This document shows positions 1 to 61,647 of a DNA stretch of 61,647 nt, piece by piece. The notes beneath the pieces are model-generated. The model was not told the DNA's origin. It was given only the letters and a program-made list of their open reading frames with translations, and ran no database searches. Source of the DNA: Corynebacterium sp. (GTDB lineage: Bacteria > Actinomycetota > Actinomycetes > Mycobacteriales > Mycobacteriaceae); the NCBI RefSeq assembly GCF_030532325.1, contig NZ_JAUNLS010000017.1, positions 1-61,647 of the forward strand. The letters are read 5' to 3'. Each line of letters opens with the position of its first letter. Position 1 is the stretch's first letter. The translations under genes were made by a program, and so were the position numbers.

Positions 1-458
1 TCGAGGCAGTTGTAGACCTCGATAAGCTCAGAATCCCGAGCAGCCACCGTCAGCAACGAGATACCGTTCCTATCCCGGCGAATCTTCACACCCTCCTCAC
101 GGGGTGTGCGCAAGGCTTTGAGCTCCTTGCGGGCAGTAGCAATGATCTGCTGACTGGTTGTCAACGCCAAGAGTTTCAAGCGCAACTGCCAGGCAGCATC
201 CTTGCCCTTGACCTTCTTGGCATAAGACTCAATCAACTTCAGGGTGGACAGGCTGTGGGTGGTGGCCTGGGCCTTACGCTGCCGCCTCGTGTATCTGGTC
301 GGCCCGAAGTAGACCTGAGCTAAATGCACCAACTCTTCGGCTTCGCGCTTACTGCAGCCGGCCTCCTCCAACTGGGCAGCCGATAGCCCGGCTGCCCCCT
401 GGATGATGGCCATACCCGCGGCCTGCGCGGCAAGATAAGCCTCTAACTGTTCGTTCAT
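1..458 (-). CDS. HNH endonuclease-type protein (DUF222/13E12-like), C-terminus cut by window edge
   Basis: An open frame of 152 codons runs from the ATG at 458 off the left edge of the window, so only the N-terminal part is present. It begins MNEQLEAYLAAQAAGMAI and is rich in Ala, Leu, Lys and Arg. The style (helical N-terminus, a basic stretch around residues 60-70, 'KKVKGKDAAWQLRLKLL') resembles the N-terminal region of the multicopy corynebacterial HNH endonucleases that carry a DUF222 domain. The HNH motif itself would lie outside the window and cannot be seen. A -10-like hexamer TAGTCT ends 7 bases before the ATG, which fits leaderless transcription. Family assignment rests on resemblance from memory and is moderate. 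Confidence 0.55.
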   Translation of the reverse strand, partial: MNEQLEAYLAAQAAGMAIIQGAAGLSAAQLEEAGCSKREAEELVHLAQVYFGPTRYTRRQRKAQATTHSLSTLKLIESYAKKVKGKDAAWQLRLKLLALTTSQQIIATARKELKALRTPREEGVKIRRDRNGISLLTVAARDSELIEVYNCL

Positions 459-465
459 GAGCCTG

Positions 466-471
466 AGACTA
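466..471 (-). promoter_or_regulatory. -10 element, leaderless promoter of the HNH-type gene
   Basis: TAGTCT fits the corynebacterial TANNNT consensus and ends 7 bases before the ATG at 458. Confidence 0.4.
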
Positions 472-520
472 AAAGCCAGCGTCAAGGAAAAATAGGACGA
501 ATCGAGTTGGAGGCCTCGAT

Positions 521-569
521 CTGTGGATAACTCCGCCTGACGCGCCCACCCAGGGCGCGTTATCCACAG
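521..569. repeat. Long nested inverted repeat with two DnaA-box sequences
   Basis: The outer arms CTGTGGATAAC (521-531) and GTTATCCACAG (559-569) are perfect inverted repeats. Each contains the 9-base DnaA box TTATCCACA, at 560-568 on the plus strand and 522-530 on the minus strand. Nested inside are ACGCGCCC (540-547) and GGGCGCGT (553-560). The structure lies between the end of selB and the promoter of the HNH-type gene. It could act as a terminator for the selC-selA-selB transcript, although no U-tract follows, or as a DnaA-binding site. Confidence 0.6.
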
Positions 570-588
570 GCAGCGGCCGCCGCGGAGG

Positions 589-2361
589 CTAACGCAGCTC
601 CCGCAGGGTGCCGTCCAGGCGACGGGTGTGGCTGTGGGCGTCGAGAAGCTCGAGCAAGGGAATGGCCACCCGGCGGGTGGTATCCCACGCCTTGCGCGCC
701 TGCGAGGTGCTGAAAGGCTGCTCCAGCGTGCGCAGAATCTCCACGGCCCGCTGCGGGGCAGAGGGCAGCAGCACCACTCCCCCGCCCAAGCGCAGTACGC
801 GCCCGGCGCGCTCCGCCGCCGCCAGCTCTTTGGGTCCCAGCCCCCAGCGAGCGAGGTCATCGGCCTCCGGCGCCGCAAAAGGCTGCTTTTCGAGCCGCTG
901 CTCCAGCTCCCGCACGCCCTTCTCCGCCGGCCCCAGGTCTACGGTGGCACCGGGCAGGCGCAGCACGCCCTCGGCGGACTCCAGCTTGGCGGCGGCGATG
1001 GCGAGGTTGAGCAGAGGACCCTCGTCAAGCGTAAGCGCCTGCGCCGCCGCCGGGCGGGGCAGACCGGAGGCCAGCGGGTTGGCCTGCGCGTGGGCCTCCA
1101 CCGCCTCGAGCAGCTGCTTCTTCCACGCCCCCACCTGGGCGGCGGCCACCCACCACTGGCGGAAGGCAATCACCCCGGCCGGCGGCGTGGCGGTATCAAA
1201 GCCCAGGCGCTGCAGCGTCGAAACCAGCACGTAGCCTTCCCGAACTACCAGTGCACCGGCATCGCGCGGGTTGTCCAGCGCGGCCAGCGCCGACGCCCGC
1301 CGTGCCGCGTCGCCGCGACGTGTAAAGGCCGGCGGCACGGGGTCCACTACCTCGACTCCTGCCACCACGTGACGCGCCCCCGGCCCGCGCAGCACGGCCC
1401 TATCCCCGATGCGCAGCGGCAGAGGTTCACTGAGGCTCACCCGCGCGTGCTGCGCCGACAGCGGCCGCACCCGGGCCTCCACCGCGGCCGTGCCTACGTG
1501 CAACACCAGGTTCTCCGCCACAGCATCGAGTGCTTCGCCCGTCACCCGCTGCGCGTCAAAGATGGAGACCTGCTGCCACGCTCCGGGGCTGAGCAGCACG
1601 TCGCCGCGGGAGATGCTGCCCGCGTCCACCCCGCGCAGGTTGATGGCCACGCGGCTGACAGGCTCCGCGGCCTGCACCGCGGTGTTCTCGCTGTGCAGCC
1701 CGCGAATGTCTAGGTTGTGCCCCCGCAGCTCGAGGGTATCGCCCACCGCCAACCGGCCAGCCGCCAGCGTTCCGGTGACCACCGTGCCGGCGCCCTTGAC
1801 GCTAAAGGCGCGGTCCACCCAGAAGCGCACCGGCGCCTGAGCATCGGGGGCCGGGGCCGCGGCCAGCAGCTCATCGAGTGCCGCCTTCAGCGCCTCCAGG
1901 CCCTCACCGGTGCGCGCGGAAACCTCCACCATAGGAGCCTCGGCAAAGCTTGTTGCCGCCAGCTCCTCGCGCACCTCAGCGCGCACCCGCGCCCGGCGCT
2001 GCTCATCGGCGCGGTCCGCGCGGGTCAGCGCCACGACGACCTCCCCAACCCCCAGTGCATCGAGCGCATCGCGGTGATCGCTGGACTGGGCCTGCCAGCC
2101 CTCGTCGGCGGCCACCACGAACAGCGCCACCGGCACCGGCCCCACCCCGGCCAGCATGTTGGACAGGAAGCGCTCGTGGCCGGGCACATCCACGAAGGCC
2201 ACGTCCGCCCCCGAGGGCAGGTGGGTCCACACGAAGCCTAAGTCGATGGTCAAGCCGCGCCGCTTCTCCTCCTCCCAGCGGTCCGGCTCCATGCCGGTCA
2301 GCGCCCGCACGAGGGTGGATTTGCCATGGTCAACGTGCCCGGCGGTGGCAACGACGTACAT
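589..2361 (-). CDS. selB: Selenocysteine-specific elongation factor SelB
   Basis: SelB is the GTPase that delivers selenocysteyl-tRNA(Sec) to UGA codons marked by a SECIS hairpin. The 590-residue protein begins with an EF-Tu-like GTPase domain: P-loop GHVDHGKST at about residues 8-16, the switch region 'RRGLTIDLGF', DVPGH (G3), and TRAD where canonical GTPases have NKxD. Beta-barrel domains follow (about 170-340), and the C-terminal 250 residues should hold the winged-helix repeats that bind the SECIS; length fits the bacterial family. The ATG at 2361 directly abuts the selA stop codon (TAG at 2362-2364), so translation is probably coupled. It is the last gene of a selC-selA-selB transcription unit. 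Confidence 0.96.
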   Translation of the reverse strand: MYVVATAGHVDHGKSTLVRALTGMEPDRWEEEKRRGLTIDLGFVWTHLPSGADVAFVDVPGHERFLSNMLAGVGPVPVALFVVAADEGWQAQSSDHRDALDALGVGEVVVALTRADRADEQRRARVRAEVREELAATSFAEAPMVEVSARTGEGLEALKAALDELLAAAPAPDAQAPVRFWVDRAFSVKGAGTVVTGTLAAGRLAVGDTLELRGHNLDIRGLHSENTAVQAAEPVSRVAINLRGVDAGSISRGDVLLSPGAWQQVSIFDAQRVTGEALDAVAENLVLHVGTAAVEARVRPLSAQHARVSLSEPLPLRIGDRAVLRGPGARHVVAGVEVVDPVPPAFTRRGDAARRASALAALDNPRDAGALVVREGYVLVSTLQRLGFDTATPPAGVIAFRQWWVAAAQVGAWKKQLLEAVEAHAQANPLASGLPRPAAAQALTLDEGPLLNLAIAAAKLESAEGVLRLPGATVDLGPAEKGVRELEQRLEKQPFAAPEADDLARWGLGPKELAAAERAGRVLRLGGGVVLLPSAPQRAVEILRTLEQPFSTSQARKAWDTTRRVAIPLLELLDAHSHTRRLDGTLRELR

Positions 2362-3678
2362 CTACTCCCCTTCCTGTGCGCGCACAATCGCCGCGCGCAC
2401 CGCGGCGTCCTGTTCCTGCGGCACGCAGCGCAGATCGATAAGGCAGCGCCCCTGGTGCACGCGGGGTAGCACCGCGGGGCTGCCGGTGCGCAAGGGCGCG
2501 GCCAGCTCCTCCGGCAGTGCCACCGCCCAGCCCGGCAGAGGGTATTCTGGCGCCCCACCGCCGCCCACGCGGCCCTCATGCTTGACGAGTTCCCCCTTTA
2601 CCGCCGCCGCGAGCTCCCGCGTGCGCTGCTCGTAGGAGGCGGCGTCGATGTGCAGGGCGTCCTCGACGGCGTTCGAGGGCGTGGAAACCGCCGCCTCCAG
2701 CGCGTTGAGGCGCAGCTTGTCAATGCGCACTGCCCTGGCCAGCGGGTGCACCTTGAGGCGGGCAATCGCCTGCGTGGTGCCCAGCAGGATGCCGGCCTGC
2801 GGCCCGCCCAGGAGTTTGTCGCCGGAGGCGATGACGATATCGGCGCCCTCGGCAAGCTGGCGGTGCAGGTCCGGCTCCTCGGGCAGGACCGGATCGGCGG
2901 TGAGCAGACCGGAACCCAGGTCGACGATGAGCGGCAGGTCGTGCTGGGTGGCAATCGAGCGCAGCTTCGGCACGGAAACCTGCGCGCTAAACCCCTCAAT
3001 GCGGAAGTTGGAGGGATGCACCTTGAGGATGGCGCCGGTCTCGGGCCCTATGGCCCGCTCGTAGTCCTGCGGGTGTGTGCGGTTGGTCGCGCCGATCTCC
3101 TTGAGACGCACGCCGGTGGACTCGATGAGCTCGGGGAGGCGGAAGCCCGCGCCGATCTCGATGAGCTCCCCGCGGGAAATGATGACCTCCTTGCCGGGGG
3201 CGAGTGCCGCGGTGGCCAGCAGCAACGCTGCGGCACCGTTGTTGACCACGAGTGCGTCCTCGGCGCCCGGGCAGGCGGCCAGCAGCGCCGCGGTGGCCCC
3301 GGCCCCGCGGGTGGAGGAGCGACGCCCGGTGGGCAGATCCAGCTCGACGTCGGTGTAGCCGGCGGCGGCGATGAGCGCCTCGATGGCCGCAGGCGGCAGC
3401 GGCGCGCGGCCCAGGTTGGTGTGCACGATGACCCCGGTGGCGTTGATGACCGGGTGCAAAGAATAGGCGGTAGCGGCGTTGAGTTGGCGGGCGACCTCGC
3501 GGTGGACGTCGCCAGGCTCCAGCTCGCCGCGGCGGGCGCGATGCAGCTGCGCGGTGACGATGGCTTTGATGCGGTGCTCGGACAGCCGCGCGCGGGCGGC
3601 CTGGGCAGCCGGAGTGGACAAAAGCTCATCCATGCGGGGGATGAAGCGGCGGGGATCGGGCTGGGAGGAGGTGCTCAT
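2362..3678 (-). CDS. selA: L-seryl-tRNA(Sec) selenium transferase SelA
   Basis: SelA is a PLP enzyme that converts seryl-tRNA(Sec) to selenocysteyl-tRNA(Sec) using selenophosphate. The 438-residue product starts MSTSSQPDPRRFIPRMDELL at 3678, which fits the family N-terminus; the frame stays open further upstream only because it reads through the tRNA gene. Family landmarks are 'NATGVIVHTNLGRAPL' near residue 80, 'NNGAAALLLA' near 150 and the PLP-lysine motif SGDKLLGGPQAG in the second half. The start is 22 bases after the 3' end of tRNA-Sec and the stop abuts the selB start. I see no strong ribosome-binding site. Confidence 0.96.
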   Translation of the reverse strand: MSTSSQPDPRRFIPRMDELLSTPAAQAARARLSEHRIKAIVTAQLHRARRGELEPGDVHREVARQLNAATAYSLHPVINATGVIVHTNLGRAPLPPAAIEALIAAAGYTDVELDLPTGRRSSTRGAGATAALLAACPGAEDALVVNNGAAALLLATAALAPGKEVIISRGELIEIGAGFRLPELIESTGVRLKEIGATNRTHPQDYERAIGPETGAILKVHPSNFRIEGFSAQVSVPKLRSIATQHDLPLIVDLGSGLLTADPVLPEEPDLHRQLAEGADIVIASGDKLLGGPQAGILLGTTQAIARLKVHPLARAVRIDKLRLNALEAAVSTPSNAVEDALHIDAASYEQRTRELAAAVKGELVKHEGRVGGGGAPEYPLPGWAVALPEELAAPLRTGSPAVLPRVHQGRCLIDLRCVPQEQDAAVRAAIVRAQEGE

Positions 3679-3700
3679 CGTGAAGAAAGTGGGGTTAGTG

Positions 3701-3795
3701 TGGCGGAGACGGACAGGAATCGAACCTGCCAGACCGAGATACTCGGCCTCAACGGTTTTGAAGACCGCGGCGCCCACCAGGACGCGTACGCCTCC
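3701..3795 (-). tRNA. selC: tRNA-Sec (anticodon UCA)
   Basis: This 95-base gene on the minus strand runs from GGAGGCG (5' end at 3795) to an encoded G-CCA (3' end at 3701). The anticodon loop CTTCAAA carries TCA, which reads UGA, and is identical to the E. coli selC loop. The acceptor arms GGAGGCG and CGTCTCC pair (one G-U), the T arm reads CAGG-TTCGATT-CCTG, and the long variable arm has GGCCGAG pairing with the following TCGGTCT around a TATC loop. Length, UCA anticodon, long variable arm and adjacency to selA all fit tRNA-Sec. Confidence 0.97.
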
Positions 3796-3843
3796 ATCGG
3801 GCTACTTTACACGGAGTAGGCCAAATCCCCGCCTGCCGCCGCG

Positions 3844-3849
3844 TAATGT
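3844..3849 (+). promoter_or_regulatory. -10 element, leaderless promoter of selD
   Basis: TAATGT matches TANNNT and ends 7 bases before the selD ATG at 3857. The GGAG in between is only two bases from the ATG, too close for a usual Shine-Dalgarno site. Confidence 0.55.
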
Positions 3850-3856
3850 GGGAGTC

Positions 3857-4846
3857 ATGGCTGACATTAAACTGACCTCTTTTGCAGCCGGTGGCGGCTG
3901 CGCATGCAAGATTCCGCCCGGCGAGCTTGAGTCCGCCGTCGAGGGCCTGGTGGGCACCGCGGATCCCAACGTGCTCGTGGGGCTTGACGACGGCGACGAT
4001 GCCGCCGCCGTCAAAATCCAGGACGGCCTCGCGGTGATTTCCACGGCGGACTTCTTCACCCCGATGCTCAACGACCCCTACGACTGGGGCCGGGTGGCCG
4101 CGGCGAACGCGCTGTCCGACGTCTACGCGATGGGCGGCACCCCGGTGACCGCCATCAACCTGGTGGGCTGGCCGCGCGAGGTGCTTCCCTTGGACATCCT
4201 GCGCGAGGTGCTGCGCGGCGGCATGGACGTGGCCAGCAAGGCCGGGATTTCCATCACCGGTGGTCACTCGATCACCGCCCCCGAACCCATCTACGGCCTG
4301 GCCGCCACGGGTGTGGTGTCCCCGGAGAAGCTCATGCGCAACGACTCCGCCGAGGCGGGCCTGCCGATTACGCTGACCAAGCCGATTGGCGTGGGCATCC
4401 TCAACAACAAGCACAAGGCCACCGGGCAGGTTTCCCAGGCGGCGGTGGACTCCATGACCGCGCTCAACCGGGAGGCCTCGCAGGCAGCGGTGGCCGCAGG
4501 CGTCAAGGCAGCGACGGACGTCACCGGCTTTGGCCTGCTGGGTCACCTGTACAAGATGTGTCGTGCCTCGGGTATCGCCGCGGAGATTAACGCCGCCGCG
4601 GTGCCGGCGGTCGAGGGCGCGCGCGAGGCGCTGGCCGAGGGGTTTATCCCCGGCGGCTCGCGCCGCAACCTGGACTGGGTGCGCCCGCACATCACCGCTG
4701 AGGGCTTCAGCGAGGAAGAGCTCATCTTCCTGGCTGACGCCCAGACCTCGGGCGGGCTGCTCATCGTGGGCGAAGTGCCGGGCTACCCGGTCATCGGCCG
4801 CACGGTGGAGCGCCCGGAGGGCGCCCCGTTCATCACCGTCTCCTAG
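3857..4846 (+). CDS. selD: Selenide, water dikinase (selenophosphate synthetase) SelD
   Basis: SelD makes selenophosphate from selenide and ATP, the selenium donor for SelA. The 329-residue protein starts MADIKLTSFAAGGGCACK. By comparison with E. coli SelD (GAGCGCK, catalytic Cys17 and Lys20) the catalytic pair here is Cys15 and Lys18, so this is the cysteine form and needs no Sec itself. The family motifs 'DDAAAVKI', 'TADFFTPMLNDPYDWGRVAA' and 'AMGGTPVTAINLVGWP' are present. It is divergent from selC-selA-selB across 61 bp and its stop codon overlaps that of the formate dehydrogenase membrane subunit on the opposite strand (shared CTAG at 4843-4846). Confidence 0.97.
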   Translation: MADIKLTSFAAGGGCACKIPPGELESAVEGLVGTADPNVLVGLDDGDDAAAVKIQDGLAVISTADFFTPMLNDPYDWGRVAAANALSDVYAMGGTPVTAINLVGWPREVLPLDILREVLRGGMDVASKAGISITGGHSITAPEPIYGLAATGVVSPEKLMRNDSAEAGLPITLTKPIGVGILNNKHKATGQVSQAAVDSMTALNREASQAAVAAGVKAATDVTGFGLLGHLYKMCRASGIAAEINAAAVPAVEGAREALAEGFIPGGSRRNLDWVRPHITAEGFSEEELIFLADAQTSGGLLIVGEVPGYPVIGRTVERPEGAPFITVS

Positions 4847-5931
4847 AAGGGGGTGACCACGGAAGCGTCGAGGCCGCGCTTCGCGGCCCGGCGCTTCTGC
4901 GGGCCGATGGTGGTCATCGGATCCTCCACGGCCTTCAGTCCCGCGTTGAGCACGCCGAAGCGGGTGCACGCGGAGCCGGCCAGCAGGGCAAGGCCGCTGG
5001 CCACGGACACGGCGCGCGACTTGGTAGCGGTGGCTACCGCCGCGCCCACGCCGCCTGCTGTGATGAGGTACTCGGAGGCCTTCATCAGGGCCCCCGGGGT
5101 GCCCTCGTGCAGCGGGCGCAGGGTCTCGGGCTCCATGTTCTTTTCCATCACCTTGGTCGCGGCGATGTCGCTGACCGCGGCGGCCATGCCCAGCGCGCGG
5201 GCCGGGGCGGCGGAATCCACCGGGGTAAACACCATGGCCGCACCTGCGGAGGCCGCGGCGGCCGAGGACACGAACACGTAGGGCAGGTGCTCCTTGGCGT
5301 CATTCCACGTCGGGTTGGAGGTATTGCCCAGCAGCACCGCGGTGTAGCCAGCCAGCGGGCCGCCCAGCACACCGGCCGCCGCACCCGCGGGGCCCGCGGC
5401 GCGGCGCAGGGCCTTGCGCAGGAACTTCGGCAGCGGCAGGCGCCTGCCGGTCAGCTCGTCCGCTTCGACGATGGCCGGGACGGAGGCCGCGGTGGCAAAG
5501 CTGCCCAGGATCCAGGAGCCCACGGACATCGGCGAGGTCACCTTGAACACGCGGAACATGTTGAGCAGGCGTTCCGGGCGGCCCAGATCCAGCACGAGGA
5601 AGACCGATCCCAGCGAGGCCGCGCTGAACGCGGTCAGGCGGGTGCTGCGGCGCAGGGCCTTATTGCCCGTTGCCTGCGCGCCGGCGGCCAGCAGGGCCGA
5701 TCCGCCGGAGACGCCGCCGAGGAAAAGGTACGCGCCAATCGGCCACTCCCACGGCGGAGCCTTGACCACTGGCTTGCCGTAGTAGGAGGTGAACTCAAAG
5801 TCCTCCGCCATGCGCTGCTCTTTGGAACCGTCCTGCGCGCCGGCACCAACGCGCTTGCGCTTGCGCTTCTTGCCACCGAACCCGCGGCGGCGCGGCTCTT
5901 GCGGCGGGCGGTACTCGTCAAACTCAGTCAC
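4843..5931 (-). CDS. NrfD-type membrane subunit of formate dehydrogenase
   Basis: The 362-residue membrane protein has a basic, charged N-terminal region (about residues 1-60, with RRRGFGGKKRKRKR) and then multiple hydrophobic segments, beginning 'WPIGAYLFLGGVSGGSALLA'. This resembles the NrfD/PsrC (polysulfide reductase) family of quinone-reacting membrane subunits, not the cytochrome b type (FdnI) of E. coli formate dehydrogenase N. Its ATG overlaps the stop of fdhB by four bases (ATGA), so it is the third gene of the operon. The likely role is anchoring the FdhAB dimer and passing electrons to menaquinone. The function is inferred from context; an fdhC-like name would be positional. Confidence 0.85.
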   Translation of the reverse strand: MTEFDEYRPPQEPRRRGFGGKKRKRKRVGAGAQDGSKEQRMAEDFEFTSYYGKPVVKAPPWEWPIGAYLFLGGVSGGSALLAAGAQATGNKALRRSTRLTAFSAASLGSVFLVLDLGRPERLLNMFRVFKVTSPMSVGSWILGSFATAASVPAIVEADELTGRRLPLPKFLRKALRRAAGPAGAAAGVLGGPLAGYTAVLLGNTSNPTWNDAKEHLPYVFVSSAAAASAGAAMVFTPVDSAAPARALGMAAAVSDIAATKVMEKNMEPETLRPLHEGTPGALMKASEYLITAGGVGAAVATATKSRAVSVASGLALLAGSACTRFGVLNAGLKAVEDPMTTIGPQKRRAAKRGLDASVVTPF

Positions 5932-6989
5932 TTGCGTCCTCCCAGTACGAATGCGCCGGCCACGGCGAGCGCCATGCCGCCGATTGCCTTCGCTGCGGTT
6001 GTGTACATCTGCGGTAGGTCTGCCGTGGGCACGCGCGGGTCCGGCGGCAGGCCGTAGACCTCCGGGGAATCCAGCAGCAGGAAGATAGAGCCGGTGCCGC
6101 CGACGCCGTCCTTGCTGTTGGCGCCGTAGAGGCGGGCCTCCGTCAGCCCCTGGGAGTGGAGCACCTTGACGCGCTCCTTCGCCGCGGCGAGCATCTCCTC
6201 GTAGGGGCCGAACTGAATGGAATCAGTTGGACAGGTCTTGGCGCACGCCGGCTGCTCCCCCATCTTCAGGCGGTCGTAGCACATGGTGCACTTCTGGGCC
6301 ACGCCCATGTTGTGGATGGGCATCGGCTTGCCCGGGGTGTGGTCCGGGCCCTGCGGCTGCAGCTGGCGCAGCTTCTTGAGCAGGTTCACGCCGGCGTGGC
6401 TGTAATCCTCGTAGTCCACGGTGGCGGTCTTGTCCGTCTTGAGCGTCACGCCGCCGTCGTCGCGGCGCTCGATGACGCCGAAGGGGCATCCGGCCACGCA
6501 GGTGCCGCAGCCGTTGCACACGTCATCTTGCACCACGACGGTGCCGAACTCCGTGCGAAACAGCGCGCCCGTGGGGCAGACATCGAGGCAGCCGGCGTTG
6601 GTGCAGTGCTTGCACACATCGGAGGACATCAGCCAGCGGAAGTCGCTGGTGTCCGGCGGGGTGGTATCGGGGGCGTCGTCAAGCGCGGCGCCCACCGAGG
6701 GCATGCCCAGCGAGACCAGTTTGCGGCCCTCCTCGCGGGCCTGCTCGATGCGCTCGTTGTTCTGCTCGATAAAGGCCACGTGGCGCCAGGTGTTGGCGCC
6801 GAGGGAGCCGGTGTTGTCGTAGGAGTTACCGGTAACCTCGTAGCCCTCGACGGGGTTGCGGTTCCACTCCTTGCAGGCAACCTCGCAGGCCTTGCAGCCG
6901 ATGCACACCGACGTGTCGGTGAAAAAGGCCATGCGCCGGTAGGACTCGTAGCCGTGCTGATCGGCCTTCTCGGTCAATGCGTTGACCAT
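5928..6989 (-). CDS. fdhB: Formate dehydrogenase iron-sulfur subunit
   Basis: The 353-residue ferredoxin-like electron transfer subunit has four cysteine groups: CIGCKACEVACKEWN (from about residue 29), CKHCTNAGCLDVCP, CNGCGTCVAGCP, and CTMC with CAKTCP, enough for four [4Fe-4S] clusters as in FdnH/FdoH. The last 25 residues form one hydrophobic segment (MYTTAAKAIGGMALAVAGAF), like the C-terminal anchor of E. coli FdnH. It starts 3 bases after the fdhA stop and overlaps the NrfD-like gene by four bases. It carries electrons from the Mo/Se site of FdhA to the membrane subunit. Confidence 0.95.
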   Translation of the reverse strand: MVNALTEKADQHGYESYRRMAFFTDTSVCIGCKACEVACKEWNRNPVEGYEVTGNSYDNTGSLGANTWRHVAFIEQNNERIEQAREEGRKLVSLGMPSVGAALDDAPDTTPPDTSDFRWLMSSDVCKHCTNAGCLDVCPTGALFRTEFGTVVVQDDVCNGCGTCVAGCPFGVIERRDDGGVTLKTDKTATVDYEDYSHAGVNLLKKLRQLQPQGPDHTPGKPMPIHNMGVAQKCTMCYDRLKMGEQPACAKTCPTDSIQFGPYEEMLAAAKERVKVLHSQGLTEARLYGANSKDGVGGTGSIFLLLDSPEVYGLPPDPRVPTADLPQMYTTAAKAIGGMALAVAGAFVLGGRK

Positions 6990-6992
6990 CTT

Positions 6993-9900
6993 CTATCCTT
7001 CCTTGCCTTCCTCGGGCTTCTCCGTGCTGATCGGCGCGGAGCTGGGCTCGGCGTCAGAGCCCGGGGTGGGACCCTCGGTCTCGGCGACACCGTCCGTGGT
7101 GGTGAACTCGTCACCCACGTCGAGCACGCGGTTACCGGTCTCGACGGTCAGCCCTGCCTTCTGCTGATATTCCTTGAGCAGCTCCACGCGAGCCTCGCCG
7201 CGCGGACGGCGGCCCGGGCGGATATCGCAGGCGCCGACCTTGGAGTTCTGGATGAACACGTTCGGCTCGAGGGTCAGGCCGAGCAGGTCATTGGCGCCGT
7301 CGCCAGCCACCGGCGTGGTGTCGGACTCACCGTAGTGGTACGGGATACCAATCTGGTGGAAGTCCTTGCCGTTGATGGTGAGCATCTCCATGCGGTCGGT
7401 AACCAACACCTGGGCCTCGATGACACCACGCGGGGAGACGATGGTGGCCCACTCGCCGTTGACCAGGCCGCGCTTGGCGGCCAGATCGCGGTCAACCTCA
7501 CAGAACAGGCCCGGCTGCAGCTCCGCCAGGTAAGGCAGGCGGCGCGACATCGCACCCGAGGTGTACATCTCCGTGAGACGGTAGGTGTTGAACACGAACG
7601 GGAAGACATCCTCGCCGAACTCACCCGGCGCCGGACGCGACAGGTTGTCCGGGCGCTTGATGGTCAGGCGGGTCGGCGACTGCTGCTGCTTGTACAGCGC
7701 GTTGAGCACCGGGGATTCCTGCGGCTCGTAGTGCGTGGGCAGAGGACCATCGGACAGGCCCTTCGGGGCGAAGAGCCAGCCCAGGCCGTCGGCCTGCATG
7801 ATGAAGGGATCGTCGCCGTCGAGGGCGGCGGGGCCGACGGCGTCGACAGGAGCCTTGTAATCCGGGCGCTTGGTGGCCGGGAAGTCGGGCACGTCATCAC
7901 CCACCCAGGAACCGGATGCCTCGTCCCACCAGATGTACTTCTTGCGCTCCGACCACGGAGTGCCATCCGGCTTTGCCGATGCACGGTTGTAGAGGATGCG
8001 GCGGTTGGCCGGCCAGACCCAGCCCCACTCCAGGGCCACCTCGTTCTGCTCGGAACCAGGCACCTTGCTGGCGGAGTGGTTGATGCCGTCCTTGAACACG
8101 CCGGTGTAGATCCAGCAGCCACCGGAAGTGGAGCCGTCATTCTTCATCTCCACGAAGGCAGGCAGCAGCTGGCCCTTCTTCGGCCCCTCCAGGTAGTAGC
8201 CGTTGATCTCGCGCAGGATCTCCTCGGAATCCGGCTCGCCGTGCTCGTCCTCGGTGTAATCCCAGGTCACGGACTGGATGGGCAGATCGCGTGGATCAGT
8301 GGACTCGGCCAGGCGCTCCTTGATGCGCTTGCCCAGCTGGTAGAAGAACCAGCCGTCGGACCGGGCCTGACCCGGCGGGGTCACGGCCTGGAAGCGCCAC
8401 TGCAGCATGCGCTGAGTCTGGGTGAAGGTACCGGACTTCTCCACGTGGGTGGCCGCCGGCATGAGGAAGACTTCGGTGCCGATCTCCTCGGTCTTGAGCT
8501 CGCCGTTGCGTACCTCGGGCGAGTCCTTCCAGAAGGAGGCGGTCTCGATTTCCTGGAAGTCGCGAACCACGAGCCACTTTAGGGAGGCCAGGCCGCGTCG
8601 CTGCATGCCGCCATTGGACTGTGCCACCGCTGGGTTCTGGCCGAAGACGATGTAGCCCTCGACCTCCTTGTCCAGCATGGCCATGAGGGTCTCGTAGGTG
8701 GAGTGCGCGCCGGAGATCTTGGGCATGAGGTCGTAGCCCCAGCCGTTCTCCTTGGTGGCAGCATCGCCCCAGTAGGACTTCATGAGCGAGACGGCGTAGT
8801 TCTCACCGATCTGCCAGAAGCCCTTCTGGTCCTCAGCCCGGATGGCCTTGACGTAGTCCTGCCACGTCTCCTGCGCCACGTGCGGCATGGGCAGGTAGCC
8901 CGGCAGGGAGTGGAAGAGCGTCGGGATATCCGTGGAGCCTTGGATGGAGGCGTGGCCACGCAGCGCCATGATGCCAGAGCCCGGGCGGCCCACGTTGCCC
9001 ATGAGCAGCTGGAGAATCGCCGCGGTGCGGATGAACTGCGCGCCCAGGGTGTGCTGGGTAAAGCCCAGCGCGTAGGCGAAGCAGGTGGTGCGCTCCGGGT
9101 TGGAGTTATCGGCGATCGAGTTTGCCAGGTAGTAGAAGTCCTCCTGCGAGATACCGCAGGTCTCCTCCACCAGCTCCGGGGTGTAGCGCGAGTAGTGACG
9201 CTTAAGAATCTGGAACACCGAGTTCGGGTGCTGCAGGCTCATGTCCTTCTCCACGTTCCACGAGGAGCCTTCCGGCTTGCGCACGTACTGCCAGGAGTCC
9301 GTGACGTACTTGCCACTTTCGGCGTCGTAGCCAGAGAAGAGGCCCTCGAGGTCCTCGGTATCACGGTAGTCCTCGGAGATGATCGAGGCCGCGTTGGTGT
9401 AGTTCACCACGTAGTCGTGGAAATAGAGGTCATTGTCCAAGACGTACTTGATGATGGCACCAAGCAGGACAACGTCCGTGCCGCCGCGGATGCCGATGTG
9501 GCGGTTCGCGAAAGCGGAGGTACGCGTGTAGCGCGGATCCACGTGAATGATGCGCGCGCCGCGCTTCTTGGCCTCAACCACCCACTGGAAGCCCACCGGG
9601 TGGCACTCGGCCATGTTAGAACCCTGAATGACGATGCAGTCCGCATTCGCCATATCCTGCAGCGGCTGGGTTGCGCCGCCGCGGCCAAACGAAGTTCCCA
9701 AACTGGGAACGGTGGCGGAGTGTCATATGCGGGCCTGATTTTCGACCTGAATAGCGCCCGTGGCGGTAAACAGCTTCTTAATCAGGTAGTTCTCCTCGTT
9801 GTCGAGGGTCGCGCCGCCGAGGCCGGCCACGCCCATGGTGCGGTTGAGGCGGCGGCCTTGCTCGTCGGTGTCCTCCCAGTGGTTGCGGCGGGCCTCAAGG

Positions 9901-10289
9901 AAGCGATCGGTGATCATCTCCATCGCGGTTTCCTCATCGAGGTCCTGCCACTCCGTGGAGTACGGGGCGCGGTACTTGATGGTGGTCAGACGCGAGGCGG
10001 AGTTGATGAGCTGCTCCGAGGCCGAGCCCTTGGGGCACAGGCGGCCGCGGGAGATCGGAGAATCTGGGTCACCTTCGATCTGAATGACGCGGTTGTCTTT
10101 GACGTAGACGCGCTGGGAGCATCCCACCGCGCAGTAGGGGCAGACGGACTGAACGACCTTGTCGGCGTCGACAAGACGGCCTTGCATGTCCTTGCTTTTT
10201 GCGGACTGCGTGTTCACGTCCCTGCCAAAGGCATCTTTATTGCGCATCTGGCGGACAACGGGCCAGTTGAGCGGGCTAAAACGAGACAT
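6993..10289 (-). CDS. fdhA: Selenocysteine-containing formate dehydrogenase, catalytic subunit
   Basis: One gene of 1098 residues is read through an in-frame TGA at 9723-9725 (residue 189). The N-terminal part has the [4Fe-4S] motif Cys50-x2-Cys53-x3-Cys57 ... Cys85 (CPYCAVGC ... CPKG). Across the TGA the sequence reads ARI-U-HSATVPSL, followed by GTSFGRGGATQ, the same pattern as the Sec site of E. coli FdnG (ARV-U-HGPTV ... FGRGA). The remaining 900 residues are a molybdopterin oxidoreductase with a C-terminal dinucleotide-binding domain and an acidic Pro/Glu tail. There is no twin-arginine signal, unlike FdnG/FdoG, so the enzyme should stay in the cytoplasm. The start at 10289 lies 6 bases after a TACTTT -10 hexamer (leaderless). 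Standard gene callers would split it into a 188-residue and a 902-residue piece. Confidence 0.94.
9694..9725 (-). promoter_or_regulatory. Bacterial SECIS-like element after the fdhA UGA
   Basis: Immediately after TGA (9725-9723) come 12 bases and then a perfect 6-bp hairpin, GTTCCC (9710-9705), loop AGTTT (9704-9700), GGGAAC (9699-9694). The loop starts 18 bases after the UGA, the same distance as the GGUCU loop in E. coli fdhF, and keeps the G-U pair of loop bases needed for SelB contact. With SelB, SelA, SelD and tRNA-Sec encoded next door this strongly supports Sec insertion. Confidence 0.85.
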
Positions 10290-10295
10290 ATGTTA

Positions 10296-10301
10296 AAAGT
10301 A
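10296..10301 (-). promoter_or_regulatory. -10 element, leaderless promoter of the fdhA operon
   Basis: TACTTT on the minus strand ends 6 bases before the fdhA ATG; no Shine-Dalgarno sequence lies at normal distance. A second candidate hexamer, TAGAAT, lies about 28 bases further upstream. Confidence 0.45.
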
Positions 10302-10497
10302 CGTTTCGCCTTAAGAAAATTCTAGGTAGGCAACCCTAAGTGCACGCCACCCCTTCTTTCTAGCCCCGAGGAAGTTGCACGGGAATTTCTGCTTCTCGTA
10401 CAGTGTTTAAAGTTGAAGTGAACCGGTTAGTTCATAATTTCTGGACTATACAGTTCACATATATACAAGGCTGTCTATTCGCTCGCAAGGAATTCTC

Positions 10498-11907
10498 GTG
10501 ACTCAATCCGCACCCCAGCGCCGTCGACTCCCCTCGTGGGCAACCGGCTTTGGCGCCCAAGTTATCGCTGGCCTCATCGTCGGCCTCATCCTGGGCTTCA
10601 TCGCCGCCGGCATGGACTCCGGCTTGCCCGCTGACAACGAGAAGGGCTCCTGGCTGACCCAAACGCTCAGCGGCGTGGGCAGCGCCTACGTGCAGCTGCT
10701 CAAGGTCATGGTCCCGCCGCTCATCTTCGCCGCCGTGGTGACCTCGGTGGCCAACCTGCGCAAGGTGACCAACGCCGCCTCCCTGGCCGTATCCACCCTG
10801 GTGTGGTTCGCCATCACCGCCTTCCTCTCGGTGATCACCGGCATCATCGTCGCCCTGGTCTTGCGCCCGGGCGTGGGATCCACCGTGGACGCCTCTACCG
10901 CCGCCGAGCCCTCCAGCGTGGGCTCGTGGACTGCCTTCCTGGAGCAGCTGCTGCCCTCCAACTTCATCGGCATGAAGGCCTCGCTTAGCGACGGCGAAGT
11001 CTCTTTGAGCTTTGGTGCACTCCAGCTGCTGGTGGTCTCCTTGGCCTTGGGCATTGCCGCGGTCAAGGCAGGCAAGGCAGCAGATCCCTTCTTGCGTTTT
11101 AGCGAGTCCTTCCTCAAGGTCATCCAGGTGGTCCTGTGGTGGGTCATCCGCCTGGCCCCCATCGGCACCGCCGCGCTCATTGGCAAGGCCGTGGCCACCT
11201 ACGGCTGGGACGCGCTGAGCTCCCTGGGCAAGTTCGTGCTGGCCATCTACGCGGGCCTGGCCCTGGTCATCGGCGTGGTCTACCCTGCCGTGCTGGCCTT
11301 CAACCGCATCCCGGTCTTTGGCTTCTACAAGCGCGTGTGGCCGGTGTTCTCCCTGGGCTTTGTCACCCGCTCCTCCATGGGCGTGATGCCGGTGACGCAG
11401 CGCTTCACCGAGCAGGCCATGGGCGTGCCGCGCGAGTACGCCTCCTTTGCAGTGCCGCTGGGCGCGACCACCAAGATGGACGGCTGCGCCTCCATCTACC
11501 CGGCCATCGCCGCGATCTTCATCGCACAGTTCTACGACATCGACCTCAACTTCACCCACTACCTGCTCATCATCTTTGTCTCCGTCATTGGCTCGGCGGC
11601 CACCGCGGGCACCACGGGCGCCACGGTCATGCTTACGCTGACGCTGTCGACGCTGGGCCTGCCGCTGGCTGGCGTGGGCCTACTGCTGTCCATCGAGCCG
11701 ATCATCGATATGGGTCGCACCGCGGTCAACGTCACGGGCCAGGCGCTGTGCGCGACGGTCGTGGCCAAGCGTGCGGGCATCCAGGATCAGGCGGTGTGGG
11801 ACGCCGCGGAGGATGGCGTGTCCGATCTGGTGAAGAAGGGCGCCGGTGAAGAAGATGCCGACACCGAAGACACCGAGGTAGACAGCGCCTCGGTTTCCTC
11901 CCGCTAG
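10498..11907 (+). CDS. Dicarboxylate/amino acid:cation symporter (DAACS family)
   Basis: The 469-residue membrane transporter has a GTG start and an AAGGAA ribosome-binding site six bases upstream. Family landmarks are 'GLIVGLILGFIAAG' in TM1, 'LKVMVPPLIFAAVVTSVANL' in TM2, and the C-terminal helices with the Na+/substrate site: 'TRSSMGVMPVTQ', 'PLGATTKMDGCA' and 'GRTAVNVTGQALCATVVAKR'. The C-terminal 30 residues are acidic. Substrates may be C4-dicarboxylates or glutamate; which one cannot be told. The upstream 200 bp hold an inverted repeat TGAAC-N6-GTTCA (10419-10434). The stop codon overlaps the convergent neighbour in a shared CTAG. Confidence 0.92.
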   Translation: MTQSAPQRRRLPSWATGFGAQVIAGLIVGLILGFIAAGMDSGLPADNEKGSWLTQTLSGVGSAYVQLLKVMVPPLIFAAVVTSVANLRKVTNAASLAVSTLVWFAITAFLSVITGIIVALVLRPGVGSTVDASTAAEPSSVGSWTAFLEQLLPSNFIGMKASLSDGEVSLSFGALQLLVVSLALGIAAVKAGKAADPFLRFSESFLKVIQVVLWWVIRLAPIGTAALIGKAVATYGWDALSSLGKFVLAIYAGLALVIGVVYPAVLAFNRIPVFGFYKRVWPVFSLGFVTRSSMGVMPVTQRFTEQAMGVPREYASFAVPLGATTKMDGCASIYPAIAAIFIAQFYDIDLNFTHYLLIIFVSVIGSAATAGTTGATVMLTLTLSTLGLPLAGVGLLLSIEPIIDMGRTAVNVTGQALCATVVAKRAGIQDQAVWDAAEDGVSDLVKKGAGEEDADTEDTEVDSASVSSR

Positions 11908-12350
11908 AGCGTCGCGGGGTTGACCGGCACGCTCGTCGCCTGCGGCGGCAGGTAGGGCTCCAGCAGCGCGAGCAGGCGCAGGCGACGGTGGTTGAGGATG
12001 GCGTTGTAAAGCGTCGGGGTGGACACGGCCAACCGCGGGGGCACCGTGAGCAGCGCCTGATAGATGGGCCAGAGTTGCTCGTCACTGCGCTGCGTTTTGA
12101 AGAGGAGGTTCCACGCGGTCTCCCCGAAGCGGTTCATGGCGGAGGGGTCCGCACCGGCATCGACAAGCCGCTGCACCAAGGCCCCGTCGATGTCGGGGCG
12201 CTTGAACAGCTCGGGAAAGAGATCCTCCGGCGGCGTCCAGCCGTGATCGAGCATGGCGCCGAGGGCCTCCTCGCGCTCCTGCGGATCGCTCAGCCGCGCG
12301 GCATCAAAGAAGTCGCGGGCGGTGTCCGTGCTCTCCCAGTTGATATCCAT
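11904..12350 (-). CDS. Small ankyrin-like protein of unknown function
   Basis: The 148-residue soluble protein begins MDINWESTDTARDFFDAARL. Residues of the type 'DGALVQRLVDAGADPSAMNRFGETAW' match one ankyrin-like repeat (xxLLxAGADPxxxxxxGxTxL), and the flanking helices could be degenerate repeats. The ATG at 12350 overlaps the last base of the stop codon of the upstream gene (TAATG), and an AGGAGG-rich ribosome-binding site sits seven bases upstream, so the two genes are translationally coupled. No catalytic motif is visible. It may be a partner or immunity-type protein for its neighbour, but nothing here shows that. Confidence 0.8.
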   Translation of the reverse strand: MDINWESTDTARDFFDAARLSDPQEREEALGAMLDHGWTPPEDLFPELFKRPDIDGALVQRLVDAGADPSAMNRFGETAWNLLFKTQRSDEQLWPIYQALLTVPPRLAVSTPTLYNAILNHRRLRLLALLEPYLPPQATSVPVNPATL

Positions 12351-13024
12351 TACTTCTCCTCCTCTGCCAGGCGCAGCTGCGCGGCGAGCCAATCCGGGAT
12401 CCACTGCGCACTGCGCGGGTGCCGCTCCAGCTCCGCGGCCCACTCTGCCGGGGTGGGCTGCGCCGACCACGCCGGGCGGTGCATGAAATTCGGGGTGAGC
12501 ACAAACATGTTGGGGCCGTTGACCCCGTGCAGGGAAAGCCAGGCGCCGCGCACGCCGTCCGCGGTGCGCCTATCCAGGAACTCCGTGACGGTCTCCGCGG
12601 AGATATCACCGGAGACCTCCACGCGCTCGCCGCAGCAGCGGATCACAAATTCGGGGAGATCGTATGAGTGCTGCGGGTAGGCCTCGCCCTCGAAGGGCAG
12701 GATGTCCTCCGGGGTGGCCAGACCGAAGCGCCCCACGCACCACTGCCTGTCCCGGTCGATGGCCTCGCGGGCGGCGGGGGCGGCCTCAGCGACGTTCTCC
12801 GGGCTGAAGGACTTCCCGTCCAGCACAATGCCCGCCTGGTGCTCCTCTGCGGCAAAGACGAGGAGCTCGCGCACGGTCATGCGCAGTTGCGGGCCCTCGA
12901 TGGGCGCGATGTCGACGGTGCGGGCTTCGATGTGCGGCAGCTTCTTGCGGCTGCGCATCTTGGGGCGGGGCGGGCGGGTTTTCTCCAGCACCACCCCGAC
13001 GAGGGAGGTCAAAGGAAGATCCAT
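12350..13024 (-). CDS. Conserved hypothetical protein, 224 residues
   Basis: I do not recognise this protein. It has no signal peptide and no membrane segment. The N-terminus contains a basic patch (PPRPKMRSRKK), the middle has an 'AIDRDRQWCVGRFGLATPEDILPFEGEAYPQ' type region, then a CC pair in 'FVIRCCGERVEV', and the C-terminus is rich in Trp, Pro and Glu (PAWSAQPTPAEWAAEL). It overlaps the downstream ankyrin-like gene by one base, so the two form an operon. A fold search is needed before any role is proposed. Confidence 0.78.
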   Translation of the reverse strand: MDLPLTSLVGVVLEKTRPPRPKMRSRKKLPHIEARTVDIAPIEGPQLRMTVRELLVFAAEEHQAGIVLDGKSFSPENVAEAAPAAREAIDRDRQWCVGRFGLATPEDILPFEGEAYPQHSYDLPEFVIRCCGERVEVSGDISAETVTEFLDRRTADGVRGAWLSLHGVNGPNMFVLTPNFMHRPAWSAQPTPAEWAAELERHPRSAQWIPDWLAAQLRLAEEEK

Positions 13025-13129
13025 GGGCTGGCTCCTTAAGCTTCTGGCGGGTGTGCCGCACAGTTTAAGGGGCCACGCCAGATCCTGCAGCGCAGTGCTA
13101 CTGAGATGGGGCCGCTGAGGTGGAACCGC

Positions 13130-14332
13130 TTAGGCGGGGCGGACGTGCCCGCCCTTGGCTGCGTCGGTGCGCCCGTGGACGGCGAAGTAGACGGCCACCG
13201 AGATGACGGTCAGCGCGGCGAGCATCCAGTACATCGCGGAGTAGCTGGTGGCGCCGACGAGTTCACCCAGGAGGATGGGGCCAAAGCCGATACCGACGTC
13301 GAGAAGCAGGAAGAGCGTGGAGATACCCGCGCCCATCTCATGCAGGGGAACCATGCGCACTGCGATGGCCTGGGCGGCCGGCATGATGGAGCCGTAACCC
13401 AAGCCCACCAGCGCGCCGGAGAGGATGACCTGCCAGTTGCTGTGTGCCACGGCCAGCAGGGCCAGCCCGGCGATGAAGCACACCAGCGCGCTGTAGACGA
13501 TGACGTTATCGCCGCGCCTATCCTGCACGCGCCCCAACACAAAGCGCATGCCCAGGCTCACCACCGCGTAGGCCAGGAAGAAGAAGCTGGCTCCGGTGCT
13601 CAGCCCGGCTTGCTCGGTGTAGGCGTTGAGGTAGGTGATGATGCCGGTGTAGGCCACGCCGACCAGCAGCATGAACATGCCGAAGGGCGCCACCGCGGGG
13701 TGGACAATGTTGGCCAGGCTGAAGGTCACGCTCGGGCGCTCGTGGGCCGGGGCCTTGAGCAGCAGCGCTAGGCCCAGAGCAATGACGGTGAGAGTGAGCA
13801 CGACGACGAAGACGGTGTTGTAGCCCATCGTGTTGGCCAGAGCCAGGCCGGCTGCGGGGCCAAAGGCGGTGGCCAGGGTGGTGCCGAGCGCGAAGTAGCC
13901 GGTGCCCTCCGCGCGGCGGTGATCCGGGATGACGGACTGCGCCACGGCCATCACGGCGGTGGAGGCCACGGCGTAGCCCAGGCCGTGCAGGGTGCGCACC
14001 ACGATGAGGCTGCCCAGCGATTGCGCCGGGAAGTAGAGCACGGCGGCCACCACGACCACCACCAGCGAGCCCAGCAGGCTGCGCTTGCGGCCGACGGCGT
14101 CAACAAGGTAGCCGGAGAAGATCCTGGCGATGGTCGCGCCGACGATGAAGGCGCTGGAGGCGAAGCCGCCCGCCGTTTCCGAGGCCCCGAATTGCTGCAC
14201 CGCGTACAGCGCCATGATGGTCACCAAGAGGTAGAAGATCATGAACTGGGCAAAGTTCACCAACCAGGCAAAGACGAAGGTTGGGCTGATGAGTGGCTGC
14301 TCGGATTCGGAGTTGACGGACGTTTCAGACAC
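13130..14332 (-). CDS. Major facilitator superfamily transporter
   Basis: The 400-residue protein has about 12 hydrophobic segments and starts at a GTG preceded by AGAAGAAGG. Between TM2 and TM3 it has the MFS loop motif 'GYLVDAVGRKRSLLG', and the repeat of that loop in the second half is 'GRVQDRRGD'. The overall pattern is that of drug- or arabinose-efflux type MFS proteins of 12 TMs. The substrate cannot be predicted. It ends 105 bp from the unrecognised gene pair and its start is 91 bp from the stop of the CobW gene. Confidence 0.88.
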   Translation of the reverse strand: MSETSVNSESEQPLISPTFVFAWLVNFAQFMIFYLLVTIMALYAVQQFGASETAGGFASSAFIVGATIARIFSGYLVDAVGRKRSLLGSLVVVVVAAVLYFPAQSLGSLIVVRTLHGLGYAVASTAVMAVAQSVIPDHRRAEGTGYFALGTTLATAFGPAAGLALANTMGYNTVFVVVLTLTVIALGLALLLKAPAHERPSVTFSLANIVHPAVAPFGMFMLLVGVAYTGIITYLNAYTEQAGLSTGASFFFLAYAVVSLGMRFVLGRVQDRRGDNVIVYSALVCFIAGLALLAVAHSNWQVILSGALVGLGYGSIMPAAQAIAVRMVPLHEMGAGISTLFLLLDVGIGFGPILLGELVGATSYSAMYWMLAALTVISVAVYFAVHGRTDAAKGGHVRPA

Positions 14333-14423
14333 CTTCTTCTGCTATATCGACTTCTGCTCTATCAAGCGCATGCCGCCGGGCCGTAGGCAGGTCACGGTGG
14401 CCGCGGGCAGGGCATGCGGGATT

Positions 14424-15530
<1,107 letters not shown>

Positions 15531-15593
15531 TGCGCTAACGGTAATGGTTTTCAACAACGCCTGCAAACCGCAACTCGCTAGCCTATAACCCCG

Positions 15594-16970
15594 CTAGCCA
15601 AAGAGGCTGCGCATGTACTCCGATCCAAAGCGCCACTGCGGGTCCATCTCCTCGCGCAGGGCACAAAACTCGTCAAAGCGCGGGTAGAGCTGCGCGAGAT
15701 CCTCGCGCACCAGGGTGTGCATCTTGCCCCAGTGTGGGCGCCCGCCGGCAGCCCGCAGGATAGGTTCGATCTTGGGCATGTACTCGTGCGGGTTCTTAAA
15801 CCACGGCACGTGCACCGCGATGTACATCGACTCGCGCCCGGAGGCCGTGGAGAGCGCTACCTCGTCGGCCGCGGTGCTGCGCAGCTCCAGCGGGAAGGCA
15901 ATGTGCCAGTTCTGGGCGTCGATGAAACGGCGGATCTCACGCACCGCCTCCGGGCCGGCCTCCAGGGGCACCGAGTACTCCATCTCGTGGAAGCGCACGC
16001 GGCGCGGGCTAACAAAGACCTCGTGGGCGGCGGCGCGATAGCGGTTATTCGAGATCACCGCGGTGGCCAGCTTGTTGAAGCTCGGGATGGTCTGCGGCAC
16101 CACGCGACCAATCTGGATCAAGGCGCCGTAGGCGGCGTTGCCCAGCAGCTCGTCATCCACGAATTGCTTGAGGCGGGAGCGCTGCGCACTCACCCCCGGC
16201 GTGGGATCCTCGGGGCGCAGGCGGGTGTTGGACTTGGTCATGGCCATGTCGGTGTGCGGGAACCAGTAGGACTCAAAGTGGTCCACCCCGCGGCTGTACT
16301 CCTCCCAGTTATCCAGGAGATCCTCGATGGGCGCGCCGGACTCCTCGGCGAGGAGGTCAAAGGCGTCGACGCACTGCATCTCCACCTCCACCACCACGCC
16401 CAGGGTGCCCACGCTGACCACGATGAGCCGCAGCAACTCCGGGTCCTCCTCCAGGGAATAGGTGCGCAGCTGCCCGGAGGCATCCGCGAGCGTCAGCCCC
16501 GTGACCGTCGCCGCGAAGCCGGTGTAGCCAATTCCGGTGCCGTGCGTGGAGGTGGAAATGGCCCCAGCCAGGGACTGCGGGTCCACGTCGCCTTGGTTGG
16601 CCAGCGCCAGGCCAAAGGGCTTGAGCAGCCGGGGGATATCGCGCAGGCGGGTTCCCGCGAGGAAGCGCACGCGTTTGCGCTGCCTGTCCACGCTGACGAT
16701 GCCGCTTAAGTGATCGAGGTTAAGCATGGTCTTCTCCCCCGCCGCCACCGGAGTAAAGGAGTGGCCGGCGCCCACCGGGCGCAGGGACTCGTGCCTGAGC
16801 ACCGCCTCCTGCACGCCGGCCACGGTGGCGGGCTGAACATAGTTGTGCAGCTGGCGGGTCACCGAGCCCGACCAGTTGGAGAAGTTCTTCTGCGCTCGCG
16901 AGCGCCGTGTCTTTGTCTGGGTCTTTGTCTGGGTTTTTGTCCAGGTCTTTGCCCGTGCCTGTGCAGTCAT
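15594..16970 (-). CDS. FAD-linked sugar-lactone oxidase (D-arabinono-1,4-lactone oxidase family)
   Basis: The 458-residue protein belongs to the VAO/PCMH flavoprotein family. The FAD-binding part shows 'RPVGAGHSFTPVA' and 'DPQSLAGAISTSTHGTG', and the ALO-type C-terminal substrate domain ends with 'HWGKMH...LYPRFDEF' and 'MDPQWRF...YMRSLFG'. Its mycobacterial and corynebacterial relatives oxidise gulono- or arabinono-lactone. The start at 16970 is chosen because it overlaps the upstream stop in ATGA. The N-terminus carries a Thr-Lys-rich run encoded by 12-bp tandem repeats (16909-16956) that precedes the conserved domain. It is translationally coupled to the PLP enzyme upstream. Confidence 0.9.
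   Translation of the reverse strand: MTAQARAKTWTKTQTKTQTKTRRSRAQKNFSNWSGSVTRQLHNYVQPATVAGVQEAVLRHESLRPVGAGHSFTPVAAGEKTMLNLDHLSGIVSVDRQRKRVRFLAGTRLRDIPRLLKPFGLALANQGDVDPQSLAGAISTSTHGTGIGYTGFAATVTGLTLADASGQLRTYSLEEDPELLRLIVVSVGTLGVVVEVEMQCVDAFDLLAEESGAPIEDLLDNWEEYSRGVDHFESYWFPHTDMAMTKSNTRLRPEDPTPGVSAQRSRLKQFVDDELLGNAAYGALIQIGRVVPQTIPSFNKLATAVISNNRYRAAAHEVFVSPRRVRFHEMEYSVPLEAGPEAVREIRRFIDAQNWHIAFPLELRSTAADEVALSTASGRESMYIAVHVPWFKNPHEYMPKIEPILRAAGGRPHWGKMHTLVREDLAQLYPRFDEFCALREEMDPQWRFGSEYMRSLFG
16909..16956 (-). repeat. 12-bp tandem repeat inside the lactone oxidase N-terminus
   Basis: Two identical units GTCTTTGTCTGG (16909-16920, 16921-16932) are followed by two diverged units at 16933-16944 and 16945-16956. 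On the coding strand they encode Thr-Lys-rich tetrapeptides (KTQT type). Copy-number change would keep the frame. Confidence 0.75.
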
Positions 16971-18157
16971 CGCAGTGTCCATCCTTGTCCTCGATAGGTG
17001 TCCCATTCCTCGGTTGCGCCAGTGCCCCCATCCCCCACGGCGAGCAGGCGGGAAAGATTTTCTGTCATCTCCCCCGCCTTGGCGTGGCGGAACCACACCA
17101 GATCCTCCACGCGCAGGGAGTCGGCGGCCTTGCCGCGCAGCGGGGTTTGTACCTCGCCCGCCCCCTCGATGGCCGAGTAGCTCAGCCCCGCCGGCCACAC
17201 GGGCACCGGAACGCGGTCCTGCGCGGGCGGGCCGGAGGCAATCCAGCCGCCGGAGTTGACCGTGGCCCAGCCCGGGGCCGGGCGGCGTGAGACCTGGCAG
17301 ACAAAGAACGCGGCAGCCTTGTGGTTGATCTCGGCGAAGTGATCGAAGATGGCCGGGGTATAAAAGCCGGAACCCGCCGCCAGCTCCGTGAGGTTGCCCT
17401 CGGCCGCGGACTCGCTCAAGCTGCCGGTGCCGCCGCCGTTGACAAACTCCAGGTCCGCCACCTCGCGCGCGGCGGCGATGCACGCGCGGCGGCGCGGGGC
17501 CAGATCCTCCATGGACCGCCCGCGCAGCCAGCGCTTCACCGCGCCCACCGGGCCCTTCTCCCCGTCAGCCACGGAGGCCACCTGCCCCTCGTAGGCCATC
17601 ATCCCCACCAGCCGCAGCCCGCGGCGCGTGATCTCTCGAGCCAGGGCTGCGACCTGCTCGGGCTCGCGCACCGGGGAGCGGCGCGGCCCGATGACCGTGC
17701 CGGGCAACCGCAGGGTGCAGTCGATGTCAATGGCCACCCGCAGCGGGCCCTCAAGCAGATCGAGCAGCTCCACCGAGTCCACCATGAGGGTCACTGCCTC
17801 GCGCGCGGTGGCATCCGCCGCCAGCTCCCGCAGGGCCGCCCGGTTCACACAGGGATAGGCCACGACGATATCCCGGAATCCCTCCTTGACCAGCAGCAGC
17901 GCCTCTGGCAACGAAAAGGCCAGGATCCCCCTAAAGCCCTCGTGGCCCAGCGCCCGGTGCAAAGCAGCCACGCTGCGCAGAGACTTCGAGGCCACCCGGA
18001 TGGGCAGGCCTCCGGCGCGCTGGTGCATCTGCCTGGCATTGAAATCGAAGGCCTCCAGGTCGATGACCCCCATGGGCGCAGGCCACCGACCTGAGCGCAC
18101 CAGGGCATCTGCGGTGGCGCGGAGTGTAGGGCTGGGAAGGGTGCTGAGGGTAGGCAT
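16967..18157 (-). CDS. Alanine racemase-fold PLP enzyme (amino acid deaminase/aldolase type)
   Basis: The 396-residue protein has the N-terminal TIM-barrel pattern of fold-type III PLP enzymes: 'MGVIDLEAFDFNARQM', then 'LPIRVASKSLRSVAAL' with Lys58 as the likely PLP lysine, and 'FVNGGGTGSL' for phosphate binding. The C-terminal domain has 'TVNSGGWIASG' and 'WFRHAKAGEM', like D-threonine aldolase/D-serine dehydratase relatives. Length fits that group. The exact substrate is unknown. Its stop overlaps the start of the lactone oxidase (ATGA), so the two form an operon. A TAGCAT hexamer ends 6 bases before the ATG, indicating a leaderless mRNA. Confidence 0.87.
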   Translation of the reverse strand: MPTLSTLPSPTLRATADALVRSGRWPAPMGVIDLEAFDFNARQMHQRAGGLPIRVASKSLRSVAALHRALGHEGFRGILAFSLPEALLLVKEGFRDIVVAYPCVNRAALRELAADATAREAVTLMVDSVELLDLLEGPLRVAIDIDCTLRLPGTVIGPRRSPVREPEQVAALAREITRRGLRLVGMMAYEGQVASVADGEKGPVGAVKRWLRGRSMEDLAPRRRACIAAAREVADLEFVNGGGTGSLSESAAEGNLTELAAGSGFYTPAIFDHFAEINHKAAAFFVCQVSRRPAPGWATVNSGGWIASGPPAQDRVPVPVWPAGLSYSAIEGAGEVQTPLRGKAADSLRVEDLVWFRHAKAGEMTENLSRLLAVGDGGTGATEEWDTYRGQGWTLR

Positions 18158-18163
18158 GGTGCA

Positions 18164-18169
18164 ATGCTA
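18164..18169 (-). promoter_or_regulatory. -10 element, leaderless promoter of the PLP enzyme gene
   Basis: TAGCAT (minus strand) fits TANNNT and ends 6 bases before the ATG at 18157. Confidence 0.5.
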
Positions 18170-18247
18170 ACCACAAACCCGCTGTGCTGTGACGCGAATC
18201 TCTCATTAAATCATTCCGACAATAGAATTTCTGCCACAATAGGCCCC

Positions 18248-19810
18248 ATGAAAACCTTCACCCCGCCCTCCACCCACGCCACTACCCCACCGCAGCGCGT
18301 ACGCGAGTTCCTGGCCACCGATCCCGCCGGCGACGTCTGCGGAACCGGCAGCCCCCACAGTGCACTGGCCCCCTTTAGTGGTGAGGAGCTCTTCTCCTTC
18401 CCCACCGCCACTGCCGCCGACGTGCACCGGGCCGTGGAGACCGCCCGCGTGGGCATCGGGCGCGGGGATCGCCGCGCCATCCTGCTGCGCCTGCACGATC
18501 TCATCTACCGCAACGAGGAGCTCATCCTCGACCTCATCCAGGCAGAAAACGGAAAGTCCCGCTCCCACGCCTACGACGAACTCATGGACCTCTACAACTG
18601 CGCGCGCTTCTACGGGGTCAACGTGCGCAAGGCCTTCGGCCCGCAGCGCCACCCCGGCGCGCTGCCCCTGCTGACCTCCACACGCACCCAGTACTACCCG
18701 CTGGGCGTGGTGGGCTTGATTAGCCCCTGGAACTACCCGCTCTCCCTGGGCGTGGGCGACGTGCTCGCCGCGCTTTCGGCCGGCAACGCGGTGGTGCACA
18801 AGCCGGATTCGCAGACCACACTCACCGCCATCCTTCTGCGCCGCTTGGCCATCGAGGCCGGCCTGCCTGCCGAGGCCTGGCAGCTGGTACCCGGCCGCGG
18901 CGCGGAGATGGGCGATGCGCTCATCCCGCTGGTGGACGGCCTCTCCTTCACCGGCTCCACCGCCGCCGGCAAGTCCATCGCCACCCAAGCCGCCGGCCGG
19001 CTCATTCCCACCATGCTCGAGCTCGGCGGCAAGAACCCACTGCTGGTGCTTGACGACGCCCCCTTAGCCGCCACCGCCCGCGGCACGGTGCGCACCGCCT
19101 TCTCCTCCTCCGGGCAGCTGTGCATGTCCGCCGAGCGCGCCTACGTGCACAGCAGCGTGTATGAGCCCTTCCTCACCGAGCTCACCCGCGCCCTGGATGA
19201 GCAGGTGCTGGGCGCCGCCTACTCGGACGCGGCCACCATCGGCTCGCTAACCTCCCAGCGCCAGCTCGACACCGTCCTCGATCACGTGGAGGACGCTCTC
19301 CACAAGGGGGCGACGCTGGTCTACGGCGGCACGCACCGCCCGGACCTCGGCCCCTACTTCTTCGAGCCCACGGTACTCACCGGCGTTACGCCGGAGATGA
19401 AGCTTTGTGCCGAGGAGACCTTCGGGCCGGTGCTGGCCGTCTACTCGGTGGACTCGGACGAGGACGCCGTCGCGCTGGCCAACGACACCCCCTACGGCCT
19501 GGCCGCCTCGGTGTGGACGGGCAACTCCCAGCACGGCTGGGCGGTTGCCTCCCAACTGGAGGCCGGCATGGTCAACATCAACGAGGGCTTCGCCGCGGCC
19601 TATGGCTCAATTGCCGCGCCGGGCGGCGGCGTGAAGGAATCCGGCCTTAACCACCGCCACGGCATCGGCGGCATGCGCCTGTGGGCCAACGAGCGCACCG
19701 TGGCCGAGCAAAAGCTGCACCCGCTCGCACCCTCAGAGCTGCTGCCGCCGGAGCGCTTCCGCGCGCTGGTGAGCACCGGCATGCGCGTAATGAAAAGCCT
19801 GCGGCTCTAG
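18248..19810 (+). CDS. gabD2: Succinate-semialdehyde dehydrogenase, GabD2 type
   Basis: The 520-residue aldehyde dehydrogenase oxidises succinate semialdehyde to succinate, probably with NADP. Family landmarks are 'GLISPWNYPLSL' (cofactor binding), 'FTGSTAAGKSIA', 'MLELGGKNPLLVLDDAP' with the general-base Glu, and 'SSSGQLCMSAERAYVH' with the catalytic Cys. The ATG at 18248 is favoured; a TAGAAT -10 hexamer lies about 19 bases upstream, giving a short leader. It is divergent from the PLP enzyme and ends 19 bp from the convergent CDF gene. The family is sure, the substrate rests on similarity. Confidence 0.88.
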   Translation: MKTFTPPSTHATTPPQRVREFLATDPAGDVCGTGSPHSALAPFSGEELFSFPTATAADVHRAVETARVGIGRGDRRAILLRLHDLIYRNEELILDLIQAENGKSRSHAYDELMDLYNCARFYGVNVRKAFGPQRHPGALPLLTSTRTQYYPLGVVGLISPWNYPLSLGVGDVLAALSAGNAVVHKPDSQTTLTAILLRRLAIEAGLPAEAWQLVPGRGAEMGDALIPLVDGLSFTGSTAAGKSIATQAAGRLIPTMLELGGKNPLLVLDDAPLAATARGTVRTAFSSSGQLCMSAERAYVHSSVYEPFLTELTRALDEQVLGAAYSDAATIGSLTSQRQLDTVLDHVEDALHKGATLVYGGTHRPDLGPYFFEPTVLTGVTPEMKLCAEETFGPVLAVYSVDSDEDAVALANDTPYGLAASVWTGNSQHGWAVASQLEAGMVNINEGFAAAYGSIAAPGGGVKESGLNHRHGIGGMRLWANERTVAEQKLHPLAPSELLPPERFRALVSTGMRVMKSLRL

Positions 19811-19829
19811 CAGCGCTGATACGCGAGCG

Positions 19830-20777
19830 TTAGAGCCCCGCCTGCGGCATGCGCAGTGTGCGGCGGTGCTCCACCCCGGTGGGTTCGACGTGAATGAAGA
19901 CCTCCGCGCCGGGGAAGAGCTCGTCGATGGCCTCCTCGATGCGGTCGGCGATGGTGTGCGAGTAGAGCACCGTCCACTCGCCGGGCACGTCCATGATGAG
20001 ATAAACCAGACGCTGGCGGCCCGAGGCCACCGTGCGCCGCGAGGTGAAGTGCACCTCGTACTTCTTCTCCAGCTCGTTGAGCAGGCTATCGAGTTCCTCG
20101 TGTTCCTCGATGGGCAGGGACTCCGAGAGCAGGCTGCTCAACGAGTTCTTGAGCAGCGTGTAACCAGTCCACAGGATGTTCAGGCCCACCGCAAATGCAA
20201 TGAGCGGGTCGAGCCACAGCCAATCGGTCAAGGCCACAGCCCCGACACCCACGAGAACACCCACGGAGGTCCACACGTCCGTCATGAGGTGGTGGCCGTC
20301 GGCGTTCAGCGTGGCCGAGCGGTACTTCTTGCCCGCGCGCATGAGCGCGATGCCCACCGCGCCGTTGAGCACGGCGGCCACGGTGGACAGCAGCAAGCCC
20401 AGCCCCGCCTGCTCCAGGGGCTGGAGATGGATGAGGCGGCGGGTGGCGGTGTAGAGGATCATGGCCGCGGCCACGAAGATCATCATGCCCTCCACCAGCG
20501 CCGCAACATACTCGGCTTTGCCGTGGCCGAACTGGTGGTTCTTATCCGCCGGCTTTGCGGCGATGCGCAGCGCGATGAAGCCCACCACCGCGGCGACAAG
20601 GTTGACGCCGGACTCGAGGGCGTCGGAAAGAAAGCCCACGGAGCCGGTGAGCGCTGCGGTGGCTACCTTGAGCAGAATCGTGGCCACCGCCGTGGCGATG
20701 GACAGCTTCATGAAGCGCTCGAGCAGCTTCTGCTCAGCGGGGTTGTGTACAGACTGGGTTTCTGCGTGTGCAGGCAT
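19830..20777 (-). CDS. Cation diffusion facilitator (CDF) metal exporter
   Basis: The 315-residue protein has an N-terminal membrane domain of six helices and a C-terminal cytoplasmic domain. The metal-site helices carry 'GFLSDALESGVNLVAAVVG' (D with E in place of the usual second His/Asp pattern) and 'LNADGHHLMTDVWTSVGVL', the HxxxD motif of TM5. The linker 'ADKNHQFGHGKAEYVAAL' is typical. The C-terminal domain ends with 'EEAIDELFPGAEVFIHVEPTG', containing the HVEP motif common to CDF proteins. Zn, Fe or Mn may be the substrate. It lies 58 bp after ychF on the same strand. Confidence 0.92.
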   Translation of the reverse strand: MPAHAETQSVHNPAEQKLLERFMKLSIATAVATILLKVATAALTGSVGFLSDALESGVNLVAAVVGFIALRIAAKPADKNHQFGHGKAEYVAALVEGMMIFVAAAMILYTATRRLIHLQPLEQAGLGLLLSTVAAVLNGAVGIALMRAGKKYRSATLNADGHHLMTDVWTSVGVLVGVGAVALTDWLWLDPLIAFAVGLNILWTGYTLLKNSLSSLLSESLPIEEHEELDSLLNELEKKYEVHFTSRRTVASGRQRLVYLIMDVPGEWTVLYSHTIADRIEEAIDELFPGAEVFIHVEPTGVEHRRTLRMPQAGL

Positions 20778-20835
20778 GCGTCACCTTTGGACAAGTCAGG
20801 GCCGTCGCCCTTGCGGGTTGTCAGCGGAGTTTTAT

Positions 20836-21921
20836 TTAACCGCCGATCTTGAAATCGCAGACGTCGCCGTCCTGCATGATGTAGTCCTTGCCCTCCTGGC
20901 GCACCTTGCCCTGGTTGCGGGCCTCGACCATCGAGCCGGCTGCGTCAAGATCCTCGAAGGAGACAATCTCCGCCTTGATGAACTTCTTCTCAAAGTCGGT
21001 GTGAATCACGCCAGCGGCAGCCGGGGCAGCCGTGCCCTGCTTGATGGTCCACGCGCGGGCCTCCTTCGGGCCGGCGGTGAGGTAGGTCTGCAGGCCCAGG
21101 GTGGCAAAACCGGCCTTGGCCAGCGTAGCCAGGCCCGGCTCCTCCTGCCCCACGGACTCCAGAAGCTCCATGGCCTCGTCCTCGTCGAGCTCGAGCAGCT
21201 CGGTCTCGGTCTGGGCGTCGAGGAAGACGCACTCGGCCGGCGCCACCAGCTCGGCCAGCTCGGCCTTCTTGGCGTCGTCGGTAAGCACCTCCTCATCGGA
21301 GTTGAACACGTAGAGGAAAGGCTTGGCCGTCATGAGGTGCAGCTCGCGCACCAGAGCCAGGTCGATCTCGCCGTTCTTGGCCGCGGCAAAGAGAGTGCGG
21401 TCATCCTCCAGGATCTCCTGAGCCTTCTTGGTGGCCTCGACGGTCTCGGCCAGATCCTTGTTCTTGCGGGCCTCCTTCTCCAGGCGCGGCAGGGCCTTCT
21501 CGATGGTCTGCAGGTCCGCGAGGATCAGCTCCGTATTAATAACGGAAATATCGTGGGCCGGATCGACCTTGCCGTCGACGTGGATGACGTTGTCATCGGA
21601 GAAGGCGCGCACCACCTGGCAGATGGCGTCGGCCTCGCGGATGTTGGCCAAGAAGGCGTTGCCCATGCCCTCACCCTTGGAGGCGCCCTCCACGATGCCG
21701 GCGATGTCCACGAAGGACACGGTGGCCGGGAGGATGCGCTCGGAGCTAAACATCTCCGCCAGGCGGTTCAGGCGGGCGTCGGGAAGCTCGACGAGTCCCA
21801 CGTTCGGCTCGATGGTGGCGAACGGATAGTTGGCCGCCAGGATGTCGGAACGGGTCAGGGCATTAAACAAAGTGGACTTGCCCACGTTGGGCAAGCCGAC
21901 GATTCCAAGTGTAAGACTCAC
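20836..21921 (-). CDS. ychF: Redox-regulated ATPase/GTPase YchF
   Basis: The 361-residue protein is an Obg-family P-loop NTPase. It starts at a GTG with MSLTLGIVGLPNVGKSTL (P-loop GLPNVGKS), then 'NYPFATIEPNVG', 'FVDIAGIVEGASKGEGMGNAFL', and the NMxE-type region 'FLYVFNSDEEV'. The C-terminal TGS domain ends 'GKDYIMQDGDVCDFKIG'. Length is typical of YchF (about 360). It binds ribosomes and proteasome/stress factors in other bacteria. The GTG start is 7 bases after a TAGGAT hexamer, so the message is probably leaderless. It is divergent from the AI-2E family gene. Confidence 0.96.
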   Translation of the reverse strand: MSLTLGIVGLPNVGKSTLFNALTRSDILAANYPFATIEPNVGLVELPDARLNRLAEMFSSERILPATVSFVDIAGIVEGASKGEGMGNAFLANIREADAICQVVRAFSDDNVIHVDGKVDPAHDISVINTELILADLQTIEKALPRLEKEARKNKDLAETVEATKKAQEILEDDRTLFAAAKNGEIDLALVRELHLMTAKPFLYVFNSDEEVLTDDAKKAELAELVAPAECVFLDAQTETELLELDEDEAMELLESVGQEEPGLATLAKAGFATLGLQTYLTAGPKEARAWTIKQGTAAPAAAGVIHTDFEKKFIKAEIVSFEDLDAAGSMVEARNQGKVRQEGKDYIMQDGDVCDFKIGG

Positions 21922-21928
21922 GGGGCCA

Positions 21929-21934
21929 ATCCTA
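21929..21934 (-). promoter_or_regulatory. -10 element, leaderless promoter of ychF
   Basis: TAGGAT (minus strand) ends 7 bases before the GTG start at 21921. Confidence 0.5.
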
Positions 21935-21968
21935 ACGCACAGCGAGTTTTTTCAGGCAAGATGGTGGG

Positions 21969-23552
21969 GTGAGTTCTGACAAGCACGATTCCCCAGGCTC
22001 CTCGCCGGATACCCACGCCGCAGCGAGGGGCACCGACGCCGCCGAGGCCTCACGCAGCACGTCTGTCGAAGGCCCCGCAGACATTACTGAGGCGGCGCTG
22101 AGCGGCCGCATTGACGACGTCGCCGATGCCACCACCCTGGACCAGGTCTCCCCGCACCCGCCCAGCGGCCAGGTGGATCGCTCCATGGTGGTCGGCGACC
22201 TCATCAAATCCGCTTCCTTGTGGGCGCTGCGCTTGTTCATTATCGGTCTGTGCGTCTACGCGGCCTACAAGATGGCGGGCAACTTCTGGCAGGGCATCCT
22301 GCCGGTGCTCATCGCGCTGATCATCTGCACCGTGCTGGCCCCCGGCGCCCGCTGGCTGCGCCAGCATCACGTGCCCGCCGCGCTGGCCGCGGTGATCACC
22401 ATCCTGATCTCGTTTAGCGCCGTCGGCTCGCTGTTTATGTTCATCGCGCCAGACTTTGCCCGCCAGTCGCAGACACTCTACTTGCAAACCGTGGAGGGCA
22501 TCCAGCGCCTCCAGCTGTGGGCGCAGGGCCCGCCGCTCAATCTCGACGCCGAGGACATGTCGCGCTACGTCGATGAGATTGCCTCCTGGCTGCAGCAGCA
22601 GGCCGGCACCATCGCCGGCTCGGTTTTTACGGGCATCGGCACGGTGACCTCCATCATGGTCACGCTGCTGATCGTCTTGGTGCTGACCTTCTTCTTCCTC
22701 AAGGACGGCCACCGCTTCCTGCCCTGGCTGCGCGAGGCCACCGGCCGGCGGACCGGCTGGCACCTCACCGAGATGCTCACCCGCGCCTGGAACACCCTGG
22801 GCGGCTTCGTGCGTGCCCAGGCGCTGGTCTCGCTTGTCGACGCCGTCTTCATCGGCCTCGGCCTCGCCCTCATCGGCGTGCCTCTGGCCATGGCGCTGGC
22901 AATCATCACCTTCATCGCCGGCTTCATCCCCTTCGTCGGCGCCATCGTTGCCGGCGCGCTCTCGGTGACCATCGCTTTGGTCTCCCTGGGCTTCACCAAG
23001 GCCCTCATGGTGCTCGCCCTGGTGGTGGCCGTCCAGCAGCTGGAGGGCAACGTGCTCTCGCCGTGGCTGCAGTCCAAGGCCATGAACCTGCACCCGGTCA
23101 TCGTGCTGATCTCGGTGACAGTGGGCTCCGCGCTCTTCAACCTGGTCGGCGCTTTCTTGGCGGTGCCGGTGGCCGCCACCATCGCCGTGGCCTACCGCTA
23201 CTTCCAGGACATGATGATGCTGCAGTCCGGTGAGAAGCGCGCCGAGGACATGAACTTCGCCACCGTGGCGGGCTTCCTCATCGGCCGCTACACCCAGCAA
23301 CAGGGCGAACACAAGCGGCAGGTGTGGCTGTCCATGCCGCAGTACGCCGCCCCGGAGGACGCGCTCGATGAGGTCTCCGCTGCCGGCGCGGACAGCGAGG
23401 ACGCCGAGGCCACCCTGGATGCGCGCCCCGGCGTGGGCGGTGAGGAGGAGGCCGCCCCGGCCCAGGGGGTCAACCCGGCGGTGGTGCGCTCAAGTTTCAA
23501 GAAGGCAGTGTCCTCCGTCGAACATCTGTTGCAGCCGCGCAAGCGTTCCTAG
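21969..23552 (+). CDS. AI-2E family transporter (PF01594-type permease)
   Basis: The 527-residue membrane protein has a polar N-terminal region of about 75 residues, about eight hydrophobic segments, and an acidic, polar C-terminal tail of about 90 residues. The conserved AI-2E signature region is seen as 'IVLVLTFFFLKDGHRFLPWL' in the middle and 'IAGFIPFVGAIVAGALSV' and 'QQLEGNVLSPWLQSKAMNLHP' toward the C-terminus. Some relatives export the AI-2 signal, others are ion antiporters; no substrate is implied here. The start is a GTG 47 bp from ychF. Confidence 0.9.
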   Translation: MSSDKHDSPGSSPDTHAAARGTDAAEASRSTSVEGPADITEAALSGRIDDVADATTLDQVSPHPPSGQVDRSMVVGDLIKSASLWALRLFIIGLCVYAAYKMAGNFWQGILPVLIALIICTVLAPGARWLRQHHVPAALAAVITILISFSAVGSLFMFIAPDFARQSQTLYLQTVEGIQRLQLWAQGPPLNLDAEDMSRYVDEIASWLQQQAGTIAGSVFTGIGTVTSIMVTLLIVLVLTFFFLKDGHRFLPWLREATGRRTGWHLTEMLTRAWNTLGGFVRAQALVSLVDAVFIGLGLALIGVPLAMALAIITFIAGFIPFVGAIVAGALSVTIALVSLGFTKALMVLALVVAVQQLEGNVLSPWLQSKAMNLHPVIVLISVTVGSALFNLVGAFLAVPVAATIAVAYRYFQDMMMLQSGEKRAEDMNFATVAGFLIGRYTQQQGEHKRQVWLSMPQYAAPEDALDEVSAAGADSEDAEATLDARPGVGGEEEAAPAQGVNPAVVRSSFKKAVSSVEHLLQPRKRS

Positions 23553-23579
23553 GCCGGCGCGTCCACCGCGTCTGACAGG

Positions 23580-24662
23580 ATGACGGGCATGACTTCTTTC
23601 GTGCCCGTCTTTTTGCTGTTTGTGGGACTCATCCTCGGCGCAATCCTCGGCTGGCTGGCGCGCGCCTACTCCGCCCAACGCTCCCAGCCCTCGGCGGAGC
23701 ACGCGGCGCTGATGGAATCGCAGCGCCGCCAAGCAGAGCTCGCGCCTTTGGAAAAGGCGATGGACAGGCTGGGGCTGCAACTGCAGGAGTTGGAAGAGGA
23801 CCGCCACGCCTCGCTCGCCGCGCTGAGCAGCCAGGTGCAATCCGTCACGCGCACCTCCTCGCGGCTGAGCGAGCGCACCGACAAGCTGGTGGGCGCCTTG
23901 CGCTCTCCCAACGTGCGCGGCCGCTGGGGCGAGATGCAGCTGGAGCGCGTGGTGGAGCTCGGAGGCATGCTCAAGCACGTGGACTTTGACTCGCAGGTCA
24001 CCGCCTACATCAACGGCCAGGCCGTGCGCCCGGATCTGGTGGTGCACCTGGCCGGCGGCCGCAGCATCGTGGTGGACGCCAAGGTGCCGTTTAGTTCCTA
24101 CCTCGATGCTCTGGAGACCGAGGACCCCGAGGAGCACGCCGGCTACCTGCGGCGGCACTCGCACCTGCTGCGCAGCCACGTGCAGGGGCTTTCCCACAAG
24201 AGCTACATCGAGGCCTTCTCCCCCACCCCGGAGTTCGTGGTGCTCTTTGTCCCGGCGGATCCATTCCTCGACGCCGCGCTCTCGGTGGACCCGGATCTCT
24301 TGGAGTTCGCCTTTGAGCGCAACATCGTCATCGCCACCCCCAGCACACTTTTCGCGCTGCTGCGCACCGTGGCCTTGGGCTGGCGGCAGGAGGATATTTC
24401 CGCCAAGGCCCGTGAGGTGCAGCGGCTCGGCCGCCAGCTCTACGCGCGCCTTAACACCGTGCACGAGCACTACGACAAGGTCGGGCGCGGCTTGGAAAAG
24501 GCGGTGCAGGCCTACAACGCCTCGCTAGCCTCCCTTGATTCCCGCGTGGCGGTGACCGCACGCCGCCTGCACGAGATGGACATTCCTGCGCGCAGCGACG
24601 TGCTCCCGGTGGAACCGCGGATGGTGGAAGACTGGCCACGGCGCGCCGGCGGTGAGGACTAA
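23580..24662 (+). CDS. rmuC: DNA recombination protein RmuC
   Basis: The 360-residue protein has an N-terminal membrane anchor (FVPVFLLFVGLILGAILGWLARAY), a coiled-coil stretch (about 30-100), then the RmuC domain: 'NVRGRWGEMQLERVVELGGM', 'RPDLVVHLAGGRSIVVDAKVP' (a nuclease-like DAK motif) and 'PEFVVLFVPADPFLDAAL'. RmuC limits inversions at short inverted repeats in E. coli. A second ATG three codons in (23589) is possible. It follows the permease gene by 27 bp. Confidence 0.93.
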   Translation: MTGMTSFVPVFLLFVGLILGAILGWLARAYSAQRSQPSAEHAALMESQRRQAELAPLEKAMDRLGLQLQELEEDRHASLAALSSQVQSVTRTSSRLSERTDKLVGALRSPNVRGRWGEMQLERVVELGGMLKHVDFDSQVTAYINGQAVRPDLVVHLAGGRSIVVDAKVPFSSYLDALETEDPEEHAGYLRRHSHLLRSHVQGLSHKSYIEAFSPTPEFVVLFVPADPFLDAALSVDPDLLEFAFERNIVIATPSTLFALLRTVALGWRQEDISAKAREVQRLGRQLYARLNTVHEHYDKVGRGLEKAVQAYNASLASLDSRVAVTARRLHEMDIPARSDVLPVEPRMVEDWPRRAGGED

Positions 24663-24721
24663 CACGCGAGAATTCAGCGTTACATGCGGCACGGAACTAA
24701 CGTTTCGCCATGGAGACACGC

Positions 24722-24727
24722 TAGACT
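24722..24727 (+). promoter_or_regulatory. -10 element, leaderless promoter of the DUF6542-like gene
   Basis: TAGACT fits TANNNT and ends 8 bases before the GTG at 24736. Confidence 0.5.
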
Positions 24728-24735
24728 TAGCCGCC

Positions 24736-25761
24736 GTGTCACAAGCCAGAAATCGCAACTCCACGGTCACGCACAGCGCAGCGCGCCCGGTCCATGGGCT
24801 CTCCCTTCCCATGGGGCTTTTGTGCATTGCGCTCGCAGCCCTCCTTGCTGTTGTGGTGACCATGCTCACCGGCGCGATTGGATGGCCTTTTGCCGTTATC
24901 TTTGGACTGACCGCACTCGCTGTCACCTGGCGGGTGGACCCGCGCGGGCTCTTCCTTACGGTGGCCTCCCAGCCACTCATTTTCTTTGTGTTCTTGGTGG
25001 CAGCCGGCTGGGTGAACACTCGCTCAAACCTGCCGCAGGGCGCCTCGGCCTTTTCCAAGACAGCCCTACTCACCTCCGCCTTTCCGGCGGTGCAGCACTT
25101 TCCAACGCTGCTGATCATCGTGGTGCTGTGTGCACTGCTGGCAGTCCTGCGCCTGTGGCGCGGCAAGGCCGCCGCCGAGCACAACACCAGGCGGGCGCAG
25201 GTCACCCGCCGCGCTGAGGCCGCAGCCAATCGCCGCACTAACTCCGAGCGCCTCTCGGTGGCTGAGCTCGTTGCCCGCGACCGCGCCGAGGACGCTGAGT
25301 ACCGCCAGCGCCAGCGCCGCATCCGCGAGCGCGACCGCGAGGCGCGCCGCCGCGAGCAGGCCAAGGAGCGCGAAGAGCAGGCGCGCAAGCGCGTTGAGGC
25401 CGGCCGCCCACAGCGCGAGGCCGCGGAGCGTAGCGCCGCGCAGCGCCTGGACAAGGCCCGCGCCGCCAGTGCCTCCGGCAAGGAGACCAGCCAGGACTCC
25501 GCACAGAACGCGGCGCAGGACTACGACGCCGACCGGGACTTCGCCCCGCGCCGCCCGGACCCCACCCGCCGCGCCGGGGATACCCTCTCCGATTCCGCGC
25601 GCACTGCGCGTGCAAGCGGGCGCTACTCGGATCACTTCAAGGCAGCGGCCGAGGAGTCCATCCGCAACGAGAAGGAGCGCCTGGCCCAGAAGCAAGCCCA
25701 GCGCGAGGCGCAGCGCGCAGGCAAGAACTCCACGCTCAACGAGAACCTCTACGAGGACTAG
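24736..25761 (+). CDS. Membrane protein, DUF6542-like, with long charged tail
   Basis: The 341-residue protein has four hydrophobic segments in the first 150 residues (for example 'MGLLCIALAALLAVVVTMLTG' and 'HFPTLLIIVVLCALLAVL') and then a long Arg/Glu/Ala-rich tail, roughly residues 155-300, that is likely helical or coiled. The GTG at 24736 is chosen because a -10 hexamer ends 8 bases before it; the frame is open further upstream but overlaps rmuC. The DUF6542 assignment is from memory of similar genes beside ispH/xseA in corynebacteria. Function unknown. Confidence 0.75.
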   Translation: MSQARNRNSTVTHSAARPVHGLSLPMGLLCIALAALLAVVVTMLTGAIGWPFAVIFGLTALAVTWRVDPRGLFLTVASQPLIFFVFLVAAGWVNTRSNLPQGASAFSKTALLTSAFPAVQHFPTLLIIVVLCALLAVLRLWRGKAAAEHNTRRAQVTRRAEAAANRRTNSERLSVAELVARDRAEDAEYRQRQRRIRERDREARRREQAKEREEQARKRVEAGRPQREAAERSAAQRLDKARAASASGKETSQDSAQNAAQDYDADRDFAPRRPDPTRRAGDTLSDSARTARASGRYSDHFKAAAEESIRNEKERLAQKQAQREAQRAGKNSTLNENLYED

Positions 25762-25841
25762 CGGAGGAGCTGTCCAGCCCGTTGCTTCCATTTCTGTGAC
25801 GTCATTGTTCCATCTCCGGCCGGACACCACCGAACACCAAG

Positions 25842-25878
25842 CGGCCCCGCACCCATCATGTCCGTGGGTGCGGGGCCG
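25842..25878. terminator. Strong 14-bp hairpin between convergent genes
   Basis: The arms 25842-25855 and 25865-25878 are perfectly complementary (CGGCCCCGCACCCA with its reverse complement) around a 9-base loop. It lies between the DUF6542-like gene and ispH, which converge, so it probably stops transcription both ways although neither side has a U-tract. Confidence 0.65.
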
Positions 25879-25900
25879 TTGGGGATCGCAGTGCTAGAAG

Positions 25901-25963
25901 CTACTGCTTCGCAGCTACTGGTTTCTGCTTCGCTGCGGCTGGTTACTGCTTCGCAGTGCGCGG
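25901..25963. repeat. 21-bp tandem repeat spanning the ispH stop codon
   Basis: Three units of 21 bp share CTGCTTCGC (plus strand). The last unit codes the ispH C-terminus; the two before it stay in the ispH frame beyond the stop, reading PAAAKQ and KPVAAKQ before a TAG. Confidence 0.7.
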
Positions 25964-26905
25964 GGCGCGCAGCTCGCGCGGCAGGGAGAAGGTGATGGTT
26001 TCGGTGGAGGTGGTGACCTCCTCGACGTCGTGGTAGCCGCGCTGATCGAGAAACTCGAGCACCTCGCGCACCAGCAGCTCGGGGACGGATGCTCCGCAGG
26101 TCACGCCCACGGTCTGCACGCCCTCGAGCCAGGCCTCGTCGATCTCAGAGGCAAAGTCCACGAGGTGGGCGGCCTTGGAGCCGGCCTCCAGGGCCACCTC
26201 CACCAGGCGCACGGAGTTGGAGGAGTTCTTCGAGCCCACCACAATCATCAGGTCGCACTTCGGCGCAATGTTCTTCACCGATTCCTGGCGGTTCTGGGTG
26301 GCATAGCAAATATCGTCTGAGGGCGGGTTCTCCAGATGTGGGAAGCGCTTGCGCAGCTCGTTGACGATGATGACAGTCTCATCCACGGACAGCGTGGTCT
26401 GGGAGAGCCAAATGAGCTTCTCATTTTCCAAAAAGTCCGGCAGCTTGGCCACGCCCTCGACGCCATCAACCAGGTGGGTGACCTCCGGGGCCTCACCAGC
26501 GGTGCCCTCAACCTCCTCGTGGCCCTCGTGACCCACCAACAGGATGTGGTAGCCATCGCGCTGGAAGCGGCGGGCCTCGTTGTGCACCTTGGTCACCAGC
26601 GGGCAGGTGGCGTCCAGGGTCAGCTGCTTTCGGCCCTCAGCCTCAGCACGCACCGCCGGGGAAATGCCGTGCGCGGAGAAAATAAGGTGCGCACCCTCGG
26701 GGGCCTCAGAGGCCTCCTCCACAAAGATGACTCCGCGCTTGGCCAGGGATTCCACCACGTAGCGGTTGTGGACAATCTGCTTACGCACGTAGATCGGCGC
26801 GCCGTACTTTTCCAAAGCCTTTTCCACGGTTTCCACCGCGCGGTCCACACCAGCGCAGTATCCGCGCGGGGCCGCCAGGAGCACGTTCTTGCCAGTTTCA
26901 GTCAT
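25943..26905 (-). CDS. ispH: 4-hydroxy-3-methylbut-2-enyl diphosphate reductase IspH (LytB)
   Basis: The 320-residue [4Fe-4S] enzyme performs the last step of the MEP isoprenoid pathway. The three cluster cysteines are in '[12 protein letters not shown]' (residue about 18), '[12 protein letters not shown]' and '[11 protein letters not shown]'; the catalytic Glu region is '[11 protein letters not shown]' and the SxN motif is 'GSKNSSNS'. The start MTETGKN at 26905 is favoured because a TACTCT hexamer ends 7 bases before it; an ATG ten codons upstream is an alternative. The C-terminus ends in TAKQ just at a TAA stop inside a heptad repeat. Confidence 0.95.
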
Positions 26906-26912
26906 GGCCCCA

Positions 26913-26918
26913 AGAGTA
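26913..26918 (-). promoter_or_regulatory. -10 element, leaderless promoter of ispH
   Basis: TACTCT (minus strand) ends 7 bases before the ATG at 26905; the same hexamer precedes mazG. Confidence 0.45.
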
Positions 26919-27116
26919 TCTAAAGTTGCCGTCAAACAGTAGTCAGTGCTCGCTAGTCAGACTCACCGGTCGAGCTTACTTCTCACCACGAGCCGCGAGC
27001 TTTCGCCACCAGCTACGAGCAGCCCCAGCACCGCGCGTGTCCGTCGTGCTTAATACACTGGGGTGACGCGCCGCGCCGCAGCGGCACATAAGTTCTCTAC
27101 AGAAAGGCATCACGGA

Positions 27117-28358
27117 GTGAACCAACCGGCTAACACCGCCGAGACTCCCTGGCCCGTGGGCAAGGTCAATGACCAGGTCAAGGGCTGGATCGAGCGCCTC
27201 GGATTCCTCTGGGTGGAAGGCCAGCTCACCCAGGTCAACGTCAAGCCTTCGTGGAAGCTGTCCTACCTCACCTTGCGCGATGTCTCCGTGGAAAAGTCCG
27301 TGCAGCTGACCTGCAGCACGGACCTCATCCGCCGCCTGCCCTCCCCCATCAAGGACGGCGACCGCGTCGTGGTCTACGGCAAGCCGGCCTTCTACGCCGG
27401 GCGCGGTTCTTTCTCCCTGTGGGTCACCGACATCCGCCACGTGGGCGTGGGGGATCTGCTCGCCCGCATTGAGATGCTCCGCCAGCGCCTGGCGCAGGAG
27501 GGGCTTTTCGACGTCTCCCGTAAGCGCCCCCTGCCCTACCTTCCGCAGAAGATCGGGCTAATCACCGGCCGCGGCTCCGCCGCCGAGCGCGATGTCCTCT
27601 CCGTGGCGCAGGACCGCTGGCCGGCCGTGCAGTTCCGGGTTATCAACACCGCTGTGCAGGGCGCCGGGGCGGTCAGCCAGGTGATCGACGCGCTAGAGAC
27701 CCTCGACGCCGATCCGGAGGTCGACGTCATCATCATCGCCCGCGGCGGCGGCTCCGTGGAGGATCTCCTGCCTTTCTCCGAGGAGGCCCTACAGCGAGCC
27801 GTGGCCCAGGCCACCACCCCGGTGGTCTCCGCCATCGGCCACGAGCCCGACAACCCAGTGCTGGACAACGTGGCGGATCTGCGCGCGGCCACGCCTACCG
27901 ATGCCGCCAAGCGCGTCGTCCCCTCCGCCGCCGAGGAGATGGCCTTTCTCACCGAGGCCCGCCAGCGCATGGCCGGCGCGCTGCGCGGCTGGGTGGAGCG
28001 CGAGCGCCGAGGGCTGGACAATATCCGCTCGCGCCCGGTGCTGGCGGATCCCATGACCCCCATCCGGCAGCGCCGGGAGGAGCTGGAGCGCGCGCAGCTG
28101 GCCATCCGCCGTGATATCACCCGCCTCATCGAGCATGAGAATCACCAGGTCTCCTCGCTGCGCGCCCGCGTGGCGGCGCTGGGCCCAGCAGCGACCCTGG
28201 AGCGCGGCTACGCGGTGGTGCAGGTCCTCCCCCGCGACGGCTCCGGCCCGGAGGTGGTGACCTCCTTCCAGCAGTCCCCGCCCGGCTCGCAGCTGCGCAT
28301 CCGTGTGGGCGATGGTTCCATCACCGCGGCCGCCATGGCCGCCCAACCCGCCGACTAA
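27117..28358 (+). CDS. xseA: Exodeoxyribonuclease VII large subunit
   Basis: XseA with XseB degrades single-stranded DNA. The 413-residue protein has an N-terminal OB-fold ('[26 protein letters not shown]'), the catalytic domain with '[16 protein letters not shown]', '[19 protein letters not shown]' and '[15 protein letters not shown]', and a C-terminal helical part. The GTG at 27117 gives the conserved N-terminus ([13 protein letters not shown]); an upstream GTG at 27063, 6 bases after TAATAC, would add 18 residues. It is divergent from ispH and is followed by xseB. Confidence 0.95.
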
Positions 28359-28397
28359 ACTCACAACACGTTATTGCACACAAGGAGCACACCAGAG

Positions 28398-28715
28398 ATG
28401 AACCAGACCATCGGCAGCGGCCAGCCAGGCCAGGACGCATTCCCGCCCGTTGAGTCCTTGAGCTACGAGCAAGCGCGCGACGAGCTCATTGAGACCGTGA
28501 AGATTTTGGAACTGGGCCAGATGGGCCTGGATGAATCCCTCAAGTACTGGGAGCGCGGTGAAGCCTTGGCCAAGGCCTGCGAGGCCCACCTCAACGGCGC
28601 CGCCCAGCGCGTCGAGGCTGCACTCGCGCGCGGTGATGACGCAAATAGCGGCGAGGCAGACACACCTGTGACAAACGAAGCAGTGGAAAGCGCAGCGGAA
28701 AGCGAGGAGAACTAG
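28398..28715 (+). CDS. xseB: Exodeoxyribonuclease VII small subunit
   Basis: The 105-residue small subunit has the conserved core '[37 protein letters not shown]' (about 20-55), a helical pair that binds XseA, and an acidic tail. The ATG at 28398 has AAGGAG upstream. It follows xseA by 39 bp, and its stop codon abuts the ATG of the next gene. Confidence 0.93.
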
Positions 28716-29093
28716 ATGCAGATTTACGGATACCCAGGTGATCGCGTGGACTTCGTGTCCAAGTCCGGCTCCGCGGGCTCGCTGCTTTTCGGTGACCCGC
28801 GTTCCCTGGCGGAGGAATTCTTTGGCCAGCCGCACACCAGCAGCCAGGACGGCGGGGAGGAAGCAATCTCCTACTTTTCGGAGTCCATCGTGCTGCGCTT
28901 TGACGCCTCTGGGCTGCGGGCAGTGAGCATCTACCCCACCCGCTCCAAGCGCGAGAAAGTAGACGTCTACCTGGCCAAGACGCGCCTGAGCGGACTGGAA
29001 TCCGCAGAGCTCAACGAGCTCATCGAAAAGTCCCAGGGCCGCCTCGAGGTCGAGGCCGACGACAGCCTGCAGCGTGCCACTTTCCTGCGATAG
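28716..29093 (+). CDS. Conserved hypothetical protein downstream of xseB
   Basis: The 125-residue soluble protein starts directly at the xseB stop (TAG then ATG). It begins MQIYGYPGDRVDF and ends with a helical region 'GLESAELNELIEKSQGRLEVE'. No signal peptide, Cys pair or catalytic motif is seen and I do not recognise the family. Tight coupling to xseAB suggests co-expression, not necessarily a shared job. Confidence 0.8.
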   Translation: MQIYGYPGDRVDFVSKSGSAGSLLFGDPRSLAEEFFGQPHTSSQDGGEEAISYFSESIVLRFDASGLRAVSIYPTRSKREKVDVYLAKTRLSGLESAELNELIEKSQGRLEVEADDSLQRATFLR

Positions 29094-29125
29094 CGCTGCT
29101 GCGCTCCCGCGGCGGCGCTGGTTTT
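29092..29125 (+). terminator. Rho-independent terminator after the xseAB operon
   Basis: A 12-bp stem with two G-U pairs (29092-29103 with 29108-29119), loop CTCC, then GGTTTTA. It starts within the last stop codon of the operon. Confidence 0.7.
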
Positions 29126-29132
29126 AGGTGCC

Positions 29133-29726
29133 TTACTTGCCTTCGACGACGTTGCCCTCGGCGTCGATCTGCAGAGGGGCCGCGGCCACGAAGGCCTTGA
29201 GGGCGGCCTCAAAATCGGCGTCGGGAGCCGCGCCGGTGAGGATGAGGCGGGCGTCGCCAAGATATGCCACCCACAAGGGGCGCACGTCCTTGTCCTCGCT
29301 GGCGTAGATGGAGAACTCCTGGCCATCGATCACGCGGTGCGTGTGCTCCTCGCGGTAGTTGGCGTCGTAGTTCTTGGTGGCTTCCTCCAAGGTTGCCGCC
29401 GTCTGGGCGGACTCCACGTAGCCATCACCCGGGGTCAGCCAGCTCACCACGGACGCGGACTGCGGGCCCACCTGCACGCGGCGCGCGGCGGTAGCGGTCC
29501 AGCCCTCGGGCATCTGCGGCTCGCGGATGACCGCCCCCTCGGCACGCGCCTCCATCTCCAGGAAGGTCGCCGCGTCAACGGTCTGAACGGGACCCGACTT
29601 TTCCGGGTTAACGGAGCACAGGCCCGTCGCCCCCACCACGAGCAGCATCGCGATTACCGTCACGCCCAGGGAGAGGATGATGTCCCGGGCGCCCTCGAAA
29701 ACTTTGGGTCTAGATTCTGTTGCCAC
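29133..29726 (-). CDS. Membrane-anchored DUF4245-type protein
   Basis: The 197-residue protein has one N-terminal membrane segment (IILSLGVTVIAMLLVVGATGL, about 17-37) and an extracytoplasmic domain. The pattern 'MPEGWTATAARRVQ' followed by 'WLTPGDGYVESAQT' and 'WVAYLGDARLILTGAAPDADFEAAL' matches the DUF4245 family, which lies beside glpX in mycobacteria and corynebacteria. Here it is divergent from glpX. Function unknown. Confidence 0.85.
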   Translation of the reverse strand: MATESRPKVFEGARDIILSLGVTVIAMLLVVGATGLCSVNPEKSGPVQTVDAATFLEMEARAEGAVIREPQMPEGWTATAARRVQVGPQSASVVSWLTPGDGYVESAQTAATLEEATKNYDANYREEHTHRVIDGQEFSIYASEDKDVRPLWVAYLGDARLILTGAAPDADFEAALKAFVAAAPLQIDAEGNVVEGK

Positions 29727-29952
29727 GCCAACAGTATTCCATGTGGCCAGGTGCCTTGGCTAAATGGCCGCCGCTGGCCCGCTGAGCACGCACGACGCCG
29801 CACTCAGCCACCGGCAACCCACTTTCGGGGGCAGGTTTCGGGCACGTTCGGGGCATTTTTCAGCCACCTGGGCAAAAGTTAGTGCAACAATGGACGTGAG
29901 TGCCCGGAAAGGTCCGGGGCGATAATGCACAGAAGGAAGGCTTCTTTCACAC

Positions 29953-30966
29953 ATGTCCGAAAACACTTCTTATATGCCGGATCGCAACCTCGCGATGGAG
30001 CTGGTGCGAGTGACTGAGGCGGCAGCCTTGGCCTCTGGCCGTTGGGTCGGCCGCGGCATGAAGAACGAGGGCGACGGCGCTGCGGTGGACGCAATGCGCA
30101 AGCTCATCAACTCTGTTGCCATGAACGGCGTCGTCGTCATCGGTGAGGGCGAAAAGGATGAGGCCCCGATGCTCTTTAACGGCGAGCAGGTGGGCACCGG
30201 CGAGGGCGCTGCGATGGATATCGCCGTGGATCCCGTCGACGGCACCCGTCTGATGGCCGAGGGCCGCCCCAACGCCATCTCCGTTATCGCCGCTGCCGAG
30301 CGCGGCACTATGTATGACCCTTCCGCTGTGTTCTACATGAAGAAGATCGCCACCGGCCCGGAGGCCGTGGGCGCTATCGACATTGAAAAGTCCGTGGAGT
30401 GGAACATCAACTCCGTGGCTAAGGCCAAGGGCATCAAGCCCGCTGACCTCACCGTGGTTGTCTTGGACCGCCCGCGCCACGAGGAGCTCATCGCCGAGAT
30501 CCGCGCGGCCGGCGCCAAGGTTCGCCTCATCATGGACGGCGACGTCGCCGGTGCCATCGCCACCTGCCAGGATTCCAACTCCATTGACCTCATGATGGGC
30601 ATCGGCGGCACCCCGGAGGGCATCATCACCGCCTGCGCTATGAAGTGCATGGGTGGCGAAATCCAGGGCAAGCTGTGGCCCAAGGACGAAGCCGAGGCCG
30701 AGAAGGCCCGCGCCGCTGGCCATGACTTGGACCGCGTTCTCACCACCAACGATCTGGTCTCCTCCGATAACTGCTACTTCGCCGCCACCGGCGTGACCAA
30801 CGGCGACATGCTGCGCGGCGTGTCCTACCGCACCAGCGGTGCCACGACCCGCTCCCTGGTCATGCGCTCCAAGTCCGGCACCATCCGCTACATCGACTCG
30901 GTGCACAAGCTGGCCAAGCTGCAGGAATACTCCGTCATTGACTACGGCACCCCCAAGACCAACTAA
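29953..30966 (+). CDS. glpX: Class II fructose-1,6-bisphosphatase
   Basis: The 337-residue GlpX-type enzyme makes fructose 6-phosphate in gluconeogenesis. Metal and substrate motifs include '[14 protein letters not shown]', '[12 protein letters not shown]' (the DPxDGT lithium-sensitive phosphatase motif) and '[12 protein letters not shown]'. It starts with [19 protein letters not shown]; an AGAAGGAAGG ribosome-binding sequence lies about a dozen bases upstream. The fumC gene follows on the same strand, with 143 bp between. Confidence 0.97.
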
Positions 30967-31109
30967 ATAGCTTTCCGCCCGGAGTGTTTCGGGGTCTGTG
31001 CTGCGTACCCCCGTGGTGCAGGCCTTGAAGCATTTCGGGTTCATTTTGGCCATACTGGTACATGGCCCACGCAACAAGAACTACTGAGAACTACAGCAAA
31101 GGTGATTTC

Positions 31110-32510
31110 ATGACTGAATACCGCATTGAGCACGACACCATGGGTGAAGTGAAGGTTCCGGCTGACGCTCTCTGGCGCGCACAGACCCAGCGCGCAGTAG
31201 AGAACTTCCCCATCTCCGGCCGCGGCCTGGAGGTTGCTCAAATCCGCGCACTCGGCCTGCTCAAGGCAGCCTGCGCGCAGGTCAACAAGGACTCCGGCGC
31301 TCTGGACGCGCAGAAGGCCGATGCCATTATCGCCGCCGCTAAGGAGATCGCCGAGGGCAAGCACAACGAGGCTTTCCCGATCGACGTCTTCCAGACCGGC
31401 TCCGGCACCTCCTCCAACATGAACACCAACGAGGTCATCGCCTCCATCGCCCACAACAATGGCGTGGAGATTCACCCCAATGACCACGTGAACATGGGGC
31501 AGTCCTCCAACGACACCTTCCCCACCGCCACCCACGTGGCCGCCACCGAGGCTGCGGTCAACGACCTCATCCCGGGCCTGAAGGTGCTGCACGACTCCCT
31601 CATGGGCAAGGCCAAGCAGTTCGCTGACGTTGTGAAGTCCGGCCGTACCCACCTCATGGACGCCACCCCGATCACCCTGGGCCAGGAGTTCGGTGGCTAC
31701 GCTCGCCAGATCGAGCTGGGCATCGAGCGCGTCGAGGCCACCCTGCCGCGCCTGGGTGAGCTGGCCATCGGCGGCACCGCCACCGGTACCGGCCTCAACA
31801 CCAGCGCTGACTTCGGCGCCAAGGTCACCGAGGAGCTCAAGAAGCTCACCGGCATCGAGCAGCTCAAGGAGGCGGAGAACCACTTCGAGGCCCAGGCGGC
31901 TCGCGACGCCCTCGTGGAGTTCTCCGGCGCCATGCGCACCATCGCGGTCTCCCTCAACAAGATCGCCAACGACATCCGCCTCATGGGCTCCGGCCCGCTG
32001 ACTGGCCTGGCTGAGATCCACCTGCCGGACCTGCAGCCGGGTTCCTCCATCATGCCGGGCAAGGTCAACCCGGTGATCTGCGAGGCCGCCACCATGGTCT
32101 CTGCTCAGGTCATTGGCAACGACGCCGCCGTGGCCTTTGGTGGTGCCAACGGCCACTTCGAGCTCAACGTGTTCATCCCGGTGATGGCGCGCAACGTTCT
32201 CGAGTCCGCTCGCCTGCTGGCCAACACCTCCCGTGTCTTCGCCGAGAAGTGCATCGACGGGATCGAGGCCAACGAGGAGCGCATGAAGAAGTTTGCGGAG
32301 TCCTCCACCTCCATCGTGACCCCGCTGAACTCCAAGATCGGCTACGAGAACGCCGCCAAGGCAGCCAAGCACGCTCTCAATGAGAAGATCACCGTCCGCG
32401 AGGCAGTCATTGACCTCGGCTTCGTCGACGGGGAGAACCTCACCGAAGAAGAGCTGGATGAGCGCCTCAACGTGCTCACCATGACCAACCGCGACCGCGA
32501 CAACTTCTAA
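31110..32510 (+). CDS. fumC: Fumarate hydratase, class II
   Basis: The 466-residue FumC interconverts fumarate and malate in the TCA cycle. It has '[18 protein letters not shown]', '[13 protein letters not shown]' and the superfamily signature '[11 protein letters not shown]'. The ATG at 31110 has AAAGGTG upstream; the frame extends 16 codons further without a ribosome-binding site. A clear terminator follows. Confidence 0.97.
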
Positions 32511-32550
32511 GTTTCACCTTCGAGGTTTCGCGTCACACTCGCGCATTCCG

Positions 32551-32592
32551 CCCCCGCGCAGGCCATTAACACCGGCCCGGCGCGGGGGTTTT
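32551..32592 (+). terminator. Rho-independent terminator after fumC
   Basis: CCCCCGCGC (32551-32559) pairs with GCGCGGGGG (32580-32588), followed by TTTT. Confidence 0.85.
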
Positions 32593-32678
32593 GCCTGCTC
32601 AGCCCCTTTCACCCCGCTGGAAAATCACCAAAATAATTGCGCGCGTCACACTGCGCCGTCAGTTCCTTAAAAATCACC

Positions 32679-32731
32679 AAGTTTGCACTTGGTGCAAACT
32701 TACACCGGGTGTAATGTTGCACCCCGTGCAA
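32679..32731. promoter_or_regulatory. Triple palindromic operator and promoter of the TetR/efflux operon
   Basis: Three adjacent palindromes lie upstream of the regulator: AAGTTTGCA-N5-TGCAAACTT (32679-32701), TTACACC-G-GGTGTAA (32700-32714) and TTGCAC-N3-GTGCAA (32717-32731). They share the half-site TTGCAC/GTGCAA or the like. A promoter is embedded in them: TTGGTG (32689-32694), 17 bp, TAATGT (32712-32717). Confidence 0.8.
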
Positions 32732-32737
32732 GAAGAA

Positions 32738-33349
32738 ATGACTTTACGCGAACAGAAGCGCTTCGCAACGCGCCTGCGGATCGAGGACGCCGCCACCCGC
32801 CTGGTGGACGAGCGTGGATTCGCTGACGTCACCGTCGAAGAGATCTGTGAAGCAGCCGGAATTTCCCGCCGCACATTCTTTAACTATTTTGACTCTAAAG
32901 ACTCGGCCGTTCTCGGCGCCCCCAGCGACGAGTTCACCGAATCCCAAAAGGACTATTTCCTCGACACCCCCACCAAGAGCGTCTTCCTACTCACCGTCGA
33001 TCTGGTCAAGCACCACATGTCTGGCCACCACGCCGATCCCGAAATCGTGGAGAGGCGCCGCCGGATCGCAGGAGACGCGGACGCGGCAGCGGCGGCCCTG
33101 AGCCGAAAGCGCGCCAAGTCCAATGAGATTCTCAATCTCATCGCCCAGCGCCTCCAGAAGGAGCCTTCTCTGCAGATCATGCCGGAGACGGACCCCATAA
33201 CGGAGGCCATTCTCATCGGTGGGCTCATCCGCCAGGCGGTATGGCTGGCCACTGCTTCGCCGGACATCAGCTGCTCAATCCCCTTTGAGGAGCGCTTTGA
33301 TCAGGCATTAACACTCGTGAACGATTTTTCGAAAGGACTGAAATGGTAG
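32738..33349 (+). CDS. TetR-family transcriptional regulator of the adjacent efflux pump
   Basis: The 203-residue protein has the TetR N-terminal HTH (about residues 10-55): 'RIEDAATRLVDERGFADVTVEEICEAAGISRRTFFNYFDSKDSAV'. The C-terminal ligand domain is variable. The ATG at 32738 is chosen over one at 32714, which lies inside the operator and too near the -10 hexamer. Its stop overlaps the start of the MFS pump by seven bases. The promoter-embedded operator argues for autorepression together with the pump, relieved by a pump substrate. Confidence 0.92.
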   Translation: MTLREQKRFATRLRIEDAATRLVDERGFADVTVEEICEAAGISRRTFFNYFDSKDSAVLGAPSDEFTESQKDYFLDTPTKSVFLLTVDLVKHHMSGHHADPEIVERRRRIAGDADAAAAALSRKRAKSNEILNLIAQRLQKEPSLQIMPETDPITEAILIGGLIRQAVWLATASPDISCSIPFEERFDQALTLVNDFSKGLKW

Positions 33350-34917
33350 ATACCGCGAAGACATCGGCCCCGCAGGCCGAGACCGGCAAGCCGGAAAATA
33401 ATCTCGCGCTTATCTTCTCGGCCCTCGTGCTCACCATGCTGATGAGCTCCCTGGGTCAGATGATCTTCTCTACGGCGCTGCCCACCATCGTTGGTGAACT
33501 TGGCGGCGTCGACCACATGAGCTGGGTGATTTCCGCCTTCCTCGTGTCCATGACCATCGCTATGCCCATCTCCGGCAAGCTCGGTGACATGATGGGCCGC
33601 AAGTGGCTCTACATCGGCGGTATCGCCACCTTTGTCATCGGCTCCGCCATCGGCGGCTTTGCCCAGAGCATGAACCTGCTCATCTTTGGCCGCTTCATCC
33701 AGGGCTTCGGCGCCGGCTTCATGATGATTTCCTCCCAGGCCATCATCGCCGAGGTCACCACCGCCCGTGAGCGCGGCAAGTTCATGGGCATCATGGGCGG
33801 AGTCTTCGGCCTCTCCTCCGTCCTCGGCCCCGTGCTGGGCGGCTGGTTCACCGACGGCCCGGGCTGGCGCTGGGGCATGTGGATGAACATCCCGCTGGGC
33901 ATCCTCGCCATCATCGTGTGCACCCTGGTGCTGCACCTGCGCGTCGGCTCCACCGATCTGCGCCGCTTCGACGCCCTGGGGGCGACCTTCATCGCGATTA
34001 CCACCGCGGCGCTTATCCTCATGACCACCTGGGGCGGCACCCAGTACGAGTGGAGCGATCCCATCATCATCGGCCTGGCCATCACCGTGGTGCTCGGCGC
34101 GATCATCACCGTCTACGTGGAGTCCAAGGCCGCTGAGCCGCTCATCCCGATCCACCTCTTCCGCAAGCGCAACATGGTGCTGACCACCGCCGCCGGTACG
34201 GTGCTGGGTCTGGCGATGTTCGGCGTGCTGGGCTACATGCCCACCTACCTGCAGATGGTCCACACTCTGACGCCGACCAACGCTGGTCTCATGATGATCC
34301 CGATGATGATCGGCCTCATCGGCACCTCGACCGTCGTGGGCTTCCTCATCGCGCGCACCGGCCACTACAAGATCTATCCCATCGTGGGCCTCATCATCAC
34401 CACGGTCGCGCTGTACTGGATGTCCAAGCTCACCGTCGACACCTCCCTGACCACGCTGGGCCTACAATTCTTCGTCTTCGGCTTCGGCCTGGGCTTCGTG
34501 CAGCAGGTGCTGGTGCTCATCGTCCAGAACTCCTTCCCGGTGGCTCTGGTGGGCACGGCGACGGCCGCCAACAACTTCTTCCGCCAGATCGGCTCCGCCG
34601 TGGGTGCCTCCCTGGTGGGTTCCCTGTTCATTCACAACATGAAGGAGCAGCTCTCTGAGAACATGCCGGCCGCCATTGCCTCGCTGGGTAAGAAGGGCGC
34701 AGCCTACGCCGAGCAGTTCTCCGCCGCCGGTGGTGGCGCGTCCAAGCTGACTCCATCCCTGGTAGCCGATCTCCCCGGCCCCATCCGCGATGTCATCCTC
34801 AACGCCTACAACGACGGCCTGACCCCGGTCATCCTACTCATGGTTCCCATGGCCATCGTTGCCCTGTTGCTGCTCTTCCCGGTCACCGAGGAGCATCTCA
34901 AGGAGACCATCGACTAG
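33343..34917 (+). CDS. DHA2-type MFS multidrug efflux transporter (14 TM)
   Basis: The 524-residue proton-driven exporter has 14 predicted membrane segments. Landmarks are 'STALPTIVGELGG' in TM1, 'GKLGDMMGRKWLYIGGI' in loop 2-3 (motif A), 'GRFIQGFGAGFMMISSQAIIAE' in TM4 and 'GGVFGLSSVLGPVLGGWFTD' in TM5 (motif C of drug exporters). It overlaps the TetR stop codon and is probably co-repressed. A terminator follows at 34964-35003. The drug is not predictable. Confidence 0.93.
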   Translation: MVDTAKTSAPQAETGKPENNLALIFSALVLTMLMSSLGQMIFSTALPTIVGELGGVDHMSWVISAFLVSMTIAMPISGKLGDMMGRKWLYIGGIATFVIGSAIGGFAQSMNLLIFGRFIQGFGAGFMMISSQAIIAEVTTARERGKFMGIMGGVFGLSSVLGPVLGGWFTDGPGWRWGMWMNIPLGILAIIVCTLVLHLRVGSTDLRRFDALGATFIAITTAALILMTTWGGTQYEWSDPIIIGLAITVVLGAIITVYVESKAAEPLIPIHLFRKRNMVLTTAAGTVLGLAMFGVLGYMPTYLQMVHTLTPTNAGLMMIPMMIGLIGTSTVVGFLIARTGHYKIYPIVGLIITTVALYWMSKLTVDTSLTTLGLQFFVFGFGLGFVQQVLVLIVQNSFPVALVGTATAANNFFRQIGSAVGASLVGSLFIHNMKEQLSENMPAAIASLGKKGAAYAEQFSAAGGGASKLTPSLVADLPGPIRDVILNAYNDGLTPVILLMVPMAIVALLLLFPVTEEHLKETID

Positions 34918-34963
34918 CTCCACGAGCACGCAGCAGCGTTCACGGCATCGCCGTTGATCACCA

Positions 34964-35003
34964 AAATCCCGCGGACCCAGACGAAGGGTTCGCGGGATTT
35001 GTT
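34964..35003. terminator. Terminator after the efflux operon
   Basis: AAATCCCGCG (34964-34973) pairs with CGCGGGATTT (34991-35000), with additional ACCC/GGGT pairing inside, followed by GTTG. Confidence 0.75.
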
Positions 35004-35048
35004 GTGCTATCGCGCTCTATAGGCTTCTCGCCTTACTACACCGCTGTC

Positions 35049-35663
35049 CTACTCTTTAGCGTTGTTGGAGGCCGACTCGGTACCGTTGGAGGACGCCGTG
35101 CTTGGCGACGTCCCCGCGGCCGAGTACTCGGGCTTCGGCAGCAGAAGCTCGTAGACGTCCGTATCGCGCCACTGCCCGGCGAGCTCGCCGTAGGTCATCT
35201 TGGCCAGGTGAGAGTAGGTGCCAACCTTGACGAAGCCTCGGGACTTGTGCAGGCCCGCCGAGCCCTCGTTCTCCGGGAAGATCCACGAGTGGATGGCCCA
35301 CTTGTGCAGGTCGCGGCAGGTCTCAATGAGCTTGTCCAGCAGCGCGCCGCCGATGCCACGGCCCTGGGCTGCGGAGCTCAGGTAGATGGAATCCTCCACC
35401 ACGCCGTGGAAGACGGAGCGCGAGGAGATGGGCGCCGCCGAGACCCAGCCGAGTACCTTGGAGTCATCGTTTTCCTCAACGGCCACAAAGACAGTTGCAA
35501 GAATCTTGGCCGATTTAAACTGCTCAAGGGTGGTCGAGCGGGTCTCATAGGTGGCGTGGCCAGTGTTGAGACCTTCCTCGTAGATGGCGCGCATCTGCGG
35601 GTAATCCGCCGCGCTGAAGGGGCGGATGACGAAGTCCCGCTTCTTGTCTTTGGCTTGATTCAT
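35049..35663 (-). CDS. GNAT acetyltransferase, phosphinothricin acetyltransferase-like
   Basis: The 204-residue protein is a GNAT-fold acetyltransferase. The pattern 'IRPFSAADYPQMRAIYEEGLNTGHATYE' at the N-terminus and the acetyl-CoA loop 'LSSAAQGRGIGGALLDKLIE' (Q/RxxGxG/A) in the middle are those of the Pat/Bar group that acetylates phosphinothricin-like amino acids or methionine sulfoximine. The last 20 residues are a Ser/Asn-rich tail. Substrate is unproven. Confidence 0.88.
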   Translation of the reverse strand: MNQAKDKKRDFVIRPFSAADYPQMRAIYEEGLNTGHATYETRSTTLEQFKSAKILATVFVAVEENDDSKVLGWVSAAPISSRSVFHGVVEDSIYLSSAAQGRGIGGALLDKLIETCRDLHKWAIHSWIFPENEGSAGLHKSRGFVKVGTYSHLAKMTYGELAGQWRDTDVYELLLPKPEYSAAGTSPSTASSNGTESASNNAKE

Positions 35664-35738
35664 GTAGTTATTATCGCGTCCACCGCACCTATACGGCTAC
35701 CGGAACGCGGTGACGTTCGCCATCCGCGAACGTCGCTC

Positions 35739-36032
35739 TTAGCGGCCCTGGAGAAGCGGCGTGAAGATGTTGGGATACTCCTTGGCGTTGATCAGCATAA
35801 ATACCAGGTCAGCCAGGACAACGAAGCCCAAGCTAGCACCGAACACGATGCCCAGGGTGTCCACCTCAGAGTGATCGCTGCTACTTTCCGCGCCGGCCTT
35901 GGCCTTGGCTACCACGGCGTTGCTGGAGCCGGCATCGACGCGCGGCGCGGCGGTGGCGGGGGCCACGCTAGCCGTGCCAGCAGCCAGGGAAAACGTGAGA
36001 ATGCCCGCAGCGAGGCGACGTGATAGGGACAT
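35739..36032 (-). CDS. Small exported membrane protein of unknown function
   Basis: The 97-residue protein starts MSLSRRLAAGILTFSLAAG and shows a signal peptide with probable cleavage after ATAA (residues 26-29), an Ala/Ser-rich polar middle, and one membrane segment near residues 60-82 (LGIVFGASLGFVVLADLVFML). It ends in 'NAKEYPNIFTPLLQGR'. No family is recognised. It stands alone between the GNAT and PhoH genes. Confidence 0.8.
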   Translation of the reverse strand: MSLSRRLAAGILTFSLAAGTASVAPATAAPRVDAGSSNAVVAKAKAGAESSSDHSEVDTLGIVFGASLGFVVLADLVFMLINAKEYPNIFTPLLQGR

Positions 36033-36119
36033 AGTTCATCCTCATTTCTAGGGGTGGGACAGGTAAACCCCCACTATAACGCCTGGCCTCGCTGGGACAG
36101 AATGCTGCAGCGCAGCCGA

Positions 36120-37505
36120 CTAGTTGCCGCCCTCCAGCAGATCGGTGACCAGCTCCGCGATGGCCGAGCGCTCGGAGCGCTGCAGGGTCACGTGCGCGAA
36201 GAGCTCGTGGCCCTTGAGCTTCTCGATGACCGCCTGCACACCGTCGTGGCGGCCCACGCGCAGGTTGTCGCGCTGGGCCACATCGTGGGTGAGCACCACG
36301 CGCGAGCCGCGGCCCAGGCGCGAGAGCACGGTGAGCAAAACGTTGCGCTCCAGGGACTGAGCCTCATCGACGATGACGAAGGTATCGTGCAGGCTGCGCC
36401 CGCGAATGTGCGTCAGCGGCAGGACCTCGAGCAGGCCGCGGTCGTGGACTTCCTCGATGACGTTGTCGGAGACCAAGCCCTCGAGGGTGTCGTAGACCGC
36501 CTGGGCCCACGGGTTCATCTTCTCGCTCTCGGAGCCCGGCAGGTAGCCCAGGGTCTGGCCGCCCACGGCGTACATCGGGCGGAAGACCACGATGCGGCGG
36601 TGCTCCCCGCGCTCCAGCACTGCTTCGAGTCCGGCGCACAGGGCCAGGGCGGATTTGCCCGTGCCGGCGCGGCCGCCGATGGAGACGATGCCCACGCTGG
36701 GATCCATGAGCAGGTCCAGAGCCACGCGTTGCTCGGCGGAGCGGCCCTGCAGGCCGAAGGCGTTGACGTCACCGCGTACGAGGCGCACGGCGCCGTCGTT
36801 AGTCACGCGCCCCAGCGCCGACTGCGCACCGTTGACGAGGGTCACGCCGCAGTGCACCGGCAAGTCTTCGACGGCGACGCCGGATTCGGTGAGGGCACCG
36901 TCGAGCACGACTTCCCCATCGCGATACAGGGCGTCGATGTCCTCAGAGGAGGCGTGGATGGTGGCCATGCCGGTGTAACCGGTGAGCACCACGTCCTGCG
37001 CGTGATACTCGTCAGCTTGCAGGCCCACCGCGCCAGCCTTAACGCGCAGCGGGACGTCCTTGGTCACCAGTACGGTGGACTTGCCCTCGTGCTGCAGGTT
37101 CAGCGCGCAGGCCAGGATGCGGTGGTCCCCCTCCGGGCCGCGGAAGGCCACCGGCAGAAGCGACTGGTCTTGGTGGTTGAGTTCCACGCGCAGCGTACCG
37201 CCATCGACGTTGACTGGCACGGGCTTGTCCAGCGCCTCGTAGGTGGAGCGCAGCTCCTCCAAAAAGCGAAGAGCTTGGCGGGCGAACCAGCCAAGCTCAG
37301 GGTGATGACGTTTTGCCTCCAACTCGGAGATAACCACGATGGGCAGGACCACATCGTGCTCTGCGAACTTGCGCAGCGCCCAGGGGTCGGAGAGCAGGAC
37401 GGAGGTATCGATGACGTAGGTGGTGGCCGTCGAAGCCGTGGCGGGTGCAGCGGCTGCTGCCTCCTCTGCGGAACCGAAAGCAGTAAGAACAGACGGGTTG
37501 GTCAT
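36120..37505 (-). CDS. PIN domain-PhoH ATPase fusion protein (PhoH2 type)
   Basis: The protein has an N-terminal PIN ribonuclease domain (starting '[19 protein letters not shown]', acidic residues D and E in '[12 protein letters not shown]') and a C-terminal PhoH ATPase domain with Walker A '[15 protein letters not shown]' and '[12 protein letters not shown]' as Walker B. PhoH2 proteins act as ATP-dependent RNA helicase/RNases in mycobacteria. The start MTNPSVL at 37505 gives 461 residues with GGGAG 13 bases upstream; a start at 37583 (487 residues) is also open. Which of the two is used cannot be decided from sequence. Confidence 0.92.
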
Positions 37506-37813
37506 GGCGGCAGGGTTCTCCCTTGTGGTGCCATCCCAACTCATCGACCTGGGATGGCGGGTTGAAGCGGGTGGTGTGCTCATCCGGCAGCGCTAGAGTT
37601 CACGCCAGAGTGCTCTAGCACCGAAGCGGCGTTTTATCCCTCTAACCTGCGGATAGCCCCCACGCTAAGGGCAGAAGGTTGAAATTACATGGGTGCAAGA
37701 TGAACATTGCGCAAACGAAAATCCCCGCTGCCCCATGAACCACACGACACCCCGCGGGGATTCCCGCGGGGCGCTGTCAAAAGGCGCTCTCAGAGCGATG
37801 TGTGGAGCTGAAG
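37506..37813. other. Intergenic region between the LGFP lipoprotein gene and phoH
   Basis: This 308-bp stretch holds the terminator of the lipoprotein gene (37711-37762), a perfect inverted repeat GCTAGAG-N14-CTCTAGC (37592-37619) and AT-rich candidate -10 sequence GGGATAAAAC on the minus strand just beyond it, likely the phoH promoter. If translation starts at 37505 the inverted repeat lies in the phoH 5' leader. No other gene is visible. Confidence 0.6.
37711..37762 (-). terminator. Rho-independent terminator of the LGFP lipoprotein gene
   Basis: AATCCCCGC (read 37762-37754) pairs with GCGGGGATT (37728-37720) on the minus strand and is followed by TTTCGTTT. An extra CCCCGCGGG/CCCGCGGGG palindrome overlaps its 5' arm. 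Confidence 0.7.
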
Positions 37814-38431
37814 CTACTTGATGGTCGGCTCGTACTGGCCGGACTCACCCTGCATCCAGGAGATGGTGCCGTTATCGAACTCCTGGGTCCAGCCGGTACC
37901 CTCGGACTGCTCCGGTGCCTTCGGCAGGCCGACCTCGCTGTCCAGGCCACCCTCGTTGGTCCAGGTCTCGGCGATCTTGCCGATGATCGGCTGGGCGCCG
38001 TTCTCCTCGCTGTAAGCCAGGAGCTTGTCCTCAGCGAAGGTGGCCACGGAACCCTTGTCGGTGCTTTCTACCTCACTGACCTCGCCCCACTCGCCGGACT
38101 TCTCCTCGATGGCGGAGGCGAAATCGGCGGGCACTTCGACGTCGCCACCGGCGGTGGAGATAGTGGTCATCTCACCGGAGCCCTCTGCGCCCTCGGACTC
38201 CTCGGAGCCGTCGCCCTTCATGGCATCGGAGGCATCCGCGGCGGCGGAACCGGCAGCCTCGGTGGCCTCGTTGGCGGCAGAGCCGGCCATCTCGGTGGCC
38301 TCGGCACCGGCAGACTTAGCGGCATCGCCAGCCTCGTTGGCGGCGTCTTCTGCATTGGAGCATGCGACGAGTCCCAGAGACAGGGATGCTGCGGCAATTC
38401 CTGCGGCGAAACGACGAGTCATCTTCTGCAT
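37814..38431 (-). CDS. Secreted lipoprotein with LGFP repeat
   Basis: The 205-residue precursor has a lipoprotein signal: basic N-terminus (MQKMTRRF), hydrophobic core and lipobox LVAC with Cys at about residue 24. A long Ala/Glu/Ser-rich region (about 25-95) follows, with heptad-like repeats (NEAGDAAKSAGAEATEMAG). The C-terminal part has the LGFP pattern 'IIGKIAETWTNEGGLDSEVGLP', then 'GTGWTQEFDNGTISW', found in cell-wall-anchored corynebacterial proteins such as the mycolyltransferases. The ATG at 38431 has AAAGG at good spacing. Confidence 0.88.
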   Translation of the reverse strand: MQKMTRRFAAGIAAASLSLGLVACSNAEDAANEAGDAAKSAGAEATEMAGSAANEATEAAGSAAADASDAMKGDGSEESEGAEGSGEMTTISTAGGDVEVPADFASAIEEKSGEWGEVSEVESTDKGSVATFAEDKLLAYSEENGAQPIIGKIAETWTNEGGLDSEVGLPKAPEQSEGTGWTQEFDNGTISWMQGESGQYEPTIK

Positions 38432-38571
38432 AATGAACACCTTTCTTTATCTGCTCAAATACCTAACTAAGTTTTATCTGTTCGCTGTCATGCGGAACGC
38501 AGCCCACCGTAGAGAGGAGACCGCGGACAGTGCCAGTTTCTTGTAGGTGATTCGCCAACAAAATTGCGGTT

Positions 38572-39348
38572 TTAGCGACGTTTCCCCCGCTTAAAGCCTT
38601 TATTTCGCTTTGATAACGTTTTATTTTTCGGCCTATGTGAGGCGTTCCTGTTACTTTGCTGTGACCTTTCTGACCCCTTCCGGGCCTGTGACCTTTCTGA
38701 CCCCTTAACAGCCGCCTTTGCCCGCCGCTCCTGCTTAGCCTTGGTCTTCTCCCGAGCGCTGATCTTCCCTGCGCTCGAGCGCGAGGAATTCTTGGTGCGC
38801 CCCTTGGCCACGCCAACGAAGTCCTGGATCTCCTCACTATCGCCAGCTTTGGGCCACACCAGCGCGATCTCCGTGCGCGCCACCGTAGGATCCACCAGCC
38901 CCAGCGGCACCACCAGTTTCTTGGACAGGACCTTGAGCAGCGGGCGCGGGGCGATGACAATTCCCACGTTGGCCGCCACCACCTGCAGGCCTTGGCGGAC
39001 CGCGGGGACGTCGACAAGCCCGTCATCCCCGATGCGGTAGTTGAGGTGCTCCTCGGCCACATCCTCCAGTTCCACCGGCTCGCCCACCTCCGCGTAAACG
39101 GACTCCTTGGGCACGGCGATGCCAGGCTCCTCCTCGTAGAGGCGCACCACGTGGTAACTGTCATCGATACGGTGATCGCCCACCCCGAGCGGCACGCGGG
39201 CCAAAGCGAGATCCACCTGCCCTTCCAGGAGGGCGGCCAGGGCGTCATCCGCATCCACCGTGTGCAGGGCGGACTCCCCGTGCACATCGCGGTATCGACG
39301 GAACCATTTCCCGGGCTCGGTGCCTGTGGCAAAGACTAGACGCAGCAT
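38572..39348 (-). CDS. Orphan LysR-type ligand-binding domain with basic tail
   Basis: The 258-residue protein starts directly with a periplasmic-binding-type domain as in LysR regulators (MLRLVFATGTEPGKW ... 'LLEGQVDLALARVPLG' ... 'LQVVAANVGIVIAPRPLLKVLS') and has no N-terminal helix-turn-helix. After about residue 190 the tail is very Lys/Arg/Ser-rich and contains two copies of KGSERSQ, likely disordered and able to bind nucleic acid. It is divergent, 35 bp apart, from a DUF5997 gene that itself looks DNA-binding. Its N-terminus is complete, since the frame closes upstream and the next gene is divergent. Confidence 0.82.
   Translation of the reverse strand: MLRLVFATGTEPGKWFRRYRDVHGESALHTVDADDALAALLEGQVDLALARVPLGVGDHRIDDSYHVVRLYEEEPGIAVPKESVYAEVGEPVELEDVAEEHLNYRIGDDGLVDVPAVRQGLQVVAANVGIVIAPRPLLKVLSKKLVVPLGLVDPTVARTEIALVWPKAGDSEEIQDFVGVAKGRTKNSSRSSAGKISAREKTKAKQERRAKAAVKGSERSQARKGSERSQQSNRNASHRPKNKTLSKRNKGFKRGKRR
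38659..38698 (-). repeat. Direct repeat in the basic tail of the LysR-like gene
   Basis: TGTGACCTTTCTGACCCCTT (plus strand) occurs at about 38659 and 38687, about 28 bp apart. Read on the coding strand it gives the repeated peptide KGSERSQ. Confidence 0.6.
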
Positions 39349-39383
39349 GCACGCAATCCTACTGGGCTGCTACCGTGGTGAGC

Positions 39384-39761
39384 GTGACTGATATGACAAC
39401 TCAACCCTCCGGCACCGCGATGCGCCCGCAGACCGCTGCCAAGAAGCTGGGCATCTACCTGCCCGCTACCCCGGAGGAATTCCAACAGAACGCAGTGACC
39501 CACGCCGAGCTCCGCGAGCTGCAGGAGAATCCGCCAGAGTGGCTGGCCGCCTTGCGCCGCGAGGGCCCGCACCCGCGCCCGGTGGTGGCGCAGAAACTGG
39601 GTATTTCCGTCACGGCTCTTAAGAAGAACGAGATGGACCGCCCCCTGACCACTACAGAGATCAAGGAACTACTGGAGAACCAGCCCGAGTGGCTGCGCGA
39701 GGCCCGCACCGCGCTGGCGAAGTCGCGGGAGGAAAGCAGCCGCGCGAACGACGCCGACTAG
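39384..39761 (+). CDS. DUF5997 protein with internal duplication
   Basis: The product of about 125 residues consists of two similar units. Unit 1 runs AAKKLGIYLPATPEEF ... THAELRELQENPPEWLAAL and unit 2 runs VAQKLGISVTALKKNE ... TTTEIKELLENQPEWLREA. Each looks like a small helical, HTH-like module (xAxKLGI). In-frame GTG codons at 39375, 39378 and 39384 and an ATG at 39393 are possible starts; 39384 is chosen because TACCGT (39371-39376) ends 7 bases before it. It is divergent from the orphan LysR ligand domain. Function unknown. Confidence 0.78.
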   Translation: MTDMTTQPSGTAMRPQTAAKKLGIYLPATPEEFQQNAVTHAELRELQENPPEWLAALRREGPHPRPVVAQKLGISVTALKKNEMDRPLTTTEIKELLENQPEWLREARTALAKSREESSRANDAD

Positions 39762-39797
39762 GCAACTAGGCGCACACGCCGCCGGCTAGCCACTCGA

Positions 39798-40496
39798 TTA
39801 GCCGCCAAGCTTTTCAGCCTGACGCCACAGCGCGGCGTTAGTCGCCGCCGCGTCAAAGGCACCAGCCGCCGCCTCCCCCGCACCGCACGTGTGGGTGGGG
39901 GCGGCGGCTTTGTGGTGAAGGCGCCCGTCCGGGCCGGTGAGAATCCACGCGGTCACCGGCGTCCAGCCGTGCAGCGCGCTGGCCACGAACGCCGGTAAAT
40001 CCAGAGCCTCCACCATGCTGATCTCGCGGTGCAACGGCCGCGGAAGGAAGCCGGCCTCGACGCTGGCACGCACCGTGGTGGATTCGAGGATCTGCTCTGC
40101 CGGGGCCATGAGCGGCTGCGTGCCGTTGAAGAACACCAGCGCCGCATTGGCGGCCTCCCGGACGAAACCACCGGCGTGCAGGAGTGCGTCATCGGCGCCA
40201 TGGGCCTGGGCCTGCGCGCGCAGCGCACCGAGTGCCGGGAGATCCGGGCCTTTCACTTGTGGGTGGCGCCGCGGATCCTCCTTACTACCAATCCACAGCA
40301 CCGTGGCCGTGCGCAGCGGCGGCGCCGGGCGCCACTCCACGCCGCTGGCGCTTACCCGCGGAAACCACTGCCCTGTTTCGGGCACCGGCCCCAGCTCTGG
40401 GTAGCCGCTGCCCCAACGCGCGCGGTGCAGGTCTGGGCGTATCGCGCGACCATCGCGCACCAGGAAGGAATCCACCTTTTCCGTATCAGCGTTCAT
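39798..40496 (-). CDS. pabC: Aminotransferase class IV, probable 4-amino-4-deoxychorismate lyase
   Basis: The 232-residue protein has parts of the class IV fold ('DALLHAGGFVREAANAALVFFNG' with the conserved E and N-xxx-F region, 'STTVRASV', 'REISMVEALDLPAFVASALHGWTPV'). PabC releases pyruvate from aminodeoxychorismate to give p-aminobenzoate for folate. Its start overlaps the end of pabAB by 11 bases, which supports the role. It is shorter and more diverged than E. coli PabC (269 residues). Confidence 0.82.
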   Translation of the reverse strand: MNADTEKVDSFLVRDGRAIRPDLHRARWGSGYPELGPVPETGQWFPRVSASGVEWRPAPPLRTATVLWIGSKEDPRRHPQVKGPDLPALGALRAQAQAHGADDALLHAGGFVREAANAALVFFNGTQPLMAPAEQILESTTVRASVEAGFLPRPLHREISMVEALDLPAFVASALHGWTPVTAWILTGPDGRLHHKAAAPTHTCGAGEAAAGAFDAAATNAALWRQAEKLGG

Positions 40497-42426
40497 CGCA
40501 CTCCCGTGTACCGGCCAGCAGCCTGGTCAACGGCCGCGCCTTGACCTGGGTTTCCTCCCACTCGCCCTGCGGGTCGCTCACCGCCAGGATGGCGCCGCCC
40601 ACACCGTAGTAGGCGCTCGTATCGGTGGTAACCACACTGCGGATGGTCATGGAGAGATCCATCGTCCCGGTCAGGGAAAGGAAGCCGTAGGCGCCCGAGT
40701 ACACGCCTCGCCACGTGCCCTCCAGCTCACTGATGATCCGCATGGTGCGCTCCTTCGGCGCGCCCGTCATCGACCCGCCGGGAAAGGCGGCGCGCACGGC
40801 GTCGATAGGCGTGGCCCCCTCCCGCAAGCGCCCGGTGACCTCAGCAAAGAGCTGGTGCACGGTGGCGTAGCTGGCCACCTGGAAGCCGCCGGGAACGGCC
40901 ACGCCCGTGCACGCGCGGGTGAGATCGTGGCGCACCATGTCCACCACCATGAGCAGCTCAGAACGCTCCTTCTCCCCCTCGACGAGTTCCTGGCGCAGGG
41001 CCGCATCCGCGGCCGGGTCCTCATCGCGCGGGCGCGTGCCCTTGATGGGTTTGGAATGGACCACGTTCCAACGGTCCACGAAGAGGAAGAGCTCGGGCGA
41101 CGTGGACAAGAGCGCTACCCCGCCCAGTGCCAGATAGCCGGTGCGCCCGCTGGGGTTTGCCGCGCGCAGCGCGCAGTAGGTGCCCAGCGGATCCGGCACA
41201 GGGTCCAGCTCCAGGCGGTTGGTAAGGCAGACCTCGTAGGACTCGCCGCGGCGCATGTACTCCTGGGCGCGCTCGATTAGGCCCAGGTAGCTATCCTCAT
41301 CGTGCACCGGGCGGTACTCGGTGTGCCAAGCTGTGGCGGTCGTCGCTGCGGTGCTCGTCTTCGCTGCGGTGCTGGCCGCTGGCGTGCTGCCGGTGTTCGC
41401 CTGAGCGGCCGCCTCCGGGATGCCCCACGCATCGTCGCCGGCCAGGGAGAGCAGATAGCTCACGCCCTCCTCGGCGTCGATAATGACAGCGCGGTCCAGA
41501 AACGCCCACTGCGCATCCGGGCCTGGGGCCTGCGGCATCGGCCCCGCCCCGCACTGCTGACCCAGCTCGTAGCCCAGGTAGCCCACCCAGCCCAGTGTAA
41601 AGTCACAGCCTGGGATGGGCTGGCCCACTCTGGCCGGGGCACGGTGGGCGGCAAACTCGGCGTTGGCGGCGTCGAAGAAATCCACCGGAGCGTTGGCCAT
41701 GTCATAGCGCAGCAGGCGCGAGGCCTCACCCACGATGCTGAAACGCCCGTGGTCCAGCCACACCTGGTTCGGCCCCATCTGCGCCAAAAGCGCCGGTGGC
41801 TCCGCGGCCCCGGGCAGGGTGCGCAAGCAGAAATACTGGCGGGCGTAGTACTGCGCGGCTAGGTCCAGGAAGTTGGCGATGAGCTTCTCACCGTCCGCGG
41901 TGAGCACGGACTCCGGGTGGAATTGCACCGCCCAGCGCGGCAAGTAGGTGTGCTCCACGGCCATGATGAGGCCCTCGCACCGTGCGGTCACTCGGTAGCC
42001 CGAAGGGAGGCTCGTGGCCACCAGCGAGTGATAGCGCACCGCGCGCAGCGGCTGGGCCACACCTTCGAAGAGCCCGGTGGCATCGTGTTCCACGAGGCAG
42101 GGCTCGCCGTGGGCAGGGCGCGGGGCGGGCCCTACCGTGCCGCCGTCGAGATGCACCATGGCTTGCAGCCCCAGGCAGACCCCGAGGATGGGCCCGTCGA
42201 ACTCCCGTAGGACGTCGGCACTGATTCCCAGATCAGCCTCAACCGCCGGCGAGCCGGGCCCAGGCGAGATGATGACGGCGTCGACCTCGCTGAGGTCAAC
42301 AAGAGCCCACGGCGTGTCATTCGACACCACCGTGGGCTCCACGCCAGTCACCCGCTGGGCGTAGTCCACGAGGTTGTAGGTGAAGGAATCGTGGTTATCT
42401 ACGATAAGCAGGCGCTGAAAGGCCAC
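40486..42426 (-). CDS. pabAB: Aminodeoxychorismate synthase, fused PabA-PabB
   Basis: The 646-residue fusion has an N-terminal class I glutamine amidotransferase (MAFQRLLIVDNHDSFTYNL ... catalytic Cys in 'GVCLGLQAMVHL', His-Glu in 'AVQFHPESVL') and a C-terminal chorismate-binding domain ('SYEVCLTNRLEL', 'FLFVDRWNVVHSKPIKGTRPR', 'AFPGGSMTGAPKERTMRI'). PIKGTRPR with K (not the A of anthranilate synthases) marks PabB. A Ser/Thr/Ala-rich linker of about 30 residues lies in the PabB N-terminal part. It ends within pabC and starts 6 bp from the glyA stop. Confidence 0.95.
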   Translation of the reverse strand: MAFQRLLIVDNHDSFTYNLVDYAQRVTGVEPTVVSNDTPWALVDLSEVDAVIISPGPGSPAVEADLGISADVLREFDGPILGVCLGLQAMVHLDGGTVGPAPRPAHGEPCLVEHDATGLFEGVAQPLRAVRYHSLVATSLPSGYRVTARCEGLIMAVEHTYLPRWAVQFHPESVLTADGEKLIANFLDLAAQYYARQYFCLRTLPGAAEPPALLAQMGPNQVWLDHGRFSIVGEASRLLRYDMANAPVDFFDAANAEFAAHRAPARVGQPIPGCDFTLGWVGYLGYELGQQCGAGPMPQAPGPDAQWAFLDRAVIIDAEEGVSYLLSLAGDDAWGIPEAAAQANTGSTPAASTAAKTSTAATTATAWHTEYRPVHDEDSYLGLIERAQEYMRRGESYEVCLTNRLELDPVPDPLGTYCALRAANPSGRTGYLALGGVALLSTSPELFLFVDRWNVVHSKPIKGTRPRDEDPAADAALRQELVEGEKERSELLMVVDMVRHDLTRACTGVAVPGGFQVASYATVHQLFAEVTGRLREGATPIDAVRAAFPGGSMTGAPKERTMRIISELEGTWRGVYSGAYGFLSLTGTMDLSMTIRSVVTTDTSAYYGVGGAILAVSDPQGEWEETQVKARPLTRLLAGTRECDER

Positions 42427-42432
42427 GTAACT

Positions 42433-43734
42433 TTAGACCAGCTTCCACTCTTCGAGGCCATCGTACAGCGGGAAGTCCGCAGCGACCTTCTCCACGCGGG
42501 CGCGCAGGGCGGCCACATCGGCATTCTTGCCCTGTGCCAGGGCGGTGCCGATGATGTCAGCGACCTCAGTGAAGGCGGCGGCATCCAGGCCGCGGGTGGC
42601 CAGGGCCGGGGTGCCGATGCGCAGGCCGGAGGTGACCATCGGCGGGCGCGGGTCATTCGGCACAGCATTGCGGTTGACGGTGATGCCCACCTCGTGCAGC
42701 AGGTCCTCGGCCTGCTGGCCGTCGAGCTCAGAGTTGCGCAGGTCAGCCAGGACCAGGTGGACGTCGGTGCCGCCGGTGAGGACGTCCACGCCAGCGTTGC
42801 GGCAATCCTCAGCGGTGAGGCGCTCAGCCAGGATACGAGCGCCCTCCAGGGTGCGCTGCTGGCGGTCCTTGAACTCCTCGGTGCCGGCGATCTTCAAGGC
42901 GATGGCCTTCGCAGCGATGACGTGCATGAGCGGGCCGCCCTGCTGGCCCGGGAAGACTGCAGAGTTGATCTTCTTAGCAAACTCCTGCTTGCCCATGATG
43001 AGGCCGGAGCGCGGGCCACCGAGGGTCTTGTGCACGGTGGTGGAGACGATGTCAGCGTAGGGCACCGGGGAGGGGTGCAGGCCGGCGGCCACCAGGCCAG
43101 CGAAGTGAGCCATGTCGACCCACAGGTAGGCGCCGACCTCATCGGCGATCTCACGGAACTTAGCAAAGTCCAGGGTGCGCGGGTAGGCGGACCAGCCGGC
43201 AATAATGACCTTCGGCTTCTCCGCGATGGCCTGCTCGCGCAGCTTGTCCATGTCGATTTCCATGGTCTCCGGGTCAACCTCGTAGGCAGCAACCTCGTAG
43301 AGCTTGCCCGAGAAGTTCAGCTTCATGCCGTGGGTAAGGTGACCGCCGTGGGCCAGGGACAGGCCCAGGATCTTGTCACCCGGCTCAGCCAGCGCTGCCA
43401 GCACAGCGGCGTTGGCCTGCGCACCGGAGTGCGGCTGAACGTTGGCGAACTCCGCTCCGAAGAGCTCCTTGGCGCGGTCGCGGGCCAGATCCTCGATGAT
43501 GTCGACGTTCTCGCAACCACCGTAGTAGCGGCGGCCCGGGTAGCCCTCAGCGTACTTGTTGGTCAGCACGGAGCCCTGAGCCTGCAGCACAGCGCGCGGC
43601 ACGAAGTTCTCGGAGGCGATCATCTCCAGGGTGTTGCGCTGGCGGGCAATCTCACCGTTAATGGCGTTGAAGACGTCTGGGTCGAGTTCGCGCATCTCCT
43701 GGTAGCGCACGTCTGCGGAGTTATTGACAGTCAT
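42433..43734 (-). CDS. glyA: Serine hydroxymethyltransferase
   Basis: The 433-residue PLP enzyme converts serine and tetrahydrofolate to glycine and methylene-THF. Landmarks are '[25 protein letters not shown]', '[13 protein letters not shown]' and '[17 protein letters not shown]' with the PLP Lys. The ATG at 43734 gives the conserved N-terminus; GAAGGG lies about 12 bases upstream. It is followed by pabAB-pabC, making a one-carbon/folate cluster. The 205-bp gap to coaA is shared by two divergent promoters and has a CCCCCGCGCGGGGG palindrome. Confidence 0.97.
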
Positions 43735-43939
43735 GGAAGCGTTAAATCCCTTCTCGGTTGCTGGCATGCACACCCCACTGGAATCACTCGCACAGGAATC
43801 ACTCTCTGGCGGCGGCGCGCACAAGGTCACTTAACCTGACATACATACTAACTGCCCTGCCCCCGCGCGGGGGCCACCCTGTCGAAATTCCCCGCGGCCG
43901 ATTGCACCGCGCCACGCCGCTAATGAAACAATGGTCGGC

Positions 43940-44866
43940 ATGGCGCGAATGACTGATACCAGCCCCTACCTCGACTTCGACCGCGACGCCTGGCACGAGC
44001 TGCGCAAGTCCATGCCGCAGGTGCTCACCGAGGCCGAAGTGGAAAAGCTGCGGGGCCTGGGGGATCGCATCGACCTCACGGAGGTCGCCGAGGTTTACCT
44101 GCCTCTTTCGCGTCTCATCCACATGCAGGTCAAGGCCCGCCAGGAGCTCACCGCCGCCACCGAGGCCTTCTTGGGCAACCCGCCCACGCACGTCCCCTTC
44201 GTCATCGGCGTCGCCGGCTCCGTCGCCGTGGGCAAGTCCACCACCGCGCGCCTGCTGCAGGTGCTTCTGGAGCGCTGGGAAAGCCACCCCAAGGTGGATC
44301 TGGTTACCACCGATGGCTTCCTCTACCCCACTAAGATCCTCAAAGAGCGCGGGTTGATGCAGCGCAAGGGCTTCCCCGAAAGCTATGACCGCCGCGCGCT
44401 TTTGCGCTTTGTCACCGACGTCAAATCCGGCAAGGCCGAGGTCAAAGCGCCGTTGTACTCGCACGTCTCCTATGACATCGTCCCCGACGAGTACCAGGTG
44501 GTGCGCCAGCCTGACATCCTCATTCTCGAGGGCCTCAACGTGTTGCAGACCGGGCCTACCCTCATGGTCTCGGATCTCTTCGACTTCTCCGTCTACGTCG
44601 ATGCCCGCGTCGAGGACATCGAGCGCTGGTACATCGAGCGCTTCCTCGAGCTGCGCCACACCGCCTTCCGTGAGCCGGGGGCGCACTTTGCCTCCTACGC
44701 GGACATGGCCGATACCGAGGCCGCCCAGCAGGCGCGTGAGATTTGGCAGTCCATCAACCTGCCCAACCTCATCGAAAACATTCTGCCCACCCGCGTGCGC
44801 GCCTCCTTGGTGCTGCGCAAGGGCTCGCACCACCTGGTCAACCAGGTGCGCATGCGCAAGCTTTAG
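43940..44866 (+). CDS. coaA: Pantothenate kinase, type I
   Basis: The 308-residue CoaA phosphorylates pantothenate, the first step to coenzyme A. It shows the P-loop '[15 protein letters not shown]', '[13 protein letters not shown]' (catalytic Asp), '[15 protein letters not shown]' and '[16 protein letters not shown]'. ATG codons at 43931, 43940 and 43949 are in frame; 43940 ([14 protein letters not shown]) fits the family N-terminus. Its stop overlaps by three bases that of the convergent flavodoxin gene. Confidence 0.96.
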
Positions 44867-45396
44867 CGCTGCTTGGCAGCGTCCACCCACTCAACGATGG
44901 GTTCCAACTCCGCGAAGTCCACGCGGTCCACGTCCTTGCCGTAGAGTTCGATCATGGAGCGCTCGTTGGCGGACTTCTTGGGCTTGAGCTTCAGCGCGGT
45001 GACCACCGCCTTCATGGCGGCGGAGTGCGCGGAGCTCAGCTCGCTGTAGTTCATGCGGCCCGGCAGGTAGAAACGGGCAACCTCCGGCTTGTCCGAGAGC
45101 GGGCCGGCCAGCTGGTCTTTGTCCCGGGCGACGTCGAGAAGCGTCATGCCCACCGCCGCAATGGCCACCGGCCGGGCGGAGAAATCGTGCTTGGACACAA
45201 AGGCCGCGCCCGGCACAGACGGGCCGTGCACCGGGGTGAGGACAACGAGTGGGGCACTCTCCTGGGCAAGGCGCTCGAGGGCGGCTGGCTCTTCGGCCGC
45301 GGAAAGCTCGAGGAGCTCGGCGTCAAGGCGCTGGGCCAGCTCAGCGGCGTAGTCGTGGGTGGAACCGTAAAACGAGGAGTAAATAACGGTAGTCAT
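44863..45396 (-). CDS. Flavodoxin-domain protein
   Basis: The 177-residue protein starts [24 protein letters not shown], with a flavodoxin phosphate-binding loop ([11 protein letters not shown]) at residues 7-17. The rest keeps the alternating beta/alpha pattern ('[21 protein letters not shown]') of the protoporphyrinogen oxidase/flavodoxin_5 group. The C-terminus is polar, with no membrane segment. TAGCAT ends 7 bases before the ATG; an ATG three codons upstream is in the hexamer itself. It lies 22 bp after uppS. The partner is unknown. Confidence 0.82.
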
Positions 45397-45403
45397 GCCC
45401 CTC

Positions 45404-45409
45404 ATGCTA
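45404..45409 (-). promoter_or_regulatory. -10 element, leaderless promoter of the flavodoxin gene
   Basis: TAGCAT (minus strand) ends 7 bases before the ATG at 45396. It lies in the 22-bp gap after uppS, so it may add to read-through. Confidence 0.4.
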
Positions 45410-45418
45410 CCCGCGGGG

Positions 45419-46225
45419 CTACTTGCCAAAGCGGCGCGAGCGCTGTGAGTAATCACGCAGCGCGCGGAGGAAATCCACCCGGCGGAAGGCCGGCCAGTAG
45501 GTATCGGTAAACCAGATCTCGGAGTAGGCGGCCTGCCACAGCAAAAAGCCCGAGAGGCGCTGCTCGCCGGAGGTGCGGATGACCAGATCCGGGTCCGGCA
45601 GCCCCTTGGTGTAGAGGTGGCTGGTGATGGCCTCGGCGGTGACGCGTTCGGCGATGTCCTCAGCCGAGTAGCCCTGGGCAGCCTCGTCGCGGATGAGGTT
45701 TTGGACGGCGTCGACAATCTCCTGGCGCCCGCCGTAGCCCACCGCAATGTTGACGATGATGCCGGTGTTATTCTCCGTGGCCTTCGCTGCGCTTTGCATC
45801 TTGGCGGTCACGGACTCCGGCAGCAGATCCAGGTGGCCCACCAGGCGGATGCGGCAGTTGAGATCGCCCTCCGAAAGGTGGGTGACCACCTCGGAGATGA
45901 TGTCAAAGAGCAGCTCCACCTCGTGCGCGCTGCGCTTGAGGTTCTCCGTGGACAGCAGGTAGATGGTGACCACCTCGATGTCGGTGTCACCGCACCAGGA
46001 GATCATCTCCCGGATCTTCTTGGCGCCCTGGCGGTGGCCGTGGCTGATATCGGTGAATCCGGCTTCACGCGCCCAACGGCGGTTGCCATCCGCCATGATC
46101 GCAACGTGGCGCGGCTGCGGTTTCCCTTTGATGGAGCGCGTCAGGCGCGCCTCATACAGCGGGTACAACACTTTGTTGAGGATTCTCACGGCCACTTTCC
46201 TAGGGTCTGATGTTGTGCTCGACAA
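45419..46225 (-). CDS. uppS: Isoprenyl transferase (cis-prenyl diphosphate synthase, UppS type)
   Basis: The 268-residue protein makes long-chain polyprenyl diphosphate, the lipid carrier for peptidoglycan and arabinogalactan. It has 'HVAIMADGNRRWAREAGF' (substrate-binding Asp-Gly-Asn), 'GHRQGAKKIREMISWC', 'TIYLLSTENLKRS', 'IAVGYGGRQEIVDAV' and the C-terminal 'DLVIRTSGEQRLSGFLLWQAAYSEIWFTDTYWPAF'. Corynebacterineae have decaprenyl-type products; which chain length is made here is not visible. Confidence 0.95.
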   Translation of the reverse strand: MSSTTSDPRKVAVRILNKVLYPLYEARLTRSIKGKPQPRHVAIMADGNRRWAREAGFTDISHGHRQGAKKIREMISWCGDTDIEVVTIYLLSTENLKRSAHEVELLFDIISEVVTHLSEGDLNCRIRLVGHLDLLPESVTAKMQSAAKATENNTGIIVNIAVGYGGRQEIVDAVQNLIRDEAAQGYSAEDIAERVTAEAITSHLYTKGLPDPDLVIRTSGEQRLSGFLLWQAAYSEIWFTDTYWPAFRRVDFLRALRDYSQRSRRFGK

Positions 46226-46245
46226 TTCGCTGTCAGAAGGAGAGT

Positions 46246-46560
46246 CTAGAAGACAGACTTCTTGCGGTTATCAAAGATGCCGGCCTCCTTCATGGCGGCA
46301 TCCACAGCTTCCTCGTCAAAGGGGTCGATGCCGTGTTCCTGCGCGAAGAGCGAGCGGCGACGGAAGCGGGAGTAGCGGCGGTGGAAGTTCCAGCCGGCCA
46401 CCAGCACGCCCACACCCATGAGCACCAGGATCAGCAGGCCAATGGGTGAGGCCTTACCAAACTCGGGGCCCACCGGGCCGTCCTTGGCCGCTTGGGCGAG
46501 AACCATGACGTCATTCGCCGCGAGGTACGCGGAGCCGTATACAGAATCCAGTGCGATCAT
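46246..46560 (-). CDS. Small single-pass membrane protein beside mca
   Basis: The 104-residue protein has one membrane helix (PIGLLILVLMGVGVLVAGWNF, about 38-58) and a basic cytosolic side (HRRYSRFRRRS). The tail 'HGIDPFDEEAVDAAMKEAG' is conserved in actinobacterial neighbours of mca as I recall. It lies 3 bp after the mca stop and 20 bp before uppS, all on the minus strand. Function unknown. Confidence 0.82.
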   Translation of the reverse strand: MIALDSVYGSAYLAANDVMVLAQAAKDGPVGPEFGKASPIGLLILVLMGVGVLVAGWNFHRRYSRFRRRSLFAQEHGIDPFDEEAVDAAMKEAGIFDNRKKSVF

Positions 46561-46563
46561 ATT

Positions 46564-47454
46564 TTAAGATTCCCCTACTTCGGCGATTCCCGCAAATAGG
46601 TCAGTCTCCGGAAGTTCGCTGTCCACGCGGCTCTTGGCCAGCTCGAATTCCTCGGTGGGCCACAGGCGCTGTTGAACCTCGACAGGCGTGGCCAAGAAGG
46701 CGCCGGCCGGATCGATCTGCGTGGCGTGGGCACGCAGTGCTTCCTCGCGGTTGCTGAAGTACTCCGCGCACTCCACCTGGGTGGTCACGCGCTCCATGAT
46801 GTCACCGAAGTTGGTGTCCCAGCGCGCCATCATCGGGGCGTAGGGGCTGGGCTTGCCCTCCTCCAGTAGCAGGTCGTGGAAGAGCTTCATGCGCTGGTAC
46901 ACAAAGCCGTGGCTGTAGTAGAGCTTCAGCGGCTCCCACGCCTCACCCAGCTCCGGGTGGTAGCTGGGATCCCCGGCCTTGTCCCAGGCGATCATCGACG
47001 CCCTGTGCACCATGAGGTGATCCGGGTGCGGGTAGCCGCCGTTTTCGTCATAGGTAATGATGACCTGCGGGCGGAACTCGCGGATGATCTGGACCAGCTC
47101 TTGGGCCACCTCGTCATCATCGATCAGCGCGAAGCAGCCCTCCGGCAGCAGCTCCTTGATGTTCGGTGCTAGGGGGTCGCCCGGCAGGCCGGAGTCCACG
47201 TGGCCCAGCCAGCGGTGCTGCACGCCCAAGGCGGCGGCCGCCTGCGCCATTTCCTCACGGCGAATGCAGGCCATGTTTTCCAAGACCCCGGGCTTATCCA
47301 TGGCCGGGTTGATGATGTCCCCGCGCTCGCCACCCGTGCACGTCACGACGAGAACCTCGCCGCCCTCGGCAGCGTATTTCGCGGTGGTTGCCGCGCCCTT
47401 GGAAGACTCGTCATCCGGGTGCGCATGGATTGCTAGAAGGCGCTTTCCGCTCAC
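46564..47454 (-). CDS. mca: Mycothiol S-conjugate amidase Mca
   Basis: The 296-residue zinc amidase cleaves mycothiol conjugates of toxins, giving mercapturic acids for export. The metal motif is in 'LLAIHAHPDDESSKGAATTAKYA' (AHPDDE, residues about 10-15) and the third ligand in 'NGGYPHPDHLMVHRAS'. These fit the MshB/Mca (LmbE-like) family; the length and the 'YSHGFVYQRMKLFHDLL' region favour Mca. The start is a GTG with GAGGGG about a dozen bases upstream. It marks the organism as a mycothiol producer. Confidence 0.93.
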   Translation of the reverse strand: MSGKRLLAIHAHPDDESSKGAATTAKYAAEGGEVLVVTCTGGERGDIINPAMDKPGVLENMACIRREEMAQAAAALGVQHRWLGHVDSGLPGDPLAPNIKELLPEGCFALIDDDEVAQELVQIIREFRPQVIITYDENGGYPHPDHLMVHRASMIAWDKAGDPSYHPELGEAWEPLKLYYSHGFVYQRMKLFHDLLLEEGKPSPYAPMMARWDTNFGDIMERVTTQVECAEYFSNREEALRAHATQIDPAGAFLATPVEVQQRLWPTEEFELAKSRVDSELPETDLFAGIAEVGES

Positions 47455-47546
47455 TGTGCGTCCGTCCCCTCACAAAAAGTAGATTCTTCTGAATACGTGA
47501 ATACTGCGCCAGTCTAGTGGATAGTTTGATTCCACAGAGCGTTGGA

Positions 47547-47552
47547 TAGACT
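47547..47552 (+). promoter_or_regulatory. -10 element, leaderless promoter of the DUF4307 gene
   Basis: TAGACT ends 7 bases before the ATG at 47560. Confidence 0.5.
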
Positions 47553-47559
47553 ATGCACC

Positions 47560-48039
47560 ATGACTTCTGCTCCTTCCCCGCGTTCTGGCGCACGCTACGG
47601 ATCCACCACACCCGGCGAATCTGCCTCGCAGGGCTCCGGCGGGCCGTCGTGGACCACCCGAGCAATCGTGCTCATCCTTTTGGCCATGGTCGCCGCCGCG
47701 CTCGTCTTTGGCGTGCGCTACGTCAAGCAGCAGCAGAAGGTCAACGCCGACATCTCCTTGGTCACCCAGGAGATCCTCTCCGATGACACCACGCGCGTGT
47801 GGGTGGATATCACCCGCAACCGCGTGGAGGAGCCCGCCTACTGCATCGTGCAGGCCTTCGACTACTCCAAGTCTGAGGTGGGCCGCCGCGAGATCGCCAT
47901 TCCGGCCGGCGGCGAGGAGGCCCAGCGCGTGGCTGTCGACGTCCCCACCAACCACCGCGCCGTCGCCGGCGGCGTCTACGGCTGCTCAGGCAACATCCCT
48001 TCCTATCTGGACATCAACTCATCCGACATCGTCGAGTAA
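47560..48039 (+). CDS. DUF4307 single-pass membrane protein
   Basis: The 159-residue protein has a Ser/Gly-rich N-terminus (about 30 residues), one membrane helix (AIVLILLAMVAAALVFGVRYV) and an extracytoplasmic beta-rich domain, 'VWVDITRNRVEEPAYCIVQAFDYSKSEVGRREI', containing two Cys. This layout is that of DUF4307 proteins next to mca and greA in Corynebacterineae. It is divergent from mca. Confidence 0.85.
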   Translation: MTSAPSPRSGARYGSTTPGESASQGSGGPSWTTRAIVLILLAMVAAALVFGVRYVKQQQKVNADISLVTQEILSDDTTRVWVDITRNRVEEPAYCIVQAFDYSKSEVGRREIAIPAGGEEAQRVAVDVPTNHRAVAGGVYGCSGNIPSYLDINSSDIVE

Positions 48040-48287
48040 CCACCGGGGAGCAGCTGCCGAGAAATAGCACCCGAACGGACTATCCCCTATCCACGCATAG
48101 TTTCTCCCTGCTATGTGCTAGTATGTGTAGCGCTTAGGATAAGCCGTGCTACCTGCACTTTTAGCCTGCTACCCGTGGGGGCTAGGCACTGCCAGGGCGC
48201 GCCGCCTTATCTCTTTCATACTTCATCGTGGCCCGCCTGCCGGGTGTGGCGCACGGACGTTCACCGCTTGATACGGAAGGTTGCACA
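48040..48287 (+). promoter_or_regulatory. greA upstream region with a long predicted leader
   Basis: TAGTAT (48119-48124), extended by TGTGC just upstream, is a good -10 element. It lies about 163 bases before the greA ATG. The leader is rich in short inverted segments (for example GGGTGTGGCGC with neighbouring GCGC/CACC blocks). I do not match it to a known riboswitch. Confidence 0.45.
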
Positions 48288-48809
48288 ATGGCTGAGCAGC
48301 AAAAGCAGTACATCACCCCGGAAACCAAGGCCAAGCTCGAGGCCGAGCTGCAGGCCCTGATTGACCACCGCCCGGTCGTCGCCGCGGAGATCAACGAGCG
48401 CCGCGAGGAGGGAGACCTCAAGGAGAACGCCGGCTACGACGCCGCGCGTGAGATGCAGGACCAGGAAGAGGCCCGCATCAAGCAGATTTCTGAGGTTCTG
48501 GCTAACTCCACCACTGAGCGCACCGCCGTTCAGGAGGGCGTGGCTCACATCGGTTCGGTGGTGCACGTGTACTACAACGGTGACGAGGATGATAAGGAGA
48601 CCTTCCTCATCGGTACCCGCGCTGCTGCCTCCGATAACAAGGATCTGGAGACCTACTCCGAGCAGTCCCCGCTGGGTGCTGCCCTGCTGGGCGCGCACGA
48701 GGGTGAGACCCGTGAGTACACCGCCCCGAATGGCAAGACCATTTCGGTCACGGTGGTCTCCGCCGCACCGTATGATTCTGCTAAGGCAGCTACTCCGCGC
48801 AAGTCCTAA
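48288..48809 (+). CDS. greA: Transcription elongation factor GreA
   Basis: The 173-residue factor rescues stalled RNA polymerase by stimulating transcript cleavage. The N-terminal coiled coil has the conserved tip 'REEGDLKENAGYDAAREMQ' with the acidic D-E residues (about 45-48 region), and the C-terminal FKBP-like domain ends with 'SPLGAALLGAHEGETREYTAPNG'. The ATG at 48288 has GGAAGG about ten bases upstream. It is preceded by a long leader. Confidence 0.96.
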   Translation: MAEQQKQYITPETKAKLEAELQALIDHRPVVAAEINERREEGDLKENAGYDAAREMQDQEEARIKQISEVLANSTTERTAVQEGVAHIGSVVHVYYNGDEDDKETFLIGTRAAASDNKDLETYSEQSPLGAALLGAHEGETREYTAPNGKTISVTVVSAAPYDSAKAATPRKS

Positions 48810-48931
48810 ACGCGGATAGGCACTGCTCCACAGTGTAGATTCACAACCATTCCACCATCACCCTTACTCCACAATCACCTTTCGCGCACCTTTCGCGTTT
48901 CGCACCGTCTTCTCAAGGAAAGAGCATCGCA

Positions 48932-49225
48932 ATGAAGAAGTTCACCCGTTTCGCCGCCGCTGGCCTCGTCTTTTCCGCTGGTTTGACCCTGGCTGCCTGC
49001 CACCCGCCGAGCCAGCAGGATTCCACCGAGAAGGTCAACACCGGTGCGACCTACACCGGCACCGCTCCGGGTGCAGGTGCCTCCGAGTCTGAGATGGCTG
49101 AGGACTCTGAGATGATGGGCGAGGACACCATGGGCACCGCTGCTGCCACCGCCACCGCGGCTGTTGAGGGCGCCGAGACCGCTGAGACCGCCGCCGCTAC
49201 TGCCGTAACCGCCGTTCAGCAGTAA
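48932..49225 (+). CDS. Small secreted lipoprotein, low complexity
   Basis: The 97-residue precursor starts MKKFTRFAAAGLVFSAG with lipobox LAAC and Cys at residue 23. The mature part is acidic and Ala/Thr/Glu/Met-rich ('ASESEMAEDSEMMGED', then 'AAATATAAVEGAETAETAAATAVTAV'). GGAAAG upstream serves as the ribosome-binding site. No domain is seen. It follows greA by 122 bp and precedes a strong terminator. Confidence 0.85.
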   Translation: MKKFTRFAAAGLVFSAGLTLAACHPPSQQDSTEKVNTGATYTGTAPGAGASESEMAEDSEMMGEDTMGTAAATATAAVEGAETAETAAATAVTAVQQ

Positions 49226-49251
49226 CGAGTAACGCCTCCCACGCGCGGCTC

Positions 49252-49297
49252 AGGCCCGGTGCTTCGCTCCCTCATTGCAAAGCACCGGGCCTTCGTA
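49252..49297 (+). terminator. Rho-independent terminator after the small lipoprotein gene
   Basis: AGGCCCGGTGCTT (49252-49264) pairs with AAGCACCGGGCCT (49280-49292), a perfect 13-bp stem, then TCGTATTT. Confidence 0.85.
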
Positions 49298-49313
49298 TTT
49301 CCTTAAACTCCAG

Positions 49314-51089
49314 CTAGTCGGCACGTTCCTCTCGCGCCCACGCACCGATAACGCCCGGTACCACGGCTGGGGCCTCGCCCAGCAGGTCTCGGCGGTTCGG
49401 GTCCCTTTCCACCGCTGAGGTCACCGACTTGATGCGCTTGTGCCCGTCACCGCCACGCCCCGCGCCGGCCATGAGCGGCATCATTCCGCGCATCCCGGCC
49501 CCGCCGCGTTGAGCCGCGCCTCGTTGCGCCGCGCTTGCCGACGCCACCCCAGCACCCTGCCCCGCGCCGAGCGCACCCGGGCGCCCCGCGGCACCTGCTG
49601 CGTAACCTTCTCCAGCCAGCGCCCCACCGCCAGCACCCAAGCCGCCGCTGCCCAGACCACCAGCGCCCAGACCACCAGTGCCCAGAGCTCCCAATCCTGA
49701 ACCACCGGTGGACAGCCCGGCTGCGCCCTTTCCTCGCGCACCACCGAAACCCATCATGCCTGGGGCTGCGCCAAAGCCGCCTAGGCCACCAGCGCCCACG
49801 CCCGCCGCGGTGGTCTGCGGATTGATCACCGCGCTGCCTGTGCCAGCGCCTACGCCACTGCCTGCACCTGGTAGGCCAGCGCCGGCCATTCCTGTTTGGG
49901 GCCCAAAGCCCAGCTGGCCTGCGCCTAGACCTGCGTTGGCATCCCTGGTACCCACTGCGCTGGCATCAATCGGCGCTAGCGAGTTGCCAAAGCCGAGCTC
50001 GTTGAGGATATCGCGTCCTGCGTTGTGCATGTCCGCGTGGAATTGCTGGATGGCTTTGTCATCCATGCCCAGCCCCTGCAGGCCCTCCATCTGGCCGTTG
50101 GCCACGCCGAAGGACCCCGGTCCCAGTGTGCCGTTGGCGATGGCCTCCGCGATCTGCTTGGGCCAGGCCACCCCTTCGGTGTTGTAGCGCTCTCCCCCGC
50201 CGGCGACGTTACCGAACTGCGTGCTCACGTCACCTCCACCGCTGGCTGGCGGTGCCGTCATGAGCGGGTGCTGGAAGGGCATGGCCGCGATGACCTGCTG
50301 CTGAAGCAACCCCTGCAGGTACACCAGCGACGCCTTCTCCGCCGCCTCCCGGGCTGCAACCTCCGGGATAGCAATAGTCTCAAAGAGCAGGCCCGCCGCC
50401 ATGGGTCCCATGCCCATCAGCTGGGACTGGAAGCCAAAGAGCTTGCCCTTCATCACCGCAGCATTAGACACAAAGTGTGTGCCTGCGCTGGCGACCTCCC
50501 GAATCTTTTGTGCCGCCCGCGTGGTGGCCTCGCTCTGATTTTCTGCTTCCAACGACGACGCCGCCGAGTTCAGACCCGAGACAATCGATTCCACCTGGCT
50601 GCTCAAATCACCCCAGCGCACATTGGCCTCTGAGACATCCCAGTACTTGGTGTTGAAGAGGTCGCCCACCAACTGCGAGAGCGACGCCCCGACGCTGACC
50701 ACCGGCATAGCAAACCCGAACGGGCTGTAGCCCGGGTCCGGCTGCATGACTACCGGCATGGACTCCCCCAGCACACTGCCACCAGCATCCGCTACCTCCA
50801 GCGCCCTGCCGTTGGCCGCGTCCTGGCTCTCGAAGCTCGCCATTTCCGTCTGCAGCGTCCGTGCCAGCCATGCGAGCTGTTCTCCAAATCGGCCCAGCGA
50901 GTTTTGAGCCGATCCCGGATCCACAGTGAGAACCCTGTTGTGAATGGACCCAACATCGCGTACGCCTGCAATTGCAGAGAAAGAGCCATCTAAAGGTGAT
51001 CTCGCAATTTGTTGGGCAAATTGCAACCGCGTCTCAAGCCGATGCATTTGTTCGATTTGTCCGATCAGCGAGTCAAGCTGTACTTCCAT
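49314..51089 (-). CDS. Large PPE/WXG100-like Gly-rich protein, probable type VII secretion substrate
   Basis: The 591-residue protein has a helical N-terminal half (about 1-260) with WLARTLQTEM and later 'VRWGDLSSQVESIVSGLNSAASSLEAE', a WxG motif followed by a helix as in WXG100/PPE-type helical hairpins. A middle segment and a long Gly/Ala-rich region (about 390-530) with units such as GLGAGGLGSG follow. It ends with 'VERDPNRRDLLGEAPAVVPGVIGAW', a C-terminal motif that I associate with actinobacterial PPE-like/T7SS-linked proteins. No signal peptide is present. It lies 19 bp after a DUF3558 lipoprotein gene. No ESX machinery lies in the window. Confidence 0.72.
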   Translation of the reverse strand: MEVQLDSLIGQIEQMHRLETRLQFAQQIARSPLDGSFSAIAGVRDVGSIHNRVLTVDPGSAQNSLGRFGEQLAWLARTLQTEMASFESQDAANGRALEVADAGGSVLGESMPVVMQPDPGYSPFGFAMPVVSVGASLSQLVGDLFNTKYWDVSEANVRWGDLSSQVESIVSGLNSAASSLEAENQSEATTRAAQKIREVASAGTHFVSNAAVMKGKLFGFQSQLMGMGPMAAGLLFETIAIPEVAAREAAEKASLVYLQGLLQQQVIAAMPFQHPLMTAPPASGGGDVSTQFGNVAGGGERYNTEGVAWPKQIAEAIANGTLGPGSFGVANGQMEGLQGLGMDDKAIQQFHADMHNAGRDILNELGFGNSLAPIDASAVGTRDANAGLGAGQLGFGPQTGMAGAGLPGAGSGVGAGTGSAVINPQTTAAGVGAGGLGGFGAAPGMMGFGGARGKGAAGLSTGGSGLGALGTGGLGAGGLGSGGLGAGGGALAGEGYAAGAAGRPGALGAGQGAGVASASAAQRGAAQRGGAGMRGMMPLMAGAGRGGDGHKRIKSVTSAVERDPNRRDLLGEAPAVVPGVIGAWAREERAD

Positions 51090-51108
51090 TATTTCCCCCG
51101 GTTGTCAG

Positions 51109-51768
51109 TTAGTAATTTGCTAAGCGAGAAAGCACCCCATAGGCATGCTCGCATTTTTCTGTTTTTGGCAAGCTCAAATCGGTGCCTGTGGAACTCACAA
51201 TTATAGTTCCTCGGGCTGTTTCCATGTACAACGTGCAAAAGAGACTGTCGTACTCACCTTCTTCGAAGCTAAACGCAGGTAGTGACTCGTTTCCGATCTT
51301 CGTTGCTTCACCAAATGCAAGACGATAGTTCTCAATCGGATAATCGGTAGCCCCGAATCCGACGTATTCTGCGCCTTCAAGATCCTTGTATCCACAATGA
51401 GCTACGCCGGTATCTCGCATTGGCGCATTGACTTGCTTATCAAATCCCAATTCTTGAAATACCTCCTGAGGAATTTCAGTGCAGGGATCAAACAAGCTGA
51501 ACCCCGGCTCGGTCGGATCGAACGGTCCGAGCGGAGGAAGGACGCTGGATGAGTGGGCGTCGCCAAGCGTGGCGCCCTCTGCCTCAATGGCGGAGGCCCC
51601 AGCCGCCCCCGAGACGGCTGGGACCTCTCCCTCGCCCTCATGAAGAGAATCCGGCGCTCCCCCAGTGCGGGAGTCAGAAGCCACGTCCCCCGTGCCCAGC
51701 GGAGCCACGCACCCAGCCAGCACCCCCATGCTGACCAACGCGGCCGCTGCGACACCGTAGTGCTTCAT
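51109..51768 (-). CDS. DUF3558-type lipoprotein
   Basis: The 219-residue precursor starts MKHYGVAAAALVSMGVLAGC, with lipobox LAGC and Cys at residue 20. After a Ser/Gly/Ala-rich linker it has the DUF3558 signature 'FSLFDPCTEIPQEVFQELGF' and later Cys residues ('VAHCGYKD', 'SLFCTLY', 'EKCEHAY') likely forming disulfides. The start at 51768 has GAAGGGAAG just upstream. The C-terminal third is AT-richer than its surroundings. It is the first gene of a two-gene unit with the PPE-like gene and lies downstream of a DtxR-type box. Confidence 0.84.
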   Translation of the reverse strand: MKHYGVAAAALVSMGVLAGCVAPLGTGDVASDSRTGGAPDSLHEGEGEVPAVSGAAGASAIEAEGATLGDAHSSSVLPPLGPFDPTEPGFSLFDPCTEIPQEVFQELGFDKQVNAPMRDTGVAHCGYKDLEGAEYVGFGATDYPIENYRLAFGEATKIGNESLPAFSFEEGEYDSLFCTLYMETARGTIIVSSTGTDLSLPKTEKCEHAYGVLSRLANY

Positions 51769-51892
51769 AACTTCCCTTCGCACCGATTCCCTTGACGAGG
51801 TAGAAACCACCGTGTGGGTTGAGCCCCCGCGGCTAGCTTCCGGTGCCATAATGCATGAACCTTCGCACGTTGTCTCGCGTAGAGAGAATTCC

Positions 51893-51911
51893 ACAGGTTT
51901 GGCTAACCTGT
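51893..51911. promoter_or_regulatory. DtxR (iron repressor) box
   Basis: The 19-bp site ACAGGTTTGGCTAACCTGT is an inverted repeat with 7-bp arms around 5 bases. Read on the minus strand it matches 14 of 19 positions of the DtxR/IdeR consensus TTAGGTTAGCCTAACCTAA, including the whole AGGTTAGCC core. It overlaps the probable promoter of the lipoprotein-PPE-like operon. Confidence 0.72.
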
Positions 51912-52131
51912 CATATTTCGAATGGTACATGCCCCAAATCACACCGTAGGCCTAAAAGCCGCTGGTCATTTTATGTGAGTTTCATGTACAGACAATCGCG
52001 TATAAGAACAAACCTCAAGAGCAACTTGACACTAACGGGTGTCCCCCGAATTACACCGTTGTTGGTTAGAAATGGGCTCCATGAGGGGGGCGCCGACAAG
52101 CAAAGCAGGGCGCATGTGGGGCCTTCGGGGG

Positions 52132-52176
52132 AGCAAAACGAGAACGTGGCGGCCGCGGGATGTCCGCAACCGCCAC
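52132..52176 (-). terminator. Terminator of the Bax-inhibitor-like gene
   Basis: GTGGCGG (52176-52170 on the minus strand) pairs with CCGCCAC (52152-52146), with additional inner pairing, followed by GTTCTCGTTTT. Confidence 0.75.
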
Positions 52177-52211
52177 GAAGAGCATGTGACCCGGTGGGCC
52201 TTTGGCGCCGT

Positions 52212-53033
52212 TTAGCGCTCCTGGAAGTAGCTCAGCAGGCGCAGGATCTCGGTGTAGAGCCAGACCAGGGTGACCGCCAGGCCCAGGGCCACGCCCCAGG
52301 CATAGTTGGCCGGAGCACCGGCGCGGATGAGCTGATCGGCGGTGTCAAAGTCCGTCATGAAGGACAGAGCCGCCAGGACGATGCACACCAGGGAGAAGAT
52401 GATGGCAATCATGCCGCCGTCACGCAGCGGGTTGAAACCAAAGAAGATGGCGGTCAGGAAGTTACCCAAGGACATGATGGCCACACCGGCGATGAGGCCG
52501 AACATGATCTTGTTGAACTTCGGGGTGACCTTGACAGCCCCCATCTTATAGACGATCAGCATGCCCACAAACACGCCCACCGTACCCATGATGGCCTGGC
52601 CAATCAGTGCCATGCCATTGGTATTGCCAAAGCTGACGTCGGCGAAGATGAAGGAGAAACCGCCTACCAGGAGCCCCTCAAATGCGGCGTAGATCAAGGT
52701 CACGGCAGCGGAGCCGAACTTCTTACCAAAGGCGAAGACCAGGGTGGTCACAAAAGCGCCGACGGCGCCAACCAGCGCCAGCACCATGGCCAGGCCCACG
52801 TTGCCGCTCATGGCGATGAGGAAGTTGACCACCGCGACGGCGATGATCACGCCGAGGGTAATGCCGGTCTTGGTCACAACATCATCTACGGTCATGGGGC
52901 GAGCCGAGGTCTGGGCCGCGGGAGACTGGAATGGATTGTCGTTCATCGCATAAGGGTTGGGCGCCTGCCCCATCCCCCGCTGCGAGCTGTAGCCCTTGGT
53001 CAAACTGTTCATGGCCGGGTTGCTAGAGCGCAC
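52212..53033 (-). CDS. Bax inhibitor-1/YccA family membrane protein
   Basis: The 273-residue protein has a polar N-terminus (about 65 residues, with 'MNDNPFQSPAAQ') and seven hydrophobic segments, the typical BI-1-like topology. The last helix pattern 'FDTADQLIRAGAPANYAWGVALGLAVTLVWLYTEILRLL' with an Asp near the end fits the family. BI-1/YccA-type proteins may be calcium leak channels or protease modulators. The GTG at 53033 has AAGGAA upstream; an ATG seven codons downstream is an alternative. Confidence 0.9.
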   Translation of the reverse strand: MRSSNPAMNSLTKGYSSQRGMGQAPNPYAMNDNPFQSPAAQTSARPMTVDDVVTKTGITLGVIIAVAVVNFLIAMSGNVGLAMVLALVGAVGAFVTTLVFAFGKKFGSAAVTLIYAAFEGLLVGGFSFIFADVSFGNTNGMALIGQAIMGTVGVFVGMLIVYKMGAVKVTPKFNKIMFGLIAGVAIMSLGNFLTAIFFGFNPLRDGGMIAIIFSLVCIVLAALSFMTDFDTADQLIRAGAPANYAWGVALGLAVTLVWLYTEILRLLSYFQER

Positions 53034-53270
53034 GTGTATCCCGATTCCTTTCGCATAACGATTGTTGGAGCGGCCTGCCAGGCGGTGATAAAGAGTCACT
53101 GGCCGCCGCGTTCATCCTGTCACTAGGGTTAACGCATGCGACGCAAGATTGGTTCCCGAATTCTGAGATAAGAACAACGTAATGGAAACGCGTTGAAAAC
53201 GGAGACCTTCGATTTAGGACGACAACCTTTATATGCCGCCGCTTGGCGACGTCACTGGCGCCGCCATCAG

Positions 53271-53344
53271 TGCCCCCAGTGGGACTCGAACCCACACTGA
53301 ATCGATTTTAAGTCGACTGCCTCTGCCGATTGGGCTATAGGGGC
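53271..53344 (-). tRNA. tRNA-Leu (anticodon UAA) with a short variable loop
   Basis: The 74-base gene folds as a normal cloverleaf: acceptor GCCCCTA with TGGGGGC, discriminator A73, anticodon stem GTCGA/TCGAT around CTTAAAA, T arm GTGGG-TTCGAGT-CCCAC. The anticodon is TAA, which reads the Leu codon UUA. The variable loop is only 5 bases, whereas bacterial tRNA-Leu usually has a long arm. CCA is not encoded. Confidence 0.88.
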
Positions 53345-53432
53345 TGCACTGGCACGCCCACCTATCTTAAGGCACGGCGCGCACGGGGCTGTCACAGGGT
53401 GGCCTGCAACGGCGTGGGCTGCACAAAGCTGT

Positions 53433-54389
53433 TTAAAGCTCCTCCACCAGCCCCGCGATGATGCCGTCGAGGATGTCCTTCTCACTGATGAAGAATGTGC
53501 GGGCGTCGCAGTTGCGCTCAATCATGGTCATGATGCCTTCTACGGCCACGCTCCCACCGCCGATGACGTCGGCGCGGCCCGGGTGGATGACGGGGTTAAG
53601 CGCGCGGACGTCGGCAGGCTGCGCCATGAGCTGGCGGGTGAGCACCCGCAGGGCATCGAAACGCAGCTCCGAGCCGTGGATGGCGTCGGCGTCGTAGCGC
53701 TCTAGGCCCTGCGCCAGCGCCGAGAGCGTGGTGAAGGTGCCGGCACAACCCACGAAGGTCGCGGCCTTGTCGATGGGCACAATCTTTTCCACCTCAGCCA
53801 TGCGCTCCGCCACGTACTCGGTGGCGATCTCCACCTCGGCCTCCGTGGGCGGGTCCGAGCGCATGATGCGCTCCGTCAAGCGCACGCAGCCCACCTGCGT
53901 GGAGTGCGAGCCGAGGATCTCGCCCTCGTAGGTGCCCACCACGAACTCCGTGGAGCCGCCACCCAGGTCGATGACGCAGAAGGGCCCCGGCTCATAGTGC
54001 AGGTCCCCCACGGCACCCTTGAAGGAGAGCAGCGCCTCCTCCTCACCGGAGATGACCTCCGCGCTCGCGCCCGGCTGCACCTCCCCGAGTAGCTCGGCGG
54101 TCATGTCGAAGAACTCGCGCTGGTTCTTCGCATCGCGCGTGGCGGAGGTGGCCACCATGCGCACCCGCTCCACGTTTTCGAACTTCATCTGCTTGACGTA
54201 CTCCACCAGCGCGGCGCGGGTGCGCTCTAGGGCCTCAGGGGCAAACTCGCCGGTGGCGTCCACGCCCTGGCCCAGGCGCACGATCTCCATCGTGCGCGTG
54301 ATGTCCCGTACCTTGCCATCATCCTGCACCTCACTGATGAGCAGGCGGATAGAATTGGTGCCGCAGTCAATGGCAGCAACGCGAGTCAT
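53433..54389 (-). CDS. ppx: Exopolyphosphatase/guanosine pentaphosphatase (Ppx/GppA family)
   Basis: The 318-residue protein has the ASKHA phosphate loops: 'VAAIDCGTNSIRLLISE' at the N-terminus and 'FCVIDLGGGSTEFVVG' in the middle, with 'ATSATRDAKNQREFFD' between. It is the short actinobacterial form without the C-terminal HD-like extension, and degrades polyphosphate or pppGpp. The ATG at 54389 has GGAAGGA seven bases upstream. It is in a leftward run ftsB-like, DUF501, ppx. Confidence 0.92.
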   Translation of the reverse strand: MTRVAAIDCGTNSIRLLISEVQDDGKVRDITRTMEIVRLGQGVDATGEFAPEALERTRAALVEYVKQMKFENVERVRMVATSATRDAKNQREFFDMTAELLGEVQPGASAEVISGEEEALLSFKGAVGDLHYEPGPFCVIDLGGGSTEFVVGTYEGEILGSHSTQVGCVRLTERIMRSDPPTEAEVEIATEYVAERMAEVEKIVPIDKAATFVGCAGTFTTLSALAQGLERYDADAIHGSELRFDALRVLTRQLMAQPADVRALNPVIHPGRADVIGGGSVAVEGIMTMIERNCDARTFFISEKDILDGIIAGLVEEL

Positions 54390-54445
54390 AGGTGTCCTTC
54401 CACATCAGCGCCGTATCCCGGCGTGATCTTAGTTGGCTTTGGGTC

Positions 54446-55003
54446 TTAGCCGGCGTTAGAGAAATCGAACTGGCTCATGTCGATGCCCAACTCCTCCACC
54501 GTGGGCCACTCCTGCGGGATCGCGCTGCCGCGCAGCCTGCCGTGCTCGGCTGCCATCGCCACGGCCTCCGTGCCCAGACGGAAGTGCTGCGGCCCCTCAG
54601 CCAGCGCGTAGGCGATGAGCACGTGTAGGCACTTCACGCGATCCGGCATGCCGCCGCCGGAGAACTCTGTGCCCAGGTCCTCCATCTCGTTGCGCTTGGC
54701 CAGGAAGTACTCGTGTGCGCGGCGGTAATCGGCGGCCAGCTCCTCGTCCTCGCCCAAACGGGCCTCCATCCACTTCATCACGTGGGCCACCTCCAGGCGG
54801 GAGGCCTCCGCGGTCAAGCGCGGGTCCGTGAGGTAGTACAAGGTGGGAAACGGCGTGCCGTCAGGCAGGCGCGGGGCGGTCTTGATGACGGCTGGTTGAC
54901 CGTCGGGCGTGCGGTAGGCAATGTCCACGACGCCGCGCGGGGCACGCCCCAGCTGTTCGTGGACAATGGCGAGGTCTGCTTCAGTCACAGTCATGCTCCC
55001 CAT
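54446..55003 (-). CDS. DUF501 family protein
   Basis: The 185-residue soluble protein contains 'GVVDIAYRTPDGQPAVIKTAPRLPDGTPFPTLYYLTDPRL' and 'GGGMPDRVKCLHVLIAYALAEG', the hallmarks of DUF501, which lies between ftsB/divIC and ppx in most Actinomycetota. The family is often near enolase. The next ATG at 54994 (MTVTEAD) is an alternative start. Function unknown. Confidence 0.9.
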   Translation of the reverse strand: MGSMTVTEADLAIVHEQLGRAPRGVVDIAYRTPDGQPAVIKTAPRLPDGTPFPTLYYLTDPRLTAEASRLEVAHVMKWMEARLGEDEELAADYRRAHEYFLAKRNEMEDLGTEFSGGGMPDRVKCLHVLIAYALAEGPQHFRLGTEAVAMAAEHGRLRGSAIPQEWPTVEELGIDMSQFDFSNAG

Positions 55004-55016
55004 TGTCTCATGCCCG

Positions 55017-55661
55017 CTATCCGGCCGGCGGATTATCCCCCGGAGCTGGCTCGCCGGGAATCATGTGGCCCGCGCCCTCCCCTTCCGGCGGGGCGTCCAT
55101 CTCCTGCGTAGGCAGGTTGTGGGGACGCTCGTGCTCGACGGCGTCCTCCTCCGGCGCCGTCGCCACCGAATCCCAGAGCACCTCGTACCACGGGCGTTCG
55201 TCGTGCTCCTCGAGCTTATCGGTGGTCACGGTGTTCTCGTGCTTCATGCGCGGATCGATGATGCGGAAGGCAGTCTCCCCCTCCTCCATCACGCCGAAGC
55301 GGCGGCGAGCTTGCTGCTTGAGGTAATCGTCGTTGTTGTACTTATCGATCTCCTCCAGCAGCTCTTCCTTCTGCGCCTGCTTGGCGGCAATGGAGCTTTC
55401 CAGGCGGGCGGTCTCGGAGCGCACGTGGTAGTAGTTGCGCAGCGGCTGGGCGATGGCCAACAAGACGATGAGAATGACCGCGATGATGACGCCCACGCCC
55501 ACGATGTCCATCTTGCCGGCGCGCTGCATGAGCCGGCCTGCGCCTTTCTTGCCCGTGAAGTTTTTGCCCTTGGTGTTGTGGGCGGTGCCGGCGGCGCGGG
55601 ATCGCGAAGCCACCGGTACAGTCGACCGGCGCTGCATCGAGGATCGGGAATCGCGTGCCAT
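55017..55661 (-). CDS. Septum formation initiator (FtsB/DivIC-like)
   Basis: The 214-residue protein has a basic N-terminus (about 45 residues), one membrane helix (IVGVGVIIAVILIVLLAIAQPL), then a coiled coil 'ETARLESSIAAKQAQKEELLEEIDKYNNDDYLKQQARRRFGVMEEGE', which is the FtsB/DivIC pattern. The C-terminal 70 residues are Pro/Glu-rich. It should act in the FtsQ-FtsL-FtsB divisome complex. Its place between eno and DUF501 is conserved in actinobacteria. Confidence 0.9.
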   Translation of the reverse strand: MARDSRSSMQRRSTVPVASRSRAAGTAHNTKGKNFTGKKGAGRLMQRAGKMDIVGVGVIIAVILIVLLAIAQPLRNYYHVRSETARLESSIAAKQAQKEELLEEIDKYNNDDYLKQQARRRFGVMEEGETAFRIIDPRMKHENTVTTDKLEEHDERPWYEVLWDSVATAPEEDAVEHERPHNLPTQEMDAPPEGEGAGHMIPGEPAPGDNPPAG

Positions 55662-55732
55662 AGGGTTTCCATCCTAACCGTGTGGCGCGTGTGAAAGGGG
55701 TGATCTGCGCGGCGCGCCTAGAAAGACGGGAA

Positions 55733-55782
55733 GAAAACAGCAATCCCGCCGCCACCTCACGGAACGCGGGGTAGCAGCGGGA
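55733..55782 (-). terminator. Terminator after eno
   Basis: On the minus strand TCCCGCTGCTACC (55782-55770) pairs with GGTGGCGGCGGGA (55756-55744), a 13-bp stem with two G-U pairs, then TTGCTGTTTTC. Confidence 0.7.
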
Positions 55783-55832
55783 CGCCGAAACGGGGATGGT
55801 GGAACTCAAGGAGAACCCACCGGCATTAAAGA

Positions 55833-57212
<1,380 letters not shown>

Positions 57213-57262
57213 TTAGGCAATCTGATCGCCGCTGATGAACCCCCGGGAGAATCCCGCCCAGC

Positions 57263-58054
57263 CTAGGAGGTGGCCGGCTGCGGGATGGCATAGGAGTTGG
57301 CCGCCGCGGCCACCTTGCGCAGGTAATCCTCCGATTGGTTGTAGTTGAGCACCGCGGCGCGCCAGCCCTCCGGCGTGGAGAGATCCCGGTCACCAAAGCA
57401 CAGGAGCGCGGCGGCGCCCAGGGCGGCGTCGTCAATCTGGTTGGGATCGGCCACGCCGTCGCCGTTGGCGTCGCGGCCCAGGAATTCCCAGGACTTGGTG
57501 ATGAACTGCATGGGGCCCACGGCGCGATCGAATTCGGCGTCGCCGTCGAGCTCGCCGCCGTCGGTGTCGAGGATGCGCTCGGTGCCGTTGGTGCCGTCCA
57601 ACGGGATGCCGATGATCGGCGGATCCGGGTAGCCGTTCTCATCGAGGTGCGAGCGCTTCACAAAGCTGCCGTTGTAGGTGCCGTGGCGGGTCTCCACCCA
57701 GCCGATGCCAGCCAGCGTGTTCCAGCGCAGGTTGCAGTTGGGCCACGAGGTGCGCGCGATGAGCTCGGCGTTGCCGTAGGCGCGCAGGGCCTGGCCGGAG
57801 ATGCCGGTCCGCTCGGAGAGCTCGCTGGCCCAGAAGGTCAGCTTGTCCGCGGTGCGCCCCGGCGCGTCGACGTCGATGTTGGCCACCTCTGCCCCACCCA
57901 CCGGCGGGATGTCCTTGGGCACCGGCTGCAAGTTGCTAAACGGAGCCGGCTTGTCCAGGTAAGACAGCACCCAGCCCACCAAGGAAACGATGAGAACCAC
58001 AGCAAGGACTGCGGCCATGCCGCAGCCCCCGATTTTCCGCAGCCGCTGAGTCAT
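57263..58054 (-). CDS. Lytic murein transglycosylase
   Basis: The 263-residue protein has an N-terminal signal/anchor helix (GCGMAAVLAVVLIVSLVGWVL, about 10-30) and a lysozyme-like SLT domain: 'NTLAGIGWVETRHGTYNG' holds the catalytic Glu, 'AVGPMQFITKSWEFLGRDANGDGVADPNQIDDAALGAA' and 'AVLNYNQSEDYLRKV' are typical of the actinobacterial LpqU-like group. It should cleave peptidoglycan at the outer face of the membrane. A TACAAT hexamer ends 8 bases before the ATG. It lies upstream of eno. Confidence 0.92.
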   Translation of the reverse strand: MTQRLRKIGGCGMAAVLAVVLIVSLVGWVLSYLDKPAPFSNLQPVPKDIPPVGGAEVANIDVDAPGRTADKLTFWASELSERTGISGQALRAYGNAELIARTSWPNCNLRWNTLAGIGWVETRHGTYNGSFVKRSHLDENGYPDPPIIGIPLDGTNGTERILDTDGGELDGDAEFDRAVGPMQFITKSWEFLGRDANGDGVADPNQIDDAALGAAALLCFGDRDLSTPEGWRAAVLNYNQSEDYLRKVAAAANSYAIPQPATS

Positions 58055-58062
58055 GGGGGCAG

Positions 58063-58068
58063 ATTGTA
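58063..58068 (-). promoter_or_regulatory. -10 element, leaderless promoter of the transglycosylase gene
   Basis: TACAAT (minus strand) ends 8 bases before the ATG at 58054. Confidence 0.5.
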
Positions 58069-58150
58069 CTGTGCCGCAGCCACGCGATGGGACTGCCCCA
58101 CGCCCTCGACGCTCGCCGGACTTTAGCGCCTTGCATAGTTGGGTAAGCAA

Positions 58151-58167
58151 AACTTTTCCAAAAAGTT
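58151..58167. promoter_or_regulatory. Palindrome in the promoter region of the PorB/C-like gene
   Basis: AACTTTT-CCA-AAAAGTT is a perfect inverted repeat about 155 bases before the ATG and about 35 bases upstream of the candidate -10 hexamer TATTCT (about 58202-58207). It is a possible operator. Confidence 0.4.
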
Positions 58168-58322
58168 ATGTCGCAGTATTCCCTTGCGCCACAGGCTGCG
58201 CTATTCTTAACGGCAGATTCAGCGCTGATGCCTCTCGGCTGTCGTACCCGCAAGGCACCAGCGCCGAATTCTGTCTCAAGGTCACAGCCGTGCCTCGTCC
58301 CTCAGTGTCCCCAAGGAGAACC

Positions 58323-58754
58323 ATGTCCTTCCGCCGCATCGCCGCGAGCGCCGCAGCCATCCTCACCCTCGGCGCAGCCGCCCCGGCCACCGCCAACGCC
58401 TCCCTGCTCGGCCAGTTCGATCAGGCAGCCTCCCAGATCATCTCCGGTGCCGACTGCTCCACGCTGCGCACCACCCTCAACCTCATCGACCAAGGCACCG
58501 AGGGCGAGCTGCTCACCCCGGCGACCACCCGCAACCAGCTGGCCGCCAACCTGCTGGCGCTGGGCAACACCAACGCCTCCCTCTCCCCCATGAGCCTGGC
58601 GGCCATCAAGTACGCCGGCGTGACCGCTGACCGCGCCAAGAGCTGCGGCATCGTCAAGGAGGACACCCTGCTCACCGGCGGCGGCTCCGAGCTCTCCTCG
58701 AAGCTTTCCGACGTCGCCCCGCTGCTGTCTTCTACCCTCGGCCTGAAGAAGTAG
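58323..58754 (+). CDS. Small exported protein, PorB/PorC-like outer-membrane porin candidate
   Basis: The 143-residue precursor has a Sec signal peptide (MSFRRIAASAAAILTLGAAAPATANA, cleaved after ANA) and an alpha-helical mature part with exactly two Cys ('GADCSTLRTTLNLIDQ' and 'RAKSCGIVKED'), probably disulfide-linked. Size, two Cys, helical nature and place between eno and a LysI-like gene fit the PorB/PorC anion porins of the C. glutamicum mycolate membrane. The resemblance is from memory and needs alignment. AAGGAG lies five bases before the ATG. Its 3' end overlaps mazG by 23 bases. Confidence 0.65.
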   Translation: MSFRRIAASAAAILTLGAAAPATANASLLGQFDQAASQIISGADCSTLRTTLNLIDQGTEGELLTPATTRNQLAANLLALGNTNASLSPMSLAAIKYAGVTADRAKSCGIVKEDTLLTGGGSELSSKLSDVAPLLSSTLGLKK

Positions 58755-59355
58755 CCTCCCGGGCCTTGCCCGCGGCCCACAAGCGCTCCTGCTCCTCTAC
58801 CTCCACAATGTCCCGAGTGCCATCGAAAAGGTAGGGCGCGCGGGAGCGCATTTTTTCTACGAAGGACGCGGCCACGTCATCCAGCGTGAAGTCCCCGCGC
58901 CGCGAGGCGATCTCAGCGTGGAAGAGTACTTGCAGGAGGACGTCGCCAAGCTCGGCCACCAACTCGCGATCCTCCGCGCCGCTGCGCACCGCCTCGGCGT
59001 ACTCGCCCGCCTCCTCCGCCAAGTACGGCAGGAGGGACTCGTGGGTCTGCCCGCGCTCCCACTCCCCGATACTGCGCGCGGTGCTCATCACCTCGCGGGC
59101 CTGCCACACCGGATCCTGGCGCGAGGGCGCCTCGATGACCCGCTCGCCGGCCTCGACGCGAGCCAGCACCTCGGGATCGCGCGCATCGGTGGAGACCAGC
59201 ACTCCCTCGGCGTCCTCCCCCTCGAGCAAATCGCCGAAGTTCCAGCGGACCTTGACCGGCACCTCACCGGTAAACGTGACGGGCCCACGCAGCGCTCCTA
59301 AGCACTCCCAGGGCAGCATCGTGGGCCAGCGAGGATCAAGCAGCAGGACAGTCAT
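58732..59355 (-). CDS. mazG: MazG-type nucleoside triphosphate pyrophosphohydrolase
   Basis: The 207-residue protein has one MazG domain (about residues 85-200): 'THESLLPYLAEEAGEYAEAVRS' with the EExxE metal motif and 'ELVAELGDVLLQVLFHAEIAS' with the ExxD pair. The first 80 residues are not MazG-like and may be a diverged remnant of a longer form, since E. coli MazG has two domains. It removes non-canonical NTPs. TACTCT ends 6 bases before the ATG. It overlaps the porin-like gene tail to tail. Confidence 0.92.
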   Translation of the reverse strand: MTVLLLDPRWPTMLPWECLGALRGPVTFTGEVPVKVRWNFGDLLEGEDAEGVLVSTDARDPEVLARVEAGERVIEAPSRQDPVWQAREVMSTARSIGEWERGQTHESLLPYLAEEAGEYAEAVRSGAEDRELVAELGDVLLQVLFHAEIASRRGDFTLDDVAASFVEKMRSRAPYLFDGTRDIVEVEEQERLWAAGKAREATSSGRG

Positions 59356-59361
59356 GGCTAA

Positions 59362-59367
59362 AGAGTA
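59362..59367 (-). promoter_or_regulatory. -10 element, leaderless promoter of mazG
   Basis: TACTCT (minus strand) ends 6 bases before the ATG at 59355. Confidence 0.5.
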
Positions 59368-59448
59368 TAGAACCCCTGCATAACTGCCCTGTCGGCGGCC
59401 GTCGCTACTTAAAATTCCGTTCAGTTAGTTTCTACTGGGCAAAGGGGG

Positions 59449-59454
59449 TACTTT
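59449..59454 (+). promoter_or_regulatory. -10 element, leaderless promoter of the LysI-like gene
   Basis: TACTTT ends 6 bases before the ATG at 59461; same hexamer and spacing as fdhA. Confidence 0.5.
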
Positions 59455-59460
59455 GATGCA

Positions 59461-60954
59461 ATGACCTCTCAGCCTTCTACCGCGAACGGACAGCGTTCTC
59501 ACTCCGTGACGCTGTGGACGCTCGTCGCCCTGATCATCGGTTCTACCGTCGGCTCAGGCATCTTTGCCCTGCCCCAAAACATTGCCTCTGTCTCTGGTCC
59601 CGGAGCGATGCTCTTGGGCTGGCTCATCGCCGGCGTCGGCATGCTCTCCGTGGCTTTCGTCTTCAACGTTTTGGCCCACCGCCAGCCGCACCTCGACTCC
59701 GGCGTCTACGCCTACGTGCGTGCCGGCCTCGGTGACTTCATCGGTTTTACCGCCGGCTGGGGCTACTGGATGGGCTCGGTCATCGCACAGGTGGGCTACG
59801 CCACCCTCTTCTTCAACACCATCGGCCACTACATCCCGCTGTTTAGCGAGGAGAACCGCTGGGCCTCCGCCATCGCCGTCTCCGTGCTGTCCTGGGCCAT
59901 CTTCGCCGTGCTGGCCCGCGGCATCAAGCAGGCCGCCATCATGAACATGGTCACTTCGGTGGCCAAGATCGTGCCGATTCTGGCCTTCATCGTTCTCGTG
60001 GCTTTCTTGGGCTTTAGCTGGGACAAATTCACCTTCGACTTCTGGGGCCGCGATTCCGGTGCCAGCGTCTTCGAGCAGGTCCAGGGCATCATGCTTTTTA
60101 CCGTGTGGGTGTTCATCGGCGTGGAAGGCGCTTCGGTGTACTCCAAGCAGGCCCGCACCCGCCGCGACGTCGGCCGGGCCACGGTCATCGGCTTCTTCTC
60201 TGTGCTGGCGCTGTTGGTCTCCGTGTCCACGCTCTCTTTCGGCGTGCTCTCCCAGGCTGAGCTGGCCGCCCTGCCCTCGAACTCCATGGGCGCGGTGCTC
60301 GAGGCCGTCGTGGGCCCCTGGGGTGGTGCCTTCATTGCGCTCGGCCTGTGCCTTTCGGTGCTGGGCGCGTACGTGTCCTGGCAGATGCTGTGCGCCGAGC
60401 CGATTGTCATGATGGCCATCGACGGGCTGCTGCCGCGCACCGTGGGCAGGGTCAACTACGCGGGCGCGCCATGGGTGGCGCAGCTGATTTCCACCTCAGT
60501 GATCCAGGTCTTCATCATCGTCTTCTTCCTCAACGAGACCTCCTACAACGCCATGGTGCAGCTGGCCACCATCATGTACCTGCTGCCCTACATCTTCTCC
60601 TCGCTCTACCTAGTGCTGCTCGCTGTGCGCGGGCGTGGTATCTCCCGCCCGCAGGTGGGCGATAAGTTCGATCTCTCCGGCCCCGAGATCTCCGCGCGCG
60701 ATAACCGCAGGCACCTCGTCCTGGGCGCGGTGGCCTTCCTCTATTCGCTGTGGCTGATCTACGCCGCCGACCCCGCCTACGTGCTGCTCGGCGCGCTGGC
60801 CGTGCTGCCGGGGCTGGTGCCCTACGTGGCCACCCGCGTGTACATGAAGGAGCGCATTTTCAACGCCTTCGAGTGGTGCGTGGTGGTCATCGTCGCGGTG
60901 GGTGCGGTGGCCGCGGTGTGGGGCATTAGCTCCGGGTGGCTGGAGCTGGTCTAG
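59461..60954 (+). CDS. lysI: Basic amino acid permease, LysI/ArcD-like (APC family)
   Basis: The 497-residue transporter has about 12-13 hydrophobic segments. TM1 carries 'VALIIGSTVGSGIFALPQNIA', the APC substrate-binding GSGIF motif, and 'GWGYWMGSVIAQVGYATLFF' and 'MLFTVWVFIGVEGASVYSKQARTRRDVG' (TM6 region) fit the arginine/ornithine antiporter branch. The C. glutamicum lysine permease LysI is of the same size and sits near porB and eno, so that name is used tentatively; arginine/ornithine exchange is an alternative. A terminator follows. Confidence 0.85.
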   Translation: MTSQPSTANGQRSHSVTLWTLVALIIGSTVGSGIFALPQNIASVSGPGAMLLGWLIAGVGMLSVAFVFNVLAHRQPHLDSGVYAYVRAGLGDFIGFTAGWGYWMGSVIAQVGYATLFFNTIGHYIPLFSEENRWASAIAVSVLSWAIFAVLARGIKQAAIMNMVTSVAKIVPILAFIVLVAFLGFSWDKFTFDFWGRDSGASVFEQVQGIMLFTVWVFIGVEGASVYSKQARTRRDVGRATVIGFFSVLALLVSVSTLSFGVLSQAELAALPSNSMGAVLEAVVGPWGGAFIALGLCLSVLGAYVSWQMLCAEPIVMMAIDGLLPRTVGRVNYAGAPWVAQLISTSVIQVFIIVFFLNETSYNAMVQLATIMYLLPYIFSSLYLVLLAVRGRGISRPQVGDKFDLSGPEISARDNRRHLVLGAVAFLYSLWLIYAADPAYVLLGALAVLPGLVPYVATRVYMKERIFNAFEWCVVVIVAVGAVAAVWGISSGWLELV

Positions 60955-60981
60955 CAGCCCTAAACGGCAAAAGTTGCAATC

Positions 60982-61012
60982 AAAGAGGGCCTCTTCAGGC
61001 CCTCTTTCACCG
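60982..61012. terminator. Bidirectional terminator between the permease and nuclease genes
   Basis: AAAGAGGGCCT (60982-60992) pairs with AGGCCCTCTTT (60997-61007) around CTTC. It has A and T runs on both sides, so it can stop transcription from either strand. Confidence 0.85.
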
Positions 61013-61023
61013 TTTTGGGCGAC

Positions 61024-61641
61024 TCAGCCGTAGAAATCCCAGTACTCCCTCGGCAGCAACGCCCGATGCCACTGCGACACCTGCTGATAAAAGTAGCTGC
61101 TCCAGTCCGGTTCCTTGGCCGTGGAAATCTGCTCCACCACTTCACTGAGGTGGTGCGCCACACAGTGACCGGTATAGCGCAGTGTCCGCCAGCCGCGCAG
61201 CACGGCCTCATTGTTCTTCCAATGGTCCCTAATCCAGTCGTGCAGCGCCGAGTGAAATTCGATGCCGTTGATCTCGACGGCGATCTTCTGCTTCGGCAGC
61301 ACTATGTCCCACAAATAGGCGCCGATGAAGACATTGCATTCCACGTCGATACCCAGCGCTTTGAGTGCTCTTGCCACCTTGATTTCTGCACCGGAATCAG
61401 TAAAAAGCACAGCTTGTGACAACGCCGCTTGCGACGCCTTTGGCATCTGCTTGAGCTCGCGACGATCTTCTTCAAGACGCTTGCGCCCCCTCGCCGAGGA
61501 GTACAGCGTCTCGCACAGCTCGATGCCCTCAGCGCGAGGAGCTCGCGCCAGCACAAGCAACGGATGATGCACCCGAAAGCCGTCGACGATACGGGTTGCG
61601 TCCGTTAGCGTGGTGTATCTGTGACCCGGGGTTGTGCTCAT
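61024..61641 (-). CDS. DUF559/Vsr-like nuclease-fold protein
   Basis: The 205-residue protein has a PD-(D/E)XK-type core near residues 105-160: 'AYLWDIVLPKQKIAVEINGIEFH' followed by 'RDHWKNNEAVLRGWRTLRYTG', the order D ... E-x-G/N ... K/N-x-x ... seen in the DUF559/very-short-patch-repair group. The N-terminal 90 residues include 'HHPLLVLARAPRAEGIELCETLYSS'. The ATG at 61641 lies 6 bases from the window end, so its promoter is not visible. Chromosomal islands and toxin loci often carry such genes, but no partner is seen here. Confidence 0.8.
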   Translation of the reverse strand: MSTTPGHRYTTLTDATRIVDGFRVHHPLLVLARAPRAEGIELCETLYSSARGRKRLEEDRRELKQMPKASQAALSQAVLFTDSGAEIKVARALKALGIDVECNVFIGAYLWDIVLPKQKIAVEINGIEFHSALHDWIRDHWKNNEAVLRGWRTLRYTGHCVAHHLSEVVEQISTAKEPDWSSYFYQQVSQWHRALLPREYWDFYG

Positions 61642-61647
61642 GTCGGT

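Follow-up and report, generated by a model that had tools for sequence, protein, structure and literature searches.

The window analysed, a stretch of 61,647 nucleotides from a Corynebacterium sp., contains a formate dehydrogenase gene with an internal TGA, the genes of two probable partner subunits, and a set of genes for selenocysteine (Sec) synthesis and insertion. The features concerned, in coordinates of the window, are as follows.

6993..10289, minus strand: fdhA (fdnG-type), formate dehydrogenase alpha subunit, 1098 residues with a predicted selenocysteine at 189
9723..9725, minus strand: in-frame TGA, predicted selenocysteine codon 189, TGA in 79/79 copies from the genus
9694..9710, minus strand: predicted SECIS hairpin in the mRNA, 6-bp stem GUUCCC/GGGAAC, loop AGUUU, 12 bases after the UGA
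5928..6989, minus strand: fdhB, [4Fe-4S] ferredoxin-like beta subunit (Pfam Fer4 families)
4843..5931, minus strand: fdhC, NrfD-family membrane subunit (Pfam PF03916)
3857..4846, plus strand: selD, selenophosphate synthetase, 329 residues from the ATG at 3857 (Pfam AIRS and AIRS_C)
3701..3795, minus strand: selC, tRNA-Sec, anticodon TCA (ARAGORN; Rfam RF01852)
2362..3678, minus strand: selA, selenocysteine synthase, 438 residues (PF03841)
589..2361, minus strand: selB, selenocysteine-specific elongation factor (GTP_EFTU, SelB beta-barrel and SelB winged-helix domains)

The fdhB and fdhC genes lie downstream of fdhA on the same strand, followed by the convergent selD and then by tRNA-Sec, selA and selB. 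All four components of the Sec-decoding trait (selA, selB, selC and selD) were thus found, within about 6.5 kb. The Rfam RF01852 match at 3705–3795 scored 76.8 bits against a cut-off of 47. The start listed for selA by the open reading frame (ORF) finder, 3777, lies within the tRNA-Sec gene, and the likely start is instead the ATG at 3678, 22 bases past the tRNA. The name selD is given on the basis of genomic context together with the AIRS and AIRS_C matches, which were obtained on a slightly longer frame from 3809 and belong to general families that include SelD. Elsewhere, the genome has an FdhD-family member (PF02634; L152, G000:C2:15056-15775). FdhD is named an accessory sulfurtransferase in PMC7176365. 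In PMC2830990 the C. aurimucosum fdhD is presented as a second formate dehydrogenase, of the thiol type; this name appears to be mistaken.

The first-pass annotation had proposed that fdhA is one gene with an in-frame UGA, that the halves on either side of the TGA join without a shift, and that automated annotation would return two broken genes. In agreement with this, the minus-strand frame from 10289 to 6993 holds a single internal TGA and is otherwise open to its terminal TAG, and a plain ORF list cuts it into pieces of 188 and 902 amino acids. Reading fdhA through the TGA restores as one gene the two that a plain ORF caller reports, and the sequence data support recoding of this codon as Sec.

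Joined across the TGA, FdhA matched both E. coli FdnG (1kqf; E 1.4e-210) and 1h0h (E 2.1e-210) over nearly its whole length, and in the printed alignments of both an X, presumably Sec, faces codon 189. Pairwise alignment with FdnG gave identical residues at 386 of 934 aligned positions. FdhA residues 189, 190 and 444 align with Sec196, His197 and Arg446 of FdnG and with Sec140, His141 and Arg333 of FdhF, and the four cysteines of the Fe4S4 domain also align between FdhA and the E. coli enzymes. In the E. coli genes, codon 196 of fdnG and codon 140 of fdhF are themselves in-frame TGA. FdhA accordingly has the near whole-length homology and the molybdopterin and Fe4S4 domains of an FdnG-type alpha subunit, its catalytic Sec position being UGA and the next residue His, and the earlier proposal that the residues around the TGA match an FdnG-type Sec site was upheld by alignment of the joined protein to both FdnG and FdhF. 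It is most improbable that the two frames yield separate polypeptides that assemble with one another: a TTG at 9701 does open the 902-residue frame, but this frame starts at codon 197, so that residue 189, the catalytic one, would be missing from both pieces, and the selenocysteine machinery adjoins the gene and co-occurs with it.

The hairpin reads GTTCCC-AGTTT-GGGAAC in DNA, from 9710 to 9694. It had been said to begin at the same distance from the UGA as in E. coli fdhF. This held for the loop, in which both genes have the G and U at bases 23 and 24 (numbering from the T of TGA), and not for the stem, which starts 12 bases after the UGA here and, as usually drawn, 11 bases past it in fdhF. 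E. coli fdhF and fdnG both carry a T at 17 and 24 and a G at 23, the three bases that contact SelB, and so do 79/79 copies from the genus. The four inner pairs and the loop GU are likewise kept in all 79 of these copies, which are related and not independent of one another. In 200,000 simulated windows with a fixed protein and codons sampled according to fdhA usage, the loop GU and all four inner pairs arose together by chance in 0.5%. By contrast, the outer pair 17–31 is unformed in 23/79 copies. Conservation therefore does not extend to a strict 6-bp stem, and base 17 may stay unpaired, which is the case in the E. coli SECIS.

No SECIS family in Rfam matched within the window at E values up to 1, and the hairpin was therefore examined by alignment and with a model of our own. 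A search of the genome for a second, like SECIS with this model, which is specific to fdhA-like sites and which unlike SECIS elements escape, returned seven matches up to E 10, the best of them fdhA (1.5e-13), followed by one at 0.47. Of 1598 TGA scanned in the window, 3 combine a T at 17 with the loop GU and the four inner pairs. The fdhA codon has 189 open codons before and 909 after it; the other two (59 and 85, and 73 and 12, respectively) were taken as chance. The bacterial SECIS limits given in PMC13188914 are a loop of 3–9 nt, a stem of 4–16 bp, a G in the first two loop positions and 16–37 nt from UGA to loop. With a 5 nt loop, 6 bp, the loop AGUUU (G at the second position, then U) and 18 nt, the fdhA hairpin falls inside these four limits, and in the four compared no difference from that consensus model was seen.

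To place the locus in the context of the genus, FdhA and tRNA-Sec were sought in 242 Corynebacterium genomes. FdhA was found at E 1e-100 or better in 78, and tRNA-Sec above the Rfam cut-off in 78 (weak matches to other tRNAs, seen in all 242 genomes, were set aside by this cut-off); the two sets are identical. A remote sense-codon homologue (G027; 33% identity, E 6e-34) was left uncounted as belonging to another family. Among the 79 copies in these 78 genomes (one genome has two), the Sec site is TGA in every case, and 4/79 read NVARI instead of NQARI in the motif. Our SECIS model, which was built partly from these sequences, also matched 78/242 genomes, by eye the same set. Named genome contigs contributed 65 loci, spanning, among those with TGA, Corynebacterium to Ktedonobacter and Acidobacteria. 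The site is covered in 64 of them (L222 does not reach it), and all 64 have the TGA, the four inner pairs and the loop GU, the stem pairs of L168 and L221 having been read by eye. One genome (G150) carries two fdhA copies (L090 and L098), with starts about 10 kb apart, both having the TGA and the inner hairpin.

This conservation practically refutes the idea that the TGA is a nonsense mutation or a sequencing error and fdhA a pseudogene. The two broken frames given by a plain ORF finder, and the extra TAG codons present in two copies from the genus, are what such an explanation would have in its favour; against it stand the TGA at the same codon in 79/79 genus copies and in 64/65 named-contig loci (the 65th not covering the site), and the high GC content at third codon positions on both sides of the TGA (0.81 and 0.87). 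We regard it as having a negligible chance of being correct.

Because the protein fixes much of the stretch that forms the hairpin, synonymous choices provide an informative test of selection on the RNA. Relative to codon usage elsewhere, computed in the fdhA of 37 full loci, these choices are skewed. Where the loop codon encodes Ser (71 genus copies) it is always AGT, compared with 3% of Ser codons elsewhere, and where it encodes Gly (8 copies) it is always GGT, compared with 29% elsewhere. Pair 21–27 is C-G in 41 and T-A in 38 of the 79 copies and is never broken. This pair joins the wobble positions of a Pro and a Leu codon, with CCC accompanied by TTG or CTG in the 41 and CCT by CTA or TTA in the 38, although CTA and TTA together make up 4% of Leu codons elsewhere in fdhA.

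Covariation was assessed in an RNA alignment (A1) of 47 of the 62 distinct 48-base windows from 79 genus and 16 order copies, omitting the Cys row L016 and 14 windows close to rows kept. Standard pairs fill 96.1% of pair cells in these 47 rows, compared with at most 66.0% when the pairing was slid by 1–3 columns. Double changes were seen in 22 cells, where shuffles gave 5.4 (sd 1.8); the observed covariation score was 0.298 and that of the shuffles 0.166. In either case 0/500 shuffles reached as high; the shuffles ignore relatedness, which the slid controls retain. Two of the five measures showed no excess over shuffles, namely how many pairs show any double change (2 versus 1.9) and how many further pair types occur (5 versus 5.0), and three of the six stem pairs are invariant. 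The stem is thus kept by compensatory change, as expected of a SECIS, and is not kept in Cys homologues (below). The genus-wide set is a clean natural case in which protein and RNA both constrain the same stem.

Outside the genus, a search of the class found FdhA in at least 82 of 296 genomes. Of 40 N-terminal stretches taken from this search, 29 have TGA at the site and 11 a sense codon. The latter, which include the same-family homologues in G423 and G495, are 61–63% identical to FdhA over about residues 8–336. Together with a further homologue from the same order (L016 in G041; 59%), they make up 12 Cys homologues (TGC or TGT). The four inner stem pairs are all kept in 0/12 of these compared with 27/29 class TGA homologues, and the loop GU in 2/12 compared with 29/29. 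At E 1e-8, tRNA-Sec was matched in 28/29 genomes with a TGA homologue, the exception (G323) being 84% complete, while 8/12 Cys-homologue genomes had no match. Four of the twelve were above the cut-off: G395, which bears a TGA copy besides its Cys homologue, G470 and G041 clearly so, and G301 just (49.8 bits against 47). The first-pass annotation had named, as the case contrary to its reading, close relatives that carry a sense codon and lack sel genes. The 78 genus genomes in which FdhA matched at E 1e-100 or better include no such case, and the sense-codon homologues outside the genus follow the usual Sec/Cys pair pattern, which is no refutation.

These comparisons also bear on whether translation might pass the UGA without selenium, by means of a near-cognate tRNA or by insertion of cysteine. 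Such read-through may occur at a low level under selenium shortage; as the explanation of the conserved codon it is extremely unlikely, given that the gene and tRNA-Sec occur in identical sets of 78 genomes and that the full hairpin is absent from 12/12 Cys homologues.

Two further observations concern Sec decoding in these relatives. In G470 (L116) and G041 (L016), a cysteine FdhA homologue accompanies a clear tRNA-Sec, which may point to a further Sec gene in these genomes. In G051, a relative from the same order, the Sec codon of fdhA is TAG (L028), and the tRNA-Sec match (64.2 bits; L106 1497-1592) has the anticodon CTA and is called tRNA-Pyl by ARAGORN; a CUA tRNA-Sec is known in Geodermatophilaceae (PMC5330540).

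Taken together, the homology at codon 189, the sel set within about 6.5 kb, the invariant TGA, the identical 78-genome sets, and a co-varying hairpin whose full form is missing from all 12 Cys homologues support Sec recoding. On this sequence evidence, the fdhA TGA is almost certainly decoded as selenocysteine in the catalytic subunit of a membrane-associated molybdopterin formate dehydrogenase. A single gene would encode this subunit, with UGA codon 189 read as Sec during translation when SelB docks, with its Sec-tRNA-Sec, on the hairpin immediately 3' of the UGA; tRNA-Sec, SelA, SelB and SelD would be supplied by the adjacent genes. The Sec selenol would then be a ligand of Mo (or W) at the formate-oxidising site, and FdhB would probably relay electrons to the NrfD-type membrane subunit, and this in turn to quinone.

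The presence of fdhA and tRNA-Sec in the same 78/242 genomes, and the change to cysteine, seen in family, order and class relatives, in 0/79 copies, tilt the balance somewhat towards the view that Corynebacterium keeps the selenocysteine machinery for fdhA alone and loses the module as a block, never rescuing it by cysteine; the genus counts cover fdhA and tRNA-Sec, and the SECIS search fdhA-like elements. FdhA is described in PMC1794560 as a likely keeper of the Sec trait, and a Sec-to-Cys change in FdhA is reported there as well. In two genomes, G008 and G257, fdhA has an extra in-frame TAG (L012 and L099), at different places, and the tRNA-Sec of G257 is the lowest-scoring of the 78 (66.6 bits) and was missed by ARAGORN. 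The extra TAG codons suggest that these fdhA copies may be decaying, and it is possible that the module is beginning to be lost in these genomes.

Among known systems, E. coli formate dehydrogenase N has in FdnG a homologous catalytic subunit that shares the Sec, His and Arg positions of FdhA, and the loop GU of its gene lies at the same offset from the UGA. FdnG starts with a twin-arginine signal, whereas none of this kind was seen when the N-terminus of FdhA was compared by eye; such an export signal is not a defining feature of the formate dehydrogenase catalytic family, and its absence from the FdhA sequence suggests a cytoplasmic active site. The membrane subunits also differ, being of the NrfD family in Corynebacterium and a cytochrome b, FdnI, in E. 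coli.

The cluster is of an already known, ordinary and published kind, and raises no new question of mechanism. In C. aurimucosum ATCC 700975, a different species or strain from the source of this fdhA, clustered selABD and selC adjoin an fdnG with an internal UGA, and the same conclusion was drawn in 2010 (PMC2830990); the main text of that paper names SECIS once, in a general description rather than in an analysis of fdnG. FdhA of G011, taken as this strain, is 89% identical over residues 1–1074. In another actinobacterium, A. chiangmaiensis DSM 45062, which has three Sec formate dehydrogenase systems, formate removal depends on selenite (PMC7176365). As described there, FDH1 is membrane-bound, with FdhA1, FdhB1 and FdhC1 of 1078, 362 and 366 residues, respectively, and its cluster also holds SelA and SelB.
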